From a virus, in the IMG/VR virus record IMGVR_UViG_3300021963_000348, positions 1 to 36,362 of that record: DNA of 36,362 nucleotides, one strand, 5' to 3'. The notes under the pieces are model-generated. The model was not told where the DNA came from. It did not search any database and saw nothing but the letters and a program-made list of their open reading frames with translations. The number at the start of each line of letters is the position of its first letter. Position 1 is the stretch's first letter. A program made the translations under genes and the position numbers. Below, piece after piece: positions 1 to 36,362 of the stretch.

Positions 1-106
1 ACTTACCATCCAATTCATACACTTGGTATGCGGAATCCTTAACCCATTCACCTTCTCCGATGAATTTTGCTTTATCTAAATCTATTTGTTGTTTATTGTT
101 TGTCAT
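1..106 (-). CDS. Unknown protein, N-terminal part only (runs off left edge)
   Basis: Only the first 35 codons are in the window; the gene continues leftward past the edge. It starts MTNNKQQIDLDKAKF and I do not recognise a family. The start is well defined: the ATG overlaps the stop of the preceding gene as ATGA and is preceded by a strong Shine-Dalgarno sequence (GGAGGAGGTGAGCAATG), which is unusual in this window. The same leader occurs in front of the next upstream gene. Confidence 0.6.
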   Translation of the reverse strand, partial: MTNNKQQIDLDKAKFIGEGEWVKDSAYQVYELDGK

Positions 107-243
107 TGCTCACCTCCTCCGTAGGTTTCGTTATAAGTGTATTCCTTTTGTTGTTCTGCCAAAATCTCTTTACCTCTTTTAGAGATAATATTATGTGCAT
201 CATTAATAAAAATGCTCTTAATTGCGTTCCATATATATTTCAT
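103..243 (-). CDS. Small unknown protein, 46 aa
   Basis: Starts MKYIWNAIKSIF and ends YGGGEQ. No family recognised. The N-terminal dozen residues are mixed hydrophobic and basic, which could form a short amphipathic helix; the middle is charged. Its last codons are the translated form of the duplicated ribosome-binding leader that serves the next gene, and its TGA overlaps that gene's ATG. Its own ATG has the identical leader, 137 bases away. The strong RBS and coupling make it likely to be translated despite its size. Confidence 0.6.
   Translation of the reverse strand: MKYIWNAIKSIFINDAHNIISKRGKEILAEQQKEYTYNETYGGGEQ
104..127 (-). repeat. Direct repeat copy 1: Shine-Dalgarno plus start codon
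   Basis: A 24-base segment identical to 241-264. Read on the minus strand it contains CTACGGAGGAGGTGAGC directly before ATG. It serves as the ribosome-binding region of the gene running off the left edge and also codes for the last residues of the 46-aa gene. Confidence 0.85.
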
Positions 244-264
244 TGCTCACCTCCTCCGTAGGTT
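241..264 (-). repeat. Direct repeat copy 2: Shine-Dalgarno plus start codon
   Basis: Identical to 104-127. It lies in the short gap after the 75-aa gene and ends with the ATG of the 46-aa gene. The AGGAGG core sits 6 bases from ATG, the optimal spacing; most other genes here show no such element. Confidence 0.85.
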
Positions 265-490
265 ATTGAGGACTAAGTCCACATTTATGTTTATGTTGTA
301 CATACCACATGATTCTAAATCTATATAGCACAAAGAAATATGTGTCAAATTCATTTATCTCATCAGTTGTTTTGTATATCCCTGTGTGATAAACTGACTT
401 CGGTAATTTCACATTCTTTGCAGATTTAGGAAATATATTAAATGCAATAGAATGCCTCTTTGTTAATTGAAAACTTTTATACATACTCAT
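263..490 (-). CDS. Unknown basic protein, 75 aa
   Basis: Starts MSMYKSFQLTKRHSIAF. It is rich in K, R and aromatic residues, without cysteine pairs, a signal peptide or a clear membrane segment. The ATG overlaps the stop of the upstream 114-aa gene by four bases (ATGA), so the two are probably translated together. The stop abuts the second copy of the 24-base leader. No family recognised. Confidence 0.55.
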   Translation of the reverse strand: MSMYKSFQLTKRHSIAFNIFPKSAKNVKLPKSVYHTGIYKTTDEINEFDTYFFVLYRFRIMWYVQHKHKCGLSPQ

Positions 491-831
491 CTTTTTAGAA
501 TTTCTAATACATAAATTGAGTTCTTAGTTCTGAACCTAATCTTATTCTTCTTTACATAAAAGAGTTCAGTAATTGCAGTGGTTTGCCATGTGAATGATAT
601 CCTTGGATCAAGAATCAAAGATCTACCTACTGCAGGTTCATCATATGCTTTTTTAAAACTACCATCAAAATTAAACTCAAGCCATTTAATACTGGTACCT
701 CTTTTAGTTAAACCATCAGACTCTCTAGTGAGTTTATACTGAAAACGTTTAGGTACACTTAGTTTCATTTTGTCTTGCTCTAAAACTTCCGCTATAGAGT
801 CATCCTTTCTAGATTTTTTATTAACTGTCAT
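487..831 (-). CDS. Unknown phage protein, 114 aa
   Basis: Begins with a basic, probably disordered stretch (MTVNKKSRKDD) and then a compact, strand-rich body. No catalytic motif visible. It overlaps the upstream 99-aa gene by 11 bases and the downstream gene by 4, so it belongs to the small-gene operon transcribed away from the hairpin at 1131-1179. Function unknown. Confidence 0.6.
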   Translation of the reverse strand: MTVNKKSRKDDSIAEVLEQDKMKLSVPKRFQYKLTRESDGLTKRGTSIKWLEFNFDGSFKKAYDEPAVGRSLILDPRISFTWQTTAITELFYVKKNKIRFRTKNSIYVLEILKR

Positions 832-1120
832 GGCCTTTGTATTTTACATATTCAATACTCATGTTTGTAACAACTTGCTGCAAGAGCATCATTAACTCCA
901 TAGCTTTATTATAGTCAAGATCTTTTTGATTAATCTTGGTTAGAATTTTAATGCCATTTCCATCATCACGTAATTTCATTACCGTGGTTTCTCTGACATG
1001 TTCAGACCATTCTTCTGAGTTACTGTATTTGAGTTCAAATACTAAACCCTTGTCTGTCATATATTCATGTAGAACATAATCAAATTTTCCTTCTACTAAT
1101 ACTATTGTTTGTTTTTCCAT
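821..1120 (-). CDS. Unknown phage protein, 99 aa
   Basis: Starts MEKQTIVLVEGKFDYVL; the LVEGKFD stretch looks like a strand-turn and the C-terminal half is helical (KAMELMMLLQQVV). No family recognised. It is the first gene after the hairpin terminator at 1131-1179 and has an A-rich leader (TAAAAAGAAACA before ATG), typical of SD-less Bacteroidota starts. Expression could depend on read-through or on a promoter I do not see. Confidence 0.6.
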   Translation of the reverse strand: MEKQTIVLVEGKFDYVLHEYMTDKGLVFELKYSNSEEWSEHVRETTVMKLRDDGNGIKILTKINQKDLDYNKAMELMMLLQQVVTNMSIEYVKYKGHDS

Positions 1121-1130
1121 TGTTTCTTTT

Positions 1131-1179
1131 TAAAAGAGAGCCCGGATAGGACAGGCCGCTATCCGGGGTTGGTTCTCTC
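1131..1179 (-). terminator. Rho-independent terminator hairpin
   Basis: On the minus strand CCCGGATAG pairs with CTATCCGGG around a 9-base loop, with flanking GAGAG/CTCTC pairing, followed by TCTCTTTT. It follows the DUF932-like gene and its 24-codon companion, so it probably ends that leftward unit. Confidence 0.7.
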
Positions 1180-1192
1180 AGCTAGTTTAACC

Positions 1193-1267
1193 CTAAAACC
1201 TGTCTTTATTTTTCATGAGTCCTCTAATAATAAGGATGCCTCCAATAAGTGTTAATACTATCCACAT
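1193..1267 (-). CDS. Candidate 24-aa membrane micropeptide
   Basis: A 24-codon frame starting MWIVLTLIGGILIIRGLMK and ending with the basic tail KNKDRF and TAG. Residues 1-17 form one hydrophobic segment long enough to cross a membrane, with positive charges after it. Its ATG overlaps the TAA of the DUF932-like gene by one base (TAATG), a layout that allows re-initiation, and the hairpin terminator follows 14 bases after its stop. No family recognised; translation is inferred from the coupling, not proven. Confidence 0.45.
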   Translation of the reverse strand: MWIVLTLIGGILIIRGLMKNKDRF

Positions 1268-2136
1268 TATTCAAGCATCATTTTAGAAAGCTCCATTGCT
1301 GCAAAAGTAGATTCAAAATCAACTTCTACTAAGTGGCTCTCATCAATCAAGACATCAAAGTCAGCAATCTTGATGCTGTCATTATTAGTAAAGTTATTAT
1401 TAGATAAAAACTCTACAGTTATGAAGTCATGAAACTCCTTTGTATTTGATAACCAGCTTCTTGGATGTGTCTTTTTTAAGGCATGTGTAACGTGATTGTA
1501 AAAGGCCCATGCATTAGTTTGATCAACGCTGTAATCAAAGCTTGCTTTCTCCATTTCAGACTTAATAATAGTAAGCTGTGTAGGTTCAAGTATCTCATGT
1601 TCATAATACAAACGTCCTGCAAGTTCTGCTTGCTGCTTTTTAGATAACTCAATGTTCTTAAGATTGTCTCTATCTGCAAGGATACGTTTGAAAGTTTTCT
1701 CAGCATTCTTGATTTGACTAGAGATTTGAGAAATGATATCTAAATCTGCAGTACCTGTATGCTTTCTAGAGAAGTTCATTTCTCCACAAACCATTCCATT
1801 ATTACAAACCATTACATAGGCCCCAATAGAACATTGGAAACGTATTGATTTGTCATAGGAGTTTGTCCAGGCAAACATCATCCCAAGCTCAGATTCATTA
1901 TTGATTTCCGAATCTAATGTACTTGGTGTGATATAATAAATACCCTGAGCAACATTTGCTCCTTGATTAGCTCTAAACACTTCTTTGGTGATCTTGAAAC
2001 CACTGTCAGTTAAGAGTTTAGTTGTGTTATCCATCACAAATTTATGTGATATAACTGTGTAAGAGTCTGCGTGATTAGGCAGACTGGCATTCTCCAGAAA
2101 CATTCTGGATACTTCTGTTGGTTTTTTGTACCCCAT
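1267..2136 (-). CDS. DUF932-like phage/plasmid protein
   Basis: 289 aa. The central part NSYDKSIRFQCSIGAYVMVC followed by NNGMVCGE matches the pattern of DUF932 proteins (N-S-Y-D ... G ... V-C-N-G-M), common on phages and plasmids and of unknown biochemical role. The C-terminal half is helical and contains WAFYNHVTHALKKTHPRSW, also typical of the family. It starts at an ATG 20 bases downstream of a TTTG-N20-TATATTTA promoter and its stop overlaps the start of a micropeptide gene. Family call by pattern only. Confidence 0.6.
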   Translation of the reverse strand: MGYKKPTEVSRMFLENASLPNHADSYTVISHKFVMDNTTKLLTDSGFKITKEVFRANQGANVAQGIYYITPSTLDSEINNESELGMMFAWTNSYDKSIRFQCSIGAYVMVCNNGMVCGEMNFSRKHTGTADLDIISQISSQIKNAEKTFKRILADRDNLKNIELSKKQQAELAGRLYYEHEILEPTQLTIIKSEMEKASFDYSVDQTNAWAFYNHVTHALKKTHPRSWLSNTKEFHDFITVEFLSNNNFTNNDSIKIADFDVLIDESHLVEVDFESTFAAMELSKMMLE

Positions 2137-2155
2137 GGTTTAAACTTTTGTTGTG

Positions 2156-2187
2156 TAAATATAATTAATTGTACTGTAACAAACAAA
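2156..2187 (-). promoter_or_regulatory. Bacteroidota-type promoter for the DUF932-like gene
   Basis: Minus-strand TTTG (2184-2187), 20-base spacer, then TATATTTA (2156-2163), one mismatch from TAnnTTTG. It sits in a 51-base gap and predicts a short leader before the ATG at 2136. Confidence 0.5.
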
Positions 2188-3027
2188 TTAAAATATATAT
2201 CTGATGGTATTTTCTTGAAAATACTGAGTGTATATAGTTTTAAATTTGTCAATGAGTTTGGATTTATAGGTCAATGGGTACCTCATTATTAGCTCACTAT
2301 TCTTGATTTCTGAGCTGTATTTCATAAGCTCTTGAGCTAATTCTGAAGATCTGGCCATTTGTCTAGAATGATTAGTAAGTGCAATAACTTCACACTTGTT
2401 CTCACCGGCCACTTCTCTGACCTCTTTAAAAAGATTATTGTAATGTTCCTCCCATCCTGGATAGAATATAACAGGACTGTAATTACAATGTACTTCCCAA
2501 CCCAAGGCTTTAATTCTATCTATGTCTCTGATTCTGCTTGATATACTTTGCATTTTAGGTTCCAGTATATCAGAATATATCTGAGGCATAAGGCTTACCC
2601 TAACTCTAGGTTTCTTATTGAAGTGATTTACATCTATCTTCAATAGACTAGGATACTTGGTAGCCATTGTAGTATTTAACCGTGGATGATTATCATATCT
2701 TTTTAAGTAATCTATCAGGGGTTCAGGTAAATGTTTCTGCATTAAGACTAAGTCTGTATTGCATGCTATATCTACCATAGTGTATATAGGGTCTTGTTGA
2801 TCTGGTACCTTAGTGTATTCCTTTTCCCATTCAACTACAGACTGAAATATGTCTTCAACATTTGTGTTTACAAAGACTCTCTCACCATTATATCTAGACA
2901 TATAGCAATAAGTGCTAACGCATCCACCAAAGCAACCGTATATTAGGTTAGGGGCAATGCAGTTAGCACTATTATTATTGTCTTTAGTTACAAGAGTCTT
3001 GGTCTTTTGAACCTTAATCACTTGCAA
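2188..3027 (-). CDS. Spore photoproduct lyase-like radical SAM protein
   Basis: 279 aa. Near the N-terminus NLIYGCFGGCVSTYCYMSR resembles the [4Fe-4S]/SAM-binding segment of SplB, followed by RVFVNTNVEDIF, like the SplB stretch after the cluster. Further on, PRVRVSLMPQIYSDILEP and VIFYPGWEEHYNNLF also match SplB blocks. SplB repairs UV-made spore photoproduct thymine dimers; a DNA-repair or base-modification role is plausible. Odd: the cysteines (C32, C36, C41) are spaced C-x3-C-x4-C rather than C-x3-C-x2-C. A stop lies just upstream, so the start must be TTG at 3027 or GTG at 3021; the first in-frame ATG would remove the cluster. It overlaps the preceding gene by about 14 bases. Confidence 0.7.
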   Translation of the reverse strand: MQVIKVQKTKTLVTKDNNNSANCIAPNLIYGCFGGCVSTYCYMSRYNGERVFVNTNVEDIFQSVVEWEKEYTKVPDQQDPIYTMVDIACNTDLVLMQKHLPEPLIDYLKRYDNHPRLNTTMATKYPSLLKIDVNHFNKKPRVRVSLMPQIYSDILEPKMQSISSRIRDIDRIKALGWEVHCNYSPVIFYPGWEEHYNNLFKEVREVAGENKCEVIALTNHSRQMARSSELAQELMKYSSEIKNSELIMRYPLTYKSKLIDKFKTIYTQYFQENTIRYIF

Positions 3028-3193
3028 TTATTTCTTGAATATCATTAATAGCAAGTTGGCACTCATGCATTTCAGAGCCACCTTCTTCTATTTCTGATAA
3101 AGCTAAATAGTAAATATCCTTAATGATTTCTTTCTTACTAGGATATTCAAGCATGCATTGCTGCACAAATTTGTATAAATCTGCTTTTACCAT
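3014..3193 (-). CDS. Small acidic protein, 59 aa
   Basis: Starts MVKADLYKFVQQCMLEY and ends INDIQEIIASD. Mostly helical and acidic; no motif recognised. The ATG lies within the last codons of the 58-aa gene upstream, and its stop overlaps the start of the radical SAM gene, so the four genes from 4039 to 2188 form an overlapping chain. It could be a small partner of the radical SAM protein, but nothing in the sequence shows this directly. Confidence 0.55.
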   Translation of the reverse strand: MVKADLYKFVQQCMLEYPSKKEIIKDIYYLALSEIEEGGSEMHECQLAINDIQEIIASD

Positions 3194-3363
3194 TTTGAAT
3201 ATGTAAATAGTACTGTAAAATAAAGCCAGCCTAAGTGAAGCTTAATGTCCCTTGGGCCTGTCTTTGAGATTGCAAATAAAGGCAGAGGATAAAAGTATAC
3301 ATATGGATACTGTCTCTGCCCCTGTTTCTTTTTATAAAAGTTGAAAGCTTCTACTTTAATCAT
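3187..3363 (-). CDS. Small unknown protein, 58 aa
   Basis: Read from the ATG at 3363 (MIKVEAFNFYKKKQGQRQYP). An ATG 27 bases upstream would give 67 aa but a longer overlap, so I chose the shorter form with an 8-base overlap on the preceding gene. Rich in aromatic residues, with a mildly hydrophobic C-terminus (LGWLYFTVLF). No family recognised. Supported mainly by its fit in an overlapping gene chain. Confidence 0.45.
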   Translation of the reverse strand: MIKVEAFNFYKKKQGQRQYPYVYFYPLPLFAISKTGPRDIKLHLGWLYFTVLFTYSKW

Positions 3364-4039
3364 TATTGTAAAGTCCTGAGTCCTCATCATCCTTCATCAT
3401 TTGAATGAGAGCTTCTTTCTGTCTTTTCTTTTCTGCTTTTTTTTCTAAAGCTTGAAGTTGCTTTTCCAATCTATCAATACTTCCCCAAATAATACTTGCA
3501 TTAGGATCTAATAACTTAATTTCAGCTACTATTTCTTCCTGTCTACCTCTACTATAAAATCCATGTTCAATATCATTAGCAAGATCTTGCAAGTGCATGG
3601 GAGCATGAATTGAAATACGTAAATCATAGTCTTGCCATTTTGCTTTCCAATCAATAAAAGCAATTCCATTTGTTAATTTCCTAAGCAAATTGTGCAAAGT
3701 CCAGTTACGGACTCTAACAATTGATTTGTCAGAACCAAATACATGTAAGAAACGTAAGAACCATCTTGGGCACCATTTTGGTTTAGCTTCATGGTCTAAA
3801 GCAAGTACTAAAGGATAGAGTGCTTTGAAATAGGAACCTTCTTCATTCCATATTTGTGTTCCTAAATATCCATACTTCTCAAATCCTTTTGGAAAGAAAA
3901 TATAACGGATATCATCCAATTCTATACTTCTAGTGTAAATCATACCTTTAGAACGTCCTCTCCAGAACAAAAGACTTTTTAAAAAATCCTTTGTCTTTTG
4001 AGTGAATGTTCTCTTGTCTACTGCTTTGAACTTACTCAT
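3356..4039 (-). CDS. Unknown phage protein with C-terminal coiled coil, 227 aa
   Basis: Basic N-terminus (MSKFKAVDKRTFTQKTKD), a Trp/Phe-rich middle (KPKWCPRWFLRFLHVFG) and a C-terminal helix rich in K, E and Q (LEKQLQALEKKAEKKRQKEA) likely to form a coiled coil. No enzymatic motif recognised. Its ATG overlaps the thyX stop by four bases, so it belongs to the nucleotide-metabolism operon; a role in nucleic-acid handling is possible from the charge, but this is inference. Confidence 0.65.
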   Translation of the reverse strand: MSKFKAVDKRTFTQKTKDFLKSLLFWRGRSKGMIYTRSIELDDIRYIFFPKGFEKYGYLGTQIWNEEGSYFKALYPLVLALDHEAKPKWCPRWFLRFLHVFGSDKSIVRVRNWTLHNLLRKLTNGIAFIDWKAKWQDYDLRISIHAPMHLQDLANDIEHGFYSRGRQEEIVAEIKLLDPNASIIWGSIDRLEKQLQALEKKAEKKRQKEALIQMMKDDEDSGLYNND

Positions 4040-4728
4040 AACTTAAAAGCTTTAATTGTTTTTTCAAATGGATTACCTGGTAAATCTTTTACAATTTGTA
4101 ACATCTGTTGTGCCAGTTCTCTTACTTCTTTTTGTGCGTGTTCTGAATTACGCAACTTTAGGAAGTGATAAAAGCTTCTCCAGTTAAACATAACATCCAT
4201 GGTGATCTGTGAGTTAAAAGTTTTAAAGAATCTAGCAGATTCCTTAGCCCTCTTTCTACCAAGAACAGGTGTTAGATCTTTAAGACATGCATGATAAAGG
4301 TAATTTGATATCTCAGTAAAATCTTTCATTACCTGATACCAGTCATCAGCATTTACCTTCCAAGATAATTCATCATCAGAATTTTCATCATGTAAATACA
4401 AGTCTTCTGATAACGGGATACCTTTAAAGTCTTCAGGTAAATACATCTTGTCCTCTTTTAGTTCTTTATATCTAGCAGACTCACCATTAATAGAAACTCC
4501 AATACGGTGTTTTAATAAATGAATGTGAGTAGCTTGATCTACAGTGACTAAAAAGTGTAAACTAGATTTCTCAAATGGAGTATGATGACCTTCTGAGGCC
4601 AACATGTCTAGAAGTTTTTCAACTCTTTCTAATTTTTCTTCAGATAAATCTCTGGAAGTGCTGGTCCATGCAGATTGTGCATGAACCAAATCAGTTCCAT
4701 AGAATCCTAAAAGTTCTACTTTATTCAT
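4036..4728 (-). CDS. thyX: FAD-dependent thymidylate synthase ThyX
   Basis: 230 aa, the usual ThyX length. It carries the ThyX signature in the form KHRIGVSINGESARY at residues 73-87 (family RHR-x7-S, first Arg replaced by Lys). ThyX makes dTMP from dUMP using methylenetetrahydrofolate, FAD and NADPH. It overlaps by four bases both the HAD-like gene upstream and the unknown gene downstream, and sits with a dNMP kinase, so the operon supplies dTTP for phage replication. Confidence 0.93.
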   Translation of the reverse strand: MNKVELLGFYGTDLVHAQSAWTSTSRDLSEEKLERVEKLLDMLASEGHHTPFEKSSLHFLVTVDQATHIHLLKHRIGVSINGESARYKELKEDKMYLPEDFKGIPLSEDLYLHDENSDDELSWKVNADDWYQVMKDFTEISNYLYHACLKDLTPVLGRKRAKESARFFKTFNSQITMDVMFNWRSFYHFLKLRNSEHAQKEVRELAQQMLQIVKDLPGNPFEKTIKAFKL

Positions 4729-5150
4729 AAAATTCCTTTTTCAATTAAGATTTCTTCAACTTTAATCCAATCAACAAATGGTCTAGGTGATACTGATAAG
4801 TCTAGTTTTAAGGGACATCCCAAAGCAGAATCATCAATCATAACTTCAGCATATGACTTTGGACTTGTTGTCCAATTCTGCTGAGTTGGATTAGACTGAA
4901 TTCCATACAAGGGAATATCATTCTCTTTAAACCAGTTGACAGCATCTGTTAAAAAGTTACCAGTTACATCCATAATAGTAGGATCACCTGTTGCTTTTTT
5001 TTTAGATCTGTCAGCTCTCATAGTAAATAGAATTAACTGGTGACCAGCATCAGTTAACTTTTTTAATACCGGTACTGCACCAATATCTTTTCCTACGTGT
5101 GGAAAGTCATGGGATACAACTGTTCCATCAAAGTCAATGTTGAATGTCAT
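4725..5150 (-). CDS. HAD-superfamily phosphatase-like protein, 141 aa
   Basis: Has the HAD catalytic motif I DFDGT (D6, D8), a motif II Thr in LILFTMRAD, and an acidic motif IV in MIDDSALGCPL near residue 105. The compact capless build resembles the small Bacteroides HAD hydrolases of the BT0820 type. Such enzymes remove phosphate from small molecules; between thyX and a dNMP kinase, a nucleotide or a toxic phosphorylated by-product is a reasonable substrate, but this is inference. Four-base overlaps with both neighbours. Confidence 0.8.
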   Translation of the reverse strand: MTFNIDFDGTVVSHDFPHVGKDIGAVPVLKKLTDAGHQLILFTMRADRSKKKATGDPTIMDVTGNFLTDAVNWFKENDIPLYGIQSNPTQQNWTTSPKSYAEVMIDDSALGCPLKLDLSVSPRPFVDWIKVEEILIEKGIL

Positions 5151-5797
5151 ATTACATTTTCTTTTTCCAGAATCTCTCTAACAAGACTAATAAGCTTCTC
5201 AAGATCTCCATCATTGTTAATTGTGTAGTCAAACTCAAAGCCATCTAATGCAGTTTCACTTACATGATAACTTAATGGCATTTCTTTGTATACTCCTGTA
5301 TTAGGATCAGTATAACCATGGGGTCTAACTACTCTAATTGTAATACCGTGTCTTTTTTTAACAGCTTCCAATTCATTAGGAAATCTCATGTCTGTAATAA
5401 TCCAATGCATATCTTCTTTGAAGTCAGCAAATAGAGCATTGACCCATACGTTTTGATGAAGTCCATTTCTCATTGCTTCTGTTCCTAGTTTCTGAAGTAA
5501 GTCCCTAACGCTCATCATTTCTACAAATGTGACATCCTTGAATGGCTCAATTGCATTTAATGGATTTGATTTAGTTTCTTTACCCCATTCAGGACCCAAG
5601 ATAGTTTTCTTAAACTTCTGGTCCTCAAACTTTTCTATAGAGATTCCGGTTAGCAAGCTTGCAACAATTTTTAATTTACCTGCAAACTTTCTAATGTCCC
5701 AGTCAGCACCGTTGTTAGTGATTGCTAACTGTCTGATAATGACACCAACAGTGTCTTTACCTGCACCAATTTTACCGCTAATACCTATGAGTCTCAT
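5147..5797 (-). CDS. Deoxynucleoside monophosphate kinase
   Basis: 216 aa. P-loop GISGKIGAGKDT at residues 5-16, then a body matching phage dNMP kinases (T4 gp1-like family): RDLLQKLGTEAMRNGLHQNV and WIITDMRFPNELEAV. It phosphorylates dNMPs, probably including the dTMP made by the neighbouring ThyX. ATGA overlaps tie it to the genes on both sides. Confidence 0.88.
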   Translation of the reverse strand: MRLIGISGKIGAGKDTVGVIIRQLAITNNGADWDIRKFAGKLKIVASLLTGISIEKFEDQKFKKTILGPEWGKETKSNPLNAIEPFKDVTFVEMMSVRDLLQKLGTEAMRNGLHQNVWVNALFADFKEDMHWIITDMRFPNELEAVKKRHGITIRVVRPHGYTDPNTGVYKEMPLSYHVSETALDGFEFDYTINNDGDLEKLISLVREILEKENVI

Positions 5798-6021
5798 TCT
5801 TCTCCTGCTAATATGTCAAAGTGATCACCAAGACCTCTAACAACTTTACCAAGTTGCTTGGCCAAGTTCTTTACAGCTTCTGGTTCCAGAGAGTCAATCC
5901 ATTTGTCTTGTACCTCTTCAGGGCAATCTTCAAAACAAGTTGGTTCACGCTTCTCTTCATCTTCAAACTTGTGGAATATATAGATCCCACTTAAATTTCT
6001 ACGGTTGATTTTTTGTTCCAT
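5794..6021 (-). CDS. Unknown acidic protein, 75 aa
   Basis: Starts MEQKINRRNLSGIYIFHKFE and has the pair C-FEDC in PTCFEDCPEEVQDKW. Strongly acidic, ending DILAGEE. No family recognised. Overlaps the dNMP kinase start by four bases, so it is co-translated with it. Confidence 0.6.
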   Translation of the reverse strand: MEQKINRRNLSGIYIFHKFEDEEKREPTCFEDCPEEVQDKWIDSLEPEAVKNLAKQLGKVVRGLGDHFDILAGEE

Positions 6022-6349
6022 TTACTTTTTTATTAATTGTTTCAATATCCTTAAGGATTTTGTCAAGCATTTTTCCCATTTCTATTTGAGTACTATGCTT
6101 GCTTTTAGGATTATATAGTTGACTTAGTACTCTGTATTGAGCATTTAATTCAACTAATGTATTAGATATAGAGGATTCATAGTCAGTACGTAATTTAGCA
6201 GCTGTCATTAAATCAAAGTCAACACCCATGTGAATTGTCTCATGAATTGTATTTTGAATTAGATCTGCTAAGTTAGGATCAACGTTAATCCCAACCATAT
6301 TTAAGGCTACTACAACATGGTTTTTAGGAAGTTTTGCTAGTGTGACCAT
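5999..6349 (-). CDS. Unknown helical protein, 116 aa
   Basis: Predicted mostly helical, ending with a charged amphipathic helix (MGKMLDKILKDIETINKKV). No motif recognised. Overlaps the upstream gene by 26 bases and the downstream gene by 23, in the same leftward unit. Confidence 0.6.
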   Translation of the reverse strand: MVTLAKLPKNHVVVALNMVGINVDPNLADLIQNTIHETIHMGVDFDLMTAAKLRTDYESSISNTLVELNAQYRVLSQLYNPKSKHSTQIEMGKMLDKILKDIETINKKVNGTKNQP

Positions 6350-6725
6350 TTAATTTTCTGTATTGAATTTCTTTTCTAATAAGATCTAAATGCCAATCAG
6401 CTCCTCCGTAATCTAATACAGCTTCAAGATGATCATCTTCCATTTCACATAGAGGTATCCAGTGCAATGGTTCTTTACCATCAATTCCCCGGCTTCCTCT
6501 AGTTGCATACTTTCTTACAAGTTCAAAGTCATCATCAGCATATACTGCAAAGATTTTGATTTTATTCATATCTTTTGCACCATATCTAAGATAAGCTGTT
6601 CCACCGTCTGCCATAGCTTGGTTAGGACAGGAACAAGTCTTATAGTCATGTCTATGGTAACTTACAATTGTTTCCATACACTCTTGACAAGTTACAGAGT
6701 TGTATACTAGTTGTTTATCTGTCAT
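6324..6725 (-). CDS. DUF7695-like zinc-ligand protein, 133 aa
   Basis: Read from ATG at 6725 (MTDKQLVYNSVTCQECMETI). The longer in-frame TTG start at 6764 would overlap a promoter and is less likely. The N-terminal block C-x2-C, SYHRHDYKTCSCPNQ and ADGGTAYLRY resembles the small phage family annotated DUF7695, with four cysteines that could hold zinc. The C-terminal part is acidic. Role unknown. First gene after the candidate promoter at 6762-6769, thus probably the head of the nucleotide-metabolism operon. Confidence 0.6.
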   Translation of the reverse strand: MTDKQLVYNSVTCQECMETIVSYHRHDYKTCSCPNQAMADGGTAYLRYGAKDMNKIKIFAVYADDDFELVRKYATRGSRGIDGKEPLHWIPLCEMEDDHLEAVLDYGGADWHLDLIRKEIQYRKLNGHTSKTS

Positions 6726-6761
6726 ATTTACAATAATAAAAATGATAAGATCATCATAGTG

Positions 6762-6769
6762 CAAAGGTA
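6762..6769 (-). promoter_or_regulatory. Candidate -7 promoter element
   Basis: Minus-strand TACCTTTG matches TAnnTTTG and lies about 37 bases before the ATG at 6725, in a gap of about 100 bases between that start and the MazG-like gene. I find no clear TTTG at the usual upstream distance. Confidence 0.35.
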
Positions 6770-6825
6770 AAGAAGTAAGTAAAGAAAACTTTTGAAGTTA
6801 TCTTTATCAAAGTCATGCATTTGCA

Positions 6826-7128
6826 TTATTTATCTTTTACAAACTGACCGTTGACCATCTTACCGGTCCGTTTACTAATAACATTATAAGCAGACTCTAA
6901 ACAATCCTCAAGTTTGAGGTTTTGCATTTTAGCCTGGATAATAAGTGTGACCATAATATCTCCCATTGCATCAATGATTTCTGGGCGGTCATCTGTGTTT
7001 ACTGCTCTACAAAACTCTGTAGTTTCTTCTAAAGTTTTTAGAGCTTGAGCCATAGGTGTAGCCTTGGACAAGATTCCCTTGTCCAAAGCCCACTGCTCTA
7101 CTGCGGATTCTAATTCTGAGTAGTTCAT
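6826..7128 (-). CDS. MazG-like NTP pyrophosphohydrolase
   Basis: 100 aa. Shows the all-alpha NTP-PPase pattern: KTLEETTEFCRAV (E-x2-E helix) followed by PEIIDAMGDIMVTLIIQA (E-x3-D helix), and the common ending YNVISKRTGKMVNGQFVKD. Such proteins hydrolyse (d)NTPs to NMPs, and in phages are also suspected of altering (p)ppGpp signalling. Starts two bases beyond the polymerase stop. A second member of the fold lies at 23804-24106. Confidence 0.82.
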   Translation of the reverse strand: MNYSELESAVEQWALDKGILSKATPMAQALKTLEETTEFCRAVNTDDRPEIIDAMGDIMVTLIIQAKMQNLKLEDCLESAYNVISKRTGKMVNGQFVKDK

Positions 7129-7129
7129 A

Positions 7130-9133
7130 TTAAAATAGAGATAGTTGATTTGCTGATACGTTCATGATATTGTTAATTTCAGATTCAATAGCTTCAATGT
7201 AATAAGACTTGTCAATACCATAGCTTTCCCACTGTGGTTTAACTTCTATCTTATTAAAAAGCTTTTGCATCCATTTACCAGCTTCTAACTGGATTTGTCT
7301 TCCGTCTACTGTATTTACTTTGATTATCTTAACCTCTTTATTACCACCTACTTTAGCAACATAGTATCTGTTGATCTTCTGTAGGTCTTCTTCATAGTAC
7401 TCACCATTTCTGATTGCTTTAGCAACTTGTTTCCATTCACCTCTAGATTTACTACCAATGCAATAGTCTAGAATGTTTTTGTTCTGTTCTAAATAATCAT
7501 GAGGGAGAATATCATGTATGAAATAATAGTAGATAGCTTTAGGAATAATTAATTTGGATTTGTTTTTATGAAGAGCTAGATCATAGAAGTCAAATCTGCC
7601 TTTAAGTTTAGACGGTGCATACATAAACTTATCACCCTCCACTTTAAACAAATAGTGTGGGTACTCTTTCTTAATGTTTCTCCAGGTAGTAATATCTACT
7701 TGCTTGAAGTTATTCAAACCAATATAGTTATTAACATCACCAAGTACCAATTTTTGGTACTCATCATGCTCAAGAGAAAGATTAGTGAGTTGTTCCCATT
7801 CTTCACAGATTTTCATATACTCATCCATATAAGTTCTAGGAATCCTTGTCTCAATACCATCTGTATTTTGCATTAAAGCAACTGCATTTGGTATTCTTTC
7901 CATAATCATTTCATATAACATCATCAGACTTAGCTGACCGTTAATTGTAATTCTCATGGTAAGTTCAGGATCATAAAAGAAACTATCCTTATCATTACTC
8001 AAACCAAAGGTTGAGTTCAAGATAATTTTGTAAACATAATTCATTGGGTCCTTCTTAGGAATCTTTTTTCTTTCCTCAAAGAACCATTCATACTGATCAC
8101 AAAATTGTTCTGCTGGAAAATGACCGGGTGACCATTTATTCCTGATAACAAGATTAGGATAAAAGGATGTAACATCTGAAGACATGATTACAAATTCATC
8201 ATCAGACTTATAGATGCCTGCTTTTCTTGCACCATGAACACCTCCTAAACCAAAGTGTGTTGTAACACCTTTATAGTTAACGGAGTATTTGAAACCACCT
8301 TTCAAATTTTCTGGACTGAGTTCAACAGCCCGGAATCTTTCTAGAAGAGATTTAAATTCAGGTGAATTGAATTGGACATAAGGTAAGATAATATCTGCCA
8401 GTTTGATGCTACTGCGGTAGGTTCTCATTGCCTTGATATCTCTCTTTTGTATATTAAGTTTCTCTGACATGTAATAAGCAAATAGTTCTTTACTTATCCG
8501 TGGTTCAGAGGCACTATACAAATTGATACCATATGTCTTGGTTAGTTCTTTTCTTAATCTAATTTGTGATTCAGATCTTTTAAATATTTCTTTGGTGGAT
8601 TGTACATCATTAATACAGTACCCCACAATTGTGTCTAGCTGTTCTTTTGTTTCTATCAAAGTATTATGATGGATAGGCATTTCTAAGATGTTCTCCCAAT
8701 CCATACTATACTGGATCCATTTTAGACTGGATCTTTTTGCGGGATTATCCCAATGATGCATTTTAAATAAATCAATCTGACCTATACACATCTTCCATAA
8801 TGGATAATCCTGGAATTCTTTTGTGTCACTTTTAGCAATACACTTTGCAGCATACTGATAAATAATCTCAGCAATCTGGCAACCGCCTAGATTAACCCAC
8901 AGAGGATAGTTTTCTATAATATAATGAGTAACTTGACCATCAAAGGCCAAACCATTATAAGATATATGCCACTCTCTGTTCTCTTCATTCTCTTTTAAGA
9001 ATCCTATGAAGTCTTCAAAGTCATTTTGTAAATCATGAACAATGAAAACTTTTCTTTCTGAGGTCTTGTAATGTTCAAATACTGCAACAAAGCAATTCCT
9101 CAATGTCTCATAATCCATTATCCAATGATTCAT
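7130..9133 (-). CDS. Family B DNA polymerase with 3'-5' exonuclease
   Basis: 667 aa. Exonuclease motifs: DYE (D7, E9), NGLAFD (N60-D65) and YCINDVQ near 175. Polymerase motif A is DVTSFYPN near 318, motif B KIILNSTFGLSND near 374, motif C QNTDGI near 424. The expected catalytic Asp pair of motif C is reduced to N-T-D-G, so only the second Asp is kept, as in some other viral polymerases. It should replicate the phage genome. Short for family B, consistent with compact phage enzymes. The ATG lies 26 bases inside the end of the thioesterase gene. Confidence 0.88.
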   Translation of the reverse strand: MNHWIMDYETLRNCFVAVFEHYKTSERKVFIVHDLQNDFEDFIGFLKENEENREWHISYNGLAFDGQVTHYIIENYPLWVNLGGCQIAEIIYQYAAKCIAKSDTKEFQDYPLWKMCIGQIDLFKMHHWDNPAKRSSLKWIQYSMDWENILEMPIHHNTLIETKEQLDTIVGYCINDVQSTKEIFKRSESQIRLRKELTKTYGINLYSASEPRISKELFAYYMSEKLNIQKRDIKAMRTYRSSIKLADIILPYVQFNSPEFKSLLERFRAVELSPENLKGGFKYSVNYKGVTTHFGLGGVHGARKAGIYKSDDEFVIMSSDVTSFYPNLVIRNKWSPGHFPAEQFCDQYEWFFEERKKIPKKDPMNYVYKIILNSTFGLSNDKDSFFYDPELTMRITINGQLSLMMLYEMIMERIPNAVALMQNTDGIETRIPRTYMDEYMKICEEWEQLTNLSLEHDEYQKLVLGDVNNYIGLNNFKQVDITTWRNIKKEYPHYLFKVEGDKFMYAPSKLKGRFDFYDLALHKNKSKLIIPKAIYYYFIHDILPHDYLEQNKNILDYCIGSKSRGEWKQVAKAIRNGEYYEEDLQKINRYYVAKVGGNKEVKIIKVNTVDGRQIQLEAGKWMQKLFNKIEVKPQWESYGIDKSYYIEAIESEINNIMNVSANQLSLF

Positions 9134-9527
9134 TCTTGCTTAGATTTTTATATTTCTGTTTTACATTTGAAGATAAAGGAATGGGATCTCCATTCTCATC
9201 AATTCTAACAAACCTTATATTGGTTGATAGAATAACAACCTGATTACCTGAATAAACATTGTGTGCTCTAGCTTCCATGTAGAAGGTCATGCTGGTATTA
9301 CCAACATGATTAACTTCTCCATAGATTTTAATTAGCTGTCCCTCTTTGGCAGGTTTTTTAAATATGCACTTATCAATCATAACCGTAACCATACGTGGTG
9401 TATCACATACTTCCATGGCAAATGCTGCAGCTGCTGCATCTAACCAGGCAAGTAGCTTTCCACCAAATAGATTTGCGTGAAAGCCTAAGTCTGATTTTTT
9501 AATTGGGTGTGTGGTTATTAACTGCAT
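9108..9527 (-). CDS. Hot-dog fold acyl-CoA thioesterase
   Basis: 139 aa. The whole chain follows the acyl-CoA hydrolase (YciA/BACH-type) pattern: HANLFGGKLLAWLDAAAAA with the catalytic-region Asp at about 30, RMVTVMIDKCIFKKPAKEG, then GNTSMTFYMEARAH and IRFVRIDENGDPIPL. These enzymes split acyl-CoA to free fatty acid and CoA in the cytoplasm. It is an unexpected metabolic gene in a phage; it lies directly upstream of the DNA polymerase and overlaps it, and begins right after a strong terminator, so it may have its own promoter or depend on read-through. Confidence 0.85.
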   Translation of the reverse strand: MQLITTHPIKKSDLGFHANLFGGKLLAWLDAAAAAFAMEVCDTPRMVTVMIDKCIFKKPAKEGQLIKIYGEVNHVGNTSMTFYMEARAHNVYSGNQVVILSTNIRFVRIDENGDPIPLSSNVKQKYKNLSKNESLDNGL

Positions 9528-9530
9528 AAG

Positions 9531-9560
9531 GAAAAAAAAAGGGATACAATGTACCCCTTT
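9531..9560 (-). terminator. Rho-independent terminator
   Basis: Minus strand: AAAGGGGTACA pairs with TGTATCCCTTT, followed directly by a run of about nine T. Lies between the 139-aa unknown gene and the thioesterase; the T-run ends only a few bases before the thioesterase ATG. Confidence 0.85.
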
Positions 9561-9585
9561 GATTATGGTTTCACAGGAATAAAAC

Positions 9586-10005
9586 TTAAGGCATTATAAT
9601 GCTTGAAGTCTTAGTTTCCTTTACATCAACAAAGAAAGGGGCAATATCAAACTGCTCAGCATTCACTGCAAACATATAAACAAATTGTACAATCTCTTCT
9701 TTTTCTGTAATATAAATTTCAGAAAAAGTTTCAATCTGCAATCTTTGCTCTTTTACAGTTTTACCTGTCTCCATATTAGGAGCTTTAAGTCTGATTGGTT
9801 GACCATTTTCATCAAGTCTAGGCACCATGTGCATAGCTTGTTTCTTTACCTTGCTGATAACTGCAAGTATTCCAGATGTAGGATCAAACATTGCCTCTAC
9901 ATAGGGACAATCTTGAGTAACTGGGATCATACTGAAGGATTTTACTCCTCTAAATGCTGAACTAATCAGCATCATGTTTGTTCCAAAGGATGATTTTTCT
10001 GCCAT
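9586..10005 (-). CDS. Unknown phage protein, 139 aa
   Basis: Begins MAEKSSFGTNMMLISSAF and looks strand-rich with a charged middle (KAPNMETGKTVKEQRLQIE). No motif recognised. Last gene before the terminator at 9531-9560 in a unit with the 193-aa protein and the exonuclease; a role in DNA processing is possible only by context. Confidence 0.65.
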   Translation of the reverse strand: MAEKSSFGTNMMLISSAFRGVKSFSMIPVTQDCPYVEAMFDPTSGILAVISKVKKQAMHMVPRLDENGQPIRLKAPNMETGKTVKEQRLQIETFSEIYITEKEEIVQFVYMFAVNAEQFDIAPFFVDVKETKTSSIIMP

Positions 10006-10010
10006 TGTTA

Positions 10011-10592
10011 TTATTGGTTTTGCTTCAAAGATATAAATTTATCTTTTAAAAATTGCAAATCTTCAGGGATTTTTTCACACAGTGTTTCTTTAACTATATC
10101 AGGTTTACTACAAACTTCATAAACTTCTTTGATTAACTCCACGTTGACTCCTAAACTTTCTGCATATACTTCATGAAATCCAGATGGATTAAGAAAACTT
10201 TCAATATAGTCTGAAGCTTTACCTTTAGAACCAAAGTACTGCAAGATTTTATTCTTGGTACCTATTGATATCTTAGAGTAATGACCTTTAGCAAACATCA
10301 TGTGATCATGCTTGTAAGTTTTCATGTCAAATACATAAGCTTGTTTATTACCAAAGTCATGATAAAAATCCAATAGACTATGGTTTTTCAGGTGTTTTAA
10401 TTCAAAGTTTTTAAAGTCAACTGTCTTTTCAGTCTCGTATACACATATAAGTTTGTAGTCTTTGGTATCAAAGAGTTTATCCCAGCAGATGTAAGTATCT
10501 GCCGGGACATACTCAAGGCCTTTCCTTAATCCTAATAAAGGATACAAGAAGACTTTGCTTTTTTGAAAATACTCTGTGTATACAATTTTCAT
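10011..10592 (-). CDS. Unknown phage protein, 193 aa
   Basis: Starts MKIVYTEYFQKSKVFLYPLL; a mixed strand/helix protein with many aromatic residues, and a C-terminal helical part (KETLCEKIPEDLQFLKDKF). No catalytic motif recognised. It follows the exonuclease by one base, so the two are probably translated together and may act together. Confidence 0.65.
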   Translation of the reverse strand: MKIVYTEYFQKSKVFLYPLLGLRKGLEYVPADTYICWDKLFDTKDYKLICVYETEKTVDFKNFELKHLKNHSLLDFYHDFGNKQAYVFDMKTYKHDHMMFAKGHYSKISIGTKNKILQYFGSKGKASDYIESFLNPSGFHEVYAESLGVNVELIKEVYEVCSKPDIVKETLCEKIPEDLQFLKDKFISLKQNQ

Positions 10593-10593
10593 A

Positions 10594-11592
10594 TTACAAC
10601 ACTACTTTTCCAGTTATAAACTCATAAGGTAGTTTATAATTGTTGTTTGTGTAATGATAAGCAGCTTTACTAATTACATTTCCAAACTCTTCTGCCCAAT
10701 TTGCTAAAGTTGACTGAGACACATCAAAAGGATATACCTGATTGTAACGGTCAATTACCACAAATTTAAACAAAATATCATAATCTTTCTTTTCTTCAGG
10801 AAGATTTTCATAAACTAGTTTGCAGTAAATAGAAGCCTGGAGCCAGTAATTATAGAAGTCAATGCTTTCAGGAAAATCAGCAAGAGCTTTTCCGCTAGTC
10901 TTTAAGTCACAAATTGTAACTACTTTAGCTTCATCATCAATCTGATAGAAATCAATGAATCCTTTTAAACCAAATGGTAATTCATCATTCAAATCACATT
11001 CTAAGTATTTCTCAGCAAAGGTTTGAATAGGATCTAAGGCAAAGTCAGTTTCCTTCTTTGCAAAAAGAACCTTGACATCTTCATTATCCATTATGATCTG
11101 AGCCTGCTCTTTGCATTTAGCAAGAGTGTCTTGATCTATAACATCAACCTTTGGATTGTTAATGAACTTCCAATACTCTAAGTTTTCATCACACTGAATC
11201 TTAACTACTCTGGCTGAGTCTTCTTTAAGACTTTGATACAGATTCTCTTCTTTTAAGATCTCAAGTATCTTTTCTTGAAGACCTTCAGACATAAGATCAA
11301 TGTCTGATTTATCCGTCATTAACAAGCTTTCTGCTAGTTTATGTAGGATCTTTCGGACATTATCAGTTGGTGTTTTTCCAGGTACAATCTTAAACTTCTC
11401 TTCCAGTTTCTGAGGTTCAAAAACTAAGCAGTGAATAAGCTTACCTTCAATTAAATGTTTATCTAGCTTCTCCTCTTTGTCTCCTAGAATATAGTCTCTA
11501 TAAAAAAGAGATGGAGAAAATAATAGCTTATTCAAAGATGAATAGCTGAACTTGAACGGCTTTGAGTAAAACTCTTTTTCTTTATCTGTCAT
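10594..11592 (-). CDS. PD-(D/E)XK exonuclease (RecE/exonuclease VIII-like)
   Basis: 332 aa. N-terminus FSYSSLNKLLFSPSLFYRDY with GKLIHCLVFEP matches the exonuclease VIII-like PDDEXK group (DUF3799 type). The core GFIDFY near 213 and ICDLKTSG near 226 give the D...D-x-K metal site. Expected to resect double-stranded DNA for recombination with an annealing protein or the RecA-fold ATPase encoded at 19439. Starts after the hairpin at 11600-11666. Confidence 0.78.
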   Translation of the reverse strand: MTDKEKEFYSKPFKFSYSSLNKLLFSPSLFYRDYILGDKEEKLDKHLIEGKLIHCLVFEPQKLEEKFKIVPGKTPTDNVRKILHKLAESLLMTDKSDIDLMSEGLQEKILEILKEENLYQSLKEDSARVVKIQCDENLEYWKFINNPKVDVIDQDTLAKCKEQAQIIMDNEDVKVLFAKKETDFALDPIQTFAEKYLECDLNDELPFGLKGFIDFYQIDDEAKVVTICDLKTSGKALADFPESIDFYNYWLQASIYCKLVYENLPEEKKDYDILFKFVVIDRYNQVYPFDVSQSTLANWAEEFGNVISKAAYHYTNNNYKLPYEFITGKVVL

Positions 11593-11599
11593 GGTTTAT

Positions 11600-11666
11600 T
11601 TGTTTTAAAAAGAAGGGAGTGGGGAGATCTCATTAAGAAATCCCCCCATCAATTATGGCATCTCCC
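11600..11666 (-). terminator. Probable terminator after the MoxR-VWA cassette
   Basis: Minus strand: an outer GGGAG/CTCCC pairing encloses a GGGG-rich/CCCC-rich imperfect stem, followed by TTCTTTTT. It overlaps the stop of the 378-aa gene and ends the four-gene cassette before the exonuclease start. Confidence 0.65.
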
Positions 11667-12802
11667 TAAAAAGGTAAATATGAAGTTTCCTTAGTTATAA
11701 CATCAATACCTAAGTCATTTTTCTTCATCATTCTTTCTTGAAACTGTGCTTTAAGTTTTACATCTTCTAGCTTGATATCAAAAACAGACTCTTGGTTAAA
11801 ACCAACAGATGTTACAAGATGCTCAAGCATTTTGACTGATACAACTTTGAATGCAAATTCAGTTAAGAAGTTTTCCTCAATAAGATTTTTAAGCAATCTG
11901 TCATAGTAGTGAACATTAAGATTACCATAAGGGATGAAGTTATTAAATCTCTTCCTTAAAGTTTTAACATTCACACTGGTCCAGTTAGAACTTCTATCCT
12001 TGAGTGTGTGATGGTGCATGTAGAATAGCAAAGCAATAATGTCAAATGATTTTTCAACATTAGAGTTAGCCATCATCTCCAATACCAAATTAATATTGTC
12101 TGTATCATTACTGTTAATCATGGTAACCAAGTTGTTATACTCAGTCTCTCCAAGAATAATAGAATCTTCAACAGTGACACCACATAATGCAGTATCAAAT
12201 ATTAAATTCTTAGCAGCTAAAATGCTCTTTAAGGCCTCTTCATCAGAGATATAAGAAGCTTTGTCTTCTACTGATGGTATTTCTCTAGTGATATCATAAG
12301 CAGTGGTGTTGTGAAAACTCCAACTCATATTGCTTTTAATACTAATAGCAATCTTTTCATCACCTTCTCTAATACTTTTGATGTATTCTATTGCACGTTC
12401 AGTACTTGCAGTATCCCAGTGATTTATTGTTTTCTTATAGTATTCAACAAATGCATCAAACATAACTGTATCAGTCCACTTTCTTTCAAGAAGTGAATCA
12501 ATATAATCACTGGATATAATTTTGTAATCAGCTGTTTCAGAAGTTCTTACTACAGATAAGTTGTACTTTTCTTTCAGAACATCTACTTTATTTCTAGGCA
12601 ATACCAGCTTAGGATATCTGTAAATAGTTTTATCTTGTAAAGATATCTTATTTACATCAAGTGTTTTAACACTATAGTGAAGATTGCCTGTATTTCCATG
12701 TCTGAAAATAATTACAGGCTTTTCAGTTTGAGGAGCATTTACATGAATTTTATGTGTACCTGCCTCAGCCTTTATTTCTAATATTAATAAGAATGATTTC
12801 AT
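11666..12802 (-). CDS. Unknown 378-aa protein of the MoxR-VWA cassette (paralogue B)
   Basis: No known family recognised. Around residues 60-100 it has YPKLVLPRNKVDVLKEKYN then VRTSETADYKIISSDYI, which resembles LPKCPVSLDRIKVVAKEHD / DYEKADFIISHGDFY in its upstream neighbour. The second halves also share a pattern of long helices (NINLVLEMMANSNVEKSFDI). It overlaps that neighbour by four bases. The pair may be two related subunits, client adaptors or substrates of the AAA/VWA machine; nothing in the sequence shows which. Confidence 0.75.
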   Translation of the reverse strand: MKSFLLILEIKAEAGTHKIHVNAPQTEKPVIIFRHGNTGNLHYSVKTLDVNKISLQDKTIYRYPKLVLPRNKVDVLKEKYNLSVVRTSETADYKIISSDYIDSLLERKWTDTVMFDAFVEYYKKTINHWDTASTERAIEYIKSIREGDEKIAISIKSNMSWSFHNTTAYDITREIPSVEDKASYISDEEALKSILAAKNLIFDTALCGVTVEDSIILGETEYNNLVTMINSNDTDNINLVLEMMANSNVEKSFDIIALLFYMHHHTLKDRSSNWTSVNVKTLRKRFNNFIPYGNLNVHYYDRLLKNLIEENFLTEFAFKVVSVKMLEHLVTSVGFNQESVFDIKLEDVKLKAQFQERMMKKNDLGIDVITKETSYLPF

Positions 12803-13821
12803 TTCAAATATTGTTGGTATTTAGGTTTTACAGATACATTAAATACATATAGATCTCTGTTGTAGATTGTAATTTCTTTTCTGCAAATAGGTTCTAGATA
12901 TTTAAAAGACTTGGTGTCTAATATCTCATCCTTCTCTAATTGTAGAATCATACCTTGGGCATCCAGTCTAGAGTACTTGTACTTAAGATTGTTTACCCAG
13001 AACTGCACATCTTTGTTTCTATTGAACTTATAAAGATTATTATCAATCTTTTTCATTAAAGCCCATAGTAGATGATGATTCTTACCATTATCAATGGTAG
13101 GTAATATCTTAGCAACAATCTCAGTATCCTCATCACTGTAACTACTAATCATATTTTCAACTGTTTCAAGTAAATCTTCAGTCAGTTCTGATGTACTAGT
13201 AGCAGAATGCATCAATGTATCTATATTAATAACTCCTTGAAGAGTACCTGCCTCTAATGCATATGCAATATTAAGAGCCATTCCGGTTATCATCCAAGAG
13301 TCATATAGATTTGTTGTATTACAATTCCAACTGTTAACTTTCTTAGCCCATTTGTCATCATAAATACACTCTAAGTTAGAGTTATCTACAGTAGGTATTC
13401 TACCTGATGTATTATCTATAACATCATAATTCCAAAGTTTTGCCAAAAGAAGAGTTGACTTGATTGTTTCAGAATTATTAAGAGGTTCATAAAAGTCTCC
13501 GTGACTAATAATAAAATCTGCTTTTTCATAATCCCCAACAATTACAATGTCATGCTCTTTGGCAACAACTTTAATTCTATCTAGTGATACGGGACATTTA
13601 GGTAATACAAAAGCCCGCTTCAAAGTTTTCCAACTAAATGTTGTCTCACTTAAAAGTTTGTCTTTTATATACTGATATTTGTCCGGATCTTGAACACATA
13701 ATACTGGATCAACAGTGTCAAGATTTGAAGAAGATAGCACCCCATAAATAGGGGCACTATCTAATCCAAAGTGTTGTAATACTGTTTGATCTAAATCTTG
13801 ATAAACAGATTTACTTGCCAT
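12799..13821 (-). CDS. Unknown 340-aa protein of the MoxR-VWA cassette (paralogue A)
   Basis: Starts MASKSVYQDLDQTVLQHFGL. No known family recognised. Has a Rossmann-like stretch (RIKVVAKEHDIVIVGDYEKA) shared in pattern with the downstream 378-aa protein, and a helical second half. Its ATG overlaps the AAA ATPase stop by one base (TAATG) and its stop overlaps the next start by four, so it is tightly co-expressed with the ATPase. Confidence 0.75.
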   Translation of the reverse strand: MASKSVYQDLDQTVLQHFGLDSAPIYGVLSSSNLDTVDPVLCVQDPDKYQYIKDKLLSETTFSWKTLKRAFVLPKCPVSLDRIKVVAKEHDIVIVGDYEKADFIISHGDFYEPLNNSETIKSTLLLAKLWNYDVIDNTSGRIPTVDNSNLECIYDDKWAKKVNSWNCNTTNLYDSWMITGMALNIAYALEAGTLQGVINIDTLMHSATSTSELTEDLLETVENMISSYSDEDTEIVAKILPTIDNGKNHHLLWALMKKIDNNLYKFNRNKDVQFWVNNLKYKYSRLDAQGMILQLEKDEILDTKSFKYLEPICRKEITIYNRDLYVFNVSVKPKYQQYLK

Positions 13822-15092
13822 TACTTCATTGTCATTTTGATGATATCTGGATTCATCATCATCTTGTTAAACTTCTGTTTGTTACCATTAAAGATTGTAC
13901 GTACTACCAAATACTTTAAGTCATTGGTGAAGTAATCCTTAGTAGAAAGAGAAATCAAACGGTCAGTTACTTTCTGACTAATTGTATTGTCTTTTGCATA
14001 TACAACTGCATAGTTAGCCAAACGTGTTGCAAGAGTTGAAGCAATGTCCGCTCTGTAGTTATCACCACTACCAATACAAGACTTAAGTTCACCCAAGATG
14101 TATGACTCATTATCATGTGTCAACAAATCTTTAGGTGTAACCAGCTTGTCCAGTTTGTTATTAATAAATACAGTGAACATGCTTGCAAATGCATCTCCTA
14201 CAGAACCTTCACCAATCATTTGGATCATACCTAAGTTATCCTCAAATGAATCAAAGCTAGAAATAGCATTGAAGAAAGTTGTAATAGATCTTGCATTAGT
14301 TTCAGTTGTAACTAATTCAGGATGCATCAACAAGAAGTTAATACAACGTGAGTCAATACCTGCTTCCTCTGCCCAACGTGCCCATACATTAATGTCAAAC
14401 CTTAAGTTTGCAGTAATGTAACGTGTCTTTTGTGCAGCATCTACAGAATTAACCATGTAATCACCATTGTCCGGGTTTGATGTCAAGATGATGTGCCAAT
14501 CTTTTGGAAGAGACCATGAGATATAAGTCTGACGGTCAATCAATTCCATAACCGCTTGAATAAATCTCACATCAGCACGGTTCCAGTCATCAAGTAATAG
14601 AATACCTCCTTCTTTTTTATCTGCAATCCATTCAGGAGCACAGTAAGACATTCTGTTCTTACCTGTCATCTTATATCCATTCTTTAGATATTCAGATACA
14701 GCAAGTTCATCCACCCAAATTCCTACTTTCTTAACTACAGTTCCAGCCATGTTAGCTAGATCAGAAGAAGCTGCTGCTCTTTGAGCTGCTGTGTAATTTA
14801 CTAAATCTGGAGAGTTTGTTGGCATAGCCTGTTCTTTGTACATCTGAAACTGACGTACAGGAAAACCTACTAAGTCACCAAGCTCCTCAATCTGTGCTAA
14901 GTTTAACTTTACAAAATTTAAATTGTGTTCTTGAGCAAGTTCAACAACTGTTGAAGTCTTACCAATACCTGATTCACCCATAACTTCAATAGCAACCGGT
15001 GGTTTGCCTTGAGCTTGCAAGAATCTGTTGTTGTTAATAATGTGGTTTACGAAACCTTTGAGATCATCAATGTTTAAATTTACTTGTGCCAT
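13821..15092 (-). CDS. MoxR-type AAA+ ATPase
   Basis: 423 aa. Walker A GESGIGKTST at residues 39-48, Walker B GGILLLDDWNRA near 170, sensor 1 HIILTSNPDNGDY near 205, and a C-terminal helical lid domain. The D-D-W-N-R form and the context place it in the MoxR/AAA_5 branch, ATPases that work with VWA-domain partners to remodel or activate other proteins. The VWA/peptidase gene is 6 bases upstream. Its target in the phage cycle is unknown. Confidence 0.85.
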   Translation of the reverse strand: MAQVNLNIDDLKGFVNHIINNNRFLQAQGKPPVAIEVMGESGIGKTSTVVELAQEHNLNFVKLNLAQIEELGDLVGFPVRQFQMYKEQAMPTNSPDLVNYTAAQRAAASSDLANMAGTVVKKVGIWVDELAVSEYLKNGYKMTGKNRMSYCAPEWIADKKEGGILLLDDWNRADVRFIQAVMELIDRQTYISWSLPKDWHIILTSNPDNGDYMVNSVDAAQKTRYITANLRFDINVWARWAEEAGIDSRCINFLLMHPELVTTETNARSITTFFNAISSFDSFEDNLGMIQMIGEGSVGDAFASMFTVFINNKLDKLVTPKDLLTHDNESYILGELKSCIGSGDNYRADIASTLATRLANYAVVYAKDNTISQKVTDRLISLSTKDYFTNDLKYLVVRTIFNGNKQKFNKMMMNPDIIKMTMK

Positions 15093-15098
15093 AATTGA

Positions 15099-16259
15099 TT
15101 AGTTTAATTGAATTGTTTTACCAGGTAAATGTTCTGTCTTATGAGATCTGCTACTAAGAACCCATAAAGTATTCTTAGGACAGTTCTCAGGAGAACTACA
15201 TTCACCATCTGTTAAATATATAAGAGCTGTATAACGCCCATGGTCATTAAAATGATTAATTACTGGTTGGAAATCAGTGCCTCCGCGGCCTTTGATGTTC
15301 CAATCTTTTTTAGGATTAAAGTCTTCAACAGAATTAATCTGAGTATCACACTGTGCAACTGTAATCTTGTGACCAGTCTTATGCATGTGATGTAACTCAT
15401 TCATAAATTCTTTAAGTTCATCACTACTTACAGATCCAGATGTATCTACACCTACAAGTATGTGATTCTTATGTTTAATCTTCAATCCGGGATTCTCACT
15501 GTATCTTTTATTATACTTTCTTCTGAGCTTCTTTGTAAAGACAATGGATGAATTCCCAACAAATCTTCTGAGATAAGCTTTCCAATCAAACTTTGGAGGT
15601 TCAATTGTAAAAAGTCTTCTAAATATCTCAGCTAACTCACCAGGTAAATGACCTTGTCTTTTCTCTGTTTGCTCAGCTGCCTCCTTAAGCTGATGATCAA
15701 TCTGTTTTTCAATAAGCTTTTTTTCAGCTTCTGATAAATCATCAAACTCTTGCCAAGTCTTGTGATCATAAATACTTTCACCGTCCATTTGAGACATAAT
15801 ATTCTCAAGTGTTTCTGAAGTACCATTATCACGTGCTTGTTGAAGTAATTCATAATAAACTTTTGTACCGGCCTTAGCAGGAAGATTCAACTCTGGAAAC
15901 TGGTCAAGAGTTAATCCACCTTCAGGTAAATATTTGCTATCAATATATTGATTGATCTCAAGATCAGCTGCAATATTAAATAGTCTGTGGTCCGGATACA
16001 TATCCTTTACAGTCAAGTGACCAAAAGCAATATGCAGAAGCTCATGCTTCAAAAGACCTGTTGTATGTTCTTCAGATAAGGGATCAACAAAATCTGGATT
16101 TATAGAAAGCTGTACACCAATACCGTGTTTACTAACACCTGCAGTAGGAATATCTTTTCTATATTTTTTGTTGAGACCAATCAAGAACAAACCATAAAAA
16201 GGTTCTGTGAATATCAATAGCTTAGAAGCCTTTGATATTTTGTCAATTACGTTTTGCAT
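15099..16259 (-). CDS. VWA-domain metallopeptidase-like protein (DUF2201 type)
   Basis: 386 aa. N-terminal domain has a zinc-peptidase motif HELLHIAFGH (H72-E73, H76, H81). The C-terminal VWA domain has an intact MIDAS: DTSGSVS near 271, GRGGTD near 325 and YLTDGE near 350. A charged linker (EKQIDHQLKEAAEQTEKRQG) joins them. This is the DUF2201/VWA_2 architecture that partners MoxR ATPases in bacteria. Expected role: bind a partner through the MIDAS metal and be driven by the ATPase just downstream; peptidase activity is possible as the HExxH is intact. Overlaps the upstream gene by 17 bases. Confidence 0.85.
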   Translation of the reverse strand: MQNVIDKISKASKLLIFTEPFYGLFLIGLNKKYRKDIPTAGVSKHGIGVQLSINPDFVDPLSEEHTTGLLKHELLHIAFGHLTVKDMYPDHRLFNIAADLEINQYIDSKYLPEGGLTLDQFPELNLPAKAGTKVYYELLQQARDNGTSETLENIMSQMDGESIYDHKTWQEFDDLSEAEKKLIEKQIDHQLKEAAEQTEKRQGHLPGELAEIFRRLFTIEPPKFDWKAYLRRFVGNSSIVFTKKLRRKYNKRYSENPGLKIKHKNHILVGVDTSGSVSSDELKEFMNELHHMHKTGHKITVAQCDTQINSVEDFNPKKDWNIKGRGGTDFQPVINHFNDHGRYTALIYLTDGECSSPENCPKNTLWVLSSRSHKTEHLPGKTIQLN

Positions 16260-16632
16260 TTTTAGGCCATTTAACTTTTACATGTACACCATCTATGGGT
16301 AGCCCAAGACTATCCACTGAATTATAAACTAAATCTGTAACACAATTGAAGAAGTAAGTTTTCAATGTCTCATCTCCAATTAGTTCAGGATTAGTTTTAA
16401 TTTCATCATAGATGTTATCAAAACTCAATAAACTTAGATTATCAAATCCAAATTTGTTTAGGTAATCACGTCTCCTATGAGACTGGATACCTTTAGAAAG
16501 AAGTTTTACATACACTGAATCCAAGTTTAAGTTTATGATATTACTTACAGCAATCTCAAAATCTTCTTTCCCGGCATTAAGCATGCGTTGTAACTCCAAC
16601 AATTCTGCTAGTTCTAATTTTGTATCAATCAT
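16243..16632 (-). CDS. Unknown protein, 129 aa
   Basis: Helical throughout, starting MIDTKLELAELLELQRMLNA, with a basic cluster KGIQSHRRRDYLNKFG. No family recognised. Overlaps the VWA gene by 17 bases downstream and the DUF6915-like gene by 8 upstream, so it may be a fifth member of the MoxR-VWA unit. Confidence 0.65.
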   Translation of the reverse strand: MIDTKLELAELLELQRMLNAGKEDFEIAVSNIINLNLDSVYVKLLSKGIQSHRRRDYLNKFGFDNLSLLSFDNIYDEIKTNPELIGDETLKTYFFNCVTDLVYNSVDSLGLPIDGVHVKVKWPKNAKRN

Positions 16633-16972
16633 TTATTTCTAATGTTTTCTTCATCCAGTCTGGACGAACCTTGGAATTTAACTGAACTATCCATTCTTTT
16701 GCAGAAGGAATGTAATTGTTACAATCCTCCTTAACATGTTGTTCTCCAACATATCTTGTGTATACTGTTTTACCATCTGAGTTGATAAAACTTTTTCCAA
16801 ATAATTTTTCTGCTTCAAAGATCCCTTCAGAATGGTGACGGAAAAGCCTATGATTTGAATGACCAAGCCAAGACTTGGTTTCATCAAACCACTCATGAAT
16901 ATGTAAATAATCTTCAGGTTTTCCTCCCCATTTCCTTGCAGAGCTTTTAGCGTGCAAGTTTGGATGGGCCAT
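16625..16972 (-). CDS. DUF6915-like protein, 115 aa
   Basis: The sequence MAHPNLHAKSSARKWGGK, then YLHIHEWFDETKSWLG, RLFRHHSEGIFEAE and VGEQHVKEDC follows the DUF6915 family, small proteins found in phages and bacteria. The many conserved His residues suggest a metal site, but the role is unknown. Overlaps both neighbours. Confidence 0.75.
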   Translation of the reverse strand: MAHPNLHAKSSARKWGGKPEDYLHIHEWFDETKSWLGHSNHRLFRHHSEGIFEAEKLFGKSFINSDGKTVYTRYVGEQHVKEDCNNYIPSAKEWIVQLNSKVRPDWMKKTLEIND

Positions 16973-17352
16973 TAAATATCAAATATAGATAGATCTTCCC
17001 AAGAGTATTCTTCTACAGTTCTCTGACTATACTCTACATTAGCAGTCATAGTATCAAGATCAATAGTAATATTACCAAAACCACCCTCATTGTTATACCA
17101 ATCAGCACCTTCAATGGCGTCATCAATAAACTCATAGCAGTCATTTTGTAATAAGTTATACTCATGATCAGTCATGTATGAATTACTAACCATATCTCTT
17201 GAGTAATGATATTTTCCTGTGACATCATAATATAGTAAGTCATCAATATCACCACTATCTCCTGATCCAGAGAAAGTAATCTCTATTTTATTTATTCCTT
17301 TGTCTTTTAGCTTTACCAGAATTGGTAGGATTTGTTGTGATAGTTTTGCCAT
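16972..17352 (-). CDS. DUF6878-like acidic protein, 126 aa
   Basis: The middle part ITFSGSGDSGDIDD and the stretch GADWYNNEGGFGNITIDL match the pattern of DUF6878, a family of unknown function seen in phages and plasmids. Strongly acidic. The start at 17352 gives a 65-base overlap with the RusA-like gene, longer than usual here; no later ATG would keep the conserved N-terminal helix. Confidence 0.65.
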   Translation of the reverse strand: MAKLSQQILPILVKLKDKGINKIEITFSGSGDSGDIDDLLYYDVTGKYHYSRDMVSNSYMTDHEYNLLQNDCYEFIDDAIEGADWYNNEGGFGNITIDLDTMTANVEYSQRTVEEYSWEDLSIFDI

Positions 17353-17716
17353 TAGGATTTATTTCAATTATTACTCCTGGATTTACCTTGTCATATTGAT
17401 AATCAAAAAACACAGGTTTAATGAAATCAACATTGTCATCTTCTATCCAACCAAATGTGACCATGTCATCTTGAACGGTCTGGGCTGGATTAATATAGTC
17501 AAACTTATGTTTGGTACCTCTAATAAATGTAAGGCCTATTTCCACAGGAAGTGTGTGTTTAGCTAATTCAGCTTTGAATGCATCAGCATATTGTACATAA
17601 TAATTCTTTGCAGTCTTTCTGTAATTAACTACTGTTTTACTGGCAATAAAATATTTGCCGGTCCAACGTCTACCATTCTTTGATGATGGTACGTTTCCTG
17701 GTATAAAAAACTTCAT
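17288..17716 (-). CDS. RusA-like Holliday junction resolvase
   Basis: 142 aa. N-terminus FFIPGNVPSSKNGRRW, and the acidic metal site in PAQTVQDDMVTFGWIEDDNV, match RusA-type endonucleases, which cut four-way junctions. The last 25 residues are basic and extend past the usual fold, overlapping the next gene. It follows the primase with a four-base overlap, which fits resolution of recombination or replication intermediates before packaging. Confidence 0.78.
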   Translation of the reverse strand: MKFFIPGNVPSSKNGRRWTGKYFIASKTVVNYRKTAKNYYVQYADAFKAELAKHTLPVEIGLTFIRGTKHKFDYINPAQTVQDDMVTFGWIEDDNVDFIKPVFFDYQYDKVNPGVIIEINPNGKTITTNPTNSGKAKRQRNK

Positions 17717-18693
17717 ACTTTATATAATGCTTCCTTTAAAAGCGGTTTTAAATGTTGATGTGTTTGTTCAAAGCCATGTTCTTTAACGGCATCTGATATG
17801 TCTTTGCATATAGTTAGGGCTGTTCCATTGATATTATATGCTTTTGCATATCTTTCAATAGCCTTATGTCCTGCATCATCATTATCAAATAAAGTTATTA
17901 TCTTCTTGTACTTTGTCTTAAGATTCTCAATGATATAAGCTTTAATAACTGTATTCTCACTGTCCGGTGCTATAACCTCTATGTTATAACCAAATCCTTT
18001 TAAGCACATTGCATCTTTCAATGAAGAGCAAATAACTAAATAGGGTTGGTCATACTTAAGTTGATCAAGACCTTGAATGTGTGATTTAAGCTTATGGAAC
18101 TTGTGCTTCTTCTTAAATGGTTGATAGATCTTATATGGGTTACCGTCTTTATCACAGTAAGCATAGATGTGCTCACCTTCAATTTTTAATTTACTGACAG
18201 TACCATCTTCTTCCTTAATCATATTATAATACTCAACAGGCTTGACATTAAATTCTTCAAGCATTGTCTTTCCTATTCTATAACTTAACCAATAAGCAGA
18301 GTCTAAAGTATTCCATTCTCTTGGATTAACATAATCCAGTTCCCACTTAGTGTGTGGGTTAAGCTCAACAGATTCTTGACCTTGATTCTTTATAAAGACA
18401 TTATAATCATGGACAAGTTTATCACATGCTGTGGCATAATCAATGCCAAATAGCTCCATGACAATGGTAATCTTGTTACCAAACTTACCAGTTGAGAAAT
18501 CTTTAAATAAATACTGCCTCTGTACTTTATCTACATAAATGCAGAAACTAGGAGTCCTTTCTGAAGGATTCCATGCAGATTTAATTTTGATATCCTGACC
18601 TGTAAGTTTTTCATTAAGACCTAAGTAATACTGAAAAGCCCAATAGCTTGGAACCTGGTTTACTTCAACAATAACGTTTTTTGTACTGAACAT
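17713..18693 (-). CDS. DNA primase, TOPRIM type with degenerate first motif
   Basis: 326 aa. N-terminal part (IKSAWNPSERTPSFCIYVDK, YLFKDFSTGKFGNKITIVME) looks like the CHC2 zinc-domain fold of DnaG primases but lacks its cysteines. The TOPRIM domain has the Asp motif ITLFDNDDAGHKA near 265; the expected Glu of the first motif is replaced in LVICSSLKDAM near 218. It would prime DNA synthesis for the helicase at 20674. It begins MFSTKNV, the same seven residues as the SSB-like gene just upstream. Confidence 0.75.
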   Translation of the reverse strand: MFSTKNVIVEVNQVPSYWAFQYYLGLNEKLTGQDIKIKSAWNPSERTPSFCIYVDKVQRQYLFKDFSTGKFGNKITIVMELFGIDYATACDKLVHDYNVFIKNQGQESVELNPHTKWELDYVNPREWNTLDSAYWLSYRIGKTMLEEFNVKPVEYYNMIKEEDGTVSKLKIEGEHIYAYCDKDGNPYKIYQPFKKKHKFHKLKSHIQGLDQLKYDQPYLVICSSLKDAMCLKGFGYNIEVIAPDSENTVIKAYIIENLKTKYKKIITLFDNDDAGHKAIERYAKAYNINGTALTICKDISDAVKEHGFEQTHQHLKPLLKEALYKV

Positions 18694-18700
18694 AAATTAA

Positions 18701-18727
18701 AGAGGGAAGGCCCGGAGGCCCTCCCTT
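18701..18727 (-). terminator. Hairpin between SSB-like and primase genes
   Basis: Minus strand GGGAGGGCC / GGCCTTCCC around loop TCCG, one mismatch, followed by a weak T stretch (TCTTTAATTT) that runs into the primase ATG 11 bases later. It could be a partial terminator or attenuator lowering primase relative to SSB, or a block to ribosome access. Confidence 0.6.
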
Positions 18728-18744
18728 ATTTAACTGATTACTAA

Positions 18745-19410
18745 TTATAGATCAAAATCATCTCCTGAGTTACCTGAAGTAGGCTCAAACCCAGAAGTTG
18801 CTGCTGCTTCTTTTTTAACAAGCTTTCTTACATGCTCATCATAATTGAAGGTCAACAATCTACCTGCAGTAGAACCAACTGCTTCAAGTGGTAAACCTGT
18901 CTTAGATAAACGTGGCAAATGTAAATCTACATTTACATAACCATCATTATTTTCCCACTCACGGCCACCAATACAAGCATTAATGTACTCAGTATTTTTG
19001 AAGATTTGCTTACATGCATTTGAAAACTGCTCAAGTGAGTTAGCTTCAATCATATCTACTTCATCTCTCTTACCGGTAACATCTGCTAAGAAAGCAATTG
19101 CTTTTACCATCTCATCTGCAGCTACAATCTTTCTACCTGTAGGAAGAGTTGTATCTTTATAAGGATAAGGAGACATTCTAACACGTCCAACCTGACCTTG
19201 ATAACGTGGTCCATTCTGATTGTCTGCATCTACCAAGAAACCTTGGAATTCTCCACCAACTGGTTCTGTTTCTACATTTAAAATGATATTAAATGCTTGT
19301 GGATCATAAGGGGTAGCATCAAAGCTCAAACTGTTGATTTTTACTTTGTGATTACCTGGTCCAATTACTGGACTTACTCTGTTTGCTGAAACGTTTTTTG
19401 TACTAAACAT
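18745..19410 (-). CDS. Single-stranded DNA-binding-like protein
   Basis: 221 aa. A strand-rich core after residue 20 and an acidic tail ending NSGDDFDL, the kind of C-terminus by which SSBs recruit partner proteins (compare the acidic, Phe-ending tails of E. coli SSB and T7 gp2.5). Position between the primase and a RecA-fold ATPase fits a replication SSB. It shares the start MFSTKNV with the primase. No fold assignment is certain by eye. Confidence 0.65.
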   Translation of the reverse strand: MFSTKNVSANRVSPVIGPGNHKVKINSLSFDATPYDPQAFNIILNVETEPVGGEFQGFLVDADNQNGPRYQGQVGRVRMSPYPYKDTTLPTGRKIVAADEMVKAIAFLADVTGKRDEVDMIEANSLEQFSNACKQIFKNTEYINACIGGREWENNDGYVNVDLHLPRLSKTGLPLEAVGSTAGRLLTFNYDEHVRKLVKKEAAATSGFEPTSGNSGDDFDL

Positions 19411-19438
19411 GTGATTTGATTTTTAAAATTTAAAGTTA

Positions 19439-20125
19439 CTATTCATTTTCATACTTCTGGATACATTCTTTAACAAGTTGAAGATCATTTTCAATGAACT
19501 CCTCCTCAAACATACCCATTGGGGATTTACAGGTATTCTCACCATCTGTTTGTGTTGCAAACACATAGTTAAGCTTACCATCATCTTCTTTAATTACTCT
19601 ACCAAATAAAACAATTGAAAACAAACCTTCTAATGTAAGAGAGTTGTCAATCATTTTACCTACAGTTTTGGCTTTGATTCTACGTTTACCATTGATATCA
19701 GTGCTATCCTCTGAGTGTGTTAAAAAGAACACATAGAGATCATCTCTGAGATCTTTTGGTGCTTTAGCAACTGCTGCAAGATTTGCTGCAATAGAAGTAA
19801 ATTTATCATAACCCTTCTCAGCTGCTTTGTCAAAGTATTCAAAGCTTGACATATATTGCCAGTCATCAATAACTAAGTTCTTGATGTGTGGCATCTTCTC
19901 ACTAACATGCAACATTGCTTTCAATACACCTGGACCAGAGGAAACACTCAATAGATTTCCTTTAGGATTTTCTTTATCCAAAGCTGTGTATTTGCTTTTC
20001 CAACCTTTAAAAGGTAAAGGTTTGTTAGCAATGTTAATGATTACCGTTTCACTAGGATTTAAGTTCCTAATGGATGTTGATTTACCTGAGCCTGACTCAG
20101 CAATTACTAATACACTTTGTGCCAT
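19439..20125 (-). CDS. RecA-fold ATPase, probably Sak4-like recombination protein
   Basis: 228 aa. Walker A IAESGSGKSTS at residues 8-18, Walker B KNLVIDDWQYM near 85, and a conserved FFLTHSEDS stretch. The size and single-domain architecture match phage Sak4-like/AAA_24 ATPases, RecA-related proteins that act in single-strand annealing with SSB. SSB is its downstream neighbour and an exonuclease is encoded at 10594, which would complete a recombination set. Confidence 0.72.
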   Translation of the reverse strand: MAQSVLVIAESGSGKSTSIRNLNPSETVIINIANKPLPFKGWKSKYTALDKENPKGNLLSVSSGPGVLKAMLHVSEKMPHIKNLVIDDWQYMSSFEYFDKAAEKGYDKFTSIAANLAAVAKAPKDLRDDLYVFFLTHSEDSTDINGKRRIKAKTVGKMIDNSLTLEGLFSIVLFGRVIKEDDGKLNYVFATQTDGENTCKSPMGMFEEEFIENDLQLVKECIQKYENE

Positions 20126-20143
20126 ATTTACTTGATTTACTGT

Positions 20144-20677
20144 TTACTTTTTCTTTTCTAGTCTGCTTTCAATTCTTTCTATTGCATTGGCAATTCTGTC
20201 TAAAGCATCAACTATACCTCTGTAAGAGAACTTCTCATCTGGATCAGGTAATTCTTGAAGATTCAAGATTTCCTTTACTTCAGAAGCATGTCTGTTAGAA
20301 GCATCATTAATAACTTTCAATTCAGCTACAGGGATCAAGTATCTTTCAAAGCCTGCATTAGAAGTAGTAAGTTCATACTCTTCTTTCCAATATGGATTAT
20401 TCTTTAGAAGATACAATGTTCTTTTTGGATCTTCAGAATCATAATCAATACTTACAAACTCAGTATAGATATCCTGACTTTTTTGTAATTCACTAGGAAA
20501 GAAACTGATATACAAATCATCTTTCCCTGGGGGTCTATAAGCCATCTTTGGAATAAACAAAGCATCTGGCATTCCTGAAGCATCAAAGTAATCTTGATGT
20601 TCAGATCTTAATAAATTGACTTTTGATTTTCTTTCTTCTGGAGTCATTTGTTTTTCTTGATTTTTAGTACTTATCAT
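20144..20677 (-). CDS. Unknown replication-block protein, 177 aa
   Basis: Starts MISTKNQEKQMTPEERKSK, close to the MFSTKN start of SSB and primase. The middle is strand-rich; the C-terminus (IVDALDRIANAIERIESRLE) is a short coiled coil, suggesting an oligomer. No family recognised. Four-base overlap with the helicase gene, so a helicase or SSB partner is a reasonable guess. Confidence 0.65.
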   Translation of the reverse strand: MISTKNQEKQMTPEERKSKVNLLRSEHQDYFDASGMPDALFIPKMAYRPPGKDDLYISFFPSELQKSQDIYTEFVSIDYDSEDPKRTLYLLKNNPYWKEEYELTTSNAGFERYLIPVAELKVINDASNRHASEVKEILNLQELPDPDEKFSYRGIVDALDRIANAIERIESRLEKKK

Positions 20678-21627
20678 CGGGTTTGTGTTGGAGGAGTTGG
20701 CATTTCCATAATTTCCATTTGTGCAAATAAGCCTTTGAAAAAGCTCATTCTTGTATCACCATTACGTGCTTTTAAGAAATGTAGAACCAAAGTTGCATCA
20801 TCTTCAATGATATATCTATCAGGACCATAATATCTAATCTTTTGTTTAGCAGGTCTATTAATACCAATCAAAGTATCAGCATGCTGTAACATTGCATCTG
20901 AACCAAATATATCTGATTCTAATATGTAGTTACCATACTTCCCATCTACAGCTCTATCTGGATTATCAATATTTCTATTAAGTTGTGAAAGCACAATAAA
21001 TAGAACAGGGTAATCCCTCTTTGTTTGTGTAAAAAATTCTCCTAGCTCAAATAGCATATCTAAGCTATTGTTTTGATAAGGTGCTCTCTTTACCAACATT
21101 GTGTGGTCAAGAGTTATAATAGTCTTCTGTCCTTTATGAGCATCCATGTACATATCAATCTGCTCACGCATTTGATTGACAGTCATAGGTGTACTAATAA
21201 TATCAACAGGATACTTAACTCTTCCTTTTGCATACTCATGACATTTGTTCAAGACATCATTAGTTAGTTTAGAACCGGCACTACATAATTCTTTGTATGT
21301 TTTACCAGTGATTGATGAGAACTCTCTTAAAGCAGATGTTCTACCAACCATCTCAAACTGAAATTCTAAAGCTCTGAAATCATCATTGGGATTCAGTGAA
21401 AATGATTCCCTGATAATCTGATCTTTAATTAGAGTTTTACCTGAACCAGGTCTTCCTCCTATTACAGTAAGTGTATTCCATTCTAAACCATCTGTTGTAG
21501 CATCATTGAACTTGGGCCATGGTGTATATATAGACTTTTCAAGTCCAGCAGATCTTTTCTGCATATACTTAAGGGCTTCATTGAATGAAGCATATTGCCC
21601 GTTCCAGGCTTTTTCTGGTTTACTCAT
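20674..21627 (-). CDS. DnaB-like replicative helicase (C-terminal domain only)
   Basis: 317 aa. Walker A VIGGRPGSGKTL near residue 55, Walker B IITLDHTMLV near 165, and the glutamine motif VLFIVLSQLNRNID near 205, as in DnaB/RecA-type hexameric helicases. It lacks the N-terminal primase-binding domain of cellular DnaB, as in several phages. Unwinds DNA at the fork with the primase at 17713. Overlaps the probable loader upstream by four bases. Confidence 0.83.
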   Translation of the reverse strand: MSKPEKAWNGQYASFNEALKYMQKRSAGLEKSIYTPWPKFNDATTDGLEWNTLTVIGGRPGSGKTLIKDQIIRESFSLNPNDDFRALEFQFEMVGRTSALREFSSITGKTYKELCSAGSKLTNDVLNKCHEYAKGRVKYPVDIISTPMTVNQMREQIDMYMDAHKGQKTIITLDHTMLVKRAPYQNNSLDMLFELGEFFTQTKRDYPVLFIVLSQLNRNIDNPDRAVDGKYGNYILESDIFGSDAMLQHADTLIGINRPAKQKIRYYGPDRYIIEDDATLVLHFLKARNGDTRMSFFKGLFAQMEIMEMPTPPTQTR

Positions 21628-22229
21628 ACTACTCTTTCTGTAAAATGCTGTGTATCAGTTTGAACTCCATCTCTTACCATATCACAATAGTCAGCTAGTG
21701 TAGACTTTTTGACTTTGTGTTTGTCTTGTTTTGCAATGAAGTATTGACTTGTTTGCATATAGAGATAATTATTTGCTCTGTATTCATCAACATACATCTT
21801 AGTTGCTTTGTGTACTTCCTCCCAAGTATAATCAAATGCTTCAAAGAACCATCTAAATGATTCTCCAAGAGCCTTTGTATTATTTCTTGCTGGCATACCG
21901 CTTGGTAACTTACCTTTTGGAAAGGTGTCTCTGTACAACTCAATCTGTTGTACAAATTCTTTTCCCATCAGTTGGATGTTAGTTTTCTTTTTAGCCTTAA
22001 CAAAATAATTATCTAATAAATAAATGAATGCCATACCCTTTTCTGTGATAGTTATTACTCTACCAGTATCACTCAAATCATATGTAATAAACTCAGCATT
22101 AATGAGTTCATGTATACAATCTTCATGCTTTACAAAAGGACATTGAACATTTTCTCTGACAGAATATAAGAACAAGCACGTGTTGGGTGTAATCTTATAT
22201 TCTAGTATTTTCTGTAATAGTTCCCACAT
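21624..22229 (-). CDS. Probable helicase loader or replication initiation protein
   Basis: 201 aa. The N-terminal 65 residues look like a winged helix (LINAEFITYDLSDTGRVITI, TEKGMAFIYLL) and the C-terminal part (KALGESFRWFFEAFDYTWEE, NYLYMQTSQYFIAK, STLADYCDMV) resembles the DnaD-like C-terminal region of phage replication proteins. It lies directly upstream of, and overlaps, the DnaB-like helicase, the usual site of a loader. Assignment is by architecture and context. Confidence 0.55.
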   Translation of the reverse strand: MWELLQKILEYKITPNTCLFLYSVRENVQCPFVKHEDCIHELINAEFITYDLSDTGRVITITEKGMAFIYLLDNYFVKAKKKTNIQLMGKEFVQQIELYRDTFPKGKLPSGMPARNNTKALGESFRWFFEAFDYTWEEVHKATKMYVDEYRANNYLYMQTSQYFIAKQDKHKVKKSTLADYCDMVRDGVQTDTQHFTERVV

Positions 22230-22245
22230 TTTTTAGCTATCAAAT

Positions 22246-22944
22246 TTACCAAATTATACTCTCTTTTCCAAGCTTATTGAGCTTTTTGTTTATAGTGTTG
22301 AAAAGATCATTGCTATCCCAATGACCTCCAGTGTATGCAGCTGATGCAGGATGGCTAACCCGGATAACATCCAGATTATTAAGGTATTGTGACCATTCTT
22401 CAGCTTTCTTACCGAGAAGAACGGCTATACAATCCTTATGACGTCTATTAACATAATCAAGGAAGAATGCAGTAAAGCCTTTCCATATATGATAATGAGA
22501 ACCAATCTCTCCAACTCTACAAGTAAGTGCTGTATTCAGCATAATTATACCCTGTCGGGTCCATCTTTGCAGGTTTGGGTCTCTTTCATACCCTTCCGGG
22601 TATAATTTTTCCACCTCACTAAAGATATGTCTTAATGAGGGTTGTTCTTTCATTGTTTTACTACAACTAAATGATATTCCATCAGCAACTCCTGCTTGAG
22701 GATAAGGATCTTGACCAATCATAATAACTTTCACATTATTAGAAGGACATGTAAGAATACCATTAAATGCTTCACTTATTTTTGGTGTGAATTTATGACC
22801 AAGTGTGTGTTCTTGAATTAATTCTTCCATCAAAATTTGAAACTCAAATTGATCCAGGAAGAACTCTAAAGCCTTCCAGTCATGAGCAATCATGATCTTT
22901 GAAAGTTTTTCTTTAATGTCTGTGATGTTTATTGTTTTTTCCAT
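22246..22944 (-). CDS. ung: Uracil-DNA glycosylase, family 1
   Basis: 232 aa. The water-activating loop IGQDPYPQAGVADG (D79) and the motif MLNTALTC are intact; the Leu-loop region reads SHPASAAYTGG instead of the usual HPSPLS, still with the catalytic His. It removes uracil from DNA; with ThyX and MazG-like proteins it would keep uracil out of the phage genome. The start is only 25 bases from the divergent gene on the other strand. Confidence 0.9.
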   Translation of the reverse strand: MEKTINITDIKEKLSKIMIAHDWKALEFFLDQFEFQILMEELIQEHTLGHKFTPKISEAFNGILTCPSNNVKVIMIGQDPYPQAGVADGISFSCSKTMKEQPSLRHIFSEVEKLYPEGYERDPNLQRWTRQGIIMLNTALTCRVGEIGSHYHIWKGFTAFFLDYVNRRHKDCIAVLLGKKAEEWSQYLNNLDVIRVSHPASAAYTGGHWDSNDLFNTINKKLNKLGKESIIW

Positions 22945-22951
22945 ATATTTG
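22921..22951 (+). promoter_or_regulatory. Promoter for the lone rightward gene
   Basis: TGTG (22921-22924, one mismatch to TTTG), a 19-base spacer, then TATATTTG (22944-22951), a full TAnnTTTG match. It predicts a start of transcription about 10 bases before the ATG at 22970. It overlaps the first codons of the divergent UDG gene. Confidence 0.5.
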
Positions 22952-22969
22952 CTTTTAAATCATACAATT

Positions 22970-23392
22970 ATGTCTGAAGAAAAATACTCTGCGGGAGAAG
23001 TTTATGACTTAACCCAAAATCTTAAGGGATTAGAAATTAATACAGGTTTTATCCTAGGTCTTGAAAGGATTCTAGTTTATTTCCTAACAAAAGTCATTGA
23101 GGATAAGTCTACTATACCTCCAATGTTTAAGAAGTTTGAGGAGTTATTATCTCCTAATACAGCGGGGAATCCACCTCAATTAACTGAGATGGAAGCCCAC
23201 ATCTATACTTTATTTGCTTTGCAACAACTACTTAGAGCTTCAGCTTATGATCAAAATCTAGTTAGAAAAGTAGAAAATGCTATCAAAGATGAAGATATCA
23301 AAGACTTCTTGAAAGCATACGTTGAAAACAATGCTGATGAAGCAAAGTCAATGTATGATAAAATGCAACAAGACTTATCATCTAAGGTTTAA
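22970..23392 (+). CDS. Unknown helical protein, 140 aa, only rightward gene in the left arm
   Basis: I chose the ATG at 22970 (MSEEKYSAGEVYDLTQNLKG); a longer in-frame ATG at 22892 would overlap the UDG gene and the promoter. Mostly helical, acidic C-terminus (NADEAKSMYDKMQQDLSSKV). No family recognised. It faces against 30 kb of leftward genes, has its own promoter and overlaps the convergent gene's end by 15 bases, so it is likely timed separately from its neighbours. Confidence 0.75.
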   Translation: MSEEKYSAGEVYDLTQNLKGLEINTGFILGLERILVYFLTKVIEDKSTIPPMFKKFEELLSPNTAGNPPQLTEMEAHIYTLFALQQLLRASAYDQNLVRKVENAIKDEDIKDFLKAYVENNADEAKSMYDKMQQDLSSKV

Positions 23393-23761
23393 GTTGTTAA
23401 AGTCACCAATTTCTATACAGGCTTGTATAGCAAGGTTTAATTCTGATTTGTCACAGTCTGCAAATGATTTGCAATACTCAGTGTTATTTCTTGTGAAGCA
23501 CAAGCCTGATTGACGTTTTACCATAAGTTTGATTTCTTCAAAAGTATAGCCAAGTTCATTGGCTATCTCTCTACACATGGCATGTATTCTAGCAAGCTGT
23601 GCATTACTACCTTTATCTGTAGTAACCCCAATAAATAGATCTAAATGAGCACCATCTGGGATGGATTTCAAGAAGTTTTTAAACCTTGTTTCATTAGCCT
23701 TTAAGGGAAAATGTAATTCACCGTCCTTGACGGTTAGTTTCATGTAAATATTGTCTCTCAT
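23378..23761 (-). CDS. Unknown protein, 127 aa, perhaps NinB/Orf-like
   Basis: The middle segment SNAQLARIHAMCREIANELG followed by FEEIKLMVKRQSG recalls the helical core of NinB/Orf recombination mediators, but similarity is weak and the length is short. Ends convergently with the rightward gene. The ATG overlaps the stop of a 24-codon frame by four bases. Confidence 0.55.
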   Translation of the reverse strand: MRDNIYMKLTVKDGELHFPLKANETRFKNFLKSIPDGAHLDLFIGVTTDKGSNAQLARIHAMCREIANELGYTFEEIKLMVKRQSGLCFTRNNTEYCKSFADCDKSELNLAIQACIEIGDFNNLNLR

Positions 23762-23832
23762 ATACTGATTGTGACATGAGTTCCCGGTTGTTCATCACCT
23801 GGATCAGAGATAATTATGATGTAGTTTTCCAT
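23758..23832 (-). CDS. Candidate 24-aa peptide, MENYIIIISDPGDEQPG start
   Basis: Fills most of the gap between the MazG-like gene, with which it overlaps by 29 bases, and the 127-aa gene, whose ATG overlaps its TGA. Hydrophobic beginning, polar end, no family recognised. Its main value may be coupling translation across the gap. Weakly supported. Confidence 0.35.
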   Translation of the reverse strand: MENYIIIISDPGDEQPGTHVTISI

Positions 23833-24106
23833 TTTTAAAGTAGTTTGTTTTTTTCTTTTCAATCCTAGCATTAATATAGGTAGAATCATAGTAATTTACT
23901 AATTCAGTTACCCACATCAGTACGTCAGCAATTTCATCTTCAATCTGTTGATCATTCATTGCACCTTTTTTATTGATATTTTGCATAAGTGCAGTAGCAA
24001 GTTCACAACATTCTTCAGCTGCTTTTCTTTTTGTGTACTCAGCATCAAAAAATGTTGCAGAAGGATTTAAGAAATTATCAATTGCACCTTTTACTTTTTC
24101 AATCAT
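23804..24106 (-). CDS. Second MazG-like NTP pyrophosphohydrolase
   Basis: 100 aa. Two metal-binding helices are visible: KRKAAEECCELATALMQ (E-x2-E) and QQIEDEIADVLMWVTELVN (E-x2-x-D). Different in sequence from the copy at 6826-7128, so not a recent duplication; the two could act on different nucleotides. Among small accessory genes. Confidence 0.72.
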   Translation of the reverse strand: MIEKVKGAIDNFLNPSATFFDAEYTKRKAAEECCELATALMQNINKKGAMNDQQIEDEIADVLMWVTELVNYYDSTYINARIEKKKTNYFKNGKLHHNYL

Positions 24107-24112
24107 AATTTT

Positions 24113-24295
24113 TTAGTTTAATAGTAAATAACTAATAGTAATACCTGCTAAGAAATGCAGAATAGAATAATAAATTAATTGTTTTACTGTACTTTTAGTA
24201 CACTCTAATTCTCCAATATAACGAAGAACACTAATTGGTGTTTTAATGTAGTCTTCTTCAGCATTTTTTCTAAAATAATCTAAATCTTTTTTCAT
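24113..24295 (-). CDS. Small tail-anchored membrane protein, 60 aa
   Basis: Charged N-terminal two thirds (MKKDLDYFRKNAEEDYIK) and a C-terminal hydrophobic segment YYSILHFLAGITISYLLL that would anchor it with the N-terminus in the cytoplasm. No family recognised. Overlaps the zinc-ribbon gene upstream by four bases. Confidence 0.6.
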   Translation of the reverse strand: MKKDLDYFRKNAEEDYIKTPISVLRYIGELECTKSTVKQLIYYSILHFLAGITISYLLLN

Positions 24296-24693
24296 ACTTC
24301 TGGAACAAATAATATTTTTTTAGTATTCCAAAGGACTCTTCCTTGAGAATCTTTCATATACTCTTTTTCATTGTGAGCTTGAATACGGTATTCTTGCTTA
24401 CATCTTGAACACTCCACGTAGTTATCTTCAACATCACCTCCATCTGGTTCATAATCTTCAAAGATCTCATCAAGATCTTCTATATTTTTATGACCACATG
24501 AACATGTGAATTTAACAGATACACTATAAGTTGTTTGCTCTTCACAAGTAAAAGAACCTTCAATTGTTTTCTCAGCATTTTCTTCTCTTTGTTCAGCTTC
24601 TTTAATGAGTTTGATCATCTCTAGATTACCAAACTCAGGAGGGACAATTTCATTTCCCCTATAAAATTTACCATCTTTTAATATCAATCTCAT
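24292..24693 (-). CDS. Zinc-ribbon protein, 133 aa
   Basis: Has two cysteine pairs, FTCSCGHKN and VECSRCKQEY, about 30 residues apart, suited to bind one zinc. The N-terminal part is charged and helical. No wider family recognised. First of several small zinc-ribbon genes in this stretch. Confidence 0.65.
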   Translation of the reverse strand: MRLILKDGKFYRGNEIVPPEFGNLEMIKLIKEAEQREENAEKTIEGSFTCEEQTTYSVSVKFTCSCGHKNIEDLDEIFEDYEPDGGDVEDNYVECSRCKQEYRIQAHNEKEYMKDSQGRVLWNTKKILFVPEV

Positions 24694-24705
24694 TATCGTT
24701 ATTGT

Positions 24706-24834
24706 TTATTGCTTAGGACCTTTTTGTGCTTTCTTAACAGCTTTATCTACATAGACACCTTTTGTATGGCATGATTTAGATGTGCTGCATGATACCAAAA
24801 TGATACCTATAATAATTGCAATTAGTTTTTTCAT
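24706..24834 (-). CDS. Small predicted lipoprotein, 42 aa
   Basis: Starts MKKLIAIIIGIILVSCSTSK: two lysines, a hydrophobic run and the lipobox LVSC, so signal peptidase II should cut before C16 and leave a lipid-anchored peptide of 27 residues that is basic and ends KKAQKGPKQ. It has a second cysteine (SKSCHTKG). Phage lipoproteins of this size can block superinfection or serve lysis; neither is shown here. Read directly from the sequence between two other small genes. Confidence 0.65.
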   Translation of the reverse strand: MKKLIAIIIGIILVSCSTSKSCHTKGVYVDKAVKKAQKGPKQ

Positions 24835-24846
24835 TGTTCTTGTTGT

Positions 24847-25005
24847 TTAGTTATAATATTCTACTACTTCATAGTGAGACATGTGCCCACAATTAATACA
24901 CTCTAATTTGTCACAAGACTCATGGTGTACTGACAATGACTCATGCCCGCATAAGTCACACTTAATAAGAGCACTTACCCATCCTATTTCTTGTTCCTCA
25001 CTCAT
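24847..25005 (-). CDS. Small zinc-ribbon protein, 52 aa
   Basis: Starts MSEEQEIGWVSALIKCDLCG; two pairs, CDLCGHES and CINCGHMS, about 20 residues apart, form a complete zinc ribbon, and the protein has almost nothing else. Ends EVVEYYN. A 12-base gap separates it from the lipoprotein gene and 8 bases from the next zinc-ribbon gene. Confidence 0.6.
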   Translation of the reverse strand: MSEEQEIGWVSALIKCDLCGHESLSVHHESCDKLECINCGHMSHYEVVEYYN

Positions 25006-25013
25006 TATTTTCT

Positions 25014-25220
25014 TTACTTAAATCTTATTGAGTTCTCTACTTTGATGAACTCTTGTCCACAACTTTCACAATACAAATCATGATGACTAAATTCAATTAG
25101 ATTTGCTTTAAAACAATTAGGACACATTATACCGGAGTCAAATACTGAAGCCTGTTCAATTTGTTCTTGATCAGCTTCTTGCTCCCTTACTTCCATAAAA
25201 ATTTCTTTCATTTTACCCAT
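25014..25220 (-). CDS. Small zinc-ribbon protein, 68 aa
   Basis: An acidic helix (FMEVREQEADQEQIEQ) precedes a zinc ribbon with CPNCFKANLIEF and CESCGQEF. Similar in plan to the 52-aa gene next to it, which suggests an old duplication. Overlaps the upstream gene by 8 bases. Confidence 0.62.
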   Translation of the reverse strand: MGKMKEIFMEVREQEADQEQIEQASVFDSGIMCPNCFKANLIEFSHHDLYCESCGQEFIKVENSIRFK

Positions 25221-25452
25221 AGTTAATACCTTTATGTTTGATTACATAGTGATACAACCATCCACAGTCATCATCTTCATGTTCCTCTTCATGAACAGCT
25301 AAATATTCAGGAAGGACCTGTTGGATTGCTTGCATGTCTGTACGTCTCCAATAGCCAAATCTAAGATTAAAAAAACCGGCAGAATCAGAATCAATCTGAA
25401 AACTGCCGGCTACATTATAGATTGCCTGGAATACCTCAAAGTCTAATCTCAT
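25213..25452 (-). CDS. Unknown acidic protein, 79 aa
   Basis: Starts MRLDFEVFQAIYNVAGSF and has a very acidic patch HEEEHEDDDCGW near residue 60. No family recognised. Overlaps the SF2 helicase stop by four bases, so it may be produced with the helicase. Confidence 0.6.
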   Translation of the reverse strand: MRLDFEVFQAIYNVAGSFQIDSDSAGFFNLRFGYWRRTDMQAIQQVLPEYLAVHEEEHEDDDCGWLYHYVIKHKGINYG

Positions 25453-26543
25453 ACTACCACAGTTGTTATTTTTTCTTGATCTAATCCTTCTAGTGCTTTA
25501 TCTACCCATTTCTCATCTATAGTATCTTTATAACACAGGATATGACAAGTAGCTACCTGAGTTGGATTAAGTCTTAATAGACGGCCAATTCTCTGAGCAG
25601 ACTTTCTTTCATTGCCATAAGCATGCATTATGATACCAACTTTAAGATCTGGTACAGTAACACCTTCATTAAGCTGCATTACACAAGATAGTTTTTGTAT
25701 TCTACCATCCTTAAACAACTGAAGATTCTCATCAGATTTAGGATTAGTAGAATGATAACTATGCTTACATATTCTATCAGCTTGTTCTTGAGTATTGGCA
25801 AATATGATACACTTGCTACTCACCTGATCTAAAATACTTTTAAGATAAATCTCTTTGGTATTATAGTCCATCATTGCTCTCATTCTAAGAATAGAAAAGA
25901 ACTGTAATTGTTTTGGTGTATTTGCTGTAGCCAATTGCTTGGTCAGATAATCATAGTCATTCTTTTCAGAAGTATACCATACACCACCATTTTTATTCTT
26001 CTTCTTGAATGCTGGCAGTTTACTCAAACTAATTTTGTGAACATAAATTCTGTAATCATTTAGAATTTTTTGGTCTGTTGCTTGATCTACAGAAAACTTA
26101 AATACAATAGGACAGTATTTATAAACCATTCTATATTTCTCACTGGTTTTTCTAACAGGTGGTGTTCCTGTTAAACCTAGAATCTTACCTTGAAAGTTTT
26201 CAAGAAAAGTTTCATGAGTATCCAATAGACTGTGGCATTCATCTAAATAGACAATGTCATAATCAGTAGGATCCTGTTTGTTTATAGAAAGATATGTGCT
26301 AAATACTATATGCTTGCTTAACTTTTCTAGATTCATTTTCTTTAGTTCATCTTCCCAAGAGTCTTTAATAGACAATTTGGGTATTACAACTAATACCTTT
26401 ATGAGAGGGTGGTAGTTTTTCATTAGATGTTTAATAGCAATTCTAGTCTTGCCAACACCCATAGAAATACCAACACCACATCTTTGATACTTTTCTATCT
26501 CTTTTAATGCTTGTTCTTGTACTGAATCTTTTTTAGTTACCAT
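25449..26543 (-). CDS. SF2 DNA/RNA helicase or translocase
   Basis: 364 aa. Motif I GISMGVGKTR near 30, motif Ia VVIPKLSIKDSW, motif II YLDECH near 100 (DECH box), motif III LTGTPP near 133, motif V/VI GVTVPDLKVGII and AQRIGRLLR near 325. Compact two-domain SF2 helicase similar to those in other Bacteroidota phages; the variant DECH box is typical of phage SF2 proteins. Probable roles: recombination, fork remodelling or transcription. Confidence 0.8.
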   Translation of the reverse strand: MVTKKDSVQEQALKEIEKYQRCGVGISMGVGKTRIAIKHLMKNYHPLIKVLVVIPKLSIKDSWEDELKKMNLEKLSKHIVFSTYLSINKQDPTDYDIVYLDECHSLLDTHETFLENFQGKILGLTGTPPVRKTSEKYRMVYKYCPIVFKFSVDQATDQKILNDYRIYVHKISLSKLPAFKKKNKNGGVWYTSEKNDYDYLTKQLATANTPKQLQFFSILRMRAMMDYNTKEIYLKSILDQVSSKCIIFANTQEQADRICKHSYHSTNPKSDENLQLFKDGRIQKLSCVMQLNEGVTVPDLKVGIIMHAYGNERKSAQRIGRLLRLNPTQVATCHILCYKDTIDEKWVDKALEGLDQEKITTVVV

Positions 26544-26770
26544 TTGATAAATGTTTTAAAATGAATAAGAAGATCTCTTCCAGGCTCACCCTGGTTGTGG
26601 ATTTGATTGAACATAGTTTACTGTTCACCTGTTGTAAGTGCACTACAGAGCAGGGTCCATCACATTATACCTTGAGGCATTTAAAACTTATTGGGTAATT
26701 ACTCCCATAAGTCAAGGTTTCTTTCAACGGTGCTAATCTGTCTTATGTAAGAGATCTTTCTTACTCATAG
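26544..26770 (-). ncRNA. Candidate structured RNA 3' of tRNA-Leu
   Basis: No ORF of note. On the minus strand the segment is packed with exact pairings: CCTTGA...TCAAGG enclosing ACTTATGGG/CCCAATAAGT; CCAGGGTGAGCCTGG; GTAAGA/TCTTAC; GAACA/TGTTC. This is more than the adjacent coding DNA shows. It may be a stand-alone RNA or part of the tRNA-Leu transcript. Identity unknown. Confidence 0.4.
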
Positions 26771-26853
26771 TAGCCGGGATGGGACTTGAACCCACACGAG
26801 CAAATGCTCAAGAGATTTTAAGTCTCTCATGTCTACCTTTTCATCACCCAGCT
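26771..26853 (-). tRNA. tRNA-Leu (UAA)
   Basis: Acceptor AGCTGGG pairs with CCCGGCT; anticodon arm GAGACTTAAAATCTC with anticodon TAA; long variable arm TTGAGCATTTGCTCG; T arm GTGGG-TTCAAGT-CCCAT; discriminator A. No CCA is encoded. It reads UUA/UUG, frequent in AT-rich genes. Class II (Leu) by the long variable arm. Confidence 0.93.
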
Positions 26854-27021
26854 AGTGTGCTGTCTTTCCAGCAGTCATAGCTTTTCTTACAGCTAACCGT
26901 GTTCCCTTATCTCCAGAGACCAATAGCACCCGTTTATACTTTGGGTACACCAAGTGCTTGTCTTTCCAAGCTGTCACGATTTTACTAGTGTCAGACAATT
27001 GTTTTGCCTCTCATTACCTCA
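26854..27021 (-). ncRNA. Candidate structured RNA 5' of tRNA-Leu
   Basis: No coding frame of note between the zinc-ribbon gene and tRNA-Leu. On the minus strand ACTAGTG and CACTAGT close a 40-base loop starting at the stop codon of the preceding gene; two related hairpins follow, GCTTGGAAAGACAAGC and GCTGGAAAGACAGC, both with loop GAAAGA and similar flanks; between them TAGCT/AGCTA. It reads through directly into the tRNA. Confidence 0.45.
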
Positions 27022-27270
27022 CTAGTTTTGGGGAGCCTCTACCTGATTACTGGCATCCATTCCTCCGAGCAGGGGAAAATTTCTTTGTTTCATCTCTTCA
27101 TCAAGAGCTTGATCTGGACTATAGATTTTGTTGCATTTACCACATATGTGTGCTTCACCATCTTCAGTCCAAGTATTAATATACTCACCTTCTTTTATAT
27201 GAGGTGAACATGTTTCACAATTACAGGCATTCTGAGTTCCACAATGGGGACAATAAAAAGCTCCTAACAT
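27022..27270 (-). CDS. Zinc-ribbon protein between two tRNAs, 82 aa
   Basis: Starts MLGAFYCPHCGTQNACNCET and has C-x2-C at residues 7-10, C-x-C-x2-C at 16-21, and ICGKCNK near 44, enough for two zinc sites. C-terminal tail disordered (MDASNQVEAPQN). No family recognised. It is flanked by tRNA-Arg upstream and tRNA-Leu downstream, all on one strand. Confidence 0.65.
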   Translation of the reverse strand: MLGAFYCPHCGTQNACNCETCSPHIKEGEYINTWTEDGEAHICGKCNKIYSPDQALDEEMKQRNFPLLGGMDASNQVEAPQN

Positions 27271-27283
27271 ATTAATAATTTTG

Positions 27284-27357
27284 TGATCCCATCTGGACTT
27301 GAACCAGAAACCTACAGCTTAGAAGGCTGTTGCTCTATCCAATTGAGCTATAGGACC
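27284..27357 (-). tRNA. tRNA-Arg (UCU)
   Basis: Acceptor GGTCCTA pairs with TGGGATC; D arm GCTCAATTGGATAGAGC; anticodon arm with TCT in ACAGCCTTCTAAGCTGT; T arm TCTGG-TTCAAGT-CCAGA; discriminator A; no encoded CCA. Reads AGA/AGG, the main Arg codons of an AT-rich phage. Confidence 0.95.
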
Positions 27358-27363
27358 AAGTAT

Positions 27364-27654
27364 TTACTCTTTTTCTAGGTCTCTAAGAATCTTTTTAAGG
27401 ATAGATGAAAGCATGTCTTTTCTTTGTGATTCAAAGTCATTGATTTTCTCTGCTAAATATTGTGTTGTTACAAATATAAGCTCTGAATAGCTAAGTTCTT
27501 CAGCTAATTTTTGAGCAATGTGACTTGGTTTCTTATTACCTGCTGTTACAACTTCTATTGCTATTTCAGATAACTTTCCACTTAGTTCAGCTAAATGGGA
27601 TTCAGAGATTCCTAGAGCTTCAGCAATATTTTTTGATTCATGATTAAATTCCAT
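27364..27654 (-). CDS. Unknown helical protein, 96 aa
   Basis: All-helical, starting MEFNHESKNIAEALGISESH; the stretch AEALGISESHLAELSGKLSE might be a helix-turn-helix, but the match is weak. C-terminus LKKILRDLEKE. No family recognised. Lies two bases after the HNH gene stop. Confidence 0.6.
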   Translation of the reverse strand: MEFNHESKNIAEALGISESHLAELSGKLSEIAIEVVTAGNKKPSHIAQKLAEELSYSELIFVTTQYLAEKINDFESQRKDMLSSILKKILRDLEKE

Positions 27655-27656
27655 AG

Positions 27657-27926
27657 TTAATATCTTGATTGTGAATAACCTAATTCCTTTGCTTCCTCTG
27701 GATTTTTTTCTATCCAGTCATGACAATTTCTACATACTGAAAGCCAGGTAGAAGTATCCAAGTGATACTTCCCCCTACCTTTCATGTGGTGAATGTCCGT
27801 AGATCTAAGAGTACAGTTAAAGACTTTAGCTTGACACATGGGTAATTTGTCAAGATGAATTTTTCTCAACTTTGAATAATCAGAGTTGGTCTTTACCATT
27901 TTCTTAGATACTTTGTTTAGGGACAT
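27657..27926 (-). CDS. HNH endonuclease, 89 aa
   Basis: Motifs MCQAKVFNC, STDIHHMKGRG and LSVCRNCHDWIEKNP give the HNH signature (H-H, N, H) with a zinc-binding C-x4/5-C and C-x2-C frame. The small size is typical of phage HNH proteins linked to DNA packaging or recombination, without a DNA-targeting domain; a homing enzyme is less likely as there is no intron or split gene next to it. The start overlaps the end of the 177-aa gene by 23 bases. Confidence 0.82.
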   Translation of the reverse strand: MSLNKVSKKMVKTNSDYSKLRKIHLDKLPMCQAKVFNCTLRSTDIHHMKGRGKYHLDTSTWLSVCRNCHDWIEKNPEEAKELGYSQSRY

Positions 27927-28437
27927 TACCTTTGAGTGTTAAAAAGTTTTTTGGTAGCAAACCTTCAGACATAAATTTTAGTATTACATCTTCATAGGTT
28001 AAGCCTAGATCTTTTAAAGAAAGTGTATTCTTATATTCCGGAATGTACTCTTCTGCCGGGATATCAATAATTGCTCTGACATTTTCTCCAAATAGTTTAT
28101 AAAGATAATCATTTATTCTCCTGTTAGAAACAGTTTGTTTCCAAATGTTGAGAACATCTTGGCCTCTTTGCCATACTTTTTTGATTCTTCTTTTCTTGTC
28201 CCAATGGAGTTTAGCTTGTTCTTCCAGAGTATAAACATTTAAACCATGTAACACACGTTTAAATAAAAAGTGTTGATGAGGATTAAGCTTAGTGTAATCT
28301 AATTTCATCAAATCTTCTTTGGTGTGTAGTTGATACTCTTGAAGTAAGCCATAATAAGCATACCTTTCTTCTCTTAACTGTAAATAGTTAATGTCTTGCT
28401 GAGTTTTCAGCTGTTGAATTTGTTCTGGATTTAGCAT
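27904..28437 (-). CDS. Unknown phage protein, 177 aa
   Basis: Starts MLNPEQIQQLKTQQDINYLQ; helical, with a basic middle (AKLHWDKKRRIKKVWQRG) that may contact nucleic acid. No family recognised. It follows the terminator at 28465-28498 and overlaps the HNH gene, suggesting a shared function. Confidence 0.65.
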   Translation of the reverse strand: MLNPEQIQQLKTQQDINYLQLREERYAYYGLLQEYQLHTKEDLMKLDYTKLNPHQHFLFKRVLHGLNVYTLEEQAKLHWDKKRRIKKVWQRGQDVLNIWKQTVSNRRINDYLYKLFGENVRAIIDIPAEEYIPEYKNTLSLKDLGLTYEDVILKFMSEGLLPKNFLTLKGNVPKQSI

Positions 28438-28464
28438 AAGTTTGGTTTTAAGTGTGTGTCTATA

Positions 28465-28498
28465 AAGAAAAAAAGGGCAGCATTACTGCCACCCTTTT
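28465..28498 (-). terminator. Rho-independent terminator
   Basis: Minus strand AAAGGGTGGCAG / CTGCCCTTT stem with one bulge, loop TAATG, then TTTTTTTC. Lies 22 bases past the stop of the acidic-tail gene (28520-29110) and ends that unit. Confidence 0.8.
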
Positions 28499-28519
28499 AA
28501 TCAAATTGGTACTCTAAAA

Positions 28520-29110
28520 TTAAAGTTCAAATGTATCTTCTAGATCATCTACAATAACTTCTTCTACTGCATCATCAACTTCTTCAACGTCATTTGAATC
28601 ATCTTTCAAATCAAATGCTTCTTGAATAGTTGCTGTTGCTACTGCAGAAACTTTGTTGATATTAGAAGTAGCACCATTTGCACTACGGATTGCATCAACA
28701 TTGTTATGTTGTACAAACTCATCTTGTTCACTTGGATCAGCTGTATAATAAGTGATTCTATAAATAGGCTCACCATAGATACAACATACAATTCCTGTGT
28801 CACCAGCAATCTTTAAGTGCTGATCAGGATTTTCTTCACTGAATGGAGTGGTAGATTCTTTAACTACAATCTTACCTGGAAGTTCCATTCCCTTGGTAAA
28901 ACCAAACATTTTCAATTCTTCCATTTTACCTTTAAGAAGAGTTGTCATCTTTTGAGTTTTTAACCAACCTACATTCTTAAGATTAGCAGGATTAGATTGA
29001 ATCATTGTGCGTGATTGTTGTAAGACTACAAAACCATACTCAGGATTGTTTTTGCTTTGGCGGATAACCATACCGTTATCATCAGCCAATACTGTTACTG
29101 GGCTGTACAT
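28520..29110 (-). CDS. Acidic-tailed protein, possible ssDNA-binding, 196 aa
   Basis: A strand-rich body and a C-terminal tail of about 30 residues that is nearly all acidic (EEVDDAVEEVIVDDLEDTFE). The middle (TKGMELPGKIVVKESTTPFS then LKIAGDTG) resembles LNVGDEIPGFQLSNNP in the 112-aa protein at 34304. The acidic tail is of SSB type, so a second single-strand-binding or DNA-mimic protein is possible; no fold is certain. It heads its own unit ended by a strong terminator, which fits high expression. Confidence 0.55.
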   Translation of the reverse strand: MYSPVTVLADDNGMVIRQSKNNPEYGFVVLQQSRTMIQSNPANLKNVGWLKTQKMTTLLKGKMEELKMFGFTKGMELPGKIVVKESTTPFSEENPDQHLKIAGDTGIVCCIYGEPIYRITYYTADPSEQDEFVQHNNVDAIRSANGATSNINKVSAVATATIQEAFDLKDDSNDVEEVDDAVEEVIVDDLEDTFEL

Positions 29111-29136
29111 GTTTTTTAAAATTTTAAGTGAATTGA

Positions 29137-29421
29137 TTAAATGAAATCCCCTTCATCTTCGGGGAAATAGTATGGGTCAACCCTATTACTTAGAAGATCT
29201 ATATCATCTTCTGATAGAAAAACTTCTTCTTCTTCTTGACTTATATCTTCCAATGCTATTTCAACATTTTTAGAAGAGTACAGGTTGTAAAAGGGGTTAA
29301 CACAATCTTTAGTATAGGCAATACCTAATGAATTCAAATCTTGAATGTCTTGGTCAGTCATATCAAGATATTGTTCAACTGAGAGCTCAATTATACGTCC
29401 ATTAGGAAGCTGTAAAATCAT
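29137..29421 (-). CDS. Unknown acidic protein, 94 aa
   Basis: Starts MILQLPNGRIIELSVEQYLD; ends with two very acidic patches (EDISQEEEEVF, FPEDEGDFI). I do not recognise a named family. It has its own well-matched promoter at 29444-29474 and precedes the 196-aa acidic-tail gene, so it is likely an abundant early product. DNA mimicry is a guess from the charge only. Confidence 0.65.
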   Translation of the reverse strand: MILQLPNGRIIELSVEQYLDMTDQDIQDLNSLGIAYTKDCVNPFYNLYSSKNVEIALEDISQEEEEVFLSEDDIDLLSNRVDPYYFPEDEGDFI

Positions 29422-29443
29422 TTTGACTAATGATAAATTAGAT

Positions 29444-29474
29444 CAAATATATAATTTTACTAATTGAATTCAAG
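29444..29474 (-). promoter_or_regulatory. Bacteroidota-type promoter
   Basis: Minus strand CTTG (29471-29474), 19-base spacer, TATATTTG (29444-29451), full match to TAnnTTTG. Predicted leader of about 16 bases to the ATG at 29421. Best promoter of the leftward arm. Confidence 0.65.
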
Positions 29475-29527
29475 CTGTTACATTAAAATATTACATGAGA
29501 CTTGTAAAATAATTAGCATTAATATAG

Positions 29528-29779
29528 CTATCTCAATATTAATAATTTACCTTTTCTGGTTAAATAACCTTTAGTTTTTAGTTCTTTGATGTATGCAGAT
29601 ACTTGAGATACACTTTTATCACTTATATCCGCCAGTGTACTTAAAGACGGAAAGCATTCTCTTTGCTTGTTTGCATATGTACTAAGTATGGCATACAATC
29701 CTTTTGCTTGTAAACTAAGATCAGGGTCTGTCATTATATCTTTTGAAACTATACCAAAGCTATGGCTTTTTTTGAACAT
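29528..29779 (-). CDS. Replication-type helix-turn-helix protein (HTH_36), 83 aa
   Basis: I chose ATG at 29779 (MFKKSHSFGIVSKDIMTD); the longer frame would need TTG at 29791. The pattern LSLQAKGLYAILSTYANKQ, CFPSLSTLADISDKSVSQV and YIKELKTKGYLTRKGK is the HTH_36 winged helix of plasmid/phage replication initiators and regulators. Only the DNA-binding domain is present, so it is probably a regulator or initiator accessory. About 107 bases without a gene follow, including the promoter for the next unit. Confidence 0.78.
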   Translation of the reverse strand: MFKKSHSFGIVSKDIMTDPDLSLQAKGLYAILSTYANKQRECFPSLSTLADISDKSVSQVSAYIKELKTKGYLTRKGKLLILR

Positions 29780-29909
29780 ATTGTTCAGCAATTAAACTAA
29801 AGGCTTTGTTGAAGTCTTCTTCTGCAATTAGTTCCGGGTTATCCCAATTATACTTGGTAGACATCCATCTACCAAATGTGGGAATTAATACATCATTCAC
29901 TGATGTCAT
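29760..29909 (-). CDS. Small unknown protein, 49 aa
   Basis: Read from ATG at 29909 (MTSVNDVLIPTFGRWMSTKY); an upstream in-frame start would add 30 residues but overlap the preceding gene by over 100 bases. Ends AFSLIAEQYVQKKP. No family recognised. Overlaps the upstream gene by 17 bases and the HTH gene by 20. Confidence 0.5.
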   Translation of the reverse strand: MTSVNDVLIPTFGRWMSTKYNWDNPELIAEEDFNKAFSLIAEQYVQKKP

Positions 29910-30399
29910 CTTCTTCAAGGTCAGATACTCTTTCAAGTGCTCTGTCAATAACTCTGGGGATATATGTGCCATTGTAATGAGGGATTTGAGATTTTTCAAT
30001 TTTAATCATCTCAAATATACTCAAACTATGCTCATATGGTGTTTCTTCCCCATAAAAAAGATTACATTTCATGCTATGATGGTAACAATCATGTTCATTA
30101 TGCCAGTCATTACTCTTTATGACTTGGCCAAAAACATAACCATCTTCAATAAGTCCAAGATCAATAAGCCTATCTTCAAAGAAGTGTTTGCTCTTATGAC
30201 CATATGGGACTTTCACTTTGAAATAATCATTAGGCTCAAAAATGGATATCCTATCCTCTGTAAGCAGCATGTTGATTATACCATTTAGAACATCTGATGT
30301 AGAATTACTGACAATGAGATTGGCAATTTGATCTGATACAGGAGATTTAAGATGTCTTTGAATGAACTTTGCTATCACTGGTTTACTAATCTGTACCAT
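29893..30399 (-). CDS. Unknown phage protein, 168 aa
   Basis: Starts MVQISKPVIAKFIQRHLKSP; helical N-terminus, then a strand-rich, His/Asp-rich part (SNDWHNEHDCYHHSMKCN) that might bind metal, and an acidic end. No family recognised. Overlaps both neighbours. Confidence 0.6.
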   Translation of the reverse strand: MVQISKPVIAKFIQRHLKSPVSDQIANLIVSNSTSDVLNGIINMLLTEDRISIFEPNDYFKVKVPYGHKSKHFFEDRLIDLGLIEDGYVFGQVIKSNDWHNEHDCYHHSMKCNLFYGEETPYEHSLSIFEMIKIEKSQIPHYNGTYIPRVIDRALERVSDLEEDDISE

Positions 30400-30628
30400 T
30401 TAGTGTTTGTTTTAATAATTTCAACTTACGTTCAGCATTTTCTTTTGCTTCTTTGCTTATAGAGCTTGTTGTTAAGACAAAGCTTAAGTTCCATTCTTCT
30501 CTTGATAGCTCATTACGGGATAAACCCCTGAGCCATTGCATGTATTCTTGGTCTGTCATATAAAGATTTATGAATAGAGACGGGCTGGTTTCCCACTTAC
30601 GCCATAAGGACCCATCAGTATTCTCCAC
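30386..30628 (-). CDS. Unknown protein with GTG start, 80 aa
   Basis: A stop lies two codons before the GTG at 30628, so the frame opens there (ENTDGSLWRKWETSPSLF); the next possible start is ATG of MTDQEYMQWLRGL. C-terminal half is helical and basic (EAKENAERKLKLLKQTLNG). No family recognised. The first gene after the palindrome at 30692-30705. Confidence 0.5.
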   Translation of the reverse strand: MENTDGSLWRKWETSPSLFINLYMTDQEYMQWLRGLSRNELSREEWNLSFVLTTSSISKEAKENAERKLKLLKQTLNGTD

Positions 30629-30691
30629 TTACCAAACCATAGCTATATACTACTACTGTTATATAGTAATATATTCCTGGTACTGTTAGTA

Positions 30692-30705
30692 TCCGGTATA
30701 CCGGA
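30692..30705. promoter_or_regulatory. 14-bp perfect palindrome, operator-like
   Basis: TCCGGTATACCGGA is fully self-complementary and much more GC-rich than its surroundings. It stands in an 81-base gap between two leftward genes, 64 bases before the GTG start; the same gap contains an inverted repeat CTATATA/TATATAG at about 30640-30670. Likely a protein-binding site for a dimeric repressor. Confidence 0.5.
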
Positions 30706-30709
30706 AACT

Positions 30710-31306
30710 TCAGACATAGTTATTGATATTGATTAGCACAGATCCATCAATGGAAAAATCTAAATGTTCCTTGATAAGTACTTGTGAATCTTCATTTTTA
30801 ACTTGTCTGATAATACTTTTAATTTGCTCAGCATCCATCTTTTTAAAAGAATCCATGAATCTTTTATAAGGTTTCATTATCTCATGCTTTTGCTCAATCA
30901 TGTGATATGTACTTAAAAAAGCTAGACCTTCTCTTTTTGTATTGACAGATACCGTGTACTCATAAGGATTGTAAAAACTTATTGAGAACAAATAATCCTT
31001 ATCATATTCATACATCAGGATATGATCATACTTATATGCATAAGAACTATGTACATAAGTCTTACTAACCATTTGAAGTTTATTCATTAACCACTTTGGT
31101 GTCTTGTATGTTAATGTAAACTTTAGTTGTGTATGATTTTTGTCAATAAAATAAGACTGTGAGAGTGAATAATTAAAGAATTTTGTCCAAATACTTATAA
31201 TATTATTCTCACGATCTGCTGAAATATTACTTTCATTCATACACCGTGGTCCATAATTCTTTATCCTTACAAGTGTTGCTTGCTTATTCCCCTCTTTTAT
31301 CTTCAT
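30710..31306 (-). CDS. Unknown phage protein, 198 aa
   Basis: Starts MKIKEGNKQATLVRIKNYGP; Tyr-rich, strand-rich first part, and a helical, charged C-terminus (SFKKMDAEQIKSIIRQVKNE). No family recognised. Overlaps the membrane protein upstream by four bases. Confidence 0.6.
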   Translation of the reverse strand: MKIKEGNKQATLVRIKNYGPRCMNESNISADRENNIISIWTKFFNYSLSQSYFIDKNHTQLKFTLTYKTPKWLMNKLQMVSKTYVHSSYAYKYDHILMYEYDKDYLFSISFYNPYEYTVSVNTKREGLAFLSTYHMIEQKHEIMKPYKRFMDSFKKMDAEQIKSIIRQVKNEDSQVLIKEHLDFSIDGSVLININNYV

Positions 31307-31608
31307 TTCATACCAATTTCAATGTGAAAACAAAGAATTAGTAATTGAACTGAGGGATCAACACGATTATATGCACCAAAGAATCCAAATGCTGGTACAA
31401 TAGCACCTCTAAACTTTGGTTTAGGCATTCTAATCATCAATGCAACAATGGCTAACAACATAGCAACTAACAGGAATACTGCTAAACTTGGTGCAAACCA
31501 AATCTGTGCTTTAAATAGACTTACAATAAATGTACTGTAAAGTATGGGCAATGCTAATACTATGGCTGCTTTTGCTAAGAAGCCACAAAAAATTTTGTGT
31601 TTGTTCAT
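31303..31608 (-). CDS. Membrane protein with 2-3 transmembrane segments, 101 aa
   Basis: Hydrophobic segments AKAAIVLALPILYSTFIVSL (about 12-31) and SLAVFLLVAMLLAIVALMI (about 41-59), plus a less certain third near 85. A basic stretch RMPKPKFR follows the second, placing it in the cytoplasm. No family recognised; phage early membrane proteins often act in host takeover or exclusion. Confidence 0.65.
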   Translation of the reverse strand: MNKHKIFCGFLAKAAIVLALPILYSTFIVSLFKAQIWFAPSLAVFLLVAMLLAIVALMIRMPKPKFRGAIVPAFGFFGAYNRVDPSVQLLILCFHIEIGMK

Positions 31609-31609
31609 C

Positions 31610-31759
31610 TTATTCTAATTTAATGGGTTTTCTACCTGTTCCGTCATCAGCATAGATAACAGTGTTTTCATCTTTTCTAACAATTGCTACATTAAGAGAA
31701 GCGGTAATAAATTCTTTACCGCCTCTCATGTAGTAATAAACAAAAGTTTCTTCAATCAT
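31610..31759 (-). CDS. Small unknown protein, 49 aa
   Basis: Starts MIEETFVYYYMRGGKEFITA and ends DDGTGRKPIKLE. Strand-rich with a Gly-turn; no family recognised. It exactly fills the gap between two other genes and overlaps the upstream one by 8 bases, which supports it despite the size. Confidence 0.55.
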   Translation of the reverse strand: MIEETFVYYYMRGGKEFITASLNVAIVRKDENTVIYADDGTGRKPIKLE

Positions 31760-32030
31760 AACTTGTGCAATAGTTTAAGTAATCATCATCATCTCTATCC
31801 TGAATTTCAGCTGCATCATGCATAACTGCTAATTCAAGTAGTTCATCATTCTCTTGTAACTCATCTTGTATTTCTTCATTAGATGGAAATGATACATCTT
31901 TAGTAAATAATCTTAAAGGTACATCCTGTCCATCAAAGAACCAAGTATAAGTAGCATTTCTAAACAATGCTAGTCCTATCATGTTATCACATGACACGAA
32001 CATATCTGGTTTTAGGATTAGAACTTTCAT
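31752..32030 (-). CDS. Unknown acidic protein, 92 aa
   Basis: Starts MKVLILKPDMFVSCDNMIGL; strand-rich N-terminal half, very acidic C-terminal half (EEIQDELQENDELLEL, QDRDDDDYLNY). No family recognised. Overlaps the membrane protein upstream by four bases. Confidence 0.6.
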   Translation of the reverse strand: MKVLILKPDMFVSCDNMIGLALFRNATYTWFFDGQDVPLRLFTKDVSFPSNEEIQDELQENDELLELAVMHDAAEIQDRDDDDYLNYCTSYD

Positions 32031-32254
32031 AGTCTGTTTTTTGTGTTAAGACCTTCTTCTAATTCTGATTCTTCTTGCCACCAGATGGCAATTCCAATTA
32101 GTGCTACCATATAGGCAACTTGTGCAGCAATAGCCCATATGCTCCATTCAGAGATTGGGTGTGCAAATACACTTCCTAGGGTAATCATACCCTCCATGAA
32201 TAGACCAACTAACCATACTGTGGCTAGTTTAGTCATGAATTTAACTTTCTTCAT
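32027..32254 (-). CDS. Small membrane protein with two transmembrane segments, 75 aa
   Basis: Basic start (MKKVKFMTK), a hydrophobic segment LATVWLVGLFMEGMITLGSV, a short polar turn around PISEW, then SIWAIAAQVAYMVALIGIAI and an acidic/basic cytoplasmic tail. Helical-hairpin layout with both ends inside. No family recognised; holin-like in size but placed among early genes, so that is unlikely. Confidence 0.6.
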   Translation of the reverse strand: MKKVKFMTKLATVWLVGLFMEGMITLGSVFAHPISEWSIWAIAAQVAYMVALIGIAIWWQEESELEEGLNTKNRL

Positions 32255-32313
32255 CTTGATTTGGTTTTAAGTGGGGTTTGTTTTTGGTTTTTCTTGTATA
32301 CTTTTTTTTGTTT

Positions 32314-32478
32314 TTATACACGTTGGGCCGTGTTGCCATTCTGATTTCCTGAATTGTTAGTTCTATCTTTTTCATCTTCATAACATTGTTGGCAGATGTG
32401 AACTTCATCACAACTACAAGTTAATTCTGGGGATATGCTATAAAGCATAAACATATCCATTGCGTCTTCATACAGCAT
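32314..32478 (-). CDS. Small cysteine-rich protein, 54 aa
   Basis: Starts MLYEDAMDMFMLYSISPELT, then CSCDEVHICQQC, a tight C-x-C-x5-C-x2-C cluster fit for one zinc, and a polar tail (NNSGNQNGNTAQRV). No family recognised. The 59 bases that follow up to the next gene start are an A/C-rich leader with no other signal. Confidence 0.55.
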   Translation of the reverse strand: MLYEDAMDMFMLYSISPELTCSCDEVHICQQCYEDEKDRTNNSGNQNGNTAQRV

Positions 32479-32480
32479 AA

Positions 32481-32711
32481 TTATCCATTTAAGATTTCAA
32501 TTTCCTTTTTAACGAGTGCATCAGTAACTTCCTTCTGCATCTTACATGTGTATTCATAAAGCTCAACAAAGTAATAAACATCACATCCGGCTTCATCTAT
32601 GCACACTTGATTGATCTTGTCCATCACCGATTGTAATTCAGCTAGTCTCTTATCTTCACGATTCTTAATCATTTCAAGTGTCATAAAATTTAATTCATCT
32701 AATAGTTTCAT
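32481..32711 (-). CDS. Unknown helical protein, 76 aa
   Basis: Starts MKLLDELNFMTLEMIKNRED; one long helical protein of mixed charge, ending KKEIEILNG. No family recognised. It is the first gene after the 1.6-kb non-coding stretch; the leader contains GTACAGTATTAATT, similar to a motif in the gap before the DUF932-like gene. Confidence 0.6.
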   Translation of the reverse strand: MKLLDELNFMTLEMIKNREDKRLAELQSVMDKINQVCIDEAGCDVYYFVELYEYTCKMQKEVTDALVKKEIEILNG

Positions 32712-34303
32712 ATAAATAGATTTTAATTAATACTGTACCACTCTGTATTTACACGGGCTTGTGACCGTCATTGGCTACATTAGTACAAGGGCTGAGTGTT
32801 GACCCTTATGGCAATAGTTTTAGAATGTTTCCATCCTTTACACACACCAACATTACTGCAGGTATATTGCACGTTCACAGATTTAGATGTCTGCCATCAC
32901 TACCTTGAGAGTTATAGTTTCATTTTCACACCAACTTCCTTGCGGGATTCACAGGCTGCCACCTGTTAGATAGATACTACTCACTCTACTTACTATCTGT
33001 CTTGCGGACGTCAAGTCTGTACATATTTCAGTACAATAAGAACATTGTGTTCCCAAGGTCCAAGAAGGATTTTGCTTTGTCATATTAGTTATGGGATACA
33101 ACCCTAAGTTAATAAGAAAAGGATGGATGAAGGAAGTTCTCCTTGGTTGTATAACATGCTTGCTTTTGACAAGTTTAGTTACCAACTCCCTTCTACTTTC
33201 AGCGGCCAGGCTTACTCATTGATTACAATTACTCACGACACGGTATTTCTACCAGCATCTTCACTGTAAACTAATAACAGATCCCCAATTGGCGGTTGGT
33301 ACTACTGTTATCTAACCATACACTTATTACGCTTTCACGCTCAACACCATTTCCATCTGGTGTCTACAACTCTCTTACCCTGTAGGGCCATTCCAAGTTG
33401 CAGAAGTATGATTACCTTTCAGTGGCATGCTAATGCATGGCCTGTTCTTTCTTAAGGAACAGACTTTATTCCATCACTGGATTATCCTTTGGTCACGAAG
33501 GCTGACCTGTTGTTTCAGTAACCTGACGAGCAGGCTTAACGTACACACCATGAGTATTTCAACTCTGAGGGTAACAACTTGTATACTTATACAGAGATAC
33601 ATGCTAACCCATTACGTCTAATGGAGCATATACTCTGGATATACATTTAGGTATATCAGCCTATTGGTCTTGTAACTATACTGGACCAACCCACGCCAGC
33701 AGCTTACTGGATATTTGCCTGGTTAAAGGAAAGGCAACAATACTATTATCTGAAGTTATCATATGGACTATGATAAGTTATTTGGTCAGAGCCAGGGATG
33801 TACTTCTCAAAGGTTACATTAGGACCTTGCCAGTAAACCATCTTGCGGGTTATCTGACACCAAAGTCTTGCCATCCAAAGAGTGGGAAATACAAAGACCC
33901 GGTAACCTTTTCTCATATACTGAAGCTTAAGAAACAGTAGAGAGTAAGTATCCCTAGTAGTGATAGACTCATATGTATTATAAGTGGTCACTATGTATGT
34001 TTTTTTCTTGATCATAGCTATATCTATTATTATGGTGAGACAAGTGGAATGATAGGTTTGATTGTGGTAATATGCGGGGTATTTGGCCACCCACTCAAAC
34101 AGTAACACACAAACAAATAAAAAATAAAGCAGTTTTAACTGGTGCTTAGCAGGTAAGTGGTCCTCTTGTACAGATTCATCCGCTATCAACTGGTGAATGT
34201 GTATGCAAGGTGTGTGCAAGGTGGAACAAAGCATAGTTAACTTATCTGCAAGTAACTATGCTCAGTTCCTTCTGGGTTCAACTGGGTTTCCCCAGTTCCT
34301 GCT
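32712..34303 (-). ncRNA. Candidate large structured non-coding RNA region
   Basis: About 1.6 kb without a credible gene chain in a genome that otherwise leaves almost no gaps; GC is visibly higher than in flanking genes. Perfect helices recur every 30-60 bases: GCATAGTTA/TAACTATGC (34231-34261), TTGGTC/GACCAA (33664-33689), GATATAC/GTATATC (33638-33657), CTGTTC/GAACAG (33442-33462), ATACAACC/GGTTGTAT (33096-33152) enclosing AAGGA/TCCTT, GAACA/TGTTC (33040-33052). Four hairpins end in GAAA loops on the minus strand. Two tRNA genes sit in another structured segment about 5 kb away. This fits a giant phage ncRNA of the GOLLD/ROOL sort or a new class; I cannot identify the class. One possible CDS lies inside (33746-34015). 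Confidence 0.5.
33746..34015 (-). CDS. Doubtful small protein inside the structured region, 89 aa
   Basis: From ATG at 34015, MIKKKTYIVTTYNTYESITT and GYRVFVFPTLWMARL look more protein-like than other frames here. The frame is open further upstream to 34234, but that part is His/Cys-rich and unlike a protein, so I use the later start. Several strong helices (33756-33776; 33781-33863) lie inside the frame, so it may be spurious or overlap the RNA. Confidence 0.3.
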   Translation of the reverse strand: MIKKKTYIVTTYNTYESITTRDTYSLLFLKLQYMRKGYRVFVFPTLWMARLWCQITRKMVYWQGPNVTFEKYIPGSDQITYHSPYDNFR

Positions 34304-34642
34304 TTAGGCAGGTTCTACCCAGAAGAGGCCTTCTAGTGCCTCCCCAGTTTCACGGTTGACAACAGGATTGTTGCTCAATTGGAAACCTGGGATTTCATCC
34401 CCTACATTAAGTTTGCTTTGCAAGCCTTTAATGGTGGGATGATTGGCTTTCATTGACTCACCGGTCTTTGGATCGGTTAAGGCAAGGATGCCAAAGCTGA
34501 GATTCTGTTGGTTGCGTGCACCAACTTGGAATCCAGCAATCTCAGCCTTTGCCTGTGTCAAAGGTGCTGAGGAGACAATGATGACAGCACTCTGTGTGTC
34601 AGCATTGACTTTAATCTTACGGAAGAAAACTGATTTGCTCAT
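34304..34642 (-). CDS. Unknown phage protein, 112 aa, first leftward gene
   Basis: Starts MSKSVFFRKIKVNADTQSAV; a compact strand-rich domain with ARNQQNLSFGILALTDPKTG and DEIPGFQLSNNPVVNRETGE. It resembles, by pattern, the middle of the acidic-tail protein at 28520-29110, but without the tail. Codon and base use are more GC-rich than its leftward neighbours. It has its own promoter with a palindromic spacer, so is likely a strongly regulated early gene; perhaps a ssDNA-binding protein. Confidence 0.65.
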   Translation of the reverse strand: MSKSVFFRKIKVNADTQSAVIIVSSAPLTQAKAEIAGFQVGARNQQNLSFGILALTDPKTGESMKANHPTIKGLQSKLNVGDEIPGFQLSNNPVVNRETGEALEGLFWVEPA

Positions 34643-34663
34643 GGTAAATTATTTTTTTAGGAT

Positions 34664-34693
34664 TAAACTTATGGGGGCCACCCCCCTGTCAAA
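34664..34693 (-). promoter_or_regulatory. Leftward promoter with palindrome in its spacer
   Basis: Minus strand TTTG (34690-34693), 18-base spacer, TAAGTTTA (34664-34671). The spacer consists of GGGGGGTGGCCCCC, a GC palindrome that could be bound by a repressor or form a hairpin. Leader to the ATG at 34642 is about 15 bases. Confidence 0.55.
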
Positions 34694-34832
34694 ATTTAGC
34701 CGGGGAGCGGTTCCATAGCACCCCTCAAGAATGCAACACATAAATTGGTTGTAGGTACGGGGGGTATGTGCATCTCTGTAGAAAGATGGGGGGATGGTTG
34801 GACGGGGTTAAAAAATTTGGTATATTAGAAGT
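34694..34832. other. Divergent intergenic region with G-runs
   Basis: Separates the leftward and rightward arms and holds no gene. The plus strand has G6 at 34759-34764, G6 at 34788-34793 and G4 at 34804-34807, rare in this AT-rich genome. It may be a regulatory switch or replication origin; a G-quadruplex is possible. TTTGGTATATTAG directly before the ATG at 34833 resembles the downstream late promoter but is too close to the start to serve it. Confidence 0.4.
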
Positions 34833-35093
34833 ATGGAGAACCGTATAGAAGAGTACATTGATATTGATAGAGCTTACTATAGTTCCTATAGGATAGTGAC
34901 TAAGAAGATTACCTTTGAGGATCTATTAGATGAGGATAGTGATAAAGGTTATTCCACTCTTCTTATACATGATCCTGAGAAGGAGATCACCCCGGATGTT
35001 GTGAATGACCTTATAGATTATTTTGTGGGGCTGGAGGAATATGAACTCTGTGCTGAATTAAAAAATATCTTGGATAAAAAAATAATATCCTAA
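34833..35093 (+). CDS. Unknown acidic protein, 86 aa, first rightward gene
   Basis: Starts MENRIEEYIDIDRAYYSSYR; acidic, helical ending (LEEYELCAELKNILDKKIIS). The middle (EKEITPDVVNDLIDYFVGLE) may be a small helical domain. No family recognised. A T-rich stretch follows. Confidence 0.6.
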   Translation: MENRIEEYIDIDRAYYSSYRIVTKKITFEDLLDEDSDKGYSTLLIHDPEKEITPDVVNDLIDYFVGLEEYELCAELKNILDKKIIS

Positions 35094-35118
35094 ACCTTTT
35101 TTATTTAACTTTTTTTGG

Positions 35119-35139
35119 TATATTTGTTCTGAACAAATA
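35119..35139 (+). promoter_or_regulatory. Rightward promoter overlapped by a perfect inverted repeat
   Basis: TATATTTG at 35119-35126 matches TAnnTTTG, 26 bases before the ATG at 35153. The sequence TATTTGTTCTGAACAAATA (35121-35139) is a perfect 9-bp inverted repeat around one central base and covers the -7 element and the expected start of transcription: an operator-like site. Confidence 0.6.
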
Positions 35140-35152
35140 AAAACCAAAAATC

Positions 35153-35452
35153 ATGGAACAGAATTTTTCTGAACAAGAAGTCCAATTATCTAAAGAACAA
35201 TTGGCACAACGTAGAAAAGAAATCACTGAATTCTACAAGAGTAACATCCAGCATTTGAAAGTACAGAAGGAGTATGAGCAACTCTTAACTGACATTGAAG
35301 AGCTCAGAGCAAAAAGAATGCAGGCTCAGATGTTCCTTGCTCAAGCCTTTGCTGCTGGTAAAGATGAAGAGGTTGAGAAAGCTGAAGCAGATTTTAACAA
35401 AGCTATGGCTGACGTAGAAGAGACTGATGGTCCAACATTAAAACCTATTTAA
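35153..35452 (+). CDS. Coiled-coil protein, 99 aa
   Basis: Long charged helices with Q/E/K/A heptad-like composition (KEQLAQRRKEITEFYKSNIQ, ELRAKRMQAQMFLAQAFAAG), so a coiled coil is very likely. No cysteine, no signal peptide. It is followed by the amidase after one base and could be a virion or scaffold-type component; no family recognised. Confidence 0.7.
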   Translation: MEQNFSEQEVQLSKEQLAQRRKEITEFYKSNIQHLKVQKEYEQLLTDIEELRAKRMQAQMFLAQAFAAGKDEEVEKAEADFNKAMADVEETDGPTLKPI

Positions 35453-35453
35453 C

Positions 35454-36362
35454 ATGAGAATGCTAAAGAAAGGAGATACTGGTGAAGACGTAAGAAAGCT
35501 TCAGCAGATTCTTGGTCTTAAGGCAGACGGAAGCTTTGGAGACAAAACACGTGCAGCCGTAATCAGATACCAGATGCATCATGAGCTTACTCCTGATGGC
35601 GTTGTTGGTAATGAGACATGGACGTTGTTATTATCTAAAGGAGGTTTTACAGAAGCCATTGATCAAGATACAGATTTGAGTAGTCAGTATTATACCACTA
35701 AGTATAATCAGACAATCCACAAGTACTTCTTACCTACAGATGAGTATGTGCATGAGAAGCTTGACAATGAGTATATCATGCTGCATCATACAGCCGGAGG
35801 AGCTAATCCTTATGCTTGTGTGGATATGTGGGGTAAAGATACAAGAGGTAGGATTGCTACTGAGTTTGTATTAGGTGGTCAAGATCACGCAACCGGAAAG
35901 TCTAAGCATGATGGTGTCATGGTACAGGCTTTTCCTCAAGGTAATCTTGGCTGGCACATTGGTGATTCAGGTTCTGGGTACATGAACCGTAGAACCGTGG
36001 GCTTAGAGATTTGCTCAATGGGTCATCTTAACAAGGATATGAAAACGTATGTGAATAGCAAAGTGGTTGATAGTCAAGTGATTACACTTGATGAAGCATT
36101 CAGAGGAGCTATCCACTGGCATAAATATTCTGACAAGCAGATTGAAGAGGTGGAAAAATGGTTGAGATTCATTGGAGAAAGAGATGGTGTAGATCTAAGA
36201 GTAGGTCTGCAACAGTGGATCAAAAAGCAAGGTGCCACTAAAGCATTTGATTTTCAGGAGGATGCCTATTACGGAAAAGTAAAAGGTTTATTATCTCATA
36301 CTAATGTCAGACGTGATAAGATGGATGTTTATCCTGATCCAAGACTGATTGATGTTATCATG
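35454..36362 (+). CDS. N-acetylmuramoyl-L-alanine amidase with peptidoglycan-binding domain (partial)
   Basis: 303 codons present; it runs off the right edge. Residues 1-60 (MLKKGDTGEDVRKLQQILGL, DGVVGNETWTLL) are a PG_binding_1 domain. From about 100 an Amidase_2 domain follows with zinc ligands in MLHHTAGGAN, GWHIGDSGSG and a later His/Asp pair near SHTNVRRDKMD. It cuts the bond between muramic acid and L-Ala in the cell wall. N-terminal binding domain is the reverse of the common order. No signal peptide, so it would act as an endolysin with a holin or be part of the virion. Start one base after the previous stop. Confidence 0.88.
   Translation, partial: MRMLKKGDTGEDVRKLQQILGLKADGSFGDKTRAAVIRYQMHHELTPDGVVGNETWTLLLSKGGFTEAIDQDTDLSSQYYTTKYNQTIHKYFLPTDEYVHEKLDNEYIMLHHTAGGANPYACVDMWGKDTRGRIATEFVLGGQDHATGKSKHDGVMVQAFPQGNLGWHIGDSGSGYMNRRTVGLEICSMGHLNKDMKTYVNSKVVDSQVITLDEAFRGAIHWHKYSDKQIEEVEKWLRFIGERDGVDLRVGLQQWIKKQGATKAFDFQEDAYYGKVKGLLSHTNVRRDKMDVYPDPRLIDVIM

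Follow-up and report, generated by a model that had tools for sequence, protein, structure and literature searches.

The window analysed here is the whole 36,362-base IMG/VR contig IMGVR_UViG_3300021963_000348, of which we studied the 1592 nt from 32712 to 34303. According to the ORF list, genes run leftward on the minus strand from 34642, and rightward genes begin at 34833. The window is identical to a 117,753-base viral contig (L039/L111) across the stretches compared, 27735-33872 and 29307-36362. The best named relatives of the terminase of this larger contig are those of crAss-like and Flavobacterium phages, at ~27% identity; portal and major head proteins are also encoded there, and a polymerase, a primase and helicases were found among the phage genes. 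Judging from these genes, the source is a Bacteroidota phage with crAss-like relatives, which we leave unassigned at the family level. A DNA search against named phages returned only short matches. Elsewhere in the window a freshwater-1 RNA (RF02979; 26602-26664, minus strand, score above the cut-off) adjoins tRNA-Leu(TAA) at 26770-26853, with tRNA-Arg(TCT) further away at 27283-27357; sequence at ~26860-27020 is unannotated.

Just upstream of the region lies a 112-aa gene (34304-34642, minus strand), which served as the query for finding relatives; it is 84-100% identical in eight contigs and has no PHROGs match. An intergenic stretch with strong hairpins follows it (34016-34303, minus strand; folding z of -4.27 for 34100-34299), the first ~60 nt of which are also kept in two relatives that lack the giant RNA described below (L117 and L118). 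The preliminary description had taken the entire interval for a gene-free tract of hairpins with raised GC, possibly a single leftward phage RNA of the GOLLD or ROOL type. The GC content is indeed raised, at 37-43% versus ~33% elsewhere. Alignment with four relatives (L112-L115) nevertheless subdivides the interval, and it is not free of genes, since 34015-33746 on the minus strand encodes a conserved 89-aa protein (MIKKKTYIVTTYNTYES...) with no assigned function. The same frame is present without gaps in two relatives (L113 and L114), and changes fall at third codon positions in 25 cases, first in 12 and second in 10. A long-range helix that had been reported at 33781-33863 is located within this gene. 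We rejected a longer ORF of 162 aa (33746-34234), because indels in relatives disrupt the frame upstream and only the 89-aa part is real. Next comes a hairpin-rich stretch of 154 nt (33592-33745, minus strand; z of -3.43 for 33500-33699), conserved in L112-L114 and replaced in L115. At the far end of the region, a 76-aa gene (32481-32711, minus strand) that is also present in a 98%-identical relative (L105) lies directly downstream of a twister ribozyme candidate.

GOLLD is a very large RNA with no assigned function that forms cages in vitro. When the window was compared with Rfam by cmscan with E-values, RF02032 (GOLLD) matched 33193-32789 on the minus strand with all of its model positions, 1-416, covered (88.8 bits, E of 3.4e-23); ROOL, OLE and introns had no Rfam match in the window. 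The score is below the gathering cut-off of 150 bits, which is a curation threshold rather than a biological feature. A default Rfam scan of the window missed both GOLLD and the twister, and it misses GOLLD because the scored members of this clade all fall below 150 bits. Searching by pattern for the terminal 3' sequence gave 21 stretches. The clade relatives that were scored with RF02032 give 81-134 bits and E-values down to 4e-35, the best being L243 at 133.7; standard GOLLDs, which were found by another pattern, give 219-322 bits.

Covariation strongly supports the structure of this RNA. Across 16 aligned clade members, 46 of the 62 pairs predicted for the conserved 3' domain (32789-33193, minus strand) changed on both sides with pairing kept. 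Paired cells made up 96.2%, against 73.4% when shuffled and 35-47% when slid, with none of 500 shuffles reaching the observed value, and the covariation score reached 0.703, compared with 0.242 after shuffling and no more than 0.149 after sliding. In the 5' domain (33194-33591, minus strand, ~398 nt), 63 of 101 predicted pairs were compensated in at least one of ten sequences. A nested helix previously proposed at 33096-33152 is absent from the covarying structure and sits in a variable linker. Excess stability over shuffled sequence was not general: only three of eight 200-nt minus-strand windows (33300-33499, 33500-33699 and 34100-34299) had z below -3, and the others ranged from -0.8 to +0.6. 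With only three such windows, folding energy by itself says little about structured RNA here. The ordinary z-scores in many windows and the 89-aa gene are what one would expect if the interval consisted largely of coding sequence or were a chance spacer rich in hairpins. We give that reading next to no chance, as the GOLLD match is full length, both domains covary, and for 33591-32789 the covariation refutes it.

The 5' bound of the RNA was placed where homology in relatives starts. For six of them (L107, L240, L241, L249, L253 and L115) alignment becomes possible at ATAAGTAyACA (~33591), and ten relatives in all align over the 5' domain from that point on; the homology of L107 to the window spans 32787-33591, and that of L115 resumes at ~33591 after unrelated sequence. 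As the relatives' homology starts there, the total length comes to ~803 nt, and we identify 33591-32789 on the minus strand as a diverged copy of GOLLD with its two-domain structure. The end-to-end RF02032 match and the strong covariation therefore bear out the expectation of a giant leftward phage RNA, in the form of GOLLD, although the 1.6 kb suggested for it was too long: ~803 of the 1592 nt, or ~0.8 kb, belong to GOLLD, and the interval is not one RNA. The solved env-38 GOLLD has 833 nt and was seen by cryo-EM to form a 14-mer cage (PMC12286853).

Several further observations concern GOLLD in other phages. Upstream of 33463 hardly anything separates L113 from L114, but downstream (33463-32789, relative to the window) L113 carries a diverged allele; the GOLLD body is thus a mosaic that recombines among relatives. 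Prevotella phage Lak-A1 (MK250015; L119:3001-3290) has a GOLLD-like 3' domain, 71-81% identical in pieces and ending in ...CTCAGCC, for which there is no Rfam match even at an E of 0.1; a diverged GOLLD is probably present in Lak megaphages. A phage-encoded tmRNA lies within ~2-4 kb of GOLLD in L087, L103, L110 and L251.

Directly past the end of the GOLLD model (32789) begins, in the same orientation and ahead of the next gene, a predicted type-P1 twister ribozyme (32735-32786, minus strand), which matches the full RF03160 model at 56.8 bits (E of 1.4e-11). This is below the RF03160 gathering cut-off of 67.2 bits, again a curation cut-off, and the optional P3 is absent. The P1, P2 and P4 stems are essential to twister and P0, P3 and P5 are optional (PMC5408937); all of the required stems are present, as GUAC/GUAC (P1), UGUA/UACA (P2) and ACG/CGU (P4), together with UAA, the L2 GC, L4 GUCACAAGCC, UAAA and the L1 GAGUG. 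Twister T1 consists of three Watson-Crick pairs and T2 is made through the conserved GC in L2 (PMC5408937). The window copy can form T1 with three Watson-Crick pairs between CAC in L4 and GUG in L1, and across 61 twister loci on viral contigs the middle pair of T1 is always Watson-Crick (A:T 46, T:A 6, C:G 5 and G:C 4). The catalytic and pseudoknot positions of the window copy are all intact. Because twister cleaves at the U-A next to P1 (PMC5408937), cleavage is predicted between U32782 and A32781 (minus strand; GUAC-U/AA). The preliminary description had not noticed this element. The succession of GOLLD and a canonical twister was seen in only one phage population and in no other viral contig searched. 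A search of 23 twister-bearing contigs for the GOLLD family found none, and therefore twister alone does not predict GOLLD. Among open-licence papers we found none joining GOLLD with a twister ribozyme, which does not prove the association novel, and the GOLLD structure paper (PMC12286853) does not mention twister.

The place that twister takes in the window is taken by other elements in relatives. L105/L112 is 98.8% identical to the window over GOLLD; the identity breaks off within the twister and picks up again behind it, and the twister core is replaced by ~140 nt within the same GUAC/GUAC stem (P1). The replacement, which we call twister-like RNA (L105:6308-6456, plus strand), also follows GOLLD in L243, L253, L257 and L274. 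Pistol ribozymes scoring above the Rfam cut-off lie 6 nt past GOLLD in L241 and L255 and 167-280 nt past it in L257, L240 and L249; they count as about three cases, since L241/L255 and L240/L249 are close relatives, and they are the only pistols in the 137 kb searched. In L244 and L245 a tRNA lies within 10 nt of the GOLLD end (...CTCAGCC). Standard GOLLDs have a tRNA ~18 nt after their end (the L087 group) or an intrinsic terminator-like hairpin (L092, L096 and L097). Eight clade members (L107, L242, L246, L250, L251, L252, L254 and L256) have no recognised 3' processing module. Two loci that matched a GOLLD-plus-pistol pattern, L305 and L306, have no GOLLD sequence around them and were rejected.

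We think it likely, on this comparison, that GOLLD obtains its 3' end from exchangeable self-cleaving ribozymes or from tRNA processing, and that the twister frees the GOLLD of the window. An alternative is that the twister serves the downstream 76-aa gene, by making the 5' end of its mRNA or tuning its expression, and that GOLLD is adjacent by chance or through shared intergenic space. Twister and twister-like RNAs do occur between genes without GOLLD nearby, and twister-like or related elements precede small genes in the GOLLD-less L116 and L118. Yet in several loci a ribozyme or ribozyme-like element starts within ~15 nt of the GOLLD end while the downstream sequences differ, and the same place is occupied by elements of three types, namely twister or twister-like RNA, pistol and tRNA, which makes this alternative unlikely in our judgement. 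It could also be argued that GOLLD works inside a long operon transcript and that the ribozyme-like sequence has little or no activity in the cell. Two points in favour are that the window scores fall short of the Rfam cut-offs (88.8 of 150 bits for GOLLD and 56.8 of 67.2 for twister) and that some clade members are without a module. Both also count against ribozyme maturation in general, as does the fact that GOLLD was seen with a canonical twister in only one phage population. Given that every catalytic and pseudoknot position of the twister is intact, and that relatives often have other processing-type elements at this spot, we regard an inactive ribozyme as very improbable and favour release of GOLLD by cleavage at its 3' end.

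The twister-like RNA that replaces twister in L105 proved to be widespread. A pattern scan found its 3' arm in at least 120 viral stretches, and 80 distinct cores come from L077-L303. The consensus is P1-UAA-UGCA-CC-AUN-P4-UUCNCAAGG-P4'-C-P5(AGUUGUAAU...AUUACAACU)-GAG-UGCA-GAGNG-P1'. The arms of P4 vary together. P1 in the twister register has at least 4 bp in 29 of 73 copies, against 7.3 expected from shuffled partners, and shifted registers show no such excess. The middle pair of T1 is C:G in 73 and A:T in seven of the 80 distinct cores, with no exceptions, and in a scan without a fixed 3' arm all eight UUCACAAGG copies whose 3' arm was found carry GAGUG, some of them being near-identical. 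The T1 pseudoknot, which is central to the twister fold, is therefore supported. P2, most of P5, T2 and the outer T1 pairs are nearly invariant, and covariation neither supports nor contradicts them. The T2 partners are CC:GG (with the GG in L4) where twister has GC:GC, and UAAA is replaced by GAG; Rfam twister models found no match in two copies at E-values up to 10. We therefore label the RNA twister-like and not twister, as it departs from the T2 GC and UAAA features and is not matched by the Rfam models. By its structure and its exchange with known ribozymes it is probably a ribozyme, and apparently of an undescribed twister type. The copy in L105 had no blastn match in named phages. Only one contig among 84,980 cellular genomes (L342) combines the 5' arm with a P4, a P5 and a loop of identical sequence, which marks the RNA, as judged from its distribution, as essentially a phage RNA. 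Somewhat less confidently than for GOLLD maturation as such, we favour the combined view that exchangeable 3' self-cleaving ribozymes mature GOLLD and that one of them represents this undescribed, widespread phage family, with its CC:GG T2 and a variable insert of ~5-235 nt in the P5 stem.

Trimming of tRNAs is not supported as a role for most twister-like copies, as none of 85 copies had a tRNA within 300 nt according to ARAGORN. One candidate, L283 (UUCUCAAGG), lacks GAGNG and looks degenerate, and it was not counted for or against T1. Related elements in L118 (5590-5720 and 6110-6270), L130 and L174 keep the P5 stem and GAGGG and sit just before small genes. They look unable to act as twister, because UAA is missing and GAGGG can form an unbroken helix with CYCUUU or CCCUUU located upstream of it. 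In L200 a hammerhead-like core (CTGATGAGTCC...GGACGAAAC) lies directly behind a copy of the twister-like 3' arm, after 2713-2730 (plus strand), and in the GOLLD-less relative L116 (6230-6430) AT-rich palindromic repeats (ATATCATATTTGATATACC...) lie just downstream of twister-like copies.

We suggest the following route for the GOLLD of the window. A single leftward operon RNA would carry the 112-aa and 89-aa genes, then GOLLD with the twister, and then the next genes. The twister would fold once its own 3' strand is made and would cut between 32782 and 32781 co-transcriptionally, leaving a GOLLD 3' end 7 nt past the last model position, with a 2',3'-cyclic phosphate, and a downstream mRNA with a 5'-OH. 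Freed monomers might then assemble, by likeness to the 14-mer cage of the solved GOLLD. In relatives the 3' cut would be supplied by the pistol ribozyme, by the twister-like RNA, which is not in Rfam, or by tRNA processing. We found no equivalent 5'-processing element for GOLLD, which speaks against this route. To our knowledge, the origin of a free GOLLD monomer with defined ends from a phage operon was not previously known, and a ribozyme at the exact GOLLD 3' end offers a concrete maturation route that is testable by a one-base mutation. That twister, pistol, twister-like RNA and tRNA replace one another at a single junction suggests that cutting there, and not a particular ribozyme, is under selection. 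It also suggests a plausible job for phage ribozymes, whose roles are mostly unclear, and it revealed a family of candidate ribozymes that escapes standard models.

Among known systems, the giant phage RNA ROOL likewise occurs near tRNAs and forms a cage, but it has no Rfam match in the window. The pistol ribozyme (RF02679) follows GOLLD in relatives and is absent from the window, and thus represents a different class at the same place. Phage theta ribozymes have been proposed to trim tRNA 3' ends (PMC10879173), a precedent for a ribozyme at the 3' end of GOLLD. These HDV-like theta ribozymes of gut phages resemble the present case in that a non-coding RNA of a phage has a self-cleaving ribozyme at its 3' end, and differ from it in their ribozyme fold and in their cargo, which is tRNA and not GOLLD (PMC10879173). 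Compared with type-P1 twister (RF03160), the window copy has P1, P2, P4, L1, L4, T1 and T2, but it is without P3 and sits precisely where another structured RNA has its 3' end. The GOLLD of the window agrees with the described family (RF02032; Weinberg 2009; PMC12286853) in its 416 of 416 model positions, its two domains, its length of ~800 nt, the variable linker in its 3' domain and its carriage by a phage that has tRNAs as well. It differs in belonging to a diverged clade (81-134 bits), in its occurrence in a phage with crAss-like relatives, and in having a 3' end that abuts a predicted self-cleaving ribozyme.
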